Notes: a model not told the origin generated them from the sequence alone. A DNA stretch of 64,000 bases from Stratiformator vulcanicus (GCF_007744515.1 NZ_CP036268.1:4458833-4522832), one strand, 5' to 3'; counted from the first letter of the stretch, positions 1 through 64,000 are shown. Numbers and translations are program-made.

Positions 1-7590: not shown

Positions 7591-8532
7591 ATGCAGATTC
7601 TCCTCGCCAACCCACGTGGTTTCTGTGCCGGCGTCAATATGGCGATCGACGCACTCGAAAAGGCCGTCGCCCATTTCGGGCCGAACATCTACGTCTATCA
7701 CGAGATCGTTCATAACCGCTATGTCGTCGATCGCTTTACGGCGCAGGGAGTGACCTTTGTCGACTCCGTGGAGGACGTGCCGGAAGAATCGATCCTACTG
7801 TTCAGCGCGCACGGCGTTTCCCCCGAAATTCGGGAAGCCTCACGCCGTAGAAAGCTGCACACGATCGACGCGACCTGCCCCCTTGTCACAAAGGTTCACA
7901 TGGAGGCGATTCGGTATGCGAAGCGGGGCTACCACATCCTGCTGATCGGTCATGAAGGGCACGACGAAGTCATCGGCACGATGGGCGAGGCCCCGGAGAG
8001 CATCACACTTGTGGAAACGCCTGAAGAGGTCGATGCCCTCGCCTTTTCGGAGGGGGCGAAGATCGCCGTGCTCACGCAGACAACTCTGAGCGTCGATGAA
8101 GCCGGCCGGGTCCTCAAGCGGCTCCGCGAACGATTTCCCCAACTGGAAACACCCAGCAAAGACGACATCTGCTACGCGACGACCAACCGTCAGGAAGCGG
8201 TCGGGATTCTCGCTCAAAAGTCGGACCTCGTCCTCGTATTGGGCAGCCAGAACAGTTCCAACAGCCAACGGCTGCGTGAACTCGGCGAAGAGTGCGGTAA
8301 GCCGGCCTATCTGATCGATGGGGCATCGGAACTTCAGCCGGATTGGTTTCACGGGGTTGAAACGGTGCTCATTACCGCCGGGGCGAGCGCCCCGGAAGTC
8401 GTGGTCCAAGAGGTCATCGACAAACTCGTCGATGAATACGGGGCTTCGCTCAGCGAAGAAACGATCCGCACCGAACAGGTGCACTTCCCACTGCCGAAGG
8501 AATTGCGGGGCTTGGAAGTGGTGCAGCGGTAA
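7591..8532 (+). CDS. ispH: 4-hydroxy-3-methylbut-2-enyl diphosphate reductase
   Basis: A 313-residue IspH (LytB), the last enzyme of the MEP isoprenoid pathway, reducing HMBPP to IPP and DMAPP with a 4Fe-4S cluster. The three cluster cysteines are at Cys12 (GFCAG), Cys96 (DATCPLV) and Cys194 (ICYATTNRQ). Other family landmarks are the active-site His in YHEIVHN and SAHGVSPE, the catalytic Glu region GHEGHDEVIGTMGE, and GSQNSSNSQRL plus ITAGASAPE near the end. Length is normal. It starts with the usual MQILLANPRGFCAG. It stands alone between the tRNA-Ser gene and a small membrane protein gene. Products would feed the carotenoid cluster further along. Confidence 0.97.
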   Translation: MQILLANPRGFCAGVNMAIDALEKAVAHFGPNIYVYHEIVHNRYVVDRFTAQGVTFVDSVEDVPEESILLFSAHGVSPEIREASRRRKLHTIDATCPLVTKVHMEAIRYAKRGYHILLIGHEGHDEVIGTMGEAPESITLVETPEEVDALAFSEGAKIAVLTQTTLSVDEAGRVLKRLRERFPQLETPSKDDICYATTNRQEAVGILAQKSDLVLVLGSQNSSNSQRLRELGEECGKPAYLIDGASELQPDWFHGVETVLITAGASAPEVVVQEVIDKLVDEYGASLSEETIRTEQVHFPLPKELRGLEVVQR

Positions 8533-8562
8533 GTAGCGATTAATGGTGACGGAGTGGTTTGG

Positions 8563-9114
8563 ATGACCGATGCAACTGGAACAGTGTCACTCCAAAGCGA
8601 AGTTCCGCCAATGCATCGGAAACGACGCTTGTGGGGCTACCCGATGGTCCGATTGTCTTTGGCAATCCTGGGAGGAATTGCGGTTCTTTTCTATCTCGCG
8701 ATGGAACTAACCACCGTCAGTCGCGGCTGCGGTCAGATCGATATCCCTATCCAATTCTCGCGGTCGATCACCTCCGACGTCAGCTTGCATGTCGAATTAA
8801 TTCGACGTTCGATGCTGGACACTGATACGCGTCTCTTCATTACTCCACATGATGCGAATCAGATTGTTCTCCACGATCCCGAAATTTCGAAGAGCTTCAG
8901 TGATATCTACTACGGATTAATTTTTCAGCGATTTCACCATACCGAGCCTGAAGACGCCGCGGTCTTCATTTTCATCAGCGCGGATGGAAATCGTCGCGAA
9001 GACGTTGCGTTGTTCCTTCCGACGATTCCGCATTGGCGTGAGGCCGGTGAGCCCCCCTTGATCGTGCCTGTCCCCGATGGCTTCGGACGTGACGACGTTA
9101 CTGCGTTCGATTGA
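8563..9114 (+). CDS. Small single-pass membrane protein, function unknown
   Basis: A 183-residue protein I do not recognise. An N-terminal basic stretch (HRKRRLW) precedes one hydrophobic segment (LSLAILGGIAVLFYLAM), then a soluble, probably extracytoplasmic domain follows. The ATG at 8563 is the most likely start; a GTG three codons upstream and an ATG at 8611 are alternatives. It begins 30 bases after ispH and may be co-transcribed, though nothing suggests an isoprenoid role. Its 3' end overlaps the convergent sulfatase gene by 17 bases. Confidence 0.55.
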   Translation: MTDATGTVSLQSEVPPMHRKRRLWGYPMVRLSLAILGGIAVLFYLAMELTTVSRGCGQIDIPIQFSRSITSDVSLHVELIRRSMLDTDTRLFITPHDANQIVLHDPEISKSFSDIYYGLIFQRFHHTEPEDAAVFIFISADGNRREDVALFLPTIPHWREAGEPPLIVPVPDGFGRDDVTAFD

Positions 9115-10597
9115 TCGTCTCGATCTCATCCAAATTGGGCGGCCAGAACTGCTGGGCAGCAATTGCCTTCGGACTCGGGGGGACGGCCTTGGCTCCCGCT
9201 GCAAGCAGAGACTTCATTTCGTTGACGCGATCCAAGTATTGCGGATTAGCCGCGCGATTCTTTAATTCAGCCGGGTCGTTCTTAAGATTGAACAGAAATG
9301 CGTGCGTCTCGTCGCCGCGCCATTCGAAGTAATGCCAGTCGCCGTAACGGACACTGCGGCCGATTCTGCCGTCGCGGTTAACCGGCACGTGCATGGAATA
9401 AGCGGGGTGATTCCATTGTGCCGAGGGGTTTCGCAATAGCGGCGTTAAGCTGCGGCCGTGCAAGTCATCCAATGGTTTAATGCCTGCTAGATCAAGGAGC
9501 GTCGGATAAATGTCGATGAATTCGACAGGTCGCTCACAGATATCTCCACTCGTGGACTGTTTCGGCGCTCGGATGATCAAGGGCGTTCGGAGTGTCTGGT
9601 CGTAGAGGCCGTACTTGTGCCACATGCCGTGATGGCCCAGTTGATAACCGTGGTCGCCGAGAAAGACGATGATCGTGTTCTCGATTAACCCCTGCTCTTC
9701 GAGTGCGGACAATAGCCGACCGACCTGAGAATCGAGGTATTGAACGCAGGCATAATAGGCTTTGACCGATTTTCTCCGCTGAGCGTCGTCCATGCCCCGA
9801 TCGTAGTCACCATTCTTCGGCATCACCTCGAGAGCACGCTGCTCCGATGCAGCCGCCGTGAACAACGGTACTGATTCGAGCGGGATTGATTCAAAATGCT
9901 CGGCAGGTGCAATCCAAGGCGTATGCGGCACGAAGAAGCCGACGGCAAGGAAGAAGGGATCGGCCTTTGCCGCCTGCATTTTCTCGATGGCGAGTGTCGC
10001 AATCCGACCGTCCGGTGATTGCTTTGAGGACGTCGTGGACATCACCCAATCAAGCGAGCCCGCCCCCTTGTAGCGGCCATGTTTCGCGCCGATCTGATCG
10101 ACCTCGCGGTTAATGGCTTCCCTATCGAACCAATAGGCCTGTTCCCAACTTGTGGCATCATCCCATAGGTCGTTCTGCCAACCCTGCTGCCGCTTATCGT
10201 AAGGATTGCCGTGGAACAGCTTGCCGACCTTAATCGTGCGATAGCCCGCTTCACGAAAGGCCTGCGGCAGCGTCTTCGCATCGGGTAAAGCGTATCGCGG
10301 AGAGACTTCATTCACGAAGACTTTGACCGCATCGGGTCGCTTCCCGAACAGCAGGGAGCATCGACTCGGCCCGCAAAGAGGGTATTGACAATAGGCATCG
10401 TCGAACCGGACACCGGTTTCGGCCAGCGAGTCGATATGTGGTGTCTCGATGGCCGTATTTCCGTAGCATCGCGGAAAGACGCCTAGATCATCCGCCATGA
10501 TGAACAGGACGTTAGGACGGTCGGCGGCAGAGACGAACTCTGAAGCCGCAACGAGACACGCCAGAGTTACAATAATAGCAATGAGTTTTTGCGCCAA
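9098..10597 (-). CDS. Secreted type I sulfatase, iduronate-2-sulfatase-like
   Basis: A 499-residue sulfatase with an N-terminal signal peptide (cleavage near residue 25, after VSA). The formylglycine motif is CGPSR with Cys75, which an FGE-type enzyme would convert to formylglycine. Metal-binding residues include Asp36-Asp37 (MADDLG) and FLGDHGYQLGHHG later on. Sequence layout (PLCGPSRCSLLFGKRPD, WIAPAEHF, YPTLLDLAG) resembles iduronate-2-sulfatases, which in planctomycetes serve to desulfate algal polysaccharides. It follows a second sulfatase gene by 25 bases on the same strand, so the two probably form an operon. The natural substrate cannot be told; the nearby sugar cluster makes a fucan-type sulfated polysaccharide attractive but unproven. 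Confidence 0.9.
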   Translation of the reverse strand: MAQKLIAIIVTLACLVAASEFVSAADRPNVLFIMADDLGVFPRCYGNTAIETPHIDSLAETGVRFDDAYCQYPLCGPSRCSLLFGKRPDAVKVFVNEVSPRYALPDAKTLPQAFREAGYRTIKVGKLFHGNPYDKRQQGWQNDLWDDATSWEQAYWFDREAINREVDQIGAKHGRYKGAGSLDWVMSTTSSKQSPDGRIATLAIEKMQAAKADPFFLAVGFFVPHTPWIAPAEHFESIPLESVPLFTAAASEQRALEVMPKNGDYDRGMDDAQRRKSVKAYYACVQYLDSQVGRLLSALEEQGLIENTIIVFLGDHGYQLGHHGMWHKYGLYDQTLRTPLIIRAPKQSTSGDICERPVEFIDIYPTLLDLAGIKPLDDLHGRSLTPLLRNPSAQWNHPAYSMHVPVNRDGRIGRSVRYGDWHYFEWRGDETHAFLFNLKNDPAELKNRAANPQYLDRVNEMKSLLAAGAKAVPPSPKAIAAQQFWPPNLDEIETINRTQ

Positions 10598-10622
10598 AGA
10601 TCAGATCTCCAAGAAAAGTCAG

Positions 10623-12545
10623 TTAGTTGGACTCGAATTGCCCGATGGCGGAAATGAGTGAGAACTCGAGCGGGTAGGGCGCGGCTCGCGGGCCTTTCGG
10701 CTGGACAAAGAATCCCGATGTGCGATTTTTTAAGGCGGCTTTCATCTCCGGCAGTTTGGGCCGGGCCTTTTCACCAAGGCGTTCCAACGTCCTCGCCGCA
10801 TGGCACGCGGCCCAGCCGTTTTCGCTATTGAGTTCTTTGGCCAGCAGGTCGAGTGCGTCGTCGTGTTCGGCATCAGTGCAAAGTAGCGATGCTGCTTCAA
10901 TACGAACCGATGCGGCTTCATCATCAAGCAGTGATGTCAGGGCTGGTCTGATCTCAGCCAATTCGTCACGTCGCGTTGCAAGCCCCTTCAACGCCCAATA
11001 GCGGATCGCAGGGTCGGGATCACTTAAGTGGTTTGCAATCTCCTCGAACGATGTCAGTTCCGTAACTTCAAGAATACGTTCCAGCGGGTATCCCTTACCG
11101 TCGCGCGCCAGTTCATAGGCGGGAGCGGCAAGCTCGGCCTCCGCCAGCTCGGCCTCTGGCCAGAACCCGAGATCACGTTCGGAGATTAAGAAGTGCTTTA
11201 ATGCCACATCCATTTCCTTAATTCTCCCCTGCTGGGCCGGGTCATTCGCCAAGTCATTAAGGCACCATTTGTCAGACTGCGTATCGAAGAGCAATCGAGA
11301 TGAACGATTCGTCTCCCAGTAGTGTTGCTGCTGCGGATTCAATATTCCTTCGTCGGCATTCTCCCGAATCTCCTGAACCAGTTCGCCCTCGACGTTGTAG
11401 AGCGCCGACATCGTCTGTTGATCGTACGGGACATCTCGGGCATACCTGCGGATAAGCAGATACCGCCCATCGCTAATCCAGCGGGTCACTTCCCGGGTTT
11501 CATCCATGCGGTCGCGCGTGCCGAGAACATAGCGGTGCTTCTTCGAAGCGCCCCGGCCCAAGAACGGGATGCCGTGCATGTAAACAGGCGAATCGACATC
11601 CGCCAGTTCAAGCACCGTTGGAGCCAGGTCGGCAAAACAGGTCAGCCGATCACTGACCGTGCCATGACGGGCAGGGGCAAGTTCTTGAAACTGCTCCGGC
11701 ACATGCACCAGGAGCGGGCATCTCAGGCCATAGTCACTTGCGCAAGCTTTTCCAGTCGGCAGCCCGGCACCGTGGTCTGAATAAAAGAAGATGATCGTCT
11801 CATCGGCGAGGCCGTCTTCTCTTAATTGATGAATGATCTTTGCAACGAAATCATCGAGCGCCGAGATGCAGTCGTAGTAGCGAGCAACGGTCCGCCTGGC
11901 CGTATCGGACTGAGGATAATGCGGTGGAAGCGGGGCGTCGGCCGGGTTATGAATTTGCTCCGACGTGAGTGTGGATTGGACCTCATCAACAAAATAATCC
12001 CAGTCGTTGCGACTCGTCCGCGACTGATGGGTACCCATGAAATTAAAGATACTGAAGAACGGTTTCTCGTCCGTTCGATTCCGCCAGTGCGCGGCCTGAC
12101 TCGAATCGTCCCATGCAGCCCGGACGAACTCGCTCACATCGCCCTCGGCATTACGCGCGAGGTTGTAATCGGTCTTCTTATTATTGGTGCAGTAATAGCC
12201 GGTATCGCGCAGATAGGCCGAAAACGGTCGCACCCATTCAGGAATGCGGTGATACGACCGCATCCGCGACGTGCCGAGCGGGCCGTTATGCATGCCTGTG
12301 ATGATCGTACTCCGCGACGGCGAACACATCGGCGACTCGGCGAAGAATCGAGTGTAGCGAACGCTCCGCTTCGCTAACGCGTCAATGTGCGGCGTGGCGG
12401 CATACTTGTCGCCGTAACAGCCAAGGTCCGGGCTCATATCTTCAGCGACGATCCAAACAATATTGGGCCGGTCGTCGGCCCGCGCCGCTGAGGCACCAAA
12501 GATTACTGCAATTAAGAGAAAGTTCTTGGTCATGAAACGCAACAT
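10623..12545 (-). CDS. Secreted sulfatase of the N-sulfoglucosamine sulfohydrolase type with C-terminal HEAT repeats
   Basis: A 640-residue protein with a signal peptide (cleavage after about residue 23, ARA). The formylglycine motif is CSPSR with Cys74. The catalytic domain (residues about 25-480) has the sulfamidase pattern NIVWIVAEDMSPDLGCYGD, ESPMCSPSRS and FYSDHGAG. Residues about 525-625 form HEAT-like helical repeats (DPAIRYWALKGLA, ASVRIEAASLL, WAACHAARTLERLG), an attachment seen in planctomycete sulfatases and presumably for protein or glycan contacts. The start could be Met1 or Met5. It is followed by the second sulfatase gene 25 bases downstream. Upstream, a terminator separates it from the DUF1552 gene, so the two sulfatases are likely their own transcription unit. 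Confidence 0.9.
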   Translation of the reverse strand: MLRFMTKNFLLIAVIFGASAARADDRPNIVWIVAEDMSPDLGCYGDKYAATPHIDALAKRSVRYTRFFAESPMCSPSRSTIITGMHNGPLGTSRMRSYHRIPEWVRPFSAYLRDTGYYCTNNKKTDYNLARNAEGDVSEFVRAAWDDSSQAAHWRNRTDEKPFFSIFNFMGTHQSRTSRNDWDYFVDEVQSTLTSEQIHNPADAPLPPHYPQSDTARRTVARYYDCISALDDFVAKIIHQLREDGLADETIIFFYSDHGAGLPTGKACASDYGLRCPLLVHVPEQFQELAPARHGTVSDRLTCFADLAPTVLELADVDSPVYMHGIPFLGRGASKKHRYVLGTRDRMDETREVTRWISDGRYLLIRRYARDVPYDQQTMSALYNVEGELVQEIRENADEGILNPQQQHYWETNRSSRLLFDTQSDKWCLNDLANDPAQQGRIKEMDVALKHFLISERDLGFWPEAELAEAELAAPAYELARDGKGYPLERILEVTELTSFEEIANHLSDPDPAIRYWALKGLATRRDELAEIRPALTSLLDDEAASVRIEAASLLCTDAEHDDALDLLAKELNSENGWAACHAARTLERLGEKARPKLPEMKAALKNRTSGFFVQPKGPRAAPYPLEFSLISAIGQFESN

Positions 12546-12642
12546 AGTAATTTCGCGGGAGAAACATTACCCGAGTGGTAGGTAGCCGAAGCGACCACAA
12601 TAGCGCACTATCAGGCAATTCACAAATAAAAAGAGTGCAAAC

Positions 12643-12676
12643 AAAAAGGGAGCGGGTCGATAGTCGACACGCTCCC
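12643..12676 (-). terminator. Intrinsic terminator after the DUF1592/DUF1552 pair
   Basis: On the minus strand GGGAGCG pairs with CGCTCCC, extended by a GTCGA/TCGAC inner stem, and is followed by TTTTTGTTTG. It lies about 140 bases downstream of the DUF1552 stop and upstream of the sulfatase pair. Confidence 0.82.
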
Positions 12677-12768
12677 TCGTCAATTTGCCCGCTATTCGTT
12701 AGACCAACTAAAGGCAGTTTTAACACTAGCCAGACGCGCAAGTCGATGGTCGACCAACCAGTGATGTT

Positions 12769-12789
12769 CCCGACGGCTCGCGCCTCGGG
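12769..12789. repeat. Short hairpin repeat, copy 2 (family B)
   Basis: CCCGACGGC ... GCCTCGGG, 21 bases, differing from the copy at 5918-5938 at two positions. It lies between the DUF1552 stop and the terminator at 12643-12676. Confidence 0.65.
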
Positions 12790-12818
12790 CTTGTATGCCA
12801 GACGATTTGAAACCAGTT

Positions 12819-14180
12819 CTAAACGATTTCTTTGATGACGCCGTCGGCTTCGCCGCCCTGAAAATCTTCGGGAACCGGAACGCCCATCACACCGAACATC
12901 GTTTGCCAGAGGTTTCCGAGATATTGGTCATCGTTGCGGACATGTCCCTGGTGATTCACACCGAGGCGACTGCCGCCGCAAATCATCGTCGGAAGTTGAT
13001 GGCGATTGTGGGCATTGACCGTGCCGCCGCTGGACCCCCATGCGAGCAGCGTGTGATCGAGCAGCGTCCCATCGCCTTCCTTAATGCCTTTGAGCTTATC
13101 GAGCAGGTAGGCCCACAATTCCATATAATTCGTGTCAACGATCGTCCACCACTTGAGTTTGTCGTTGTCTTCGCCGTGGTGGGTCATCGTGTGATAGCCG
13201 TACGGGTTGTCGGTCGACCCGCGGAACGCGCCGGTTCCGTCGCTATTATCCTTACGAGCCATATAGGAAATAACGCGCGTGCTGTCGGTCTGAAGCGCCA
13301 ACGCGATCACGTCATACATCAGCTTTTGATAGCGGACGTAGTCGAGCCCGCCGCGATCGGGGTCGAGGCTTTGCTCATCTCCGAACTCCGGCCGCGCGAC
13401 CTCCGGCTTCGGCTTATAGAGCCAGCGTTTGTCGGCCGACATTTTATTTTCGAGGTCACGGATCGACGTGAAGTATTCTTCGAGCCGCTCTCGATCGTTT
13501 TTACCAAGGGTTTCATTGAGCCGTTTCGCTTCATCACGAACCGAGTCGAGTACACTTTCTTGAATGCCGAAGTTCTGTTCGCGCTTGGCGATCGACTCCG
13601 GAGTCTCGGGGCGGAATAGTTTCTCGAACAGGGCGTGCGGCCGGTTCTCGGCCGGCAGCGGCGTTCCGCTCCGCGTCCACGAACAGGTATTGTCTTGCGG
13701 CGCACCAAAGCCGGTCCCACGACGAATGCCGAGTTGGAGTGAGGGGAATCGCGTCTTGTGACCGATCGCTTCGGCCAGTTCCTGATCTGCCGAAATGCGG
13801 AGCTCGGTGTCGGCATCATGCGTAGCCGTTCCGGTGAGGAAAGTCCGATCGCCGCCGTGGCCACCGGAGTGGGTCAGCTTTAAACCACTGATGACGGTGA
13901 AGTCATCTCGGTGCCGAGCAAGCGGCTTAAGGATCGGCGTGAGCTGATAATCCTTGCCAGTCGCCTTCGGCGTGTAGTCTCGGCCGTTCATGCCGAGACC
14001 CCAGAATGTGAAGACTGACCGCTTGGGGCGTTCATCGGCCGTAATTTCGCCGGCCGTCGCGACGCTCCGCGCGTTGCGGCTCATCGCTTCCAGCATTGGC
14101 AGACCGAGGACGACCCCCGTTCCGGCCCCCTTAAGGAAACTGCGGCGATCGAGCGGATTGCGGCTATAGCGAGGTTTCAT
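12819..14180 (-). CDS. DUF1552 domain protein, Tat-exported
   Basis: A 453-residue protein of the planctomycete DUF1552 family. The N-terminus has a twin-arginine motif (RRSFLKG) followed by a hydrophobic stretch (VVLGLPML), so it is probably exported folded by the Tat system. Landmarks are the start of the mature part (FTFWGLGMNGRDYTP), ISGLKLTHSGGHGG and, near the end, AWGSSGGTVNAHNRHQLPTM. Biochemical function is not established; the family resembles DUF1501 sulfatase-like secreted proteins. It lies 68 bases downstream of the DUF1592 cytochrome gene on the same strand. This pairing is very common in planctomycetes and implies a joint task, possibly extracellular or periplasmic redox chemistry. 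Confidence 0.88.
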   Translation of the reverse strand: MKPRYSRNPLDRRSFLKGAGTGVVLGLPMLEAMSRNARSVATAGEITADERPKRSVFTFWGLGMNGRDYTPKATGKDYQLTPILKPLARHRDDFTVISGLKLTHSGGHGGDRTFLTGTATHDADTELRISADQELAEAIGHKTRFPSLQLGIRRGTGFGAPQDNTCSWTRSGTPLPAENRPHALFEKLFRPETPESIAKREQNFGIQESVLDSVRDEAKRLNETLGKNDRERLEEYFTSIRDLENKMSADKRWLYKPKPEVARPEFGDEQSLDPDRGGLDYVRYQKLMYDVIALALQTDSTRVISYMARKDNSDGTGAFRGSTDNPYGYHTMTHHGEDNDKLKWWTIVDTNYMELWAYLLDKLKGIKEGDGTLLDHTLLAWGSSGGTVNAHNRHQLPTMICGGSRLGVNHQGHVRNDDQYLGNLWQTMFGVMGVPVPEDFQGGEADGVIKEIV

Positions 14181-14248
14181 GGTGTTTCCGTTCTAGCTGA
14201 GTTGCGAGTGCTTGGAAGTTAGTCGATCAATAATTGAAAGGCTTATGA

Positions 14249-16876
14249 CTACTTGGTTTGAAACGGCTCCGAAGCCACGATTGCTTGGATGAGCGGCCGA
14301 ATGCGGTAGTCGTTCTGCTCCAATGCCGCGACCAAGTCGTCGACCGTTTTATAGTCGACATAACCGACCGGTCGGCTGAGGGCGTATGTCAGCAGCTTCT
14401 CGCTGAAGGCCTTCGCAAATTTCTTCTTTTCAGCCAGAAGCGCGACTTTAAACTCTTCGAGGCTTGAGTACTTACGACCGGAGGGCAACTGGCCACTCAC
14501 GTCGAGTTCCGGAGCTTTCTTGGGATTGCGGAAATTCTCACCATTCGCCTTGGTTCGCCAGGCTCCGATCGCGTCGTAGTTTTCGAGCGCGAGACCGTAC
14601 GGATCGAGCTTGGCATGACAAGACGCACAGGTCGGCTCATCGCGGTGGAGGGCCAGCCGTTCGCGGACGGTCAGATTCTCTCCCTTGGTATTGGGCTGCA
14701 CTTCCCCGGCATTTGGCGGCGGGGGCGGAGGAGGATCATTAAAGAGATTTTCGACGATCCAAGCGGCCCGACGAACCGGCAGTGTTCGCGTCCCATCTGC
14801 CAATAGCGTCATCAATCCGGTCATGCCGAAGATGCCGCCGCGGTGATGCTCGGGCTTAATCGCCACACGACGAAATTCTTTTCCCTTCACACCTTTAATG
14901 CCGTAATGCTCGGCCAACCGCTCGTTAATGACCAGAAAGTCGGAGTCTAGGAAATTCGTGATCGCCAGATTGCTTGCCAGAATCTCCGCGAAGAAGGCGA
15001 GCGCTTCGGTTTTTGAAGCCTCTTCTAATGACTGATCATAGTCGGGGTAGAGATACATCCCCGGTTGAACGCTGCCGAACAGCTCGACCTGCAGCCACTG
15101 ACCGGCGAAGCTCTCGACGAACTGTTGCGACTTCGGATCGTCAAGCATTCGCGTCACCTGAGACCGCAGCACTTTCGGGTCGCTCAGCCTTCCCTGCTCG
15201 GCGAGATGAAACAATTCTTCATCGGGCATCGTACTCCATAGGAAATACGAGAGCCGCGATGCGAGTTCGTAATCGTTTAATTCGCGGACACCGTCCGACA
15301 CCGAAGCCGATCTCGGGACCGGCTCTGCGATATAAAGGAACTGCGGAGAGCACAGCACTTTCTGCAGCCCGAGCCGCATCGCCTGTGGAAAGTTCATGCC
15401 GTGTTGATTAATGCCTGCCTGAACGATCGCCAGCACACGGTCGACCTCACCCGGCTGGACCGGTCGCCGGAAGGCCCGCGGCAGCAATTTCTCAATCGCC
15501 GCTCGGGCTTCAGCCAGTGTCCTGTCTGCCGAAGTCTCTTCACCCAGCAACAGTTGGTGACTTGCCGGCGGCCATGACTGGTGAACCGGTCCGCTGACTT
15601 CGATGACGTCGACGAAGAGTTTCGGCACTTCATCTTCGCGACCGGCCCATTCGTTAGCATATGAAAAGAACGGCTCATTAAACTTTCCAGCCAAATCAAG
15701 AAGCCGATCGCGCTCGGCGTACGCTTCCTTCAGCGCTTGCTTATCGCCCGACTTCTTCGCCGCGGCGATCTCTCTGGTCACAACTCGGGACGGGTTCTTA
15801 ATCTTCTTATACCAAGTTCCGTTCCCGCCGATGACCTTTTCAATGCCATTCCACGAGATACCCAACCCACGCTTTTGACCGGGCTGCCCGGCCCGCAGAA
15901 ACATGACTGTTTCGACCCAGTCCGGATCGTCAAGATCGTGAGGTAGTTCGACGATCTTCTCCGACGCGACCGGCGTGCTATCGGCGTAGGAATATTTTAA
16001 TTTGATCGGTGCGCCCCGTGATCCGACCGATGCTCCGGCTTTCATTCGGATACGGTAATAGCCGTCACTCGTCACGAGATCATTGAGCTTCACGCTCTGA
16101 AAGATTTTACCCCAGTACTTCGGCCCTTTGTCGTAGCCATAGTGACTCTGAATGTGCAGCACGCCGTTATCTTTGAACTCGTACTTCTGGACGCCGGCGG
16201 GGATTTTGAAGCTTTCGCCAAGCAGCGATTCCTTCACGACACCCTTAGTCTTTCGCGTACTGTCTTCAGATTCCGAGACAATTTTCTGGGCCTCCGGCTC
16301 GGAGCCGGAGACGATCACTTCGTCGGAAATCAAACTGGCGGCTTCCAGGTAAGCGTCCATCTGAGTCGCGTCGACGAATAACGCCGCACTCACGCGGTCG
16401 AAGCCCTCGGCTTTCCCGTCGGGGGGAACTGCTTCCATCAACGTCGTCGACGCAAAGTTCTCATCGATCAATAGCAGGTCGCGAACGGTGTTGATGTATT
16501 CGCGTCGGTTGAGCCGGCGGAGTTGGATTCGACCCCCGGCCATTTTCGCTTCCCGTTCGGTACGACGCAGTTCCCGGCCGACCCATTCGACGACAGCAAA
16601 AGACTCTTTCGGATCGGGACGAGCTTCGTCCTCCGGCGGCATGTCGCCGATGTTGATGCGGTCGATGACCTCGCGCCACATTTCCGGCGTTTTGGCGACC
16701 GAGAAATCGGCCCCCAACTCGTCGATGCGGAAGCCAGCGGCTGCCTGCCGAGCGTCGTGGCACTGGTAGCAGTGCTTCTTCAGAAAGGGCTCCACATCAC
16801 GATGAAATGCTTCATCCGCGGCACTACAAAGTGTGGCGGGCGGGCATAACGCAATGGCAATCAGCAGTTTACGCAT
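14249..16876 (-). CDS. Planctomycete cytochrome c domain protein, DUF1587/1592/1588/1585 type
   Basis: An 875-residue secreted protein. A signal peptide (residues 1-19, ending CSA) precedes a cytochrome-like haem motif CYQCH (Cys36, Cys39, His40). The middle part holds DUF1587 (RLNRREYINTVRDLL), a carbohydrate-binding-like stretch (residues about 210-330) and DUF1595/DUF1592 (EVDRVLAIVQAGINQHG, LASRLSYFLWSTMPDEEL). A proline run precedes DUF1588 with a second haem-like motif CASCH (residues 750-754), and the C-terminus is DUF1585. The two CxxCH sites suggest covalent haem at both ends. The role is unknown; such proteins are expanded in planctomycetes. It is the first gene of a two-gene unit with the DUF1552 protein. 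Confidence 0.9.
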   Translation of the reverse strand: MRKLLIAIALCPPATLCSAADEAFHRDVEPFLKKHCYQCHDARQAAAGFRIDELGADFSVAKTPEMWREVIDRINIGDMPPEDEARPDPKESFAVVEWVGRELRRTEREAKMAGGRIQLRRLNRREYINTVRDLLLIDENFASTTLMEAVPPDGKAEGFDRVSAALFVDATQMDAYLEAASLISDEVIVSGSEPEAQKIVSESEDSTRKTKGVVKESLLGESFKIPAGVQKYEFKDNGVLHIQSHYGYDKGPKYWGKIFQSVKLNDLVTSDGYYRIRMKAGASVGSRGAPIKLKYSYADSTPVASEKIVELPHDLDDPDWVETVMFLRAGQPGQKRGLGISWNGIEKVIGGNGTWYKKIKNPSRVVTREIAAAKKSGDKQALKEAYAERDRLLDLAGKFNEPFFSYANEWAGREDEVPKLFVDVIEVSGPVHQSWPPASHQLLLGEETSADRTLAEARAAIEKLLPRAFRRPVQPGEVDRVLAIVQAGINQHGMNFPQAMRLGLQKVLCSPQFLYIAEPVPRSASVSDGVRELNDYELASRLSYFLWSTMPDEELFHLAEQGRLSDPKVLRSQVTRMLDDPKSQQFVESFAGQWLQVELFGSVQPGMYLYPDYDQSLEEASKTEALAFFAEILASNLAITNFLDSDFLVINERLAEHYGIKGVKGKEFRRVAIKPEHHRGGIFGMTGLMTLLADGTRTLPVRRAAWIVENLFNDPPPPPPPNAGEVQPNTKGENLTVRERLALHRDEPTCASCHAKLDPYGLALENYDAIGAWRTKANGENFRNPKKAPELDVSGQLPSGRKYSSLEEFKVALLAEKKKFAKAFSEKLLTYALSRPVGYVDYKTVDDLVAALEQNDYRIRPLIQAIVASEPFQTK

Positions 16877-17246
16877 GGGAACTCTGGGCGAGCGGTCAGG
16901 CGGGACTCGTATCTCGAATTATCGACCCGCGTTTCGAACAAGACGTTCGTCCGGATCAGAATGATTCACGAAAAGCGGTCGACACGGCGAAATCTCACGA
17001 TTGAGGCTTTGGTCCCAAATCAGAACATTATGCCTATCGCATCAACATTATCTTGTGCATTATTCCCACTGTCAATGTGCGATTCGGAGCTGTTGCTGTC
17101 GAAGGAAATGTCGAATGTCGCCGACTGGTACAACCCACCGGCGAACGCATCTCGACGACCGGTTGGTAGCTTTGGGCGACGTTATCGAGCGAAGTAAATC
17201 CGGCAGCGCCGCCTTCGACCTCCTGTTTCCCGCCCGAGTGATCCAC
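16877..17246. other. Divergent intergenic region, no gene seen
   Basis: About 370 bases between the divergent DUF1592 cytochrome gene and the PQQ-propeller gene. Both promoters must lie here. I see no repeat, RNA or convincing promoter consensus. The propeller frame stays open back to 17001, but that translation is Cys/Arg/His-rich and unlike a protein N-terminus. Confidence 0.6.
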
Positions 17247-18614
17247 ATGAAACTTGTTGAGTCATCGCAAACGCGTTCAGCCCGATCGCTCTTTGGTGCC
17301 GCCGCCGTGCAGATATCGCGACGCTCTTTGACTAAGGGCTTCGCTATATTGATCCTGCTGACCTCGTCGATGGTGACCGCCGCCGATTGGGACCATTGGC
17401 GCGGACCGAATCGAAACGGTCTGACGTCGGAGACTTCCGGCTGGGACGGCGGCTCTTGGATCGAGGAACAAATCTGGAGCGCGCAAGTCGGTGCGGGTAG
17501 TTCTTCACCCCTGATCGTCGGCGATTGCGTTTACCTTCAAGGATGGTCCGGCAACCGCGATGCGATCGTTTGCCTCGATGCGACTTCTGGCAAGGAACGC
17601 TGGCGGCAATCGTATCCTCAGCCGCGCTATGGCCGACATGCGGTCGGCGACCAGAGTTTGTACTCCGGCTCCTCGCCGACGCCTGAGTACGACGCCGAAA
17701 CCAAGTTCCTCTTCACCCTCGGTGTCGACGGCGATTTGAACGCGTGGGACACCCGCGATGGGGGCAAGAACGTCTGGTCGCTTAATCTTTACGATCACTA
17801 TCATGCCGGTCGCCGCCCCGAAGTGGCCAAACGCCGCCGAACGCGTCGCGACTACGGGTACACCGGAGCCCCGCTGGCGCACGGGGACCAACTGATTGTC
17901 GAAGTCGGTGGCGATCAGGGAAACGTCGTCGCGTTTGATAAACGCACCGGACGCCAACTCTGGACGTCAAAGAATCAAGACGAAGCGGGGCACACCGCCG
18001 GGCCTGTGCTCTTAAAGGTCGGTCGGATGCAATGTGTCGCGGTGCTGACGCTTCGCAATCTGGTCGTGACGCAGATTGATGGGAAGACGCCGGGGCGCAC
18101 GATCGCGATCTACCCTTGGACGACCGACTTCGGCAACAACGTGGCTTCACCGGCGGTCCACGAGAACTCGGTCGTGATTACGTCCGCCTATAATCAGTCG
18201 GCGATGTGCCGCTTAGACATTACGACTCGCGGAGCGCGCGAAGTCTGGAAAACCGAGGGACTCGCCTCCGGAGTCTGCAGTCCGATCATTCACGACGGAC
18301 GGATTTACTGGGCCTGGAACGGCGTGCGATGCGTCGATTTCGAGACCGGCAGTGAGATATGGAGAGGCGGAAAAGTCGGCTCGCAGGGTTCGTGTATTCT
18401 CACCGGCGATGATCGCCTCATCGTCTACGCGAACCGGGGCGACCTGCTCCTCGCTGAAACGGCCAAACGCTCCCCTGACGAGTACCTACAGTTGGCCGCT
18501 AAAAAAGTTTTGTCGAAGACCGACGCCTGGCCCCACGTCGCCTTTTCCAGTGGCCAACTCGTGTGCCGCGACCGGGCGGGCAATGTGCGATGCCTGAAAG
18601 TCTCTCCGCGATAA
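17247..18614 (+). CDS. Secreted PQQ-like beta-propeller protein
   Basis: A 455-residue protein starting at ATG 17247. The N-terminus has a basic region then a hydrophobic stretch (FAILILLTSSMVTAA), a long signal peptide or anchor. The mature part begins DWDHWRGPNRNG, the hallmark opening of planctomycete PQQ-repeat proteins. Propeller blades follow, each with a G-x-x-x-W motif: DATSGKERWRQ, DTRDGGKNVWS, DKRTGRQLWTS and FETGSEIWRG. BamB-like and alcohol dehydrogenase-like proteins share this fold, but no PQQ-binding or calcium residues can be assigned here, so an enzymatic role is doubtful and a scaffold role is equally likely. It is divergent from the cytochrome gene and is the last gene before the tRNA-flanked island. 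Confidence 0.85.
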   Translation: MKLVESSQTRSARSLFGAAAVQISRRSLTKGFAILILLTSSMVTAADWDHWRGPNRNGLTSETSGWDGGSWIEEQIWSAQVGAGSSSPLIVGDCVYLQGWSGNRDAIVCLDATSGKERWRQSYPQPRYGRHAVGDQSLYSGSSPTPEYDAETKFLFTLGVDGDLNAWDTRDGGKNVWSLNLYDHYHAGRRPEVAKRRRTRRDYGYTGAPLAHGDQLIVEVGGDQGNVVAFDKRTGRQLWTSKNQDEAGHTAGPVLLKVGRMQCVAVLTLRNLVVTQIDGKTPGRTIAIYPWTTDFGNNVASPAVHENSVVITSAYNQSAMCRLDITTRGAREVWKTEGLASGVCSPIIHDGRIYWAWNGVRCVDFETGSEIWRGGKVGSQGSCILTGDDRLIVYANRGDLLLAETAKRSPDEYLQLAAKKVLSKTDAWPHVAFSSGQLVCRDRAGNVRCLKVSPR

Positions 18615-19193
18615 CCGACCCGGCTGCCTGTCGTGACAACGTCTCGTTTCAGGTTCTCAAAGCGACCACTTGCACTAAAGCAGCATACGCCCGACGATCC
18701 TCAAACCATGCTGCCACATCTCGCACTTTCAGCACCGGTAGCTCAGCAGGATAGAGCGACAATTTCCTAAAGCAGGTGCGGAATCGCCATTCGCCTAAAA
18801 AGAATATAGTTTTCTCCGCGCTCGACCCTCGTGGGCAATCACGCAAAAATCCGGCTTCCCCGCGTTTAGAAATTGTTCCAAGTGTCGCGATGCCAGAGGG
18901 TCACTAACACTGCTGCTTCACCGGAAGCAAATTCAATAACGTGCGTTTCTGATTTGTCGAGACTCGCTTTTCAGGTGGCCCAGTCGAGTTCGGCACTCTT
19001 CGACTGAAACCTGGCGCGGCATTTAAAAAACTCATTCTTTCGGATACTTTTCACGAAACCATTTGGCCGCCGCGGTGTTTCAGGTCTTCCGAGAACATTT
19101 TCGGTTTTCATATTATTCGATCTGCTCAGTCGCCATCGTTATCCCCGCCTTCGTCCTGCCACAACTTGTTTCAGCCCACGCGTAGGATCTGTA
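18615..19193. other. Intergenic left end of the island
   Basis: About 580 bases with no credible gene. It contains the degenerate tRNA-Arg piece at 18732-18771. The part after it looks more AT-rich by eye. A TAGGATCT Shine-Dalgarno-like site precedes the ATG at 19194. Confidence 0.6.
18732..18771 (+). pseudogene. Truncated tRNA-Arg 5' fragment (candidate attL)
   Basis: Forty bases that match the first 40 bases of the intact tRNA-Arg(CCT) at 23326 at 36 positions, from the acceptor 5' strand through the D-arm (GTAGCTCAGCAGGATAGAG) to the anticodon loop (TTTCCTAAA). After that the similarity stops; the 3' half is absent and no acceptor stem can form. It is in the same orientation as the intact gene 4.6 kb away. 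This is what remains when an element inserts into a tRNA gene and brings its own copy of the 5' half. It cannot be a working tRNA. Confidence 0.8.
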
Positions 19194-20567
19194 ATGCATC
19201 AATGGCGGGTCGGAATCGTCGGAGGGGGCCCTGGCGGTCTCATGTCGGCATATGACTTACAGAAGTCAGCGTCAGCTCCATTGGCAATTACCATTTTCGA
19301 AGCGACCGAGCGCTGTGGCGGCAAGATTCTGACCCCGCACTTCAACAATGCCCCCATTCGGTACGAAGCGGGAGCCGCGGAGTTTTATGACTACTCTCAC
19401 TTCGACGAAGATCCGCTTAAAGATCTTATCCTCGAGTTAGGGCTACCCATTTCGCGGATGGGGGGAAGCGCATTCATCTTCGGACACCAGAAGTTTACGA
19501 GTCTCGACGACATTACCGACTACCTAGGCCACGATGTGGCGCAGGCATTCAAAGACTTTGACAACCGTGCCAGAGAGGAAATGACCCCCCAAGAGTTTTA
19601 CCACTCGGACGACCCTGAAGGAGTTACCGGGACGCTGAATTGCGATTTTGACAGCCGGCTGTCAACGATTACACACTCCACCGCACGAAAACTGATTGAA
19701 ATGGTCATTCACAGCGACCTGGCAACTGAGCCGGCCCAAACCACGGCCTGCTATGGCCTGCAGAATTACCTGATGAACGACCCCGCCTACATGCAACTCT
19801 ACGGAATCGTCGGCGGCAACGAACGGCTTCCGCAAGAATTAGCCGCACGAAGCAGCGCCAGCTTTCGCATGAGCTCACCCGTTCGAGAAGTATTAAAGGT
19901 TGATGAATCACTGCGTGTTGTGTCCGAAGTCGACGGACAACCCTGCTACGACGACTTCGACTATGTAATCATTGCGCTGCCCCACAATCAGTTACAAAGC
20001 GTTTCCTTTCAAAGCACGCGACTGTCACAAGCGATTAATACTCACTACAACACATATCATTTCCCAGCTCACTACCTACGCATCAGTGCTCTTTTTGAAA
20101 GACCATTTTGGCGAGAAGAACACAGTGACTCTTTTTGGATGCTGGAAGACTTTGGGGGATGCTGTCTCTACGACGAGTCTTCGCGCGACCCGTCTTGCAC
20201 GCACGGCGTCTTGGGCTGGTTAATCGCCGGCGAGGCTGCCGCGGTCATGAGCGAATTGAGCGACGAAGCTCTCATCGGGAAAGCATTGGAGACTCTAACA
20301 CAGCTAGATTCCCAATCGTGCAGTGGTTTCATTGAAGGGCAGGTCCACCGCTGGTCGGGCGCCGTGAATGCCATACCTGCCGGCAAAACTCCCCAACCAC
20401 ACGATCGTCGCCATCAGCCGGAGCCGATCGAACACCCAAATTTGTTCTTTGTCGGCGACTATTTGTTTGATTCCACCCTGAACGGGGTCTTGGATTCGGC
20501 CCAATACGTCGCGGCTTGGATTACCGGTCAAATTGCTGATCAAGCTTTATCGCAGAACGGCGAGTGA
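19194..20567 (+). CDS. Flavin-containing amine oxidase family oxidoreductase
   Basis: A 457-residue FAD enzyme. The dinucleotide-binding motif GIVGGGPGGLMSAYDL is at residues about 7-22, followed by an Asp/Glu-ended strand (IFEATERCGGKI), the usual second motif of amine oxidases and protoporphyrinogen oxidase-like proteins. The C-terminus has the FAD-closing motif NLFFVGDYLFDSTLNGV. No membrane segment or signal peptide is evident, so it is probably cytoplasmic. The family oxidises amines, amino acids, polyenes or porphyrinogens; the substrate here is unknown. It is the first gene of a three-gene operon inside the tRNA-flanked island and overlaps the next gene by four bases. Its Gly/His/Cys-rich insertion (FWMLEDFGGCCLYDE) is a feature I do not recognise from well-known members. 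Confidence 0.8.
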   Translation: MHQWRVGIVGGGPGGLMSAYDLQKSASAPLAITIFEATERCGGKILTPHFNNAPIRYEAGAAEFYDYSHFDEDPLKDLILELGLPISRMGGSAFIFGHQKFTSLDDITDYLGHDVAQAFKDFDNRAREEMTPQEFYHSDDPEGVTGTLNCDFDSRLSTITHSTARKLIEMVIHSDLATEPAQTTACYGLQNYLMNDPAYMQLYGIVGGNERLPQELAARSSASFRMSSPVREVLKVDESLRVVSEVDGQPCYDDFDYVIIALPHNQLQSVSFQSTRLSQAINTHYNTYHFPAHYLRISALFERPFWREEHSDSFWMLEDFGGCCLYDESSRDPSCTHGVLGWLIAGEAAAVMSELSDEALIGKALETLTQLDSQSCSGFIEGQVHRWSGAVNAIPAGKTPQPHDRRHQPEPIEHPNLFFVGDYLFDSTLNGVLDSAQYVAAWITGQIADQALSQNGE

Positions 20568-21469
20568 AAATGGATGAACGAACAATATCTTCACCGCAGC
20601 AACCCCTTCGGAGTGACTTCCAGTCGGAGGCCTTCCCTGACGCCTCGGTCGAAAGCATTTTGATTGTCAATCAACTAAATGAAAGCGATACGGTAATCCA
20701 TCAATTTGAGCCGCCGCTGCAACTCTGGGCAGTTCGGCAGAATGAAACGCAATCAAATCACTCCAGAGTCGAAGCCGAATTCGACTTTCTATTTCTCCCA
20801 ACCGACGCGACAGATCGCAAACTGGGTTCGACAGATGTCCCCGGTGATGTGGCCACTGAAATGCAACAATGGACGCAGCAATCTTCTGGGTCACACACGC
20901 CAACACCCTACTTTTTTAACTTCCAGGGCACACAAGTCTCTTGGTCAATAGACAGATGCGCCGTCCATGCGCCCATCGATAAGGTTGATACGATACGCCG
21001 CACGATTGCCGAAGTTTCTTACTACGAACTTGAAATGAGACGGATCGAGAGTGAGCTAGGGTCTGAATGGCCCCAGTTGGAAGCCGACATCCCCTTAGCG
21101 TTTGATTTCAACGAAAGCTCACTCGAAACGAAGAACGCATTGCTAAAGCGGTTCCAATTCACATACCTGACTCGAGCAAGGCTGGCCCGCCTTGGCCCCT
21201 TTATCCATTCTCCACATCTCTATCCGCCCACTCTCGCCAGCCAACTTAATGAACGCCTTCGCGATCGAACGCGGATTACTTACCGCCACGAATTTGTGAG
21301 TGATCAGCTGGAAGTTTTTGAGGAGGTTTATGAGTTATGCGGGCAGCGATCCAGTGATTATTCTCAAGCCAGAACCGGCCACATTCTCGAATGGATCATT
21401 ATAATTATCCTGATCGTTCAAGTACTATTTTCGGTCGCCGAAATTCTCGCCGGCGCAAGCAGCACGTAA
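20564..21469 (+). CDS. Unknown protein with RMD1/DUF155-like membrane-anchored C-terminus
   Basis: A 301-residue protein; GTG 20564 overlaps the oxidase stop, and an ATG at 20570 is an equally good start. The N-terminal 100 residues are soluble and unfamiliar. From about residue 110 the pattern resembles the RMD1/YagE (DUF155) family: an FNFQGTQVSWSI strand, a long helical part, then FEEVYELCGQRSSDY and a C-terminal hydrophobic helix, EWIIIIILIVQVLFSVAEIL. In that family the end is a membrane anchor following a coiled helix pair; its molecular function is poorly known, with a mitochondrial yeast member implicated in meiotic division and others linked to translation. The assignment rests on the C-terminal pattern only. 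The stop overlaps the next start (TAATG). Confidence 0.5.
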   Translation: MKMDERTISSPQQPLRSDFQSEAFPDASVESILIVNQLNESDTVIHQFEPPLQLWAVRQNETQSNHSRVEAEFDFLFLPTDATDRKLGSTDVPGDVATEMQQWTQQSSGSHTPTPYFFNFQGTQVSWSIDRCAVHAPIDKVDTIRRTIAEVSYYELEMRRIESELGSEWPQLEADIPLAFDFNESSLETKNALLKRFQFTYLTRARLARLGPFIHSPHLYPPTLASQLNERLRDRTRITYRHEFVSDQLEVFEEVYELCGQRSSDYSQARTGHILEWIIIIILIVQVLFSVAEILAGASST

Positions 21470-22560
21470 TGCGTTACGCCTCGATTGATATCCTAAGAGC
21501 TCTCGCCATTTTCGTTATGGTCTTTGTGCATTTCGGCGAGAATCTGTCTGGCGTCGTAATGCCTTTCGCGGGCTTCGGGGCGCCCCTCTTCGCGTTCCTA
21601 TCTGGCGTCAGCTATTACCTTTGGACAAGGGGTCAATTCTCTCGCGGAAAATCGGAGTCCGAGGTTTCCAAAATTTCCGTTCGCCGTGGCCTCTTCGTAT
21701 TCGGGGTTGGTATCGCTTTCAACATCTTAGTTTGGTTGCCGGAAGACACATTCAACTGGGATGTATTGACGTTTATAGGCGTGGGGCTTGTTGTCCTTAA
21801 CTTTGTTCGTAGGATTCCCAAAGAGGTCATCATTATGATGGCCGTGGCGTCGGTTCTCATCAGCCCGATACTCAGGCTGATTATTGATTACAACAGCTAT
21901 TGGGCGAACGGGTACTTCGACCCCGATCTAACGTTATCAGACATCTTCATCGGATTCGGGATCGCCGGGTATTTCCCGGTATTCCCATGGCTGGCTTTTC
22001 CACTTCTAGGCTATGTTTCCAGCCAACACCTGTTTTCACGTGAAGAAGAGGCAGAACAATCTAGATCGCAGTCGCACTATCTAGTCGCCACGGGCGGACT
22101 TCTCGCATTGACCGCGGGCCTATTGATCCAGACAAGACCTCTTCTACCAACCCTTGTCTCGACCAATTATTTTGGCGGATGGACAATGTACCCGCCGACC
22201 ATCGAATACATCTGCGGCACCATCGGGCTGACGTTGCTGCTGCTTTGCGTCACACATCGTTACTTCGATAGTCCGACCGCCGCAGAAAATCCCGGTCATT
22301 TGTTTGCAGCGGCAAAGCTGTTCAGCCAATATGCATTTACGGTTTATATCGTCCACCACCTTGTCCATGTCTGGCCTATGTGGATTTACGCTCTTGCGGT
22401 AGGCCAAGAGCCGACTTATTACTGGATGAAGGCAATGCCGCTATGGATGGCAATGCTGCTCGCGGTCATTTTCCTGTTATTCACCTATCTAATTTTGCGA
22501 CGCGTTGGCCAGCGAAGAACGTTCGGCGTGGAAGCCTCGATGCGATGGGTTTGCGACTAG
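21469..22560 (+). CDS. Multi-pass membrane acyltransferase-like protein (DUF1624/acyltransferase-3 type)
   Basis: A 363-residue integral membrane protein with about ten hydrophobic segments. The N-terminus, ASIDILRALAIFVMVFVHFG, has the R-x-L-A-I-x-x-M-x-x-x-H pattern shared by acyltransferase-3 and DUF1624/heparan-alpha-glucosaminide acetyltransferase-like proteins; the His at the end of helix 1 is the likely catalytic residue. Such proteins move acetyl or other acyl groups from the cytoplasm to glycans or lipids outside. I chose ATG 21469, which overlaps the previous stop; an upstream in-frame ATG at 21391 lies inside the previous gene. It is the last gene of the island operon. The acceptor is unknown. 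Confidence 0.7.
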   Translation: MRYASIDILRALAIFVMVFVHFGENLSGVVMPFAGFGAPLFAFLSGVSYYLWTRGQFSRGKSESEVSKISVRRGLFVFGVGIAFNILVWLPEDTFNWDVLTFIGVGLVVLNFVRRIPKEVIIMMAVASVLISPILRLIIDYNSYWANGYFDPDLTLSDIFIGFGIAGYFPVFPWLAFPLLGYVSSQHLFSREEEAEQSRSQSHYLVATGGLLALTAGLLIQTRPLLPTLVSTNYFGGWTMYPPTIEYICGTIGLTLLLLCVTHRYFDSPTAAENPGHLFAAAKLFSQYAFTVYIVHHLVHVWPMWIYALAVGQEPTYYWMKAMPLWMAMLLAVIFLLFTYLILRRVGQRRTFGVEASMRWVCD

Positions 22561-22863
22561 GAACGTGCACACTTCAGACGATTTGAGAACAGATAACCAG
22601 GAAATATTAAAAGTCGGTTACACGGCGAACCGCTCGCAGTTACGGTCAGCTATATCGGAAATGACCAAGTGGTCCCGTACAGACTCGATCCAATGACCTC
22701 AGGCATGTTATTCGTGATCCGACAACCCCGGAATCACACCAGTGTCGCGTCACGTCCCTTATACCGCCGCGGGAAGTGAGAACCCTGACCGGCCCCCACA
22801 AACCGAAGCCACTTGCTGGGTGAGAAATCCTTCGATTGGCATCTAAGACAGGGGAGGCACGCG

Positions 22864-22983
22864 ATGCCGCCGAAACGATTAACGACCGAGCAGATCATTA
22901 GGAACCGGCATGAAGCGGAAGTGCTGCGATCGCAGGGGAGCGTCATCGAGCGGGGCTTCTCCAGGCTCGCCCGCGATGGCTAA
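22864..22983 (+). pseudogene. Transposase orfA remnant (IS3-type N-terminus)
   Basis: A 39-codon frame beginning MPPKRLTTEQIIRNRHEAEV, which closely resembles the start of IS3-family OrfA proteins (basic N-terminus, T-x-E-Q-I-I, then an alternating helix). It ends early with TAA at 22981, before the DNA-binding helix-turn-helix is complete. No second reading frame and no terminal inverted repeats are visible around it, so only a decayed scrap remains. Confidence 0.6.
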
Positions 22984-23157
22984 CGGGAAAAACGGCTTTC
23001 GAAGTTGCCGAAAAAGCATTCGGATGCGTGCCGCCATCGACTCAAACAGGGGTGATGCCCCAACGGACGAGACTGCTTTCGCAGTTGACCAGAATCACAC
23101 GCTGACCGTTGTTGTGGTGACACTCAGGTGAATTTAACGATAGGGCTTTGAGACAAG

Positions 23158-23187
23158 ATATCTCGGTCCGATATCGGACCGAGATAT
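23158..23187. repeat. 30-bp perfect palindrome
   Basis: A 30-base perfect palindrome, ATATCTCGGTCCGAT followed by its reverse complement with no loop, lying directly before the recombinase remnant and about 140 bases before tRNA-Arg. Its length makes chance occurrence unlikely. It could be a binding site for a dimeric protein or a recombination-related site. Confidence 0.85.
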
Positions 23188-23399
<212 letters not shown>

Positions 23400-23431
23400 T
23401 TTTGCTTTGACCGATGCGGCTCTGAAAGCGC

Positions 23432-24310
23432 TCAGTTCCGGAGATAAAGCTGCTTTTCAAAAACCGGTTCGAAGCCAACTTTTCGGTACAGGGCCTCTGC
23501 AGCCGAGTTCCCGAATCGATAGCAGACCTTGATACAGTTGGCTCCCGCTCGCTGAAGTTTGCGGACACCTTCGTGCATCAATGCAGTGCCCAAGCCTCGC
23601 CTCTGGAATTCCTGTTCCACTCGAACAGGTTCGAAGATTCCGACGCTGTTTTTTTCGTCGAGCCAACACAGGCAATAGCCCGCCATCGTTCCATCAGGGG
23701 CGAGGATGTGCAGATCGAGGTCTGGCCGGTAGAGGGAGCATTCTTTTAGCAGCTCGTCGACACGTTCGCCCTTTCGCGTGGTCATGGGGTGGACGCGCGA
23801 GGAGTCACGACGCAATTCGTCGGTGAACTGAAATCCGTGAGGAAGCGTAGCTGCCAACACAGCTTTATTGTTGGCAAGAACGGTCTGCACCAGCGATTCT
23901 TCCGACTTATGCCAGCCGAGTTCGTTCAGAGTTGTCGCCGTGGCCACATCGCGGCCGTCGATCATTATTTTTGCGGGCTTATCGTTCGGCAGCGCGGTCA
24001 GTAATTCTTCGTAGACAGGCCAAACCTCTCGCCGTACCGTTTGCTCCAACTGGGCGTCCCAGAAGATATCCGCCTCCCATGCCGGGCCGCTGTCGTACTG
24101 GAAGAATACGGCAATGGGGCGATCGTCTTGATTAAACCATACCAGTTGATTTGCTGGATCGTCGAAACCGCCGTCGACCCACCACCATTGGACTTCGGCC
24201 GCATCCAGAAAGCCGACATCGCGACCGACCGATCGATTCCGGGTTAAAATCTCCGTTGCCGCTCCAATGACCTCGATTCCCCTCAGCCTGCGAGCGACCA
24301 GACTGTTCAT
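23432..24310 (-). CDS. GNAT family N-acetyltransferase
   Basis: A 292-residue protein from ATG 24310; the frame remains open to 24385, but the first part of that extension does not look like a protein start. The C-terminal half has the GNAT acetyl-CoA site VEQEFQRRGLGTALMHEG, with the Q/R-x-x-G-x-G/A loop, and the following YRFGNSAAEALYRKVGF helix with the usual Tyr. The N-terminal half (about residues 1-140) looks like a second, degenerate GNAT-like domain. The substrate is unknown. It is convergent with the tRNA-Arg gene and lies just outside the island, 94 bases downstream of the AlkA-type gene on the same strand. Confidence 0.8.
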   Translation of the reverse strand: MNSLVARRLRGIEVIGAATEILTRNRSVGRDVGFLDAAEVQWWWVDGGFDDPANQLVWFNQDDRPIAVFFQYDSGPAWEADIFWDAQLEQTVRREVWPVYEELLTALPNDKPAKIMIDGRDVATATTLNELGWHKSEESLVQTVLANNKAVLAATLPHGFQFTDELRRDSSRVHPMTTRKGERVDELLKECSLYRPDLDLHILAPDGTMAGYCLCWLDEKNSVGIFEPVRVEQEFQRRGLGTALMHEGVRKLQRAGANCIKVCYRFGNSAAEALYRKVGFEPVFEKQLYLRN

Positions 24311-24403
24311 GATTCCGACCCGAAAATCTGTTTGATGAGAAGTGCACCCACGTTCTGACACAGGTCCGGTCGCAAGCGTTCGCAAAGTCTTCGGGCGAAT
24401 TAA

Positions 24404-25096
24404 TCACACCGGATACACCTCCAACTCTGCTGCCGCCCGATCATCGATGTCGGCGAGTCGCCAGAGGTACCACGTGGCGAGCGTGCGGTAGGGTCGCCAT
24501 TGTTCGGCAAGGACTTCGCACTCTTTTGGTGGAGGCGAGGCGCTGTAGTCGAAGACCCGGCCAATGGCGTTGCGGACGCCCAGGTCGCCCGGCGGGAAGA
24601 CATCGGTGCGGCCTAAGCCGAAGATGAGAATCATCTCGGCGGTCCAGCGCCCGATGCCACGGACGCTGACGAGTGCTTTCATCGCTTCTGCGTCGGGCAT
24701 CTCCCACAGCGAATCCATCGGCAGCGAGCCGGCCTGCACGGCCTCGGCGGCGGACACGATGTAACTGGCACGAGCATTGGTCATGCCGGCACTGCGGACT
24801 TGATCGACTCCGAGCTTCGTGATCGTCGCGGGATCGAATCGCTCTTTGCCGGTCTGCTCGAGCAACCGGGCTGCGACGGTGCGGGCGCCTTTCATCGAGA
24901 CCTGTTGCGAGACGATCACCCTCACGAGCAGGTCGAACAAGTCATCGTGAAGGGAGAGGCGGAATGGACCGACCTCGGCGATGAGTTGCTTCAACTCAAA
25001 GGAGGTGCCGCGCAGGTGCCGCAGGCCGCGACGGACTTCAACGGTGGGCCAGCGCCGAGGGGCATCGGAGTCGAGAGTTACATTCCGCGATGCCAC
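24404..25096 (-). CDS. DNA-3-methyladenine glycosylase II (AlkA-type)
   Basis: A 230-residue HhH-GPD superfamily base-excision enzyme. The helix-hairpin-helix lies in VRGIGRWTAEMILIFGLG and the catalytic Asp is in the following loop, FPPGDLGVRNAI. The N-terminal core has LVRVIVSQQVSMKGART, typical of AlkA and MPG-II enzymes that remove 3-methyladenine and other alkylated bases. There is no Cys cluster, so it is not an endonuclease III. It lacks the extra N-terminal domain of E. coli AlkA, like many short bacterial forms. A perfect 24-bp stem-loop lies upstream between it and trmB. Confidence 0.88.
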   Translation of the reverse strand: MASRNVTLDSDAPRRWPTVEVRRGLRHLRGTSFELKQLIAEVGPFRLSLHDDLFDLLVRVIVSQQVSMKGARTVAARLLEQTGKERFDPATITKLGVDQVRSAGMTNARASYIVSAAEAVQAGSLPMDSLWEMPDAEAMKALVSVRGIGRWTAEMILIFGLGRTDVFPPGDLGVRNAIGRVFDYSASPPPKECEVLAEQWRPYRTLATWYLWRLADIDDRAAAELEVYPV

Positions 25097-25184
25097 AATT
25101 TGTTATCCATCAAAGCTCGTATTCCGCCAAAGTGACCTCGCGCCGCTTCCCGTGCAATCGGATGATCGGCGCTTTTAAGAGGAC

Positions 25185-25243
25185 AAGCCGCGCACGAAGT
25201 AAGCGGATACTCGTCGTTGATCCGCTTACTTCGTGCGCGGCTT
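25185..25243. repeat. Perfect 24-bp inverted repeat with 11-base loop
   Basis: Arms at 25185-25208 (AAGCCGCGCACGAAGTAAGC...) and 25220-25243 are exact reverse complements. A third partial arm (GCGCGGCTTGTTGG) is at about 25279-25292. It lies in the gap between the trmB stop and the alkA-type start on the minus strand. No T-run follows on either strand, so it is not a standard terminator; it may still end or protect the trmB transcript. Confidence 0.85.
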
Positions 25244-25309
25244 ATTGGCATCTATAGCGGACGGGTTCATTATTTTATGCGCGGCTTGTTGGAATGATTT
25301 GCTGATGGA

Positions 25310-25963
25310 TCAATGCCGCCAGAGGCCGCGGTGGATGGGGACGCCTTTTTCGCGTGCTTTGCGTTCGAAACTCGTCTGGTAGTCGAGTTCGTGTTCGGGC
25401 GGGCGTTCGTCGGGCGGGGGCAGCTGTTCGAAGCGGTCATCGTGATTCATCAAGCCGGAGATGACTTCAAAATACTCGGGCACGTCGGTCCAAGAATGGA
25501 CCAGTCCGCCGGGTTTGACGACACGATCGAGCAGGTCGACGAACACGTCGTCGAAGAGCCGGCGATGGCGTTGCTTCTGCTTCCACCACGGATCGGGAAA
25601 GTAAACATGGGCGGCGGAGACCGAGTGCGGATCGATCAGCCGTTTCATGACGTATTTGGCATCGCCGCCAATCACGCGGGCGTTCGGTTGCCGTCGCTTC
25701 TTCAAGCGTTTGGCAGTGCGCCGCGCCTCTTTGAAATCGACTTCCATCCCGAGGAAATTCGTCTCGGGTTCGGCATCGCTGGCGTTGACGAGGAAGAGTC
25801 CGCGGCCGCAGCCGATGTCGAGTTCGACAGGCTGCTCGCGTTCAAAATAGGTCGCCCAATCGAGTTGAGGTTCGACGTCTTCCAATGTCACGAACCATGG
25901 GCGGAGGACTTCGCCGGGGGGTTGCTGCTGCATGGACGAAGATCGAGGTTCAGCGTGTGGCAT
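25310..25963 (-). CDS. trmB: tRNA (guanine-N7-)-methyltransferase
   Basis: A 217-residue TrmB, which makes m7G46 in the variable loop of tRNA using SAM. SAM-binding motif I is ELDIGCGRGLFLVNAS, followed by GMEVDFKEARRTAKR. The signature AHVYFPDPWWKQKQRHRR (residues about 120-137) carries the catalytic Asp and the basic RNA contacts. The C-terminus TSFERKAREKGVPIHRGLW is typical. Start at Met1 (25963) or Met11 (25933). It is preceded by a family A repeat and the FabZ-like gene. Confidence 0.95.
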   Translation of the reverse strand: MPHAEPRSSSMQQQPPGEVLRPWFVTLEDVEPQLDWATYFEREQPVELDIGCGRGLFLVNASDAEPETNFLGMEVDFKEARRTAKRLKKRRQPNARVIGGDAKYVMKRLIDPHSVSAAHVYFPDPWWKQKQRHRRLFDDVFVDLLDRVVKPGGLVHSWTDVPEYFEVISGLMNHDDRFEQLPPPDERPPEHELDYQTSFERKAREKGVPIHRGLWRH

Positions 25964-25993
25964 TCAATAAGGGAGGGAGGATCAATACGGACG

Positions 25994-26018
25994 GTCCCTT
26001 GCTTGCGCTGCGGGCTTG
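25994..26018 (-). repeat. Dispersed intergenic repeat, inverted copy (family A)
   Basis: On the minus strand this 25-base stretch matches 3020-3044 at 23 positions (CAAGCCC..CGCAAGCAAGGGAC). It sits directly downstream of the FabZ-like stop codon and upstream of trmB. Confidence 0.75.
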
Positions 26019-26027
26019 TGTTTGGAC

Positions 26028-26516
26028 TCACTCCGTCTTCAGCGGCACGCCGATGGTCTGACCGCTGACGACCATGCGGTCCTCAACAAATCCTTGAAAT
26101 TCAAACGTGGCTTGCCGACCGGCGCGAAGCTTGAGCAGCTTCGCCGCAACGACAAAGCGATCTCCCGGGAAGACGGGCGAACGGAAGCGAATTTCGTTCA
26201 TTCCGCCGAAACCGAGAATGTCGCCCTTGAGGATTTCGAATCGCTTGGAGTAGTAGCTGGCCAATTGGGCGGCGACTTCACACTGGACGACGCCGGGCAT
26301 GATCGGGTAGCCCGGCATATGCCCGCGGCACCAGAACTCATCGTGCGTGAGATCTTTGAATCCGACGACTCCGACAGGATCCTCCTCGAGATGCACGATC
26401 CCGCTGAGCTGCTCCATCTCATGCCGTTGCGGGTTGTACTCACGAATCTCGTCGAGCGTAACGACGGGGTTCTCGAAGTCGAATTGCTTCAGATCGTAAA
26501 GGGGAGGCGGTGGCAT
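26028..26516 (-). CDS. 3-hydroxyacyl-ACP dehydratase, FabZ-like hotdog protein
   Basis: A 162-residue hotdog-fold protein. The FabZ-type active-site motif RGHMPGYPIMPGV holds the catalytic His, and the following helix VVQCEVAAQLASYYS fits FabZ, although the usual catalytic Glu position is shifted. The extended N-terminal region (about 65 residues) is longer than in E. coli FabZ. FabZ dehydrates 3-hydroxyacyl-ACP in fatty acid synthesis. As it stands alone, without lpxC or lpxA neighbours, it might be a paralogue for another acyl-ACP step. It is on the same strand as trmB. Confidence 0.8.
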   Translation of the reverse strand: MPPPPLYDLKQFDFENPVVTLDEIREYNPQRHEMEQLSGIVHLEEDPVGVVGFKDLTHDEFWCRGHMPGYPIMPGVVQCEVAAQLASYYSKRFEILKGDILGFGGMNEIRFRSPVFPGDRFVVAAKLLKLRAGRQATFEFQGFVEDRMVVSGQTIGVPLKTE

Positions 26517-26775
26517 GACTTAGAAAAAGATTGGACTGCGAAACCGGACAGGACGGGATCATAGCCCGGAAGTCGGCGTTGCGGAACCTTTCGGTGAAAA
26601 TGTGTTCGCAGGCAGTCCCGACCGAACTTCAACGCATCGCTAATCGACACCCGTCTTGCTTCGAAATCTCGATCCCGCCGATGTCAGGCCATTTTGACAC
26701 GGCGGAGTCGAAGGATCGGCCCCCCTGCCCTCGCTGCGGATGTGTAGGGGTCCCACGAGTGCCGAAAAGGACCCG

Positions 26776-27291
26776 TCAAAGGCCTTTGACGGCTTCGAGC
26801 AGTTCGCCCGCGGCGGGTCGCTTTGTCTTTAGGCCGTCGATCACTTTGACAATTTTGCCTTTCGAATTGATCACGTACGCATCGTACCCCTGAGTGCTGT
26901 AAGCCGAGGTCGCTTCGGCGGGGGCGTCGATCAGGATCGGAAATTTCGCGCCGGAGGCTCTCCGCATCTTGGCGATGCCTTCGGCTCCGTCACGCTCTTC
27001 CCGCAACACGACGACAACCTCGGCACCCGCCTCTTTGAATGCGGAGTATTTCGCTTGAAGCGACCTCAGATGCCCGGCACAGAACGGGCACCAATGCGCC
27101 CGGCTGAAGACGAGCACGACCGACCCGTCTTCAGTGAAGTCAGAGAGCTTCTGCTTATCCCCCGATTGGTCCTTAGCCGAAAAACCGGGGGCCTCGTCTC
27201 CTTCGGCGAGTTCCCCGGCGATCACCGCAGACCCCGAAACGAGCAATCCGAAGCCAACCACTGCTAAGCCAAATACATTTGTGCGACGCAT
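26776..27291 (-). CDS. Secreted peroxiredoxin, AhpC/TSA family
   Basis: A 171-residue thiol peroxidase-like protein with a signal peptide (VVGFGLLVSGSAVIAGE). The active site is AHWCPFCAGHL, with a C-P-F-C pair as in atypical 2-Cys or thioredoxin-like members. The family start DEAPGFSAKDQSGDKQKLSDF is present. The mature protein probably works in the periplasm, reducing peroxides or disulfides. The 120-residue frame on the other strand that overlaps its 3' end is considered a shadow. No operon partner is apparent. Confidence 0.85.
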   Translation of the reverse strand: MRRTNVFGLAVVGFGLLVSGSAVIAGELAEGDEAPGFSAKDQSGDKQKLSDFTEDGSVVLVFSRAHWCPFCAGHLRSLQAKYSAFKEAGAEVVVVLREERDGAEGIAKMRRASGAKFPILIDAPAEATSAYSTQGYDAYVINSKGKIVKVIDGLKTKRPAAGELLEAVKGL

Positions 27292-27415
27292 AAATCTTCG
27301 CTCTCGTCAAAAATACAAATTGTTTCTTCGCATCGGAACCGATGTCCGACCGGCGTTATCGTAGGCACCGGCTCGCTACCTTCTGTGAGAAAAGTCACGA
27401 ATCTGCTCGAACAAG

Positions 27416-27940
27416 TTACGACCGCAGATCGACGTCGTCCCGCAAGACCATCCCGTCGAGCCTGTTTTCGAATGACGCTGCTATCTCGGCCAACGTGCGC
27501 CCGTCGGTCGGGTGTCGATAGTCGGGATCGAGTTCGGCGAGCGGAATGGCGAGAAACGCATATCGAAAGATGTCGCCATCGGGCAGCGTTCGCCCCGCAT
27601 ATTCGCCCACGAGATCGTCAAACAGGGCCAGATCGAGATCGATCGTGCGAGGCCCCATCTTGTTTTCGGGATCGCGGACTCGGCCCAGACGTGTCTCGAT
27701 TTCGCCGACGACATCGCTGAGGAACTGTTCGGGCGACAATTCGGTCGCCACGAGCACGGCCGCATTCAAGAAGTCGGCCTGATCGGTGAAACCGACCGGC
27801 GCGGTTTCGTAGACGCGGGAGACGGCTAGGATTTCGCCGTGGCTGGCCAGCAATTCGATAGCCGCGGGCAGATTCTGCTCCGGGTCGATATTGGATCCGA
27901 TTCCGACGAAAGCGCGATGCACAGCGGGGGCTTCAGACAC
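27416..27940 (-). CDS. folK: 2-amino-4-hydroxy-6-hydroxymethyldihydropteridine pyrophosphokinase
   Basis: A 174-residue HPPK that transfers pyrophosphate from ATP to 6-hydroxymethyl-dihydropterin in folate synthesis. Signature features are AFVGIGSNIDP at the N-terminus, SRVYETAPVGFTDQADFLNAAV, and the Mg/ATP motif KMGPRTIDLDLALFDD with the two Asp residues. The C-terminal RYAFLAIPLAELDPDYRHP is also typical. The folB gene lies about 100 bases upstream on the same strand, so both probably belong to one folate transcript. Confidence 0.95.
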   Translation of the reverse strand: MSEAPAVHRAFVGIGSNIDPEQNLPAAIELLASHGEILAVSRVYETAPVGFTDQADFLNAAVLVATELSPEQFLSDVVGEIETRLGRVRDPENKMGPRTIDLDLALFDDLVGEYAGRTLPDGDIFRYAFLAIPLAELDPDYRHPTDGRTLAEIAASFENRLDGMVLRDDVDLRS

Positions 27941-28038
27941 GAATGTAGGCGAGGGATTACGTTCGTCGAACGGCTCCGCTGATGCAAGGATTTCGCACTA
28001 GACAGTCGAAATTTCGACTCGCCGGGCATCTAAACTCA

Positions 28039-28392
28039 TCACCTTGACCGCGTGATCACAACGCCGACGGAGGCGGCGAAGCGGACGGCAGTCGGCTTCT
28101 CCACTTTGACCGTCGCAGTCGTCACGCGGTCATCTTCCAGACAGATCGCAGCGATCTGCGCAGCCATCTTCTCGACGAGAAAGAATTCGGAGTTCTCGAC
28201 GAGATCGATCGTCCTCTTCGAAATCGTCCGGTAATTCACGGCATCGTCGATCGCATCGCTCTGGCCGGCCGGACCGCAATCGCAATCGAGCGTGATGTTG
28301 ATTAGCACATCCTGCTTTTTGATCCGCTCGTCGGGATTGATTCCGATGATCGCCCGCAGCAGCAGGTCTTTGATGATGACTTGGTCGCTCAT
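28039..28392 (-). CDS. folB: Dihydroneopterin aldolase
   Basis: A 117-residue FolB, cleaving dihydroneopterin to 6-hydroxymethyl-dihydropterin and glycolaldehyde. The family opening IIKDLLLRAIIGINPDERIKKQ is clear, as is the conserved catalytic Lys near the C-terminus in VKVEKPTAVRFAASVGV. I chose ATG 28392, where the fold begins; the frame continues to 28539 within the SDR gene. The start overlaps the SDR stop by four bases (ATGA), implying coupled translation. It lies between a FolM-like reductase and folK, a compact folate set. Confidence 0.93.
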   Translation of the reverse strand: MSDQVIIKDLLLRAIIGINPDERIKKQDVLINITLDCDCGPAGQSDAIDDAVNYRTISKRTIDLVENSEFFLVEKMAAQIAAICLEDDRVTTATVKVEKPTAVRFAASVGVVITRSR

Positions 28393-29132
28393 GGTCCCGA
28401 CAGGTGCTCCGCTCCGGTGACGTGCAAAATCTCGCCGCTGATAAAGTCCGACTGCAAAAGATAGAGCGCCGCGGCCGCGATGTCGTCCGGTCCACCGGTT
28501 CGGCCCAGTGGAATCTCCGGCACCTTGCGGCTTTTCCACTCCTCGGGATCGCTTCCGGGCGGCGGCAGGATCGCTCCCGGGGCGATCGCGTTGACCTGAA
28601 CGCGCGGCGCCAACTGCTGCGCGAGCCCTTCCGTCATTGCCGCAAGCCCCGCCTTGGCGAGCGTGTAGGCGATGAAGTCGGGGGGAATTCGCCGTGACCG
28701 CCAGTCGGCGAGATTGAGGATGTGTCCGCGACGATCCCCCGGCAGTTGTTTCACAAATTGTTGGGCAAGGAAGAACGGCGATTTCAGATTGATGTTCTGG
28801 TGCCGGTCGTATAGGTCTTCGGTCGTCTCCACCAGCGGCGCGTTTTCAAAGATCGCCGCGCTGTTGACCAGCACGTCGATAGGCCCGAATGCGTCGCGGG
28901 CCGCATCGAAGATCGCCTCGGCCGTCGCGACCGAGTCGTTCAGGTCCGCCGAAATCGTGAGCGCTCCCACCCCGAACTCACGAAGTTCCGCAGCCGTCTC
29001 TTCAGCTTCGTCTTTCGAGGTTCCGTAATGCACGACCACATTGGCACCGGCCCTGCCCGCCCCGAGGGCGATCGATCGACCGATTCGGACCGCGGCACCG
29101 GTCACCACGCACGTTTTGCCGTCAAGGTTCAT
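28389..29132 (-). CDS. Short-chain dehydrogenase, FolM/pteridine reductase-like
   Basis: A 247-residue SDR. The cofactor motif is TGAAVRIGRSIALGAGRAG, and an Arg in the RIG segment suggests NADPH. NSAAIFENAPL follows. The active-site part NLADWRSRRIPPDFIAYTLAKAGL has Tyr and Lys in Y-x-x-x-K; the D-W-x-x-R pattern near the Ser position is like that of pteridine reductases such as FolM (dihydromonapterin reductase), rather than fatty-acid SDRs. Its ATGA overlap with folB supports a pterin role. Classical dihydrofolate reductase is not in the window, so this enzyme might support or replace it; that is inference. Confidence 0.8.
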   Translation of the reverse strand: MNLDGKTCVVTGAAVRIGRSIALGAGRAGANVVVHYGTSKDEAEETAAELREFGVGALTISADLNDSVATAEAIFDAARDAFGPIDVLVNSAAIFENAPLVETTEDLYDRHQNINLKSPFFLAQQFVKQLPGDRRGHILNLADWRSRRIPPDFIAYTLAKAGLAAMTEGLAQQLAPRVQVNAIAPGAILPPPGSDPEEWKSRKVPEIPLGRTGGPDDIAAAALYLLQSDFISGEILHVTGAEHLSGP

Positions 29133-29492
29133 AAGGAATCTGCACCATCAATCCGAAGCGCGGCGGTGTTCAAGCAACGTCCGAGGGACGGAGACAGGAG
29201 AATATTCAGAGCACTATAGTCGAATCGCTGCTCGCGTCCGCTAAAATGGGAGGCCCTCCCCATCTGGTGGAAATTTTGTGAGGCCCGTCGGGTTTGTGGG
29301 GCCAACAACTCACTCGAAAATTCGGCTTAACCCGTTCAGATCGAATGTGTTAAGTTCATCCGCCCGAAGCCGCATCGACTGAAGGCAGAACGACACCGAA
29401 GTCTGAGGCTCGCCAATTCAGCGAAGTCGTCAACAATCTGTTGTTGCGATCTGATCCGACCACCGCGAATTCCGCATCTTTGAAGCACCTCT
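29133..29492. other. Divergent intergenic region between folate and carotenoid genes
   Basis: About 360 bases between the SDR gene (minus) and the crtN-like gene (plus). I find no gene, RNA or repeat, and no clear sigma-70 promoter. Both transcription units must start here. Confidence 0.55.
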
Positions 29493-31088
29493 ATGACCGC
29501 TGGACCAAATCATTCGCGGAACAGAGCTCCGAAGGTCATCATCGCCGGAGCCGGACCGGGCGGTCTGGCCGCGGCAATGCTGCTGCGTCATGCGGGCTGC
29601 CAGGTGAGCCTCTACGAACGCCGCCCGAGCGTGGGAGGCCGGACCAGTTCGATCCGCGCCGAAGGTTTTCGCTTTGACTGCGGGCCAACCTTTTTTCTGT
29701 ATCCTCGGGTCCTTCAGGAAGTATTCTCCGCCGTCGGACGTGATCTGGCTGACGAAGTACCGATGGCGCGGCTCGATCCGCAATATCGGCTGATCTTCGG
29801 CCAAGGCGGCCAACTCGACGCCACCCGTGACGTCGAGAAAATGGAACGACAGATCGCGTCGATCAATCCACGCGACGTCGGGAACTTCGAACGCTATCTG
29901 ACGGAGAACCGCCACAAGCTGGAGAAATTCCGGCCTGCGCTCGAGTCCCCCTTCAGCAAGCTGACCGATTTGATGTCGCCCGGGCTCATCGCAGCCCTGC
30001 CGGTCCTGCGGCCGTGGCTGTCGGTTGACGGGGACCTGAAACGCTACTTCAAAGACCAGCGGCTGCGAATCGCGTTCAGCTTTCAGTCGAAGTATCTCGG
30101 GATGTCTCCCTTCCGATGTCCGAGCCTGTTTTCAATTCTGGCGTTTCTCGAATACGAACACGGCGTCTGGCATCCGTACGGCGGGTGCGGGCAGATTTCG
30201 GAGCGGATGGCTGAAATCGCCGTCGAGATGGGCGTTGAACTGCATACCGCCGAGCCGATCGAAGAGATTCTTTTCGACGGGCGTAAAGCCGTTGGTGTGA
30301 AGACCGCATCCGGCGAAGAGTCCTGTGATGCTTTGGTCATCAACGCCGACTTCGCCCGCGCGATGCAGCGACTCGTTCCCGACACAATTCGCCGTCGCTG
30401 GACCGATCGCAAAATCGAGAAGAAGGAGTTCAGTTGCTCCACCTACATGATGTATTTGGGGATTGAAGGTCTCGAAGAGCAGTTGCAGCACCACACGATT
30501 TACATCTCTGAAAACTACGACCGCAACCTGCGAGAGATCGAGAGCGACCATGTGCTTTCGGACGATCCCAGCGTCTACGTTCAGAACGCCGGAATCACGG
30601 ATGACTCGCTCGCCCCGAAAGGTTGCAGCACGCTATACGTGCTCGCCCCGGTGACGCATCAGCATCCGAACGTCGACTGGTCCGTCGAGAAAGATCGATT
30701 CCGCAAAGTCGTGATGCGACAGCTCGCACATTTAGGAATCGAGAATCTTGAGAAGCGAATTCGCTTTGAAAAGATCATCACACCGGCCGATTGGGATACC
30801 GACTACGAAATTCACATCGGTGCGACGTTCAATCTCGCTCACAGCCTGAAGCAAATGTTGCACTTGCGGCCGCGAAACCGCTTCGAAGACCTTGACGGCG
30901 TCTATCTCGTGGGCGGCGGAACTCACCCGGGAAGTGGTTTGCCGGTGATTTACGAGTCAGCACGCATCACCAGTCGCCTGCTCTGCGGGGACTTCGGTTT
31001 AGAGTTTCCTGAGACCGACGAGCCGCCGGCCCTCATCTCTCGCGGCTCCGCCGATGATGCTTTGGAAGCCGAGGCCGTTGCTTCCTGA
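29493..31088 (+). CDS. Phytoene/diapophytoene desaturase family (CrtN-like)
   Basis: A 531-residue CrtI/CrtN-type FAD enzyme. The dinucleotide motif KVIIAGAGPGGLAAAML is at residues about 14-30, followed by YERRPSVGGRTSSI. A C-terminal FAD motif (GVYLVGGGTHPGSGLPVI) closes the fold. CrtN desaturates squalene- or dehydrosqualene-derived C30 carotenoid precursors. With the aldehyde dehydrogenase and CrtP-like gene that follow, it forms a C30 carotenoid set. The downstream stop at 31088 lies close to the dehydrogenase start, so they are probably co-transcribed. It is distinguishable from the second desaturase-like gene (32782-34368) by sequence, so the two likely do different steps. Confidence 0.85.
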   Translation: MTAGPNHSRNRAPKVIIAGAGPGGLAAAMLLRHAGCQVSLYERRPSVGGRTSSIRAEGFRFDCGPTFFLYPRVLQEVFSAVGRDLADEVPMARLDPQYRLIFGQGGQLDATRDVEKMERQIASINPRDVGNFERYLTENRHKLEKFRPALESPFSKLTDLMSPGLIAALPVLRPWLSVDGDLKRYFKDQRLRIAFSFQSKYLGMSPFRCPSLFSILAFLEYEHGVWHPYGGCGQISERMAEIAVEMGVELHTAEPIEEILFDGRKAVGVKTASGEESCDALVINADFARAMQRLVPDTIRRRWTDRKIEKKEFSCSTYMMYLGIEGLEEQLQHHTIYISENYDRNLREIESDHVLSDDPSVYVQNAGITDDSLAPKGCSTLYVLAPVTHQHPNVDWSVEKDRFRKVVMRQLAHLGIENLEKRIRFEKIITPADWDTDYEIHIGATFNLAHSLKQMLHLRPRNRFEDLDGVYLVGGGTHPGSGLPVIYESARITSRLLCGDFGLEFPETDEPPALISRGSADDALEAEAVAS

Positions 31089-31143
31089 TATGATATTTTC
31101 CGACCGCACCGTTGCGGCGACCGTCTCGATGGATCGACCGAAC

Positions 31144-32667
31144 ATGTCCACAATCACCGCACAGCGCCCCAATATCGACCGCCGTTCTCACAGCGACGAC
31201 CCCGACGAGGTCGCATTCGTTTCGGAGGCCCTGACGCAGGCGCGGTCGAGCCAGTCGGCTTGGGCAGAGCAGCCGCTCCGAGAAAAACTGAAGATCGTCC
31301 GCCGCTTTCGCGAGCAAATTGCCGCACGACCCGATGACTTCACGTATGCGGTTGAACTGCCGCAGCGACGCAATCGCGCCGAGACCCTGGCCTCTGAACT
31401 GCTCCCGCTGGCCGACGCCTGCCAATTCTTGGAGTCGGAAGCGCCGCGGCTCTTAGAGCCGAAAAAGCTCTCAAAACGCGGCCGACCCGGCTGGTTGAAA
31501 GGCGTCATTGCCGAGGAGCATCGGGAACCGTTCGGCGTCGTGCTGATCATCGCGACTTGGAACTATCCGCTGCTACTGCCGGGCGTGCAGATGCTTCAGG
31601 CTCTCGTAGCCGGCAACGCCGTGCTGCTTAAGCCCGGTAAAGGAAGTCACGCCGCCGCGGTCGCGCTGCGAGAAGCCGTTGTGGCGTGCGGACTCGACCC
31701 GAACCTCGTCACCGTGCTTTCTGAAGCGACCTCCGCCGCCCAGACCGCCATCACGCCGCCCGAGGGAACCTCCGGCGCGGACAAAGTCATCCTGACCGGC
31801 GCCGCTGCGACGGGTCGCAAGGTGCTCGCTCAAACGGCGGAGCATCTCACCCCCGCCGCCATGGAACTTTCAGGCTGTGATGCCGTCTACGTTCGCGGCG
31901 ACGCCGACCTCGATCTGGTCGTCGATTGCCTCGCCCTCGGCATGACCTTCAACGGCAGCGCCACGTGCATCGCTCCCCGTCGCGTGCTCGTCCACAATTC
32001 GATATGCGATGAGCTCGCCGACCGACTGTCGGCTCGGTTTGCCGAATTGCCGAGCGCCGCGATCGAACCGACACTGGCCGGCCGCCTTTCGCGGCTGGTC
32101 GACGAAGCCTGTGATGACGGAGCAACCAAACTGGCCGGGCAGGTCGAAGGCCATGTGGTCGCGCCGATTTTGCTGCGCGACGCTTCGCCTGAGATGGCAT
32201 TGTTGCAGGCGGACATTTTCGCCCCGCTGCTGTCGATCGTCCGCGTTACCGGAGACGAGCAAGCCCTCGAATTCGACCGCCGGTGTCCCTACGCGCTGGG
32301 CGCGACGATCTTCTCAACCGATGAAACGGCGGCGCGATCACTCGCTGCACAAATTAATGCCGGTTGCGTCGTGATCAATGACTTTTTGATTCCGACGGCC
32401 GATCCGAGAATTGCCTTCGGGGGGCGCGGAGAGAGTGGTTTCGGCGTCACCCGCGGCGGACAGGGTTTAATCGAGATGACGCAGCCGAAGACGGTCGTCG
32501 TGCAGCGAGCATCGTGGCGACCTCATTTGACCCCGCCCGACGAAACTTACGAACAATTCTTTAAAAATTACATCGCCTCGGCCCACGCGAAGAGCCCTTG
32601 GGCTCGAGCCAAGGCGGGGTTTGCTTTCCTGTCTGAAGCGGTGAAGAGGCAACGAGAACAACGTTAA
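31144..32667 (+). CDS. Aldehyde dehydrogenase (carotenoid-type)
   Basis: A 507-residue aldehyde dehydrogenase. The nucleophilic Cys is in FNGSATCIAPRRV, the general-base Glu region is MELSGCDAVYV (unusual LSG instead of LGG), and the coenzyme area IIATWNYPLLLPGVQ is typical. Two further ATGs at 31129 and 31090 are possible starts. In staphyloxanthin biosynthesis an AldH converts 4,4'-diaponeurosporenal to the carboxylic acid, and this gene sits between CrtN-like and CrtP-like genes, so the same job is likely here. A family A hairpin with a 22-bp stem follows it. Confidence 0.85.
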   Translation: MSTITAQRPNIDRRSHSDDPDEVAFVSEALTQARSSQSAWAEQPLREKLKIVRRFREQIAARPDDFTYAVELPQRRNRAETLASELLPLADACQFLESEAPRLLEPKKLSKRGRPGWLKGVIAEEHREPFGVVLIIATWNYPLLLPGVQMLQALVAGNAVLLKPGKGSHAAAVALREAVVACGLDPNLVTVLSEATSAAQTAITPPEGTSGADKVILTGAAATGRKVLAQTAEHLTPAAMELSGCDAVYVRGDADLDLVVDCLALGMTFNGSATCIAPRRVLVHNSICDELADRLSARFAELPSAAIEPTLAGRLSRLVDEACDDGATKLAGQVEGHVVAPILLRDASPEMALLQADIFAPLLSIVRVTGDEQALEFDRRCPYALGATIFSTDETAARSLAAQINAGCVVINDFLIPTADPRIAFGGRGESGFGVTRGGQGLIEMTQPKTVVVQRASWRPHLTPPDETYEQFFKNYIASAHAKSPWARAKAGFAFLSEAVKRQREQR

Positions 32668-32681
32668 ACGGCGAACATATA

Positions 32682-32763
32682 TAGCCCGACGCGCAAGCGA
32701 GGGTGCTATCTTGGATCAAAAAAGTCAAAACACATTATTCGCCCTCGCTTGCGCGTCGGGCTA
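32682..32763. repeat. Inverted pair of family A repeats (22-bp perfect arms)
   Basis: Arms at 32682-32703 and 32742-32763 are exact reverse complements sharing the CCCGACGCGCAAGCGAGGG core, with a 38-base AT-richer loop. It fills the gap between the aldehyde dehydrogenase and CrtP-like genes. It can form a hairpin in the mRNA between them and could modulate their relative expression. Confidence 0.85.
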
Positions 32764-32781
32764 TCGAACTGGAAAACCCCG

Positions 32782-34368
32782 ATGAGTATCGCCGAGCCGC
32801 TGGAAGCACATTCAACTTCGTCCGCCTCGAACGAACGTATCGTCGTGATCGGTGGGGGTTTGGGCGGCCTCGCCTCGGCCTGCGTGTTAGCCGCCCGCGG
32901 CTATCAAGTCACATTGCTCGACAAAAACGAATGGTTCGGCGGCAAGGCGGCGATCCTGCATGAAGGCGGATATCGCTTCGACATGGGGCCGACGATCGTC
33001 ACCCTGCCCTCGGTCTTGAAGCGCATTTTCGCCGAAGCCGGTCGCGAGATGGCCGACTATCTCGACATGCGGCCGCTCGACCCGCAGTGGCGGTGCTTCT
33101 TCGATTCCGATTCGGCGAGCGGCGGTGGCGTGCTCGACCTTGTGTCCGACGTCGACCAGATGAAGCAGAACATCGCGGAATTTACCGGAGGCAGCGGAAC
33201 ATCGGCGGATGGTTACGAGGAGTTCCTCAACTATGCCGAGAAGTTGAACGGCGTTTCCGACCGTTTCTTCTTCTGGAAGTCGGTCGGCGGCTTGATGGAC
33301 ACCTTCAAAGCCGACGGCATGTTCGATGCGAAAGTCCTTAAAGACGTGATGTCGTTGCGAATGGGCTCGAGTGTTGCGGGAACCGTCCGAAAGTACGTGC
33401 CGGACGAACGGGTCGCGCAGATGATCGACCACTTCACCCAATATGTCGGCAGCGCCCCCGATCAATCGCCCGCCGTGCTGTGCGGCATCGCTCATATGCA
33501 GACCGAAGAAGGAATTTGGTATCCGATCGGCGGCACGCGGGCGGTGCCCGAAGCTCTGTGCAAACTGGCGGGCGAATTGGGCGTCGAATTCCGGCCGTCC
33601 ACTCACGTCGCTCATATTGAAACCCAAAACGGTCGCACCACCGGAGTTCGTGCGGTCAACGGTGACCTTATTGAATGTGGCGCGGTCGTTTCGAACAGCG
33701 ATTCCGTTCGCACACACCGCGAACTCATTGAGGGCAAGCCGGCACAGAAATTCTTAAATCGTCGGCAATACGAGCCGGCCTGCTCCGGTGTGGTTCTCTA
33801 TCTTGGTCTGAAAGAATCTTACGAGCATCTGCTGCATCACTGCTTCGTCTTTAGTCGCGACGCCGAGGAAGAGTTCGAGGCGATCTATCGCAAGGGTGAA
33901 CCGGCTCCCGATCCGACGTGCTATCTCGCCGCTCCCGCCCGTACCGAACCCGGCGTGGCGCCGGAAGGTGGGGAGGCACTCTACGTGCTCGTTCATACGC
34001 CTTACTTACGCGATCACCACGATTGGTCGAAGATGCTGCCCGAATATCGGCAGGTGATTCTCGACAAGTTGAAGCGAACCGCGGGAATGGAAGACATTGA
34101 AGACCGCATCGAAGTCGAGCAGCACTTGACGCCACAGGACATCCACGAGCGGTATCATGTGCTCAACGGTGCGATTTATGGTCTCGCCAGCCACGGTAAA
34201 TTTACGGGGGCATTTAAACCCGCGAACCGAAGCAAAGACGTGACCGGCCTATATCTGGCCGGCGGTTCGGCTCACCCGGGCCCGGGCATGCCGATGGTCT
34301 TAATGTCTGGCTGGATTGCCGCCGACACCCTCGACCAGGACGGCGTGGTCAGTAAATCTGCCAATTAG
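32782..34368 (+). CDS. Carotenoid oxygenase/desaturase, CrtP-like (CrtNb)
   Basis: A 528-residue protein of the same FAD family as the CrtN-like gene. ERIVVIGGGLGGLASACVL and DKNEWFGGKAAILHEGGYRFDMGP lie at residues about 18-70; the C-terminal FAD segment is GLYLAGGSAHPGPGMPMV. CrtP in staphylococci oxidises the terminal methyl of 4,4'-diaponeurosporene to the aldehyde. In this cluster the neighbouring AldH would act on that product. ATG 32782 is the first start after the inverted repeat; an earlier frame start at 32749 lies in the repeat arm. The enzyme might instead be another desaturase; the cluster order favours CrtP. Confidence 0.82.
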   Translation: MSIAEPLEAHSTSSASNERIVVIGGGLGGLASACVLAARGYQVTLLDKNEWFGGKAAILHEGGYRFDMGPTIVTLPSVLKRIFAEAGREMADYLDMRPLDPQWRCFFDSDSASGGGVLDLVSDVDQMKQNIAEFTGGSGTSADGYEEFLNYAEKLNGVSDRFFFWKSVGGLMDTFKADGMFDAKVLKDVMSLRMGSSVAGTVRKYVPDERVAQMIDHFTQYVGSAPDQSPAVLCGIAHMQTEEGIWYPIGGTRAVPEALCKLAGELGVEFRPSTHVAHIETQNGRTTGVRAVNGDLIECGAVVSNSDSVRTHRELIEGKPAQKFLNRRQYEPACSGVVLYLGLKESYEHLLHHCFVFSRDAEEEFEAIYRKGEPAPDPTCYLAAPARTEPGVAPEGGEALYVLVHTPYLRDHHDWSKMLPEYRQVILDKLKRTAGMEDIEDRIEVEQHLTPQDIHERYHVLNGAIYGLASHGKFTGAFKPANRSKDVTGLYLAGGSAHPGPGMPMVLMSGWIAADTLDQDGVVSKSAN

Positions 34369-34461
34369 TAGTGCCGTCGCGAATGTAAAGACAGGGACTC
34401 GAGAACTCGGACCGATGGGCATCCCACAGCAATTTCACAACTCGCGGTTGTCTCCACGAAC

Positions 34462-35313
34462 ATGAGTACTGCCACCGCCCGGACATCCAAAGCGGGTCGC
34501 CGGCCCGCGGCTTGCCCGCGGCTCAACAAGACGCTGTGTCGGCTTTTCTTAAGATACCTGCGCGGATATTTCCCAAAGCATTTCCACGCATTGCGGATTC
34601 AATACGAGAATCGCGAGGCGATACCGACCTCCGGCCCGGTCGTATGCTTCATTAATCACGCCGGTTGGTGGGACCCGCTGACCGCGTTTCAGTACAATCG
34701 TTTTCTGTTCCCCCAGCGATTCGCATTCGCGCCGATCGATGCCACAGCTTTGGAACGATATCCCTTTCTCGGCAAGATCGGCCTGTTCGGAATTGACGCG
34801 CATTCCCCTCGCGGGGCGGTGCAATTATTAAAGACAGCGGGCGCGATCTTCGAGCGTCCCGACGCATCGCTGTGGATTACGCCACAGGGGCGATTCTGCG
34901 ACCCGCGTGAGCGGCCGATCCGGTTTGAGCGGGGGTTGGGACATCTGGCGAAGGGGACGCGAGGTTTGACTTTAATTCCGGTCGCCATTGAATATTGCCA
35001 TTGGAATGAACGTCTGCCCGAACTGCTGGTGCGTGTCGGCGATCCGGTGAAGAGTCCGACGAGCGATGATGGCACGACCGACCTCCCCCTCGACACTGAC
35101 GCATGGACGGCTGAGTTGGAGCATCGGCTTGAAGCGACGATGGACCGACTGGCGGTCGATGCGATCGCGCGGGACAAGTCGCGATTTGAGGTGGTCCAAG
35201 CGGGCCGGTCCGGGGTGAGTAGTCTATACGACCCGGTCCGCCGCGCGATCGCGTGGATGAAGGGCAAACGATACGCGGCCGAGCATGACGTGGTGCTGGA
35301 AGGCAAAACGTAA
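34462..35313 (+). CDS. PlsC-type acyltransferase, carotenoid ester-forming candidate
   Basis: A 283-residue glycerolphosphate acyltransferase-like protein. The catalytic HX4D motif is NHAGWWDPLT and a second acceptor motif is TPQGRFCDPRERP. A family member (CrtO) adds a fatty acyl group to glycosylated carotenoid acid in staphyloxanthin; here the enzyme sits in the same cluster, so an analogous role is plausible. The stop TAA overlaps the glycosyltransferase start (TAATG). No signal peptide or strong membrane segment is seen. Confidence 0.75.
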   Translation: MSTATARTSKAGRRPAACPRLNKTLCRLFLRYLRGYFPKHFHALRIQYENREAIPTSGPVVCFINHAGWWDPLTAFQYNRFLFPQRFAFAPIDATALERYPFLGKIGLFGIDAHSPRGAVQLLKTAGAIFERPDASLWITPQGRFCDPRERPIRFERGLGHLAKGTRGLTLIPVAIEYCHWNERLPELLVRVGDPVKSPTSDDGTTDLPLDTDAWTAELEHRLEATMDRLAVDAIARDKSRFEVVQAGRSGVSSLYDPVRRAIAWMKGKRYAAEHDVVLEGKT

Positions 35314-36533
35314 TGTCGTACTGGATGTTTGCCCTGGCGATCACCGCTCTTGTACTCGCGGCGATTCCGGCCTTAATGACCGCAATCAATCTTTGTGTGT
35401 TTCATCCGCCGAAAAACCCGGATGCCGGCGCCCGCCCGGCAGGCATTTCGCTGCTGATCCCCGCGCGAAATGAAGAGCGTTCGATCGAAGCCTGTGTGGA
35501 AACGGCATTAAAGAGCGAAGGGGTCGACTTGGAGGTTGTGGTCTTAGACGATCACTCTGAGGATGCAACCGCGAATATTGTCGGACGGCTTGCCGAGCGA
35601 GACGATCGCGTGCGACTCGTCTCGGCGCCGACTCTCCCGGAGGACTGGTGCGGGAAGCAACATGCGTGCTTCCGACTTTCCCGATTCGCGACTCATGATC
35701 GGTTCTGCTTTATCGATGCCGATGTGCGAATTAAGCCGGGTGCTCTTGGGGCGATGAATGCCGAAATGGAGCGGCGCGGCGTCGACCTGCTCAGCGGCTT
35801 CCCTCGACAGGAAACCGGCACGCTTTTGGAAAAGTTGTTAATACCGCTGATCCCGTTCTTATTAATGGGATACCTGCCGCTGCCGATCGCGCGGCGCTCA
35901 AACTGGTCCGCCTTCGCGGCGGGTTGTGGGCAATTCTTCCTGACGACCCGATCGGCTTATGAGACGGTCGGTGGTCACGAGGCCGTAAAGCGATCGCTGC
36001 ACGACGGTGTGACCCTCCCGCGGGCTTATCGGCGGGCGGGACTCAAGACCGATATTGTCGATCTCACGCCTTTAGCAACCTGCCGGATGTATCGCTCGAA
36101 TGCCGAGGTCTGGAGCGGGCTGTCAAAAAATGCGACCGAGGGCCTGGCCTCGCCGATCGGCATCTGGGTCTGGACGTTTCTGCTGGCGGGAGGATTCTTA
36201 CTGCCGTTCGCGCTGCGGTGGGAACCCCTAGACTGCGTCGAGCTTCCCCCTTCCGATGCATCGAAGGAAGTCTGGGACGATCACCAGCGATTCCTTGATG
36301 CTGACAAAGCGCTGGTGTTGATGCCGCAAATTGGCGTGGCGCTGGCACTGCTGACACGGCTGGTATTGGCGTGGCGGTTTCGACAGTCGCTCTTTGCGGC
36401 AGTGACTTATCCGGTGGGAATCGCGACTTTACTCGTACTGCAATGGTCCGCATTGGTCCGCAAACTCCTCGGTCGCCCGGAGTCCTGGAAGGGACGCAAC
36501 TATACGGCGGCCACTTCCTCCACGCAGACGTAG
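35313..36533 (+). CDS. GT2 glycosyltransferase with membrane segments (CrtQ-like)
   Basis: A 406-residue family 2 glycosyltransferase. An N-terminal membrane helix (ALAITALVLAAIPAL) precedes the nucleotide-sugar domain with LLIPARNEERSIEAC, VVVLDDHSEDAT and the DAD-type motif FIDADVRIKP. Two or three C-terminal hydrophobic segments (WTFLLAGGFLLPFAL, GVALALLTRLVLAW) anchor it. In staphyloxanthin the CrtQ glucosyltransferase links glucose to the carotenoid acid, and this gene order (AldH, CrtP-like, acyltransferase, GT) fits. Its start overlaps the acyltransferase stop. Confidence 0.78.
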   Translation: MSYWMFALAITALVLAAIPALMTAINLCVFHPPKNPDAGARPAGISLLIPARNEERSIEACVETALKSEGVDLEVVVLDDHSEDATANIVGRLAERDDRVRLVSAPTLPEDWCGKQHACFRLSRFATHDRFCFIDADVRIKPGALGAMNAEMERRGVDLLSGFPRQETGTLLEKLLIPLIPFLLMGYLPLPIARRSNWSAFAAGCGQFFLTTRSAYETVGGHEAVKRSLHDGVTLPRAYRRAGLKTDIVDLTPLATCRMYRSNAEVWSGLSKNATEGLASPIGIWVWTFLLAGGFLLPFALRWEPLDCVELPPSDASKEVWDDHQRFLDADKALVLMPQIGVALALLTRLVLAWRFRQSLFAAVTYPVGIATLLVLQWSALVRKLLGRPESWKGRNYTAATSSTQT

Positions 36534-36599
36534 CCGATCCGGCCATAGGAGTTATCCCGGTTCCGTTCGCTTTCGCCACCGAATGGTTCTTCGGTTCGC

Positions 36600-36605
36600 T
36601 ATAAT
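36600..36605 (+). promoter_or_regulatory. Candidate -10 box upstream of dps
   Basis: A perfect TATAAT lies about 79 bases before the dps ATG. No convincing -35 hexamer is seen 16-18 bases upstream, so this is only a weak promoter candidate. Confidence 0.3.
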
Positions 36606-36683
36606 GATTTGGAGGGGAAGTTGACGCCTTTCAATTTATGTCGAAACGAAACGTTTTTTATCTGCCGCGGAGGAGAATAGCTT

Positions 36684-37166
36684 ATGTTTTGGAAGCGAGA
36701 TGTCTTAAACGATGCCGATGCGAAGAAGGTCGGCGATGAGTTGCAGAAGGTTTTGGTCCATCTGGTCGATCTGAGCCTCACGACGAAGCAGGCTCACTGG
36801 AATTTGCACGGCCGAACATTCTTCGGTGTGCACGAAAAGTTGGATGAGATCGTCGCAGCCGTCCGCGAGTATGTCGACGAGGTCGCGGAGCGAATGGATC
36901 AATTGGGGATCGCCCCCGACGGTCGCGCTCAGACGGTGACGGCCAGTTCGACGTTCGAGCCCTATCCCGACACATTCTTAACGGTCGGGCAGACGCTGAC
37001 CCACATGGCCGATCGGCTGTCGATTCTTTCGAAGGTGCTTCGAGACGCCTCGACAGCAGTGGCCGATCCCGACCCGCCGACCGAAGATCTGCTGATCGCG
37101 ATCACGCAGACGGTCGAGAAATACCTGTGGATGCTGCAAGCCGCGCAAGAAGCCGACGGCGAGTGA
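36684..37166 (+). CDS. dps: DNA starvation/stationary phase protection protein Dps
   Basis: A 160-residue ferritin-like Dps. The ferroxidase-site pattern is visible: KQAHWNLHG, then FFGVHEKLDEIV and EYVDEVAERMDQLG, with His, His, Asp and Glu at the expected spacing. Dps oxidises Fe(II) with peroxide, stores iron and binds DNA; the dodecamer protects DNA under stress. The N-terminus (MFWKRDVLNDADAKK) is short and lacks a Lys-rich tail, so DNA binding may be weak. A GGAGGAG Shine-Dalgarno site precedes the ATG at 36684. It ends at a strong intrinsic terminator at 37199-37228. Confidence 0.93.
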   Translation: MFWKRDVLNDADAKKVGDELQKVLVHLVDLSLTTKQAHWNLHGRTFFGVHEKLDEIVAAVREYVDEVAERMDQLGIAPDGRAQTVTASSTFEPYPDTFLTVGQTLTHMADRLSILSKVLRDASTAVADPDPPTEDLLIAITQTVEKYLWMLQAAQEADGE

Positions 37167-37198
37167 TCGGGCGGTGCCGAATTCAGAAAACCGCAAAG

Positions 37199-37228
37199 CG
37201 GGATGTTCTCAGAACGTCCCGTTTTTTT
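37199..37228 (+). terminator. Intrinsic terminator after dps
   Basis: A stem CGGGATGTTCT paired with AGAACGTCCCG (one G-T wobble), followed by TTTTTTT. The hairpin includes the stop codon (37209-37211) of the convergent gene, so the two transcription units share this structure. Confidence 0.9.
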
Positions 37229-38477
37229 GCGCCGTCCACCAAGCCAGCCAAGTACGTTCATCGTAACCGAACGATTCTTCCGCCCCGGTGATTTTCTTAA
37301 GGGCCGTGAGTATTTCAGGATTCTTATGATTGTAATTGATCGTCACGGTCTTCCAGCGAACATTCTGAGCAGCCGCGGGATCGTTCACGATGACACCGTT
37401 CTGTAGTTGCCCGCTGCGGAGCATTAAGTCGATGTCGGGAGGCAGGGATGCGCCTCCGGCTCCGAAAGAACCCGCCGTTGAAAAGCTCATCGTGCCGCTA
37501 CGATCGGGTACCTGGACTTTATATTGATGGGTCGTAATCAGCGAAGCGATCAGGTCAGGGACGGCGTTTTGATCGGCCACGCGGCCCAGACCGATCCCTG
37601 ACCGCCGGACCATAATGTTCTTGTCGCTGCGCAGGGTGCGACGGTACTGGGTCATGGCGAGCGGAAATTGATTTTCTGTGATGGAATCGAGTGCGAGATC
37701 TCTCATCCGGCGGTTCACGTCGAGCAAGGATTGATCAACAAGGGGACCGACGGCTGCCCCGCCCCCGATGTTGACGATTGTCGCCACATACAATTCTCGC
37801 ACCGGCACCGATTTGGAGTTCGACAGAAAACGCCGCAGCGCAGGAATCGCGTCGGGGTCGTCGATTCGCTCAAAGTTCTCGATCGCTTCGAGTTGTCGGC
37901 CGGAATGTCCGCCGAAAAGCCAACCCGCCCAAAGTCTGACGCGAGGATACCACGCTTGCACCCGCTCCTCGCGGGCGGCAGCGCGTTCCATTAAATCACG
38001 TTCCTGCGAGGTCACATATCGCCCGTCATGCTTGACGTATCCACGACGACGCATCGCTTCATCCCGCGGCAGCCACTCGCCATCATGACGTATGTGGCCC
38101 AGGGCAGCGCGGGCACGCTCGTGATCAGGTTCGAATTCCACAAGCCTCCGCAGATGCCTGAGCCGCTCGTCTTTCAAGCGATTCTCCCGGCACCATTCTG
38201 AAAGCTCCCAGTGTGCGGGCCCCGTATCGGGAATGGTCCGGGCCTTCGTCTCATATTCTTCGAGCAATGGCGAGCGGGTCTTCACTTCGGAGACATCGTC
38301 TCGATGCAGTTCGACCGTGATCCCGCCCGGCGTTGTCAGCGTGACACGTGAGTCGTCCGGCGCCGCACCGTCGACACCCAGACCTCGAAGTTCCCCACCT
38401 GTTCGCAGTTGCGCGACATCGGCCGACGTCATCGCCGGCGACACCAACAAAATGCAGGAGATCAACCCGATTGCCAT
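37209..38477 (-). CDS. Secreted protein with HEAT-like repeats, function unknown
   Basis: A 422-residue protein if started at 38477, where a signal peptide begins (MAIGLISCILLVSPAMTSADV); a longer start at 38549 is possible and the frame stays open to 38630. After the signal, LRTGGELRGLGV and DVSEVKTR form a short beta part common in planctomycete secreted proteins. A tetratricopeptide-like helix pair (HLRRLVEFEPDHERARAALG) follows, then HEAT-like helices (DDPDAIPALRRFLSN and ELYVATIVNIGGG). The C-terminal third is unfamiliar. It converges with dps and ends inside the shared terminator. I cannot give a function. Confidence 0.72.
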   Translation of the reverse strand: MAIGLISCILLVSPAMTSADVAQLRTGGELRGLGVDGAAPDDSRVTLTTPGGITVELHRDDVSEVKTRSPLLEEYETKARTIPDTGPAHWELSEWCRENRLKDERLRHLRRLVEFEPDHERARAALGHIRHDGEWLPRDEAMRRRGYVKHDGRYVTSQERDLMERAAAREERVQAWYPRVRLWAGWLFGGHSGRQLEAIENFERIDDPDAIPALRRFLSNSKSVPVRELYVATIVNIGGGAAVGPLVDQSLLDVNRRMRDLALDSITENQFPLAMTQYRRTLRSDKNIMVRRSGIGLGRVADQNAVPDLIASLITTHQYKVQVPDRSGTMSFSTAGSFGAGGASLPPDIDLMLRSGQLQNGVIVNDPAAAQNVRWKTVTINYNHKNPEILTALKKITGAEESFGYDERTWLAWWTAQKNGTF

Positions 38478-38848
38478 CGCGTCTCGGGCACGCACCGGGT
38501 GCGGATTAGTAACAAGGTCGGTCGATCGCACGGGGGGTGGGCAGGACATGATCGTTCCACTGTTCGTACCGCAATTAGATTTCACCGCGCATCGGTTGGA
38601 TTGCGCCGTTTTCGTCCATCCCATCCGCATGTTAGGGTGCGTTTCTCGGCAATAACAGACCCTATTCGCGTTGAAATTCCCGAATCAGCGTAACCGCTTC
38701 GGTCGGCGCGAATCAGGCAGGTCGGGTAGACCGGCGAGCTTGCGGGCTGGTATTCGGCCCGGCCCGGTCTCTACCATCAGTTGCGGAACGCGGACCGATC
38801 GGCCCTGTTCGAACGCGATCACTCCAATTCAATCGTGGTGTCGTCTCT

Positions 38849-40093
38849 ATGCGTCATTCTCCAATCAATGTTACCGGGCCCTGCACGGTCGTCGGTATTC
38901 GGGTAATCAATCTCGCTCTGATTGCAATAACACTGCTACTCGGTGGTCTTGGTCCCGACACGGCATTTGCGCAACGATCAAAGATTCCGTCGAATTCCTT
39001 TTTGCGGCGATACGGCTTGGAGCGAGCGTGGCTGGGCCGGGCGACGATCGACGCCCGGCAAGACATTGTGAAGGTTTTGTCCGGCGATGAAGAAGTCATG
39101 TTCTGCTCAACGAGAGCCGGTGTGCTTTCGGCGTTCGACGCAGAGTCCGGGCGAAAATTGTGGACGCAGCTTTCGCCCCGTGTCCAACAATTCCTGTCGG
39201 ATGTCGTGACCGACAAGGGTCGCGCCTTTACGATTGTCGGCGAAAAAATTTATGCAATCAATAAGTTGTCCGGGGCCATTGAGTGGGAACTAAGAGTGCC
39301 GTTCGTTCCGGTGTCCCATCCTGTTTTCGACGAAACTCAGATGTACGTCGCGACGCTCGACGGCAGTGTCTACGCCTTCAACATCGAAAAGGTTGAGAAA
39401 TACTCCAAGGAAGGACTACTCCCGCAGTACATCGAAGACACGATCGTCTGGCGATACAATACGGGCATTCGGATCGTCTCACCCCCGGCGGTCTCGGAGG
39501 GGCACGTGGTGTTCGGAACGGCAAACGGGAACGTTTTCGGCGTTTCGGCCAGTGACCGCAGCGAACTCTTCCAGTTCGAAGTCGACACGAAATTTTCGGC
39601 TCCGCTGATCGCCAAAAATGGAATCGTCTATCTGCCCACGGCGGAAGCGACGATGTATGCGGTCCGGATGAGAAACGGAACGTCCGCTTGGGAATTTATC
39701 GCCGGCACTCAGATCAGTCAGCCGGTTCTGCCGATCGGTGATTCCGTCTTTCTGATTGCTGAGAATCAGGGACTATTCCGCGTCGAACGGAAAATCGGCG
39801 ATGTGCATTGGAGAGATCGTCAAATTGAGCAGTTTCTCGCCGTCTCCAACACTCGGGCTTACGGCGGCGCCGAGCGCGGCAAGATCGTTGTCGACGATCG
39901 TGAGACGGGGCGCCGGATCGGAAGTTTCACGCTCGCCGATTTCAAAGTCCGCATGACAAATCCGCGGACCGATCGCCTTTACATGGCGACCGAGGCGGGG
40001 GTCGTAATGTGTGTGCGGGAGATCGCTTCGGACTTTCCGGTTTATCACGAAGCTCCCGACCTGCGTCCCATTCTGCCGGAATTCGCTCAGTAG
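38849..40093 (+). CDS. Secreted PQQ-like beta-propeller protein (second copy)
   Basis: A 414-residue protein with a signal peptide or anchor (LALIAITLLLGGLGPDTAFAQ). Propeller motifs include DAESGRKLWTQ, NKLSGAIEWELRV, ATLDGSVYAFN and FGTANGNVFGVSA, with the last strands near VDDRETGRRIGSF. It differs from the protein at 17247-18614 in lacking the WRGPNRNG opening. Such proteins may assemble or bind outer-membrane partners; no enzyme residues can be assigned. It lies alone, divergent from the HEAT-like gene and followed by purH. Confidence 0.78.
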   Translation: MRHSPINVTGPCTVVGIRVINLALIAITLLLGGLGPDTAFAQRSKIPSNSFLRRYGLERAWLGRATIDARQDIVKVLSGDEEVMFCSTRAGVLSAFDAESGRKLWTQLSPRVQQFLSDVVTDKGRAFTIVGEKIYAINKLSGAIEWELRVPFVPVSHPVFDETQMYVATLDGSVYAFNIEKVEKYSKEGLLPQYIEDTIVWRYNTGIRIVSPPAVSEGHVVFGTANGNVFGVSASDRSELFQFEVDTKFSAPLIAKNGIVYLPTAEATMYAVRMRNGTSAWEFIAGTQISQPVLPIGDSVFLIAENQGLFRVERKIGDVHWRDRQIEQFLAVSNTRAYGGAERGKIVVDDRETGRRIGSFTLADFKVRMTNPRTDRLYMATEAGVVMCVREIASDFPVYHEAPDLRPILPEFAQ

Positions 40094-40314
40094 CATCGCA
40101 CGGTCGAACGAGCCGAGTCGATCGCAGACCGCGTCGAGCAAGTCGGCCGAGGTCATTGCTTTGCGGTCGTGTTCAGCCTCCGCTATGTAAAGACCTATCA
40201 GGTTCGACCGCCCGGTTGAATCTGATCAGGGCGGCCCCGCCGATGCTTATTTGGCCGCTTCCCGTTTTTTCCCCAATCTTTTGTTCCCGAAACTTTTCTT
40301 GAAAACCCCCTGTG

Positions 40315-41874
<1,560 letters not shown>

Positions 41875-41989
41875 GCCGACTTGAGTGTTGAGAGCCGGGG
41901 TGTCCGGAGACGGTTCTTCCATCACCCCGAACGGTGGAGGCTATCTTCAAATTGGCGGTCAATGATTCCTCAAAACCAATCGACGATCT

Positions 41990-43249
41990 TCATTTCTCGG
42001 CAATCGGAATCTTCGCTTCGATCGTAATTTGCTCTTCTACGAGCGTTTGCGGAAGGCTCCATTCGAGGTCGGACGTGCGGAGAGCTTCGATCGGACCTTC
42101 GAAGATCAAGGTCGCATCGAATCGGCCGACTCCCGTTCCCACGGCCCGATACTCGACCAGTTGGGTCGAAGACTTAGACAAGCGAGGAGCGGCATTGGTG
42201 ACGGCTCCCGTGTGCGATTCGAGTTCCGCGGAGCAATTGAGGAATCGAACGGCAGCTTCGACTCGCAGGCGCGCCGGCTCAGGCGACTGGCCGGAGGAAC
42301 CCTCTCTCAACTGCGCATCTTGAACCTTGAGTGCAACATGGCCGACACGGTCGAACGCTCCGTCAGATTCTGCGATGCGTGGTATCGACAACTCGACCTG
42401 CCCCGCCCCGTAGGTCAGCGTCACCGGCAAAGAGAGGTCGAGCACGGCCTCCGATTCGATATCGGCCGGCAGGACAAAGCGAATCGTCAACGGAGTGCCT
42501 CCATCGCGATTGATCCAAGGCAGGTTGCGACGGGCGTCGGGCGTCCAAGGTTTGAGCTGCGCTTGACCCGCTATCGCCTTGGAATCGGAATCATGCCATT
42601 GGACGCGAACCGGCAATTTCGACGGCTCAGCCAACAGGTCGGCCGTGACGGTCAGCAGACGCCGACCGTCACCGAGACGACGCGTTCGCGCCGGCATGAT
42701 CGTGGAGCGAACGATCCCCTTCGTAACGACCGTTCCCGAAGCTTCCGGTCGATCGATCAGGATCAAGTCGCCCGAGGGAGACATCCCCCGGACCGCGAAT
42801 TGGGCCGTCTGTGACGCGTGCGACAGGACTTTCCACACAGACATTTCGGGAACAGATTCGATCTGTCGACCGAGTACTGATTCATTGAGCCGGGTCGTGT
42901 CGAATTTCCAACCGCATTGATTCGAGATTTGAGTAAAAAGAGACGATACGCTCATCCGTTTTTCGACCGCGATCCGGTGCGGCCGGGCGACGTCATCCGC
43001 CCTCCGCTGCTCGAAGTTGAGGCGAATTCGCTCGAGCAAATCATTCGCCCCAGGCGTCGGCAGCGTCCCCGCCGCGGGTAGATGCGCGAGGGTTTGAGTC
43101 TCCCGCGTCATGATCTGCTCGGCAGCGTGGAGCCGGACGCGTGACTGCGGAGCACTGAGTTCATCGAGCTGTTGAGAAAGCGATTTCTCACCGGCCGGCA
43201 GAGGGGTCGCCACGAGCGCCACAGCCGCGACAACCGTCACGACCCGCAA
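41990..43249 (-). CDS. Secreted protein of unknown function
   Basis: About 419 residues, starting probably at TTG 43249 or a GTG three codons later; no ATG fits the signal peptide RVVTVVAAVALVATPLPAG. The open frame runs to 43507 and would otherwise overlap the divergent DUF1570 gene, which argues for the downstream start. After the signal a short helical region (LDELSAPQSRVRLHAAEQIM) is followed by a stretch resembling a secretin/TonB short domain (VSSLFTQISNQCGWKFDT), then beta-rich sequence to the end. The STN-like start hints at a periplasmic binding role. The C-terminal half is unfamiliar. Confidence 0.65.
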   Translation of the reverse strand: MRVVTVVAAVALVATPLPAGEKSLSQQLDELSAPQSRVRLHAAEQIMTRETQTLAHLPAAGTLPTPGANDLLERIRLNFEQRRADDVARPHRIAVEKRMSVSSLFTQISNQCGWKFDTTRLNESVLGRQIESVPEMSVWKVLSHASQTAQFAVRGMSPSGDLILIDRPEASGTVVTKGIVRSTIMPARTRRLGDGRRLLTVTADLLAEPSKLPVRVQWHDSDSKAIAGQAQLKPWTPDARRNLPWINRDGGTPLTIRFVLPADIESEAVLDLSLPVTLTYGAGQVELSIPRIAESDGAFDRVGHVALKVQDAQLREGSSGQSPEPARLRVEAAVRFLNCSAELESHTGAVTNAAPRLSKSSTQLVEYRAVGTGVGRFDATLIFEGPIEALRTSDLEWSLPQTLVEEQITIEAKIPIAEK

Positions 43250-43360
43250 GACGAACTGAGCGAGCCGGTCGGGTCGGAGGGGGTCGACGCCGGATGACCG
43301 CGATGCGTGAGTTAGGGTTCGAACACGTCGCCCACCCCGTCCGCTGTTCCGGCTTGACTG

Positions 43361-44479
43361 ATGCAAAATCGAAGACTCCGATCGCAATCTCGGCTCATCA
43401 CGTGTTGGTCGGTGATTGTACTCGGGCTGACCGCCGGCGTGGGAGACATCGCAGAGGCGGGGAATCGATTTTCGCTGATCGAGTTCGAAACGAGCAGCAA
43501 AACCCAACGGGGGCGATTGCTGGCCCGTGACAGCTCCGCCGCGCTATTCGAAGACGAGGCGGCCCGTTTGCACTACGTCCGACTCTCGGACATCAAACGC
43601 GTCGAAAAAGTTGGGCCGTTTTACCACTGGGGTAGCCGGACGATGCGGGCCGAACTGGCCGGCGAATTCGGTGCGGAGGCCGGTTATCAGGGGGCAAATC
43701 CGTTTCTTGTCGTTGGCCCGCCTGACCGGGTTAAGGATTACGCCCGCGTATTGGGCGAAGTCTACGGATCATTTCGCCGGTTCCTTCTGACCCGGGGGTT
43801 TGACGTCGCGGAGCCGACGTCGGTCCTCGTGGTGGTCGTTTTTCCGAATCGCGAAATGTTCGAGGCCTATGCCCAAAAAGAGAAGACCAAGATTTCTCGC
43901 GACCTCGTCGGCTATTACCTGCCGACCTCCAATCGCATCGCCCTGTATGCGGGGGGCGCCGGTCGTTCGGCCCGCAGTTCCACGGGCATGGCGATCGAGA
44001 ATACGTTGGTGCATGAAGCCACGCACCAGCTCGCTTTCAACATGGGGCTTCACGACCGGGTCGGACAGAATCCGCAGTGGGTCGTTGAAGGATTCGCGAC
44101 AGTCTTTGAAGCACCGGGCGTGCGGTCTCAAAGCGGTAGTCGGACGGTACTCGACCGTGCCAATCATGATCGCCTCCGCTGGTTTCGCGAGTCGATCGAT
44201 CGTCGCCCGAGCGAGAACGCTTTGGCGAAGTTCGTCTCGTCCGATCAGGCGTTTCAACGCAGCGCGCTCGATGCCTACGCCGAAGCGTGGGCGCTCTCAT
44301 TCTATCTGCTTGAGACCCGGCCCGTGGCATACGCTCGCTATTTAAAGCGGGTGGCCTCCCGCGATTCTCTCGGCGGGTATTCGGCGGCGGAGCGGCTGTC
44401 GGACTTCGAAGCGGAGTTCGGGAAGAACCTCGACATGCTCGACGCCGACTTCGTCCGCTTCTACAAGAAATTGCGGTAG
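43361..44479 (+). CDS. DUF1570 family secreted protein, peptidase-like
   Basis: A 372-residue protein with signal peptide (WSVIVLGLTAGVGDIAEAG). The central feature is a gluzincin-type zinc motif, HEATHQLAFNMGL, followed by PQWVVEGFATVFE with the third ligand Glu. DUF1570 proteins are frequent in planctomycetes and resemble metallopeptidases, although activity is mostly untested. The N-terminal part (GRLLARDSSAALFEDEAARLHYVRLSDI) is a short beta domain. It is divergent from the secreted protein at 41990-43249 and convergent with the FHA gene. Confidence 0.85.
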   Translation: MQNRRLRSQSRLITCWSVIVLGLTAGVGDIAEAGNRFSLIEFETSSKTQRGRLLARDSSAALFEDEAARLHYVRLSDIKRVEKVGPFYHWGSRTMRAELAGEFGAEAGYQGANPFLVVGPPDRVKDYARVLGEVYGSFRRFLLTRGFDVAEPTSVLVVVVFPNREMFEAYAQKEKTKISRDLVGYYLPTSNRIALYAGGAGRSARSSTGMAIENTLVHEATHQLAFNMGLHDRVGQNPQWVVEGFATVFEAPGVRSQSGSRTVLDRANHDRLRWFRESIDRRPSENALAKFVSSDQAFQRSALDAYAEAWALSFYLLETRPVAYARYLKRVASRDSLGGYSAAERLSDFEAEFGKNLDMLDADFVRFYKKLR

Positions 44480-44498
44480 CACCGGGGGAAAGCGCGGT

Positions 44499-45197
44499 TC
44501 AGCGTTCGGGGTCGGTGATCCGACGCAGCGCGACTGCGAGTTCCATTTCGAGCTTGAGCAGCCGTTGCCATTCTTCCCAGCCGACGAGCATCTCGGGATG
44601 CTCGGGGATCGAAGCCGTCTCCTCGGCTGACAGCACGAGCCCTTTGAGTTCTTCATGAACATGGTCGAGCAGGTCGGACAGTTGCGCCCGCTGCAGGGCT
44701 GTCAGCCCTTGCGGGAACTTGGCCCATTCGGGCTCATAACCTCCGCCTGCTTGGCCGGTGACGCCGCCGGTGACATTGTGCCATTCGTCCGAACCGGCGA
44801 GTTGCTCCGCCTGTTCCGGCTTGATGGTCACGGTCTCTTCCCTTGGTAATTCGTCCTCGCCGAGTTCTTGCTGTCCGGCTAATGACTTTCGAGCCTCGAT
44901 CTCATCAACGCCGCCGTAGAGCAGGACGCAGCGACCGATCGTCACATGATCGCCGGGCCGCAACACCCGTATTTGAACCGGGCGGCCGTTGACCCGTGTG
45001 CCATTGGTGCTGTCGAGGTCGGTCAGAATGATCTGCCCCGACTCTTCCTGCAGCTTGGCGTGAAAGCGGCTGACCCGTTCGTCATTGAGTCGGATCGAAT
45101 TTTCTTCCTCGCGGCCCATCGTCAACGGCAACGCCTGGTCGCGATAGACGCGACCGCGTTCCAAGCCTTCGAGAATTTGAAGCGTCACCATGGCCAT
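44499..45197 (-). CDS. FHA domain protein
   Basis: A 232-residue protein, starting at ATG 45197 (or 45191); the frame is open to 45254. An FHA domain fills residues about 1-95, with the phosphothreonine-binding pattern GREEENSIRLNDERVSRFH and DLDSTNGTRVNG. The C-terminal part is acidic and then helical (TALQRAQLSDLLDHVHEEL) with no known domain. FHA proteins recognise phosphothreonine; in planctomycetes they usually partner with Hanks-type Ser/Thr kinases, one of which lies at 57438. No kinase is adjacent here. Confidence 0.88.
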   Translation of the reverse strand: MAMVTLQILEGLERGRVYRDQALPLTMGREEENSIRLNDERVSRFHAKLQEESGQIILTDLDSTNGTRVNGRPVQIRVLRPGDHVTIGRCVLLYGGVDEIEARKSLAGQQELGEDELPREETVTIKPEQAEQLAGSDEWHNVTGGVTGQAGGGYEPEWAKFPQGLTALQRAQLSDLLDHVHEELKGLVLSAEETASIPEHPEMLVGWEEWQRLLKLEMELAVALRRITDPER

Positions 45198-45415
45198 CGT
45201 CACGCGTTGCCCGAGATTGCAACATGACAGGGTTTTCGCCGGTGCGACCGGCACGTCCGCGGGTGCCCCGCCAACCGTATCAACCGGGTTCGGGCAGAGA
45301 ACCGGTCGAACAGGCAGAGCGTTCGCTCATGCCCGTGCAGCATGATTGCGATTGGGAATCGCGTCAACGAGTGGCCGAAATTCTTGCGATTTCGTTCCGA
45401 ATTCAGCCGAGATCG

Positions 45416-46288
45416 TCAGCCGAGATCGTCAGAACGGTTCACCGCGTCTTTCAGTCCCTCGTGGTAAGTTGGAAAGGAGAGCGACAGTGAGAACTCGTCT
45501 TTCATCTGTCGGTTGCGGCACCGCTTGCCCGTTCCGGATGAGTGCCGCGCGTCGCGATCTTTGTCGAAGATCGGTTCCGCAGTGCCGGCCAATTCGGCGA
45601 GTACCTCGTAGTAATCGGCGCGGCGAACGGGCTGATCATCACTGACGAGAAAAGTCGTACTCGGTTGCTTCGCTCCCGCGGCCGCACGCACGACTGCGAC
45701 CCCATCGTCGACATGAATCAGATTCAGCCAGGCGTCGGGGTCTCCAGCGATCGGTTCGCGCTCTTTGAGTTGCGAAATGCGGCGGAGCAGCCGGTCGGGT
45801 CCGTAGATGCCTGCGAATCGCAAGATCACGCGTTCCGGAATCGAATTGGAGAATTCGTCGAAGACTTGTTCGGCATCGAGACAGACACGACCGGAGTCTC
45901 GTGTGGGTGCGGCCGCCGTCTGCTCATCGATCCAACGCCCGTCCGATTCGCCGTAGACACTCGTACTGGAGACGTAGATCGTTCGACCGCATCGCCCGGC
46001 CATTCGCTCAAGCGTGTGACGCAGCCCGTTGACATAGACTTCGCGCTGAGACTTTCCGGCGGACCGGTCCAAGCCGACGGCGAACAGCAAGGTGTCGGCT
46101 TCGGGCAAGTCTGACAAGCTGTCGGGCTCGGTGACATCACCGACGATCGGCTCAAGGCCGATCTCCCGCAGTTGATCGGCCCGCTCCGGCGATCGCGTCA
46201 GCGCGGAGACGCTGTCACCGGCTTGGAGCCAGGCGCGGGCCGCGCGCAGGCCGAGGTATCCGCAGCCGACGATCATTCGCTTTGGCAT
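45416..46288 (-). CDS. NAD-dependent epimerase/dehydratase-like protein
   Basis: A 290-residue extended SDR starting at ATG 46288 (MPKRMIVGCGYLGLRAARAWL). The cofactor motif is G-C-G-Y-L-G, and the active-site region has VSSTSVYGESDGRW with the Y-x-x-x-K position altered, as in YeeZ-type atypical members. NLIHVDDGVAVV and FLVSDDQPVRRADYYEVLAEL are typical of this branch. The C-terminus includes a charged, Cys-containing tail (GTGKRCRNRQMKDEF). The substrate is unknown. A tandem repeat lies just upstream at 46313-46376. Confidence 0.78.
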   Translation of the reverse strand: MPKRMIVGCGYLGLRAARAWLQAGDSVSALTRSPERADQLREIGLEPIVGDVTEPDSLSDLPEADTLLFAVGLDRSAGKSQREVYVNGLRHTLERMAGRCGRTIYVSSTSVYGESDGRWIDEQTAAAPTRDSGRVCLDAEQVFDEFSNSIPERVILRFAGIYGPDRLLRRISQLKEREPIAGDPDAWLNLIHVDDGVAVVRAAAGAKQPSTTFLVSDDQPVRRADYYEVLAELAGTAEPIFDKDRDARHSSGTGKRCRNRQMKDEFSLSLSFPTYHEGLKDAVNRSDDLG

Positions 46289-46312
46289 CGGGTCGTCCTT
46301 CTCGTGACTTAC

Positions 46313-46376
46313 CTGTGATGATCTCGCCCTGTGGTGATCTCGGCCTGTGGTGATCTCGCCCTGTGATGAACTCGCT
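46313..46376. repeat. Four tandem 16-base repeats
   Basis: Units CTGTGATGATCTCGCC, CTGTGGTGATCTCGGC, CTGTGGTGATCTCGCC and CTGTGATGAACTCGCT lie end to end between the epimerase-like start and the next minus-strand gene. They sit in the likely 5' untranslated region or promoter of the epimerase-like gene. No spacers occur, so this is not CRISPR. Confidence 0.85.
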
Positions 46377-46414
46377 GGGAGACATCGCATCAGAGCGTCG
46401 CCGAATCGGGTGGC

Positions 46415-46924
46415 CTACCGCTTGCCGCGAATTCGAGGCGCTAACGCTGAGGTCTCGGCGGCTTGGCGGATGCGGCCTCGAAGAAGCTCAACCGCGTCGG
46501 CATCACTTTCGTCTTCGGCAACCACACGGTGCGGAGACATTGCCTCCGAAATCCGTTCGTGTAATCGGTTCAGCCTTGAGACGGCATCCTGTAAGAATTC
46601 GGTCGTTTCCTTGTGGTTCAAGTCTCTGCGATTCAACTGCGTTGAGCGATTGCCGCGTTGACGAGTCAGTTCGGCCAGCGTTTCTCCTTGAGTGCGGTAG
46701 AGGCGACCGCACGCGAAGGCCCGCCGCAACCGGCCGGAGGAATCGAATTGGTAAACGGGGTCGGCCTCGAAATAGACTGCGAGTCGACCATCGCGAAACA
46801 ATCCGGCCACAACGCGTTGACCGGAGTCGTCCATCCACTCAACACGCGGAACGAGCGCGGTCGCCTCGGCCATCAGCTCTTCGCGATCCGACTCAAGTTG
46901 TGCCATATCAAAAACTTGCGACAA
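46415..46924 (-). CDS. Conserved-looking small protein, function unknown
   Basis: A 169-residue protein (a start at 46906 is also possible). The N-terminal part has helices then a beta section VEWMDDSGQRVVAGLFRDGRLAVYFEADPVYQFDSSGRLRRAF, and the C-terminal third is charged and helical. No signal peptide, membrane segment or known catalytic motif is visible. It lies between the epimerase-like gene and the divergent M24 gene. I do not recognise it. Confidence 0.6.
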   Translation of the reverse strand: MSQVFDMAQLESDREELMAEATALVPRVEWMDDSGQRVVAGLFRDGRLAVYFEADPVYQFDSSGRLRRAFACGRLYRTQGETLAELTRQRGNRSTQLNRRDLNHKETTEFLQDAVSRLNRLHERISEAMSPHRVVAEDESDADAVELLRGRIRQAAETSALAPRIRGKR

Positions 46925-47118
46925 GCATATCGATCACGGGTCGTTTTGATTGTATCCTACAGTCAAGATGAAAGTAACAAGGTGAAGTGTGACTTCGCTC
47001 GCGGGCCAATGAGCGACTGAAAAGGCAGCTGTTGTCTTGACGCAGAAGATGCCGTGGGGCGAAATGATGCTCGACTGATGCGGTCGTGCGGAAAAGAATT
47101 CTGGGAGAGGGTCACACA

Positions 47119-48288
47119 ATGCCGATCGCTTTGAATGGGCCGTTAGAGCCGCTTTCATCGGCCGAGTTCTCGGTGCCTGACTTTCGCCGCTCTGATGAAA
47201 TCGACGAACGGCAGCAGCGAGTCGCCGAGTTGCTGGAGCGTCGCGACCTCGATGCCCTTCTCATCAGCCAGCCGGCCAACTTCGCCTGGTTCACCGTGGG
47301 CGGCTGCAATGTGCTCGGCCTGGCCAATCGGACGAACGCATCGCTGTTTCTGACGAAAGATGCCCGTGTCGTCCTCGCTAACAACGTCGACTCGCAACAG
47401 GTCTTCGACCGCGAACTGAACGGCTTGGGCTTTCAGTTGAAAGAGCGACCTTGGTACGAACCCCCGGAAGTGTTGATCAGCGACTTGTGTCGCGGTCGGC
47501 GGGTCGGGACCGACGCCGGTCTGGCGGAGAAGAACGAGCAGAAGTCGGTTGTGAGCGATTTCGACACGTTTCGAACACAGCTCTCGCCGTTGGAGATCGA
47601 ACAACTTCGCACCATCGGACGCGATGTCGTTCACGCGATCGAAGCGACGGCGCGATCGTGTCAGCCCGGGCAAAGTGAGCAAGATATTGCGGGGGAGGTC
47701 TCACATCGACTCATCCGCCGCGGCGTCGATCCATTGAACCTGCAGGTGCTCGGAGACGGGCGGGCCCGACTGTACCCGCACGGCAATTTCAGCAACGCTC
47801 CGGTCGTACGATGGTGTTCAATCAGTGCGACCGGTCGGCGAAACGGGTTACACGTCACGGCGACCCGGAGCGTGGCCTTCAATGAGTTCGACGCCAAGCA
47901 GCGGGACGCGCACCATCGAGCCGTCCTCATGCAGGCGACCGGCATGTTCTTTTCGCAAGCCGGTTGGAAGTTGTCCGAGACATGGAAGCGCGTCATTCGC
48001 ATCTACGAGAAGTTCGGCGTGCCCGACGAATGGCAACTGGCCGATCAGGGTGAGGTCATGGGATACTCCCCGGAAGAAACGCCGATCGTGCCGCACAGCG
48101 AATTCCAACTCGAAAGCGGGATGCCCGTTTGCTGGCGTCCTTCGGTCGGCCCCTCCCCGCTGGGTGATACGATCTTGGTGACCGATGCGGGACATGAAGT
48201 TCTCACGCCGACAGAGAGTTGGCCCGAGGTGACGGTGAGCGTCCGCGGCCACTCGATGAACCGGCCCGACGTGCTGATTCGCGGCTGA
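47119..48288 (+). CDS. M24 (Xaa-Pro aminopeptidase-like) family protein
   Basis: A 389-residue pita-bread-fold protein starting at ATG 47119. The N-terminal domain (QQRVAELLERRDLDALLISQPANFAWFTVGG) is typical of prolidase-type M24B proteins. In the C-terminal domain the usual five metal ligands are not recognisable: positions in RNGLHVTATRSVAF and around VMGYSPEETPIVPHSEFQLESGM lack the D-D-H-E-E pattern. It may therefore be a non-catalytic relative that binds a ligand or partner. An upstream frame extension to 47086 is unlikely. A short Ser/Lys-rich histone-like gene follows after a 270-base gap. Confidence 0.72.
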   Translation: MPIALNGPLEPLSSAEFSVPDFRRSDEIDERQQRVAELLERRDLDALLISQPANFAWFTVGGCNVLGLANRTNASLFLTKDARVVLANNVDSQQVFDRELNGLGFQLKERPWYEPPEVLISDLCRGRRVGTDAGLAEKNEQKSVVSDFDTFRTQLSPLEIEQLRTIGRDVVHAIEATARSCQPGQSEQDIAGEVSHRLIRRGVDPLNLQVLGDGRARLYPHGNFSNAPVVRWCSISATGRRNGLHVTATRSVAFNEFDAKQRDAHHRAVLMQATGMFFSQAGWKLSETWKRVIRIYEKFGVPDEWQLADQGEVMGYSPEETPIVPHSEFQLESGMPVCWRPSVGPSPLGDTILVTDAGHEVLTPTESWPEVTVSVRGHSMNRPDVLIRG

Positions 48289-48555
48289 CGGCTCACGTCG
48301 AAGCGGCCCGATGTCGATACGACAATTGCAGTGCATCTGGGTGATCGTGTCATCGCGATTGATGGTCGTTCGCCGAGTTGCTTCGCCTTTGCCGTGCTCA
48401 CTTGGTTGACAGGGTGGGCAGCGTGCCAAAGAATCGCCGCGCCACCGATCGCCAATGACGGACGTCATCGCGTGGCTCGGGAAGGTTCGCCGCTGCGGTG
48501 GCAACCGACCCGGTTCATCCGGCACACGACGTGACCCATTACTGCGGAGAGACTG

Positions 48556-48840
48556 ATGAGCGGGCCGATTGTTCGATCGGGGGCAACCCCAAAATACTCA
48601 GAGAATTGGGACCAAGTATTCGGCGGCAGTTCCGGCGGAAAGAAGACTGCAAAAAGAGCTGCCAAGAAGTCCGCGAAAAAGAAGACCGCCAAAAAATCAA
48701 CGGCATCGGCAACCTCGTCGAGCAAGAAGCCTCCCAAAGCAGCGCCGACGAAGACGGCCGAAAAATCAGCGACGAAGTCGAGCGCGAAGAAAGCCGTGAA
48801 GAAAACGACGAAAAAGAAGGCCGCCAAAAAGAAAAAATAA
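48556..48840 (+). CDS. Histone H1-like Lys/Ala-rich DNA-binding protein
   Basis: A 94-residue protein. The first 25 residues (SGPIVRSGATPKYSENWDQVFGG) are ordinary; the rest is a low-complexity chain of K/A/S/T with KKTAKK-type repeats ending in KKKAAKKKK. This resembles the C-terminal tails of histone H1 and bacterial H1-like proteins, which bind DNA without sequence preference. Planctomycetes have condensed nucleoids and often carry such proteins. It could also contact ribosomes or RNA polymerase. The ATG follows a GGAGAG-like site. Confidence 0.85.
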   Translation: MSGPIVRSGATPKYSENWDQVFGGSSGGKKTAKRAAKKSAKKKTAKKSTASATSSSKKPPKAAPTKTAEKSATKSSAKKAVKKTTKKKAAKKKK

Positions 48841-48884
48841 TCGCAACGCAATCTGCTCAATGGCAAATGGCCTCAGCAGGACCG

Positions 48885-48986
48885 AGGTTTGGTCGGGTGG
48901 TCGGGGACGGCGCTTTCGCCGCCCCCGGAACGCGAACCTTCGAACTCGTGACTGCTTAAAGATGTCGCCGCTGGAGACGAGATCAC
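48885..48986. repeat. About 100-base dispersed repeat, copy 1 (family C)
   Basis: A stretch with GCCGCCCCCGGAACGCGAA, AACTCGTGAC, a GACGAG and neighbouring GTCGGGG blocks that recurs in the same orientation at 54316-54419. The two copies share the order of blocks with several gaps and substitutions. It is in the 306-base gap after the histone-like gene, which otherwise holds nothing I recognise. Confidence 0.65.
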
Positions 48987-49146
48987 TGTGGGCGTCGTAA
49001 AAACGCCGTTCACAGCCACCCCCTTTGAATTTCTGTTTCTTGCAAACTGACCCAAGTACTCGGCAGAAACATTTTGGGTCGAATCGGTGTCGCGGACATA
49101 GCAGACTGATGAGAGTCGCGATCGTTCATTTTTTGCGGTCCAGGTC

Positions 49147-50904
49147 ATGTCGGCATCCGTATCATCCAATTCTGTGACGGATGGCGGTCGCGTCGAACAC
49201 CGGACCGACCGGCTGCGGCATATCGCGACCCGAGTCGGTCCGTTTCTGCTGACCTGGCTGATCCTGTTGGGGTACTCGCTGCGACAGGCGCCGATCCCCG
49301 CGGTGAACGAACCGGCCTATCTGGGGAAGGCGAAACACTTTTGGGACCCGACGTACTGTCCCGGCGATGAGTTCTTCGATTCCTCGAATCCGCACCTCAT
49401 CTTTTACTTAACTTTGGGGCCGCTGACTCAGTTGATGAGCCTGTTCGGCGTCGCACTAATCGGTCGCATCGTCGGGTACGGTCTGATGGCGTGGGGCTGG
49501 TCGGCCCTGTGCTTCGCCTTAACGCGTGTCCGATGGTTGCCCCCGTTGGCCGTGTCATTGTTCCTCGTGCTGCACATGACGGGCACGTTCTCGGGCGAGT
49601 GGATCGTCGGTGGCATCGAAGGCAAAGTCTTCGCCTACGGCTTCACGTTCTGGGCGATTGCGGCGGTACTTACCGGCCGGCGCGGCTTGGCAGGCTTTCT
49701 GTTGGGCTTGGCGATCTGCTTTCACGCCGTCGTCGGATGTTGGGCGGTCCTGGCGGCCGCAGTGGCGACCATCGCCGATTTCAGTATCCCCTCGGGCCGC
49801 CGCACGTCGCCGGCTGAGCGCAATTCATGGCGAGGATGGCTCGCCATGGCCGCACTGCTCGGCGTGACCGCCCTGCCCGGCATCGTCCCCGCGCTAGGCG
49901 CCGTCGCCGGTTCTGAAAATCCGCTGATCAATCAGCAAGCGAACTTCATTCATGTCTTCATCCGAATCAAGCATCATGTCGATCCGATGCAATTTCGAAC
50001 GTTTGCATTTCAGCTTTACTTCGGCCTGTTTGTCGCCTGGATCATCCTGCTGAGATACCGCCGGAGCCCGGTACAGTCGGACAACCCTCGACCCGATTGC
50101 CGCTGGTTTCATTGGTTCGTTGCCGCGACTCTGGCGTTTCTGATCGCGGGCCTTCTGATCGGTTGGCGAAGCGGCGAAGCCGCCGATATGCCTTGGCAGC
50201 CATTGCGAACGTGGCTGCTTAAGTTTTACCCGTTTCGCTTGGGCGACGTCTTCCTGCCCGTCGCGGTCAGCATCCTCGTCGCTGAGAGGCTGCTGCTTTG
50301 GTGCGATCGGCGAGAAGTCGCCGTTGGCGGTGCCGGCGACGTCAACACGCACGACTCTGACGCAGTCGCCTCCCGAGTTCGCTACGTCCCGGCGGTCCTC
50401 GTGGGAATGCTCGCCGCAAGTTTGGCGATCGGCGTGGCAACGCCCGACGCGAATCCGAGTCGGATGCCGCCGCGGATGAAGCGAGACTGGATCGACCTGT
50501 GTCGCTGGATCGACGAGAACACCCCGCCCGACGCCCTGATCCAGGCACCGGTTCGCGATTGGGCGTTCAAATGGTTCGCCCAGCGGGCTCAGTTCTACAG
50601 CTACAAGGACTGCCCACAGGGGGCCGAGGAAATCGTCGCCTGGTATCAGCGACGGCAACGCATGCGGGACTGGTCGTACGAGTTTTACGACGGAAGTTTC
50701 TCGGCGGAAGACCTCGCCGCGCTGCATGACCTAACGGGGATCGATTATCTGATCGCGTATCGCCGCGGCCCGTTCGAAATCGACCCGGTCTACCGCAACG
50801 ATTCGTTCCGGATCTATCGAACCGACGGAGCGATCGGCAACGACACCGAAGTCAGCGACAATTCCGGGGTCGACGGTGACTCTTTCGGGCCGCCTCAGCA
50901 GTAG
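49147..50904 (+). CDS. Multi-pass membrane protein, DUF6798/GT-C-like
   Basis: A 585-residue integral membrane protein with about ten hydrophobic segments. The first loop, NEPAYLGKAKHFWDPTYCPGDEFFDS, has acidic and aromatic residues where GT-C glycosyltransferases carry their catalytic Asp, and the last third is a soluble domain (DWIDLCRWIDENTPPDALIQAP and YKDCPQGAEEIVAWYQRRQ). This layout matches planctomycete proteins annotated as DUF6798. If it is a GT-C enzyme it would transfer sugars from lipid donors outside the membrane. Its 3' end overlaps the convergent sulfotransferase gene by 10 bases. Confidence 0.72.
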   Translation: MSASVSSNSVTDGGRVEHRTDRLRHIATRVGPFLLTWLILLGYSLRQAPIPAVNEPAYLGKAKHFWDPTYCPGDEFFDSSNPHLIFYLTLGPLTQLMSLFGVALIGRIVGYGLMAWGWSALCFALTRVRWLPPLAVSLFLVLHMTGTFSGEWIVGGIEGKVFAYGFTFWAIAAVLTGRRGLAGFLLGLAICFHAVVGCWAVLAAAVATIADFSIPSGRRTSPAERNSWRGWLAMAALLGVTALPGIVPALGAVAGSENPLINQQANFIHVFIRIKHHVDPMQFRTFAFQLYFGLFVAWIILLRYRRSPVQSDNPRPDCRWFHWFVAATLAFLIAGLLIGWRSGEAADMPWQPLRTWLLKFYPFRLGDVFLPVAVSILVAERLLLWCDRREVAVGGAGDVNTHDSDAVASRVRYVPAVLVGMLAASLAIGVATPDANPSRMPPRMKRDWIDLCRWIDENTPPDALIQAPVRDWAFKWFAQRAQFYSYKDCPQGAEEIVAWYQRRQRMRDWSYEFYDGSFSAEDLAALHDLTGIDYLIAYRRGPFEIDPVYRNDSFRIYRTDGAIGNDTEVSDNSGVDGDSFGPPQQ

Positions 50905-51821
50905 CCGAATTCGCTTAACACGTCGCCCAGACGCTCATTAAGCTCAGCGATCGTCGCTTCGGACAATTTTTCTTGGTGGTCGCCCGGGCGGCCCTTCCGC
51001 ACATGTTGGTCGGCCTGCTCCGTCGCGGGGCGCGACTTGTGATGGGCGCTCACGATTCGGGCGAGTGTCGATTCGGAAACATCGAGTTCGCAGTGCTCAA
51101 GCAAACCTGTGAGCCAATGCGGGAAGTCGGACGTCATCAACTCGTAGCTCGTGAGATGAACCGCCTCTTTGCCACAGAGCGCATCGCGGTAGCGTCGAAA
51201 TTTGTCGCCGATATGGTCACACATTTCGAGGGCGAACTCGTCGACCGACATCTCCTGCGACCGTTGCCGCATTTGGCAGAAATACGGGTAAAGGACCGAA
51301 TCGCGGGGCGGCAAAGAGTGACTGAAAGCGACGGAAAAATAGAGCGAAACTAATAAATCCCGCGGATCGCGCGTCATCAAAACGATCTGATAACTGTCAA
51401 GATCGGGGATGCCTTCGACCATTTTGGAGAACGGGCAGTAGAGATAGCCCTGCGGTCGAAACAGTTGCTGGTACGGAGCCATCGCCTCCGCCGAAAGATC
51501 CCCCAGATAGGGGAAATCGGTATTAAAGGAGAGCTTTTCGAAATTGACGGGAGTCAGACCACTCCTCTTGCTGCACTGCTTGAGAATCGATTCGACGTAT
51601 TGCGTCGCCGCCTTGTTGAAAGAGAAGAAGAGGATGCTCGGATGCTGGCACGTCGTTTTGTGAGTGCCCTCTAGCAAAGCCCGCTCCGTCGTAAGGCCGT
51701 GCCGAATGCGCCGGTATTCCACGATTCGCTCGACCGCAGGCACGCTCTTGAGCCAGCCCTTCCATCGGCGTGCCGATGCCATCACCATCATTCCTCCACG
51801 TTGACTTCGAGCCGATTCCAT
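50895..51821 (-). CDS. Sulfotransferase family protein
   Basis: A 308-residue cytoplasmic-looking sulfotransferase. The PAPS 5'-phosphosulfate-binding segment is FSFNKAATQYVESI, a variant of the P-loop-like T-x-x-G/A-T pattern, the 3'-phosphate-binding segment is MTRDPRDLLVSLYFSV, and the C-terminal RKGRPGDHQEKLSE matches the R-K-G-x-x-G-D-W box with His in place of Trp. These enzymes move sulfate from PAPS to sugars, lipids or proteins. Starts at Met1, Met11 or Met12 are possible. With sulfatases elsewhere in the window it adds to a sulfated-compound theme. Confidence 0.82.
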   Translation of the reverse strand: MESARSQRGGMMVMASARRWKGWLKSVPAVERIVEYRRIRHGLTTERALLEGTHKTTCQHPSILFFSFNKAATQYVESILKQCSKRSGLTPVNFEKLSFNTDFPYLGDLSAEAMAPYQQLFRPQGYLYCPFSKMVEGIPDLDSYQIVLMTRDPRDLLVSLYFSVAFSHSLPPRDSVLYPYFCQMRQRSQEMSVDEFALEMCDHIGDKFRRYRDALCGKEAVHLTSYELMTSDFPHWLTGLLEHCELDVSESTLARIVSAHHKSRPATEQADQHVRKGRPGDHQEKLSEATIAELNERLGDVLSEFGYC

Positions 51822-51997
51822 CAGCGACTAGTGTTGCCTGAATGCTTGCGTTGAGCCGCCGCGAATTACTGAGTTCGCGACACTCCCGTTTGCGTCACCT
51901 CCCAGCGGGCGAAGCCGAGCTTCGATACCGATGTATTGATGAACAGATTCCGTTCGTGTGCGTGGGTCTGAATCGCGGCTGACGCTTACCTTCCCAG

Positions 51998-54238
51998 TTA
52001 TCGGTCGGAGGCCGTCCTGTTTTCAGTCACCTTTTGAAAGGTTAGCAGCCTCGGACATTCTTCGTAAGATTTTCCGCGAACGACGTTCGTAGGGCGTTGG
52101 ATCGTGACGTAATCACCGGCCAAAACTTGACGGGGAAACGTCCAAAAGCCCTGCGTGCGATCGATCCAAATGACCTTACCGTCATCGGCGGAGATCGCGG
52201 TCGTACCGTAATTGATTACGTAACCGCGGTTCTCTTCCAAGAAGAACAGGTTCCGCCGTCCGGCCAATCGATCGACAGGGACTTTTCGGTAATCAAGTTT
52301 GAGGCACTGAGTCAGCCGGCCGGTTGTGAATTCCCAACAGAGCAGATAGTCAACGAACGTTTTGTCGACCTTCGTCGCTATTTGGGCTGCGAAGGATCGA
52401 CCGTCTCGCGAGAAACCATTCGAGCGAATGCTTGCATACGATTCCTCGCCGCCCTCCTTGTTGAAAATCTTCGGCAGTGCGACGCTCCCGACCTTTCGAC
52501 CGGTGACGAGATCAACAACCTCGAGACGACCGAGCGGGAGCATCGTTAAAACATACCTTCGGCCGGGGCTGAATTGATGTCGGCCCCATTGACTGGCTTC
52601 GACCTCGAGGCGGATCGGATTCCGCAGTTCATTCACCTCCATCGAATAGATGCCCTCGTACCCGTGATGTCGTTTTTCGGGGTCCTCGACAGGGGCGACG
52701 GTCGAGATCAACCGACCTTCGGCGACGAAATCGAGCACCCAATTGAGAGCCGGAAACGAGCGTTCCTCACCGTCGATGATCGGGCGGCCGCGATAAATCA
52801 AATCACCGGTCTCAGCTGACTTGATCAGCAAATAAGCCGTCTTGGAATGCGTGAGTGGCGTGTTCGGTCGTGATCCGCGGCCGGTATCACTGATGCAGGC
52901 GACAAGCCGCGATTGAGGATCGAACGCGAAGGCCTTGTTCGGATTCACGCCGGGACGGCAACGGGCAACGACCTCCAGGGAATACAGATCGACAAGGTCG
53001 AATTGTGATGGATAGTCGCCGAACGTCGCGAAACGCCCCGTCGGCGATGGAAATCGGCATTCTCTATTCTCCGAAAGCAGTACCTCGACATTTTCCGGCG
53101 GTACTTCGAACTCAACCGGCTCGACCACCGGATCGGGGACTGCACTCCAGATATCGGGCTCGGGGACGACAACGGGCAACGAGGGAGCCGTAAGCTGAAC
53201 GGAACTTGCGTCGTCCCGGACCCGCCGCAGAAAGTGATCGCGTGCGAGTGTCGCGGATGAAAAGTGATCTCCCAGCAAGTTGACGATTTCGAGCTTCGTC
53301 TCGCCCGCGGGATCAGCGTGTCGATACAGCGGATCGTCGAGACCGAGGTACGCGATGTGGGGCGTCTTCATGTCACGCTCGTTGCCGAGTAGTACACGGA
53401 GTTCGCATTCCGACGCATCCTGCGGATCGAACGGGCAAATTTCCGCGAACCCTGTCGCGAATATCTCAGGGGGATACAAGCCACCGCAGCTCCCACTCAG
53501 ACGTAGCGGAATGGACTCGCCAGCGAGCGAGAGCAAGGCGGAGACGCCGCCTCCGACGCTGTGGCCAAAGGCATAAATGCGGCTCGAATCGACCGACGGC
53601 TGGTCAGCCAACCATCCGACGGCGTTGCAGCCGTCGTTGAACTCTCGGCCGAATAATTCGAAGTGACCGGGGTTTCCGTTTTCGCCGCGCAGCATCGGCG
53701 TCATGACGGCGAAACCCGCCTCCAAAAACGGACGCACGAATTCGAAGTCGTCAGGGCCGAAGGCGAAGCCGCTATGAAAATAAACAAGCCCCGGAACTTT
53801 GCGATCGGCAGTTGTCTTCGGTGACGCGTACCATGCTTTGAGTGCGAGGTCGCCAGACAGATAGGTAACTTCCGAGATACCGTCGGGGGGCGTCATTTCG
53901 CCAAAGGGTTGAGGGGCCGGTCCCTCTCGCACGAGTGTCGACTCCCAACCGGCGCGGCGCTTCAGGAATGGCACGGGCGGCGCTGTTTCCTCAGTGCTTG
54001 AATCACGCTCGACAGAGTCGGGCCTTCCCGAATCGATCGGTCGGCAGCCTGAGGAAATGCCAAGAAGTGTTGCCACCGCGACAAGGCAGACCCCCTGCCC
54101 GATTAAGCTCGAAAGGTGTGGGCTCAATACAGGTGGACTCAATACGGAACTCGACAAGCGACAGCGCCGGTTTCTATCGTCCAATGGTCGTCTCTCGTCG
54201 AAAGTTAAAGAAGGACCAAAATGGGATCCGAGTTCCAT
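51998..54238 (-). CDS. Lipoprotein-like alpha/beta hydrolase with C-terminal propeller-like region
   Basis: About 746 residues from ATG 54238; a TTG at 54127 directly before the hydrophobic segment is another good start. The lipobox lies in LIGQGVCLVAVATLLGISSGC, so the mature protein is probably a lipoprotein. The hydrolase domain has GLVYFHSGFAFGPDDF and the nucleophile elbow GHSVGGG. From about residue 430 the protein is beta-rich (REC..PSPTGRFATFGDYPSQFDLVD), like WD40/PQQ propellers. The open frame continues upstream to 54418 through a dispersed repeat, which is not a credible N-terminus. Dienelactone-hydrolase-like or peptidase-like activity is possible. Confidence 0.72.
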   Translation of the reverse strand: MELGSHFGPSLTFDERRPLDDRNRRCRLSSSVLSPPVLSPHLSSLIGQGVCLVAVATLLGISSGCRPIDSGRPDSVERDSSTEETAPPVPFLKRRAGWESTLVREGPAPQPFGEMTPPDGISEVTYLSGDLALKAWYASPKTTADRKVPGLVYFHSGFAFGPDDFEFVRPFLEAGFAVMTPMLRGENGNPGHFELFGREFNDGCNAVGWLADQPSVDSSRIYAFGHSVGGGVSALLSLAGESIPLRLSGSCGGLYPPEIFATGFAEICPFDPQDASECELRVLLGNERDMKTPHIAYLGLDDPLYRHADPAGETKLEIVNLLGDHFSSATLARDHFLRRVRDDASSVQLTAPSLPVVVPEPDIWSAVPDPVVEPVEFEVPPENVEVLLSENRECRFPSPTGRFATFGDYPSQFDLVDLYSLEVVARCRPGVNPNKAFAFDPQSRLVACISDTGRGSRPNTPLTHSKTAYLLIKSAETGDLIYRGRPIIDGEERSFPALNWVLDFVAEGRLISTVAPVEDPEKRHHGYEGIYSMEVNELRNPIRLEVEASQWGRHQFSPGRRYVLTMLPLGRLEVVDLVTGRKVGSVALPKIFNKEGGEESYASIRSNGFSRDGRSFAAQIATKVDKTFVDYLLCWEFTTGRLTQCLKLDYRKVPVDRLAGRRNLFFLEENRGYVINYGTTAISADDGKVIWIDRTQGFWTFPRQVLAGDYVTIQRPTNVVRGKSYEECPRLLTFQKVTENRTASDR

Positions 54239-54315
54239 CTTGTCGATGATCTCGCAGCACCGCGTCAAATTTCGGAAGAAATTGGATAGCGGGTCAGTTT
54301 CGAACGCAAGGTTTG

Positions 54316-54419
54316 CGAGGTCGGGGGTGGCCGGGGACCGTAATTTTGCCGCCCCCGGAACGCGAATTTTCTTGAACTCGTGACAATTTGACAGATCAGC
54401 CGCCAAAGACGAGTTCACA
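54316..54419. repeat. About 100-base dispersed repeat, copy 2 (family C)
   Basis: Shares GCCGCCCCCGGAACGCGAA, CTTGAACTCGTGAC and the flanking GTCGGGG and GACGAG blocks with 48885-48986, in the same orientation. It lies directly downstream of the methyltransferase stop, between it and the hydrolase gene. An open frame runs through it but gives an implausible protein start. Confidence 0.65.
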
Positions 54420-55170
54420 TTGGACGGCGTAATCGGATAGCGATCGAGAGGGGGATCGACGCCGCGCGACGGCGTTCGGTTTCGTCCTTGGCCAATTGTT
54501 GACGGTCAGGCGTCAGTCGCGGTTCGACCAGATCGAGAACGTCGAACCCGGCGGAGCGAAACGCTCTGAAATAATCGGACAGCGGCCGGTGAAACCAGAG
54601 GAACTCTTCGGTGAAGTGCCCCCAGGGCGGAGCGACTTCTTTTCTTCGTTCAAAATACGATTGGCGCCAGTGGTAGCTCAGCGTGTCCTGGCTGCCCTCC
54701 TCGGCGAAGTCGAACGGAAAGCACGGGTGAGAGAAGGCCAGCGCCGCTTCGCCGCCGGGACACAGGGCCCGATAAAACGACCGAACTGCCGAAGTCAGAT
54801 CAGGGAGGTCCATCAGCACATAGTTCGAGACCAAGCGGTCGATACTCGCGTCGGCCACGGTCGCAAGTTCGGTGCAGGAATCGACGCGAAATTTAATCTC
54901 GGGATGGTCTCTCTCGGCGATCGCGATCATTTCAGATGACAGATCGACTCCCGTGACCTCTGCGCCCCGCTGCCGCAACAAGCCGCAGAAATAGCCCGTT
55001 CCGCAACCGGCATCGAGCACGCGCAGACCTCGGACATCCCCCAGAAACTCCCACAGGACCGGATCGGAATTGAGCCGGCGGTTGCGATCCCCTTCGCGTC
55101 CCACCTGCACGCGCCAGTCGGCCGCGACCGCATCCCAGAGTCGCCGAGTTTCGTCCAGTTCGTCAGACAT
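54415..55170 (-). CDS. Class I SAM-dependent methyltransferase
   Basis: A 251-residue methyltransferase. Motif I is VLDAGCGTGYFCGLLRQRGAEVTGVDLS, motif II lies near VSNYVLMDLPDL, and motif III is PGGEAALAFSHPCFPFDF. This resembles ubiquinone/menaquinone or tRNA-type small-molecule methyltransferases. The substrate cannot be told. It lies about 200 bases downstream of the RlmI-type gene. A dispersed repeat follows it. Confidence 0.83.
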   Translation of the reverse strand: MSDELDETRRLWDAVAADWRVQVGREGDRNRRLNSDPVLWEFLGDVRGLRVLDAGCGTGYFCGLLRQRGAEVTGVDLSSEMIAIAERDHPEIKFRVDSCTELATVADASIDRLVSNYVLMDLPDLTSAVRSFYRALCPGGEAALAFSHPCFPFDFAEEGSQDTLSYHWRQSYFERRKEVAPPWGHFTEEFLWFHRPLSDYFRAFRSAGFDVLDLVEPRLTPDRQQLAKDETERRRAASIPLSIAIRLRRPM

Positions 55171-55373
55171 TCCGGCTCCCGCTTTTGCTGCTCACCTTGC
55201 CGCAAGGCGACCGCCCGCGTCGTTCAGAGCAAACCCCGATTCGAGGACGCTCGAGAGGTGACTTCCTTTGGCGGCGATCCAAGACGGAGGCACCAGTCGT
55301 TGAGACGATTGCCGAGCGACCGGCCATCAGATTGCCCCTCGGACTCGCAGCGGTCGACGCACTGCCGCTCGAT

Positions 55374-56603
55374 TCACGCGACTTCGCAGATCACGCACTT
55401 CAGATATTCGGTCTCCGGGATGTTCGGCGCGACCGGATGATCCGGCGATGCTCCACGGCTCTCAAGGACTCGCATACGGCGCCCCGTCCGCATCGCGACC
55501 GTCGCCAGCATCTGCAGGAAGTCGTCGCCCGTGATCAGGCCGGAACAACTGCAGGTGACCAGAATACCGCCCGGTTTGAGAACCTCGACGGCGAGTTGAT
55601 TCAGGGCGAAGTACCCTTTGAGTGCGCGATCGATGCCGCGACGGTGCCGGGTCATTTTGGGGGGATCGAGCACGACGGCATCAAAGCTTGTTCCCGCCGC
55701 CTGAAATTCTTCCAACGCCTTCCATGCGTCCAACTGTTTCTCGTCGATGCGATCGGCGAACCCGTTCAATTCTGCATTCGCTCGGCAGAGTGCGAGAGCC
55801 GACTTGGAGACATCGACGACCGTCGCTTGATCGACGCTACCTTTTTGAAGTGCCGTCAACGAGAACCCGCCCGCGTACGAACACACGTCGAGGAGATGCC
55901 CACCCCGAAAATAGCCGGCCGCGGCGGCGCGATTCTCTCGCTGGTCGAGAAAGAATCCCGTCTTTTGGCCTTCCTCGGTGTCGACGCCGTACGTCACGCC
56001 ATTCTCTTTGATGAACAACGGCCGCGGCGGAGCGTCACCCCACAGCTTTCGATCCGACAGGTCGATGCCCTCGGTATCGGTCACCCCCTTTTCGGTCCGC
56101 AGCCAGATTCCTTTCGGATTTAAGCGTTGCCGAAGTTCTTCGAGCAACATGTCGAGCCGCGGCAGCAACACGCCCGCGGTAAGTTGGACGAGCAGGTAGT
56201 CGCCGTAGCGATCGACGATCAGTCCGGACAGTCCGTCGGCTTCGCTGAAGACGAGGCGAAAGGCCGACTCGCTGCCCCAATCGGAGAACAATCGCCGACG
56301 GAGGCGGATGGCCTCGTCGAGCCGGCGGCCCCAGAACGGGGCGTCCAAGCGTTCTTCCGGATCCCACGAATAAAGCCGCAGCTTGAGGGAGCTTCCGGGA
56401 TTGAACAATCCGCGGGCCAGCGGTTCACCACGATCGGTTTCGAGGATCGCTTCGCGACCGAGCGGGATCGGAGTGACGTCGGCGTCGACCGAATCGATCG
56501 CGCCGTCAAAGACCCACGGATGCCGAAAGTAGAACGGCTGCGCTTTACGGCGTTTGAGTCGGACGCGGATCGGGTCCGCGTCCGGAAGGGTTCCATCAGT
56601 CAT
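55374..56603 (-). CDS. rlmI: 23S rRNA cytosine methyltransferase, RlmI-type
   Basis: A 409-residue enzyme starting at ATG 56603. The N-terminal PUA-like RNA-binding domain (KRRKAQPFYFRHPWVFDGAIDS) is followed by a linker and the methyltransferase domain: FFLDQRENR, LLDVCSYAGGFSLTA for SAM binding, and the m5C-type catalytic loops FDAVVLDPPKM and VTCSCSGLI. RlmI makes m5C1962 in E. coli 23S rRNA. The catalytic Cys is in C-S-C-S-G. The frame remains open to 56762, but the first 53 residues there do not match the family. Confidence 0.87.
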   Translation of the reverse strand: MTDGTLPDADPIRVRLKRRKAQPFYFRHPWVFDGAIDSVDADVTPIPLGREAILETDRGEPLARGLFNPGSSLKLRLYSWDPEERLDAPFWGRRLDEAIRLRRRLFSDWGSESAFRLVFSEADGLSGLIVDRYGDYLLVQLTAGVLLPRLDMLLEELRQRLNPKGIWLRTEKGVTDTEGIDLSDRKLWGDAPPRPLFIKENGVTYGVDTEEGQKTGFFLDQRENRAAAAGYFRGGHLLDVCSYAGGFSLTALQKGSVDQATVVDVSKSALALCRANAELNGFADRIDEKQLDAWKALEEFQAAGTSFDAVVLDPPKMTRHRRGIDRALKGYFALNQLAVEVLKPGGILVTCSCSGLITGDDFLQMLATVAMRTGRRMRVLESRGASPDHPVAPNIPETEYLKCVICEVA

Positions 56604-56658
56604 CGCACCGGTCTTCGCAGACGGAGTCTGCCGAAAGGGATTTCGGCGGACGAAAAAT

Positions 56659-57105
56659 TCAGGCCCGTGCCGCGGTCGAAGCCGTTTCGACGGCGTCCAG
56701 ATAAGAGAGGAACCGGTTGCACTCCTGTTCCAAACCGCCGATCCCGAGCAGCGATTCGACACAAATCTTCAATTCCATGCTGTTGATCGGCTTCGTCAGA
56801 AAGTCGTCACAGCCCGCTTCGACCGCTTTGTCGATATCTCCCGGCTCGTCCAAAGCTGTAATCATCAGAATCGGGATCGACGCAATCTCTTCCTCGGCCC
56901 GCAAACGGGCGCAAACCTCGTAGCCGCTGAGCTTCGGCATCATGATGTCGAGCAGGATCACGTCGGGCCGCTGCTGGCGGGCGACTTCCAGCGTCTGCTC
57001 GCCATCGGCGGCGAACACGATTTCGTAGTCGCAATCGGCCAGATACGCCTCCAGCAGTTCGCAATTCTGCTGATTGTCATCTGCGATCAGAATCTTCGGA
57101 GGCAT
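56659..57105 (-). CDS. Single-domain response regulator (receiver only)
   Basis: A 148-residue CheY-like protein. The acidic pair is Asp9-Asp10, the phosphoacceptor Asp53 is in VILLDIMMPKLSGYEV, Thr83 is at the switch position, and Lys105 is in DDFLTKPINS. After the receiver (about 120 residues) a short C-terminal helix follows with no output domain. It probably acts through protein contacts or a phosphorelay. It lies between the RlmI-type gene and the divergent kinase gene at 57438, but no histidine kinase is near. Confidence 0.9.
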   Translation of the reverse strand: MPPKILIADDNQQNCELLEAYLADCDYEIVFAADGEQTLEVARQQRPDVILLDIMMPKLSGYEVCARLRAEEEIASIPILMITALDEPGDIDKAVEAGCDDFLTKPINSMELKICVESLLGIGGLEQECNRFLSYLDAVETASTAARA

Positions 57106-57263
57106 GAGACGCTTTGTGGTGAGGCGGCAAGGGTCAAAATCGACTTAGTTCAGTCGCGGGAGGGGTTTCGGCCCTGCCCGAAGCTATCCCTCGATGGTAG
57201 CATAATGGAGTTGTCGGCAGATGTCATTCGGAACGTTCGTGCGGACGGGCGGGCTGCCTGCGG

Positions 57264-57301
57264 AAAAATCGACCCGTGATCCTGTCGCTTGGTCGATTTT
57301 T
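57264..57301. promoter_or_regulatory. 11-bp perfect inverted repeat in the divergent region
   Basis: AAAAATCGACC (57264-57274) and GGTCGATTTTT (57291-57301) are exact complements around a 16-base loop, flanked by A and T runs, in the 332-base gap between the response regulator and kinase genes. It could act as a bidirectional terminator-like element or as a dyad for a regulator. Nothing else is seen in that gap. Confidence 0.65.
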
Positions 57302-57437
57302 AGGATAGCGTTTTTATGCCGGGACATTCGTTCGGGCATCCCGCTGCGACCTCCGGTCACATCGCACGTCAATTTCAGATTCATTAGCATTGCGGACTTG
57401 GAGCCGAATTGATCGGTCGTCGGCGACTCAGGTACCT

Positions 57438-60398
57438 ATGGCGACGAAACTAGCCGCAGACTCTTTTCTCGAAAGCATTCGGAAAAGCGGCCTCCTCGAC
57501 GAGGCACGTCTTGCGCAGAAGTTACAGGAAGTCGAAGCGGCCGGCGTCGACGCTGCCGACGCGCGAGCGCTCGCGAAGGACTTGATCGAACGCGACGTCC
57601 TGACGAAGTGGCAGGCCGAAAAACTACTGCAGGGTCGGCACCGCGGCTTCTTTCTCGGCCGGTATCGGCTCCTCTCGCTGCTCGGCAAAGGCGGCATGAG
57701 TGCGGTCTACCTCGCGCAGCACACCGTGATGAAACGCCGGTGCGCGATCAAGGTGCTTCCGACCAAACGCGTCAATGACTCGTCCTACCTTGGCCGGTTC
57801 CACCGAGAAGCGCAGGCCGTCGCTTCGCTGGATCACCCGAACATCGTGCGGGCCTACGATGTCGACGTGGAGAAAGAAGGCGATTCCGAAATTCACTTCT
57901 TGGTGATGGAATACGTCGAGGGCCAGAGCCTGCAGGAAGTCATTCAGGAATCGGGCATCATCACCTTTGCTCAAGCGATGGAGGTCGTGAGGCAGTCAGC
58001 CGATGGTTTGGCTCATGCCCACTCAGCGGGGCTCGTCCACAGGGATATCAAGCCGGGCAACCTGCTGATCGACCGGAACGGCGTGGTCAAAATCCTCGAT
58101 CTCGGACTGGCCCGGTTTTTCGAGGAAGCGGATGACGAATCACTGACGGTCGCTCATGACGAACGCGTCCTCGGAACGGCCGATTATCTCGCCCCCGAAC
58201 AAGCGATCGACAGCCACAAAGTTGATGCCCGCGCAGATATCTACAGCCTGGGCTGCACCGTCTACTTTCTCGTCACGGGGCAGCCCCCCTTCACAGACGG
58301 CAGCCTCGCCCAGCGATTGATGGCCCATCAGGCGAAGGCACCGCCCAAGCTTGCCGAACGTCGCTCTGATACACCCGACTCGTTCGAAGAGTTCATCGCC
58401 AAAATGATGGCAAAGGACCCGGACGATCGGCACGCATCGGCGATAGAGTTGTCACATGCCGCGGGTCGCTGGCTTCAAGAGAACGCCCAACAACACGAAA
58501 TCGCACTGGGAGTCCTTTCCGGCGGCGAAGGCGATAGCACGGCCGAACTCGGTCGAGCTGCGTACGGACCGCTCACACTGGCGGGCAATCCTTTCTCAAG
58601 CGGCAGCAACAACGACGGGTCGTCACAAGCGGGTGGCGGCGAGGAAACCGGGGCGCTCTCTCCTGAGCAGGAACTCGCGCTGACCACGCAGATCAGCCTC
58701 GCCGAGAAAACCGACGCCGATTCGTCGACGATTCGCTTGGCCGAAGAGGCGGAGCGCAAACTGATCGAAGCACGGGAGAGCCGTGAGTCGGCCGATCCCA
58801 AATCAACGCCGACCGCGAAGGCGGGCGGTAACCGCGAGACCGAGCCAAAGCGTGCGCCGGGATCGCCTCAACCAAAGTCGGGGAAATCGCAGGCGCGGAC
58901 CCGGCCGGCCTCCCCTCGATCCGACAGCGGCAAATCGTCCCCGCGATCTGACAGTGGAAAGTCCGCCGCCCGTTCCGACAGCGGGAAATCGGCCGCTCGA
59001 CCTGACAGTGGAAAGTCGGGGGGCCGACGCGTTCAAACGAAAAAGAAAACGCAGGCGACCGAAGACGACCCGACCTCGATGTTCGACGATCTCGTCGATA
59101 CCGGTTATCCGGAGTTCGACACCGACGTCGCCAAGGCTTTGCCAGCCCGGCGTCGCCGCGGCCCGGTCAAAAAGAAGCAGAGCACGAATATCAAGTGGAT
59201 TCCGATCGCGATCGGATTGGTCGTAACCGTCTTGCTGATGTACGGCACCTGGGTGGTGATCAGTTTTGCGATCGATAAGTTGAATGAGCGGCCGACTGCG
59301 CCGGTCGTTCAGAACTCCACGGGCGGGGGCTCCGGCAAAGCCGTCGAACTGGCCGTCGGCCCGAACGCCGAATACTCGTCGATCAGCGACGCACTCAAAG
59401 CGATTGCGGACCTTTCTGACAAACAAAGTCCGATCACGATTCGGGTCCGCGGGGGAGAGACTTACCGGGAGTCGATCACGGTCGATGAATCGGTGCTTTC
59501 GTCCCCCCGCAAGCTTTCCATCATCGGCCAAGGCAATCCGAAACCGCTGATCGATCCGCCGGGTAAAGACATCGGGCTCACATTCGGAAGTCTTGAGAAC
59601 TTCGAATTTTCGAACTTCCGCATCGACGCGAAAGACTTGAAGACAGCCATCGCGATCAACGGCCCCTTCACCGGCAGCAAGTTCAGCGACCTCGCGATCG
59701 AGAATCTGGCTGGTACGGCCATCGTCGCTGATGGCGGCTTCGGCGCTGATGACAAACAGAACGTGACCTTCGATCAAATCGAGATTCAGGCTTCGGACGC
59801 GACGGCGATCGGAATAACGATCACACCCGCCAAGAACGCAAAGGCCTCCGGCGTTGAGGTGCTCGACTCGCAATTTACCGGCCCCATGGAGACCGGCCTC
59901 AAAATCGTCGGTCCGGCGAAATCGATCGCGGTTCGCGAGTGTATCTTCCACGAAATGCAGACCGGAATTCTTATCGAATCGAAGGGACCGATCGATTCAC
60001 TGCTCATCCGGAACAACACATTCTTTAAGAATCGGACCGGAGTGAAGTTCTCGGAATTGCCGCCGCAGGATTCGCGTCAGATCGCGGTGCGCCACAACCT
60101 GTTCGCCGAGACGGGGCGTCGCGAGTTCGAGGTCGGGAAGAATCCGACATTGCAGGACTTGCAGCCGTTTCTGACCGACATAGAGCCGTCCCTGCAGGGG
60201 AACGTCTCGACGCGCAAAGGCGGGTTCGGCCGGATCAACATTTTCAAAGACAAAGGCAAGACCGGTATCGATCCGAAGTTCAAATCGACCAAACCGGGTG
60301 AAGACGGTTACTTGAAAGCCGGCGAGAAGGCTCCCCAAATGTGGGTCACCAAGCCGGTCGAAGGCGAACGCGGCTATGCCGGCGCGAATCCCCGCTGA
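57438..60398 (+). CDS. Ser/Thr protein kinase with transmembrane segment and beta-helix ectodomain
   Basis: A 986-residue protein starting at ATG 57438. A short N-terminal helical domain (residues about 5-65) precedes a Hanks-type kinase (about 75-365): glycine loop LGKGGMSAVYLA, Lys105, Glu124, HRDIKPGN (His201, Asp203) and DLGLAR in place of DFG. A low-complexity stretch follows, with DSGKS repeats at 58915-59025. Then comes a transmembrane helix (IPIAIGLVVTVLLMYGTWVVISFAI, about residue 590). The C-terminus is a right-handed beta-helix (about 620-960) with NosD/parallel-repeat character, presumably outside the membrane and possibly glycan-binding. This places sensing outside and phosphorylation inside. 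The role is unknown. Confidence 0.88.
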   Translation: MATKLAADSFLESIRKSGLLDEARLAQKLQEVEAAGVDAADARALAKDLIERDVLTKWQAEKLLQGRHRGFFLGRYRLLSLLGKGGMSAVYLAQHTVMKRRCAIKVLPTKRVNDSSYLGRFHREAQAVASLDHPNIVRAYDVDVEKEGDSEIHFLVMEYVEGQSLQEVIQESGIITFAQAMEVVRQSADGLAHAHSAGLVHRDIKPGNLLIDRNGVVKILDLGLARFFEEADDESLTVAHDERVLGTADYLAPEQAIDSHKVDARADIYSLGCTVYFLVTGQPPFTDGSLAQRLMAHQAKAPPKLAERRSDTPDSFEEFIAKMMAKDPDDRHASAIELSHAAGRWLQENAQQHEIALGVLSGGEGDSTAELGRAAYGPLTLAGNPFSSGSNNDGSSQAGGGEETGALSPEQELALTTQISLAEKTDADSSTIRLAEEAERKLIEARESRESADPKSTPTAKAGGNRETEPKRAPGSPQPKSGKSQARTRPASPRSDSGKSSPRSDSGKSAARSDSGKSAARPDSGKSGGRRVQTKKKTQATEDDPTSMFDDLVDTGYPEFDTDVAKALPARRRRGPVKKKQSTNIKWIPIAIGLVVTVLLMYGTWVVISFAIDKLNERPTAPVVQNSTGGGSGKAVELAVGPNAEYSSISDALKAIADLSDKQSPITIRVRGGETYRESITVDESVLSSPRKLSIIGQGNPKPLIDPPGKDIGLTFGSLENFEFSNFRIDAKDLKTAIAINGPFTGSKFSDLAIENLAGTAIVADGGFGADDKQNVTFDQIEIQASDATAIGITITPAKNAKASGVEVLDSQFTGPMETGLKIVGPAKSIAVRECIFHEMQTGILIESKGPIDSLLIRNNTFFKNRTGVKFSELPPQDSRQIAVRHNLFAETGRREFEVGKNPTLQDLQPFLTDIEPSLQGNVSTRKGGFGRINIFKDKGKTGIDPKFKSTKPGEDGYLKAGEKAPQMWVTKPVEGERGYAGANPR

Positions 60399-60419
60399 TC
60401 GTTGCGCCCCGTCGAGCGA

Positions 60420-61547
60420 TCAGGACGTCAGTCCCAGATCCTCGTAAATCGCCGAATTCAGCTCGCGGTTTCGCCGATTGTGCTTCGGCTCACCAATCAG
60501 CGTGTCGAACGCCCATGTGACCACGAGGTCGTACTCCGGATCGGCGAAACCGATTGCCGATTGAGCCCCGCCGTGGCCGAACGCACGTGCGCTGCTGTGA
60601 CGCCCATACCCGTAGGCGATCGTCTCAGCACCGTGGCGGTTCGAGTCGACCATGAAGCACAGCCCGAAGTCGACGACGTGCATGAATGTGCGATCGTACG
60701 TGCCGTCGCGTAGCCGCGCGGTCATGGTTTTAGCGCCGCGGGTCGAAAGAAAGTCCTCGCGCTGCCCTGACAGCGTGGCCAGCATGGCCTCGTAGAAGGT
60801 GCCGAGGTCCCGCAGTGGTCCCCTCATGCTGCTGCCGGGCGACGGACTGGTGCAGCGTTGCTGCTCGTGCCAGTCGAGTTGCTTCTGCTTCGCTCCCAGT
60901 CGGCGATAGGCGGGTGTGATCCGCCCTCGATTCTCCCGCCAATATTCGGGCGTCATGGTCAAGCGGCTGTCCGTCATGCCGATCGGCGCGAGTACTTCAT
61001 CGGCGAGATAATCAGCGATCGGCCGTCCGTCGATGCGGCGGATTACTTCGCCGAGCATGAACCAACTCGTCACCGCGTGGTAGCCGGCCGTCTCGCCGAC
61101 GTCCCAATCGTCTTCGCGGGGCATCGCGCAGATCGTCGCGATGATCTCGTCCCAAGAGGCCTGCGGGTAGCCGGTCTCCGAACTCCGGAAACCGCCTGTG
61201 TGCATTAGCAGGTGCCGGATCGTAATGGGTTCTTTGCCGCCTTGGGCGAACTCCGGAATGAATTCCGCCACCCTTTGATCAAGATCGAGTTGCCCCCGCT
61301 CGACCAGCTGCATGATCGCGACGGCGGTCAGCGGTTTGCCGGCCGATAGCCAATTCACCAGCGCATCGGCCGGATACTCGCGTCCGTCTTCGAGCCGGCC
61401 GAACGGCGCGTCGATGATCGCTTCGCCGCGACGAGACACATAGAGCTGCCCCCCGTGATGGAACCCTCGCTCGGCATCCCGGGCAATCACCTCAGCGGCG
61501 GTCGGCAGGACCGCGGCGATCTCACTTAATGACACGCTCGCACTCAC
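60420..61547 (-). CDS. Serine beta-lactamase-like hydrolase (class C/esterase type)
   Basis: A 375-residue protein of the beta-lactamase/transpeptidase fold. The S-x-x-K motif is SAGK (Ser68, Lys71), the Y-x-N-type motif is near AGYHAVTSW, and HTGGFR lies between them. The C-terminal GHGGAQSAIGF fills the K-T-G-like box with H-G-G, as in EstB-type esterases. Such proteins are usually esterases or D-aminopeptidases rather than true lactamases. No signal peptide is visible. It overlaps hisD by four bases, so the two are co-translated. The link to histidine synthesis is probably accidental. Confidence 0.83.
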   Translation of the reverse strand: MSASVSLSEIAAVLPTAAEVIARDAERGFHHGGQLYVSRRGEAIIDAPFGRLEDGREYPADALVNWLSAGKPLTAVAIMQLVERGQLDLDQRVAEFIPEFAQGGKEPITIRHLLMHTGGFRSSETGYPQASWDEIIATICAMPREDDWDVGETAGYHAVTSWFMLGEVIRRIDGRPIADYLADEVLAPIGMTDSRLTMTPEYWRENRGRITPAYRRLGAKQKQLDWHEQQRCTSPSPGSSMRGPLRDLGTFYEAMLATLSGQREDFLSTRGAKTMTARLRDGTYDRTFMHVVDFGLCFMVDSNRHGAETIAYGYGRHSSARAFGHGGAQSAIGFADPEYDLVVTWAFDTLIGEPKHNRRNRELNSAIYEDLGLTS

Positions 61548-62926
61548 TTTCCGCCGAGCCGAATGTCAACGCTGGCCCGGTGTGCCGACAGTCCCTCTTT
61601 ATCGGCCATTGCCTGCACGAGGGGCGCATCGGCCTTCAGGGCGTCGGCATCGTAGGAGATCACGGAGGAACGCTTCAGGAAATCGTTCGAGCACAAACCG
61701 TTGGCGAAGCGAGCCGTTCCCCCGGTCGGCAACACGTGCGACGGTCCCGCTACATAGTCGCCGAGCGCGACCGGTGTGTGATGCCCGAGAAAGATCGCGC
61801 CCGCATTCTGAACCTTCGCCAGCATCGCCTCGGGATCGGCCGTCGAAATGTGAAGGTGTTCCGTCGCGAGCCGATCGGTCCACTCGGCTGCTTCGTTCTC
61901 GTCCGCAACGCAAATCAACGCTCCGTAAGCTTCGAGACTTTGTCGCGCCAGATCACCGCGGGAAAGTCGTGCGAGCTGCCGCTCAAGCGCCGCGTAAACC
62001 TCGTCGATCAATGGTTTGTGCCACGTGACCAGCACACCCGAGCCGGGGCTGTGTTCGGCTTGAGAGATCAAATCGGATGCTACGTAGTCCGCGTTGGCCG
62101 CGTCATCGGCGAGCACGATCACTTCACTTGGGCCGGCGATGCTGTCGATACCGACGGTGCCGTACACATGGCGTTTGGCAAGGGCAACGAACAAATTGCC
62201 CGGCCCCACGATCATGTCGACCGGCTTGATCGGTCCGGCTCCGTACGCGAGCGCGGCCACTCCCTGAGCGCCGCCGACGCGATAGACTTCGCTGACGCCG
62301 ATCTCTTGGCACGTTGCGAGCAGATCGGTGTTGTAGCCGCCGAAGTCGGTCGGGGGCACGATCACCGCGACCTCTTCCACGCCGGCGGCCATCGCGGGGA
62401 TGGCAGTCATCAACAACGTCGACGGATACGCCGCCGCTCCGCCCGGCACACACACGCCGACCCGTTTGACCGGCACGTAGCGCTGCCGCAAATCGACCTG
62501 CCCCGGCCCGAGATCGCGGGTCACGCGAACCTCTTGATTGAGAATGGCGGTTTGGAATTCGTGAATGTTGTCGCGAATCTGCCGGATGACGTCCAGAAAG
62601 CCCTCGTCGGCCGCCTTGTGAGCGGTCGCGAATTCTTCGGTCGTGACCCGAAGTGTCGCCTCGCCGAGTCGTTTACCGTCGAGCTTTTCTGTGTAATCGA
62701 GTACGGCGGAAAGCCCGTCTCGCTCGACCTCGCCGCAGATTCTCGCCACGACCTCTTGGGGTGTGAGCGGCTCTCCGAACAGCGCGATCGTGCGTGCCCT
62801 TCCCGCTTCGGAAACCATGTTTCCCCGGGGACTCAGCTTTTCGCGCAGTTGAGCGAACAGTTCGTCCGCATCATCTCGAGCGGTATCGATTCGCGGGATT
62901 TGCAGTGGTGTTTTCGCAGCCGACAT
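61544..62926 (-). CDS. hisD: Histidinol dehydrogenase
   Basis: A 460-residue HisD, oxidising L-histidinol to L-histidine in two NAD+ steps, zinc-dependent. Signatures are VCVPGGAAAYPSTLLMTAIPA, IAGPSEVIVLADD, LISQAEHSPGSG with the zinc and acid-base His region, ATEHLHIST and HVLPTGGTARFANGL. Length is normal. It is the first gene of a unit with the beta-lactamase-like gene. The divergent gene at 63138 shares its upstream region. Confidence 0.96.
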   Translation of the reverse strand: MSAAKTPLQIPRIDTARDDADELFAQLREKLSPRGNMVSEAGRARTIALFGEPLTPQEVVARICGEVERDGLSAVLDYTEKLDGKRLGEATLRVTTEEFATAHKAADEGFLDVIRQIRDNIHEFQTAILNQEVRVTRDLGPGQVDLRQRYVPVKRVGVCVPGGAAAYPSTLLMTAIPAMAAGVEEVAVIVPPTDFGGYNTDLLATCQEIGVSEVYRVGGAQGVAALAYGAGPIKPVDMIVGPGNLFVALAKRHVYGTVGIDSIAGPSEVIVLADDAANADYVASDLISQAEHSPGSGVLVTWHKPLIDEVYAALERQLARLSRGDLARQSLEAYGALICVADENEAAEWTDRLATEHLHISTADPEAMLAKVQNAGAIFLGHHTPVALGDYVAGPSHVLPTGGTARFANGLCSNDFLKRSSVISYDADALKADAPLVQAMADKEGLSAHRASVDIRLGGK

Positions 62927-63137
62927 CGGTGATCGTTTCCAAGTTTCATGGCCGTTCCCGGCGATCGTAAGGCGGGTCGCGAGCTTGCGAAAGGGTCACG
63001 CAGCCGAGGAATCGGTAATACAATCGAGTATGCTTAGGGTCTCGTTTTTATAGGCGAATTCGGAAGCCCGTCGCGTGCGGCCCCATTTCGAAATATCTGT
63101 TTGCGCCCCCGTCTGACAACTCTGTCATAGTGAGCGG

Positions 63138-64000
63138 ATGCCCGTGATTGATCTTCGCAGCGACACGAAGACGCGCCCAACACCTGAAATGTATCAGGCG
63201 ATGGTCGAAGCCCCCGTGGGCGACGATATGGACGGCGAAGACCCCACCGTTAACCGCTTGCAGGAGCGGGTCGCGGAAATGTTCGGCAAAGAAGCCGCCC
63301 TGTTTGGTGTCTCCGGAACGATGACCAACCAGTTGGGCATTCGCTGTCATTGCGGGCCGGGGGACGAATTGCTGATCCACCGCACGGGGCATATCGCCAA
63401 CTACGAAGGCGGAGCCCCAGCGGCGATGAGCGGGATCACCTGTCGCCTCGTCGGGGGCGAACGTGGAATGCCGACTCCGGAGGATTTTGAAGCCGAATTG
63501 CATCCCGAAGCTCAGCACTATCCGCGGACCCGGTTGGTCTGCCTCGAAAACTCCACCAACATGGGTGGCGGTGCTGCGTGGCCGATCGACCGGTTTCGCG
63601 AGGCCGCCGGATGGGCCCGCGAGCGAGGCTTCCGCGTGCATCTCGATGGCGCCCGCCTGTTCAACGCGTGCGTCGCTCGCGGCTACACCCCGGCCGATTT
63701 GACTGCCGAGGTCGACACGATTTCGATCTGTTTTTCCAAAGGGCTGGGCTGTCCGATGGGTTCGATGCTGATCGGCTCGGCTGACGACATCTGCAAGGCA
63801 TTTCGAGCCCGCAAGTTGTTCGGCGGAGCCCTTCGCCAATCGGGCATCATTGCCGGCGCGGCGCTTTTCGCTCTCGATCATCACATCGACCGCTTGTCGG
63901 AAGACCATGCTAATGCACGGCTTATGGCTGATCAGATCGCCGCGATGCCCGGTTTGAGATGCGATCCTGCGACGGTGGAAACGAACATCCTGTTCTTCGA
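63138..64000 (+). CDS. Threonine aldolase family protein, 5' part
   Basis: The gene is cut by the window end; 287 residues are visible. It is a PLP-dependent beta-eliminating lyase/threonine aldolase: [14 protein letters not shown] at the N-terminus, [21 protein letters not shown] for the phosphate loop, [10 protein letters not shown] with the PLP-binding Asp, and the Schiff-base Lys201 in [13 protein letters not shown]. The family splits threonine or allo-threonine to glycine and acetaldehyde. The ATG at 63138 follows a GAGCGG site. The C-terminal domain is outside the window. It is divergent from hisD. Confidence 0.9.

Follow-up and report, generated by a model that had tools for sequence, protein, structure and literature searches.

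The window analysed here is a 64,000-nt stretch of the genome of Stratiformator vulcanicus, a planctomycete whose 5.23 Mb genome is a single contig. It holds three consecutive genes for a flavin amine oxidase (AMO), a middle protein (MID) and a membrane acyltransferase (ACT), each present in one copy in the host genome. The genes and the features around them are:

18733-18771, plus strand: degenerate 5' half of tRNA-Arg (direct repeat D1), a putative att site and outer island border
19194-20567, plus strand: AMO, 457 aa (ORF call)
20564-21469, plus strand: MID, 301 aa, GTG start (ORF call)
21469-22560, plus strand: ACT, 363 aa counted from a conserved M-R start
23206-23298, plus strand: C-terminal remnant of a tyrosine site-specific recombinase (integrase similarity)
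23325-23400, plus strand: intact tRNA-Arg (CCT), the island insertion site (ARAGORN)

An earlier note on this DNA had described three genes overlapping by one to four bases, and the reading frames do overlap by 4 nt between AMO and MID (GTGA, 20564-20567) and by 1 nt between MID and ACT (TAATG, 21469). An alternative in-frame ATG for MID at 20570 would leave a 2-nt gap to AMO and no overlap. Tight junctions are also seen in homologues, where the commonest AMO-MID spacing is -4 nt (median -1, n=73) and the median MID-ACT gap is 4 nt (n=59), in support of the single translation-coupled unit that had been proposed. The same note had called the operon island cargo, and this too holds: the tRNA-Arg half and the intact tRNA-Arg lie 4594 nt apart, start to start, and delimit an island of about 4.6 kb in which GC content is 0.50-0.53 vs 0.57-0.60 around it, with third-position GC also lower. 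The recombinase remnant shares 55% identity, in a 31-aa alignment, with an integrase of 436 aa (PF00589, 6e-11) of a member of the host's family. The GNAT gene flanking the island has no close homologue in relatives, and a comparison through this gene therefore yielded no empty site. Flanks of the cassette vary among other genomes and only a few of 56 loci have a tRNA nearby; the tRNA island is therefore specific to this genome or rare, and tRNA genes were ruled out as the general integration point of the cassette.

The first gene encodes a soluble flavin oxidase, as first described: it matches PF01593 at 2e-31 over residues 14-441 (Pfam), has a conserved FAD-binding GxGxxG Rossmann motif (G10-G15), and shows no hydrophobic or membrane span by hydropathy. 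The AlphaFold model (pLDDT 82.9, pTM 0.83) has the full-length monoamine oxidase (MAO) fold, and a Foldseek search places putrescine oxidase first (3rha/2yg3, E ~1e-24), followed by MAO A/B and by a bacterial MAO whose structure was determined with putrescine. Putrescine oxidase and bacterial monoamine oxidases (3rha, 2yg3, 8p84, 9h5p), at ~20% identity, are the closest matches both in structure and in single-sequence comparison. A polyene product, which had also been suggested, is not favored because the fold is of the amine-oxidase type. VIA Z-scores of 28.8-31.1 are nearly tied among putrescine oxidase, MAO, L-amino-acid oxidase, VioA and PPOX, and the fold by itself therefore leaves the substrate unfixed. 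Unlike putrescine oxidase and the bacterial MAOs, AMO forms a family of its own (homologues are 45-61% identical to the AMO of the window), its gene is coupled to that of a membrane protein at every testable locus, and the lysine near flavin N5 that is conserved in MAO and polyamine oxidases is replaced by Arg296. This arginine occupies the canonical position in 81/81 AMO sequences, as placed by two independent alignments, to the catalytic lysine of putrescine oxidase and to that of L-amino-acid oxidase. With the canonical catalytic lysine replaced, the chemistry of AMO may differ from that of known polyamine oxidases.

The third gene encodes a multi-pass membrane acyltransferase, in agreement with its first description, with at least 8 strong hydropathy spans, compared with the 10-TM core of the TmAT superfamily, and matches to PF07786 (HGSNAT_cat, 5e-19) and PF01757 (Acyl_transf_3, 5e-12). 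The acyl-CoA motifs of the TmAT superfamily are DxxR, FxxxxG, an arginine in TMH3 and a tyrosine in TMH9 (PMC12423673). ACT has all of these, with a TMH1 histidine of the AT3 type: DxxRx10H (D7, R10, H21), FxxxxG (F41, G46), Arg72/73 in TMH3 and Tyr293 in TMH9. In its homologues D7, R10, F41, G46, R72/R73 and Y293 are invariant or nearly so, and H21 is conserved as well. By analogy with the superfamily, ACT should bind acyl-CoA and deliver the acyl group across the membrane. Characterized members of the HGSNAT/AT3 group mostly modify glycans (PMC12423673), and ACT differs from the group in having an amine oxidase as its operon partner.

To place the operon in a wider context, 84,980 species genomes were scanned with an AMO profile, which gave 120 relatives, 80 of whose loci were read. 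Where 1.1 kb or more of sequence is available downstream of AMO (72 loci), the next gene is always MID; where AMO-MID is followed by 1.3 kb or more (68 loci), ACT comes next in 57. The linkage thus recurs in other genomes, and the check proposed in the earlier note came out strongly in its favor. Within the host's family, 17 of 170 genomes have a MID homologue, and all 16 besides the host keep the order AMO-MID-ACT; in one of these the contig starts only after AMO. An evenly drawn sample of ~390 genomes of the phylum contained six strong AMO genes, each accompanied by MID (6/6), and five strong ACT genes, all within those six genomes; an additional distant AMO (E 2.5e-88, genome G195) stops at a contig edge, where the downstream sequence is unreadable. 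Pairwise tree distances of AMO, MID and ACT are correlated, with a Mantel r of 0.72-0.77 where permutations reached at most 0.15-0.18, and clustering of all ORFs flanking the AMO loci revealed no further recurrent cassette gene. Carriers are mostly Planctomycetota, and the range extends to contigs labelled Acidobacteria (Granulicella), Verrucomicrobia (Chthoniobacteraceae), Gemmatimonadetes, Binatia (Binataceae) and Proteobacteria, although such MAG labels are not proof. A plasmid search found neither AMO nor ACT on plasmids. Taken together, AMO-MID(-ACT) is a conserved, co-inherited, mobile module.

The three genes are not equally constant in this module. ACT is missing beside AMO-MID in 11 loci and is missing genome-wide in 9 of these; one of the two exceptions has a second cassette with ACT (L093 and L097 are the same assembly). 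Most of the ACT-less cassettes cluster together in the AMO tree. Among cultured bacteria, Zavarzinella formosa has AMO-MID but no ACT. Because every testable AMO locus has MID, while ACT is found in 57/68 and is otherwise mostly absent from the whole genome, the invariant unit is AMO-MID, and ACT is a common accessory, dispensable in some lineages. The three-gene combination originally pointed out therefore stands as a recurrent linkage, but its fixed core consists only of the oxidase and the middle protein.

Five MID homologues were found without an adjoining AMO, and in four of these loci MID lies 3-4 nt downstream of a spermidine synthase gene or overlaps it. Two of the four are in planctomycetes: in one (L208, genome G262) a gap of 3 nt separates MID from the spermidine/spermine synthase gene upstream of it, and in the other (L209, genome G374) the gene order is SpeD-SpeE-MID. 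The remaining two are on rhizobial plasmids, one from Phyllobacterium (L213), where an annotated spermidine synthase overlaps MID by 4 nt, and one from Rhizobium sp. BG4 (L214), where a SpeD-like ORF, SpeE and MID are consecutive; the speD-speE-MID arrangement is thereby present in 2/4 speE-linked loci. The fifth (L210) is preceded by a Rossmann protein without an assigned identity; homospermidine synthase, a by-eye reading of this partner, was not confirmed by PDB or Pfam. These AMO-less proteins are full-length homologues of MID, as hhalign aligned them with the AMO-linked family at 99.9% (E 5e-31) and with the ACT-less subfamily at 100% (E 6e-46). Chance adjacency to speE should be negligible, since speE is one or a few genes among thousands. 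The SpeE proteins of the MID loci have a common N-terminal motif, which suggests that the MID-linked speE genes are probably one cassette lineage, with a single linkage conserved over two phyla and not four independent events. The flanks of the AMO loci contained no SpeE or SpeD genes, which speaks against a polyamine target. This polyamine link was absent from the earlier, sequence-only reading.

The proximity of MID to genes of polyamine biosynthesis suggests a metabolic role and bears on whether the cassette could be an island-borne module for phage defence or competition. Such a role would fit the patchy distribution among genomes of the host's family and the tRNA-Arg island with its integrase remnant. 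However, PADLOC contains no defence family matching MID or ACT and gives AMO only a weak, generic oxidoreductase match, flank clustering uncovered no recurrent defence genes nearby, and MID is absent from the viral contigs searched; we consider a defence function very improbable. MID also had no match in PHROGs.

The middle protein is a single-span anchor, and its sequence profile indicates a distant relationship to DUF155 (the RMND1-Sif2/3-Mrx10 group, PF02582, "RMD1 family protein"). The predicted tail anchor is confirmed as one C-terminal transmembrane helix (residues ~277-295), which, as in that group, ends in LEWIIIxLI. The resemblance to RMD1/DUF155 proposed from the first reading is upheld by profile-profile comparison only: MID aligned with five bona fide bacterial RMD1/DUF155 proteins at a probability of 95.4% (hhalign, E 2e-8), and two further alignments (A5 and A9) matched the same DUF155 set at 94.0% and 95.0%, vs 0.1-0.2% for controls with ACT and CorA. 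MID also matched another RMD1-like family at 95.7%, which itself links to DUF155 at 96.6%. Most of the similarity falls in the C-terminal half. Unlike DUF155/RMND1 proteins, MID lies below Pfam detection, with no DUF155 match in Pfam or NCBIfam, including hmmscan of the alignment members, and its gene is coupled to those of amine and polyamine enzymes. A PF02582 search of 246 genomes of the phylum found one clear DUF155 protein and none in the host genome, and a single-sequence MID scan of genome contigs gave no match. A weak Pfam match to Arc1p_N_like in 2/16 members, below the cut-off, was taken as chance.

The structural model of MID (pLDDT 86.1, pTM 0.78) has an N-terminal alpha/beta domain, long helices and the terminal transmembrane helix, and its top 37 Foldseek matches are all CorA/CmaX/ZntB (best E 6.6e-4, probability up to 1.00), with which it may share its predicted cytosolic architecture and stalk helix. 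CorA was rejected as a sequence relative (hhalign 0.2%), the resemblance being structural only. Kinship with CorA is plausible from the model but unproven, because TM-scores to CorA-type folds are low (0.23-0.36) and unrelated helical-bundle decoys reach similar VIA Z-scores (10-11.5, vs 12.8). This predicted fold, and the fact that MID is the sole part common to the oxidase and SpeE cassettes, would be in keeping with MID as the functional center, an oligomeric CorA-like protein that senses or conducts polyamines or cations in the membrane and regulates AMO, SpeE and ACT. Unlike CorA/CmaX/ZntB, however, MID has one transmembrane helix, the second being absent, and the GMN motif is missing from the MID family alignments; together with the lack of profile similarity and the scores above, this makes a central sensor or channel improbable, if less so than a defence role.

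We instead favor, at a probability of roughly 50%, a compact, horizontally mobile, membrane-tethered amine-modifying module that most likely acts on polyamines. AMO is read as polyamine-directed mainly because MID homologues adjoin speE or speD-speE. The folds nearest to AMO, those of putrescine oxidase and of a bacterial MAO determined with putrescine, also speak for polyamines; MAO-fold enzymes take many substrates, the canonical lysine is replaced in AMO, and ACT could acylate a glycan or lipid, all of which speaks against them. Around the observed linkage we infer the substrate, the docking by MID, the order of steps and the acyl acceptor. AMO, in this scheme a cytosolic FAD enzyme, would dehydrogenate a C-N bond in a polyamine or one of its derivatives. 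MID would be an adaptor anchored in the membrane: its cytosolic domain would dock AMO on the inner membrane face, with spermidine synthase taking the place of AMO in the sister cassettes, and MID may itself sense polyamine. Where ACT is present, it would take the acyl group of cytosolic acyl-CoA through its pore and transfer it, at the membrane, to an amine or a hydroxyl carried by the substrate or product. In eukaryotic polyamine catabolism, acetylation by SSAT is paired with acetylpolyamine oxidase. The cassette would be analogous in coupling amine acylation to an MAO-fold flavin oxidase, whereas its acyltransferase is a membrane protein vs a soluble GNAT, a membrane anchor is added, and the acylation gene is missing in some lineages.

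The main rival is a substrate that is a non-polyamine amine or amino lipid. AMO would then oxidize a membrane-associated amine or amino lipid, MID would be a generic tether, and ACT would acylate a lipid or an amine of a surface glycan, as HGSNAT does with glucosamine. Several of the properties described above suit such a target, including the nearly equal Z-scores of L-amino-acid oxidases, the tryptophan oxidase VioA and PPOX, the mostly glycan-modifying relatives of ACT, and the replacement of the N5 lysine by arginine, which suggests an unusual substrate or chemistry. It leaves unexplained, however, why MID forms part of operons with speE or speD-speE in two phyla, and we regard it as rather unlikely, though the strongest of the alternatives. 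Turning back to the polyamine-directed module, a broader proposal can be put forward tentatively: MID may represent a family without earlier description whose members, anchored in the membrane, are dedicated partner subunits of polyamine enzymes, serving AMO in some phyla and SpeE or SpeD-SpeE in others.

A literature search, with most subscription journals outside its scope, found nothing relevant on an AMO-MID-ACT operon, on DUF155 together with spermidine, or on "RMD1 family protein". Although every component can be assigned to a known superfamily, the assembly as such and the MID family seem not to have been described. If the module acts on polyamines, it would add a hitherto undescribed, membrane-bound branch to polyamine metabolism. 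The tie between MID and spermidine synthase makes the function of a DUF155-like protein testable. RMND1, the human DUF155 member, causes mitochondrial disease and is biochemically poorly understood. Should the reading of MID as a family of polyamine-enzyme partners be true, bacteria would place polyamine synthesis or oxidation at the membrane through a DUF155-like adaptor with a CorA-like predicted fold, and this would provide a first biochemical lead for the DUF155/RMND1 superfamily.

Elsewhere in the window lie two gene clusters assigned by eye and a second flavin oxidase gene, unrelated to AMO, the flavin amine oxidase of the operon:

369-7232: sugar-acid catabolism cluster
9098-12545: tandem pair of sulfatase-like genes
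29493-31088: flavin amine-oxidase/phytoene-desaturase-like gene

By eye, the first cluster comprises an amidohydrolase and genes resembling those for alcohol dehydrogenase, altronate dehydratase, tagaturonate reductase and KDPG aldolase; tandem sulfatase-like genes are a frequent planctomycete theme.

In other genomes, the single MAG assembly CANLGS01 holds two AMO-MID cassettes (L093, L097), one with the acyltransferase ACT and the other without, and one MID homologue (L062:2139-3353) extends ~100 residues C-terminally past its TM helix. At L210, a MID gene lacking AMO has an immediate upstream neighbor:

L210:1462-2601, minus strand: Rossmann-type protein, ~379 aa

Pfam, NCBIfam and PDB searches gave no identification for this protein, which by eye might be a relative of homospermidine synthase or saccharopine dehydrogenase.

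Planctomycetota also encode a second family of RMD1-like proteins with a single TM helix, found at L124, L125, L126 and L127, including:

L124:1483-2592: family member
L127:499-1590: family member

These proteins terminate in ELLEWIIIVLIAVEIVL. A Pfam scan of three members returned 0 matches, and profile comparison linked the family to DUF155 at 96.6%. It is possibly a new DUF155 subfamily.
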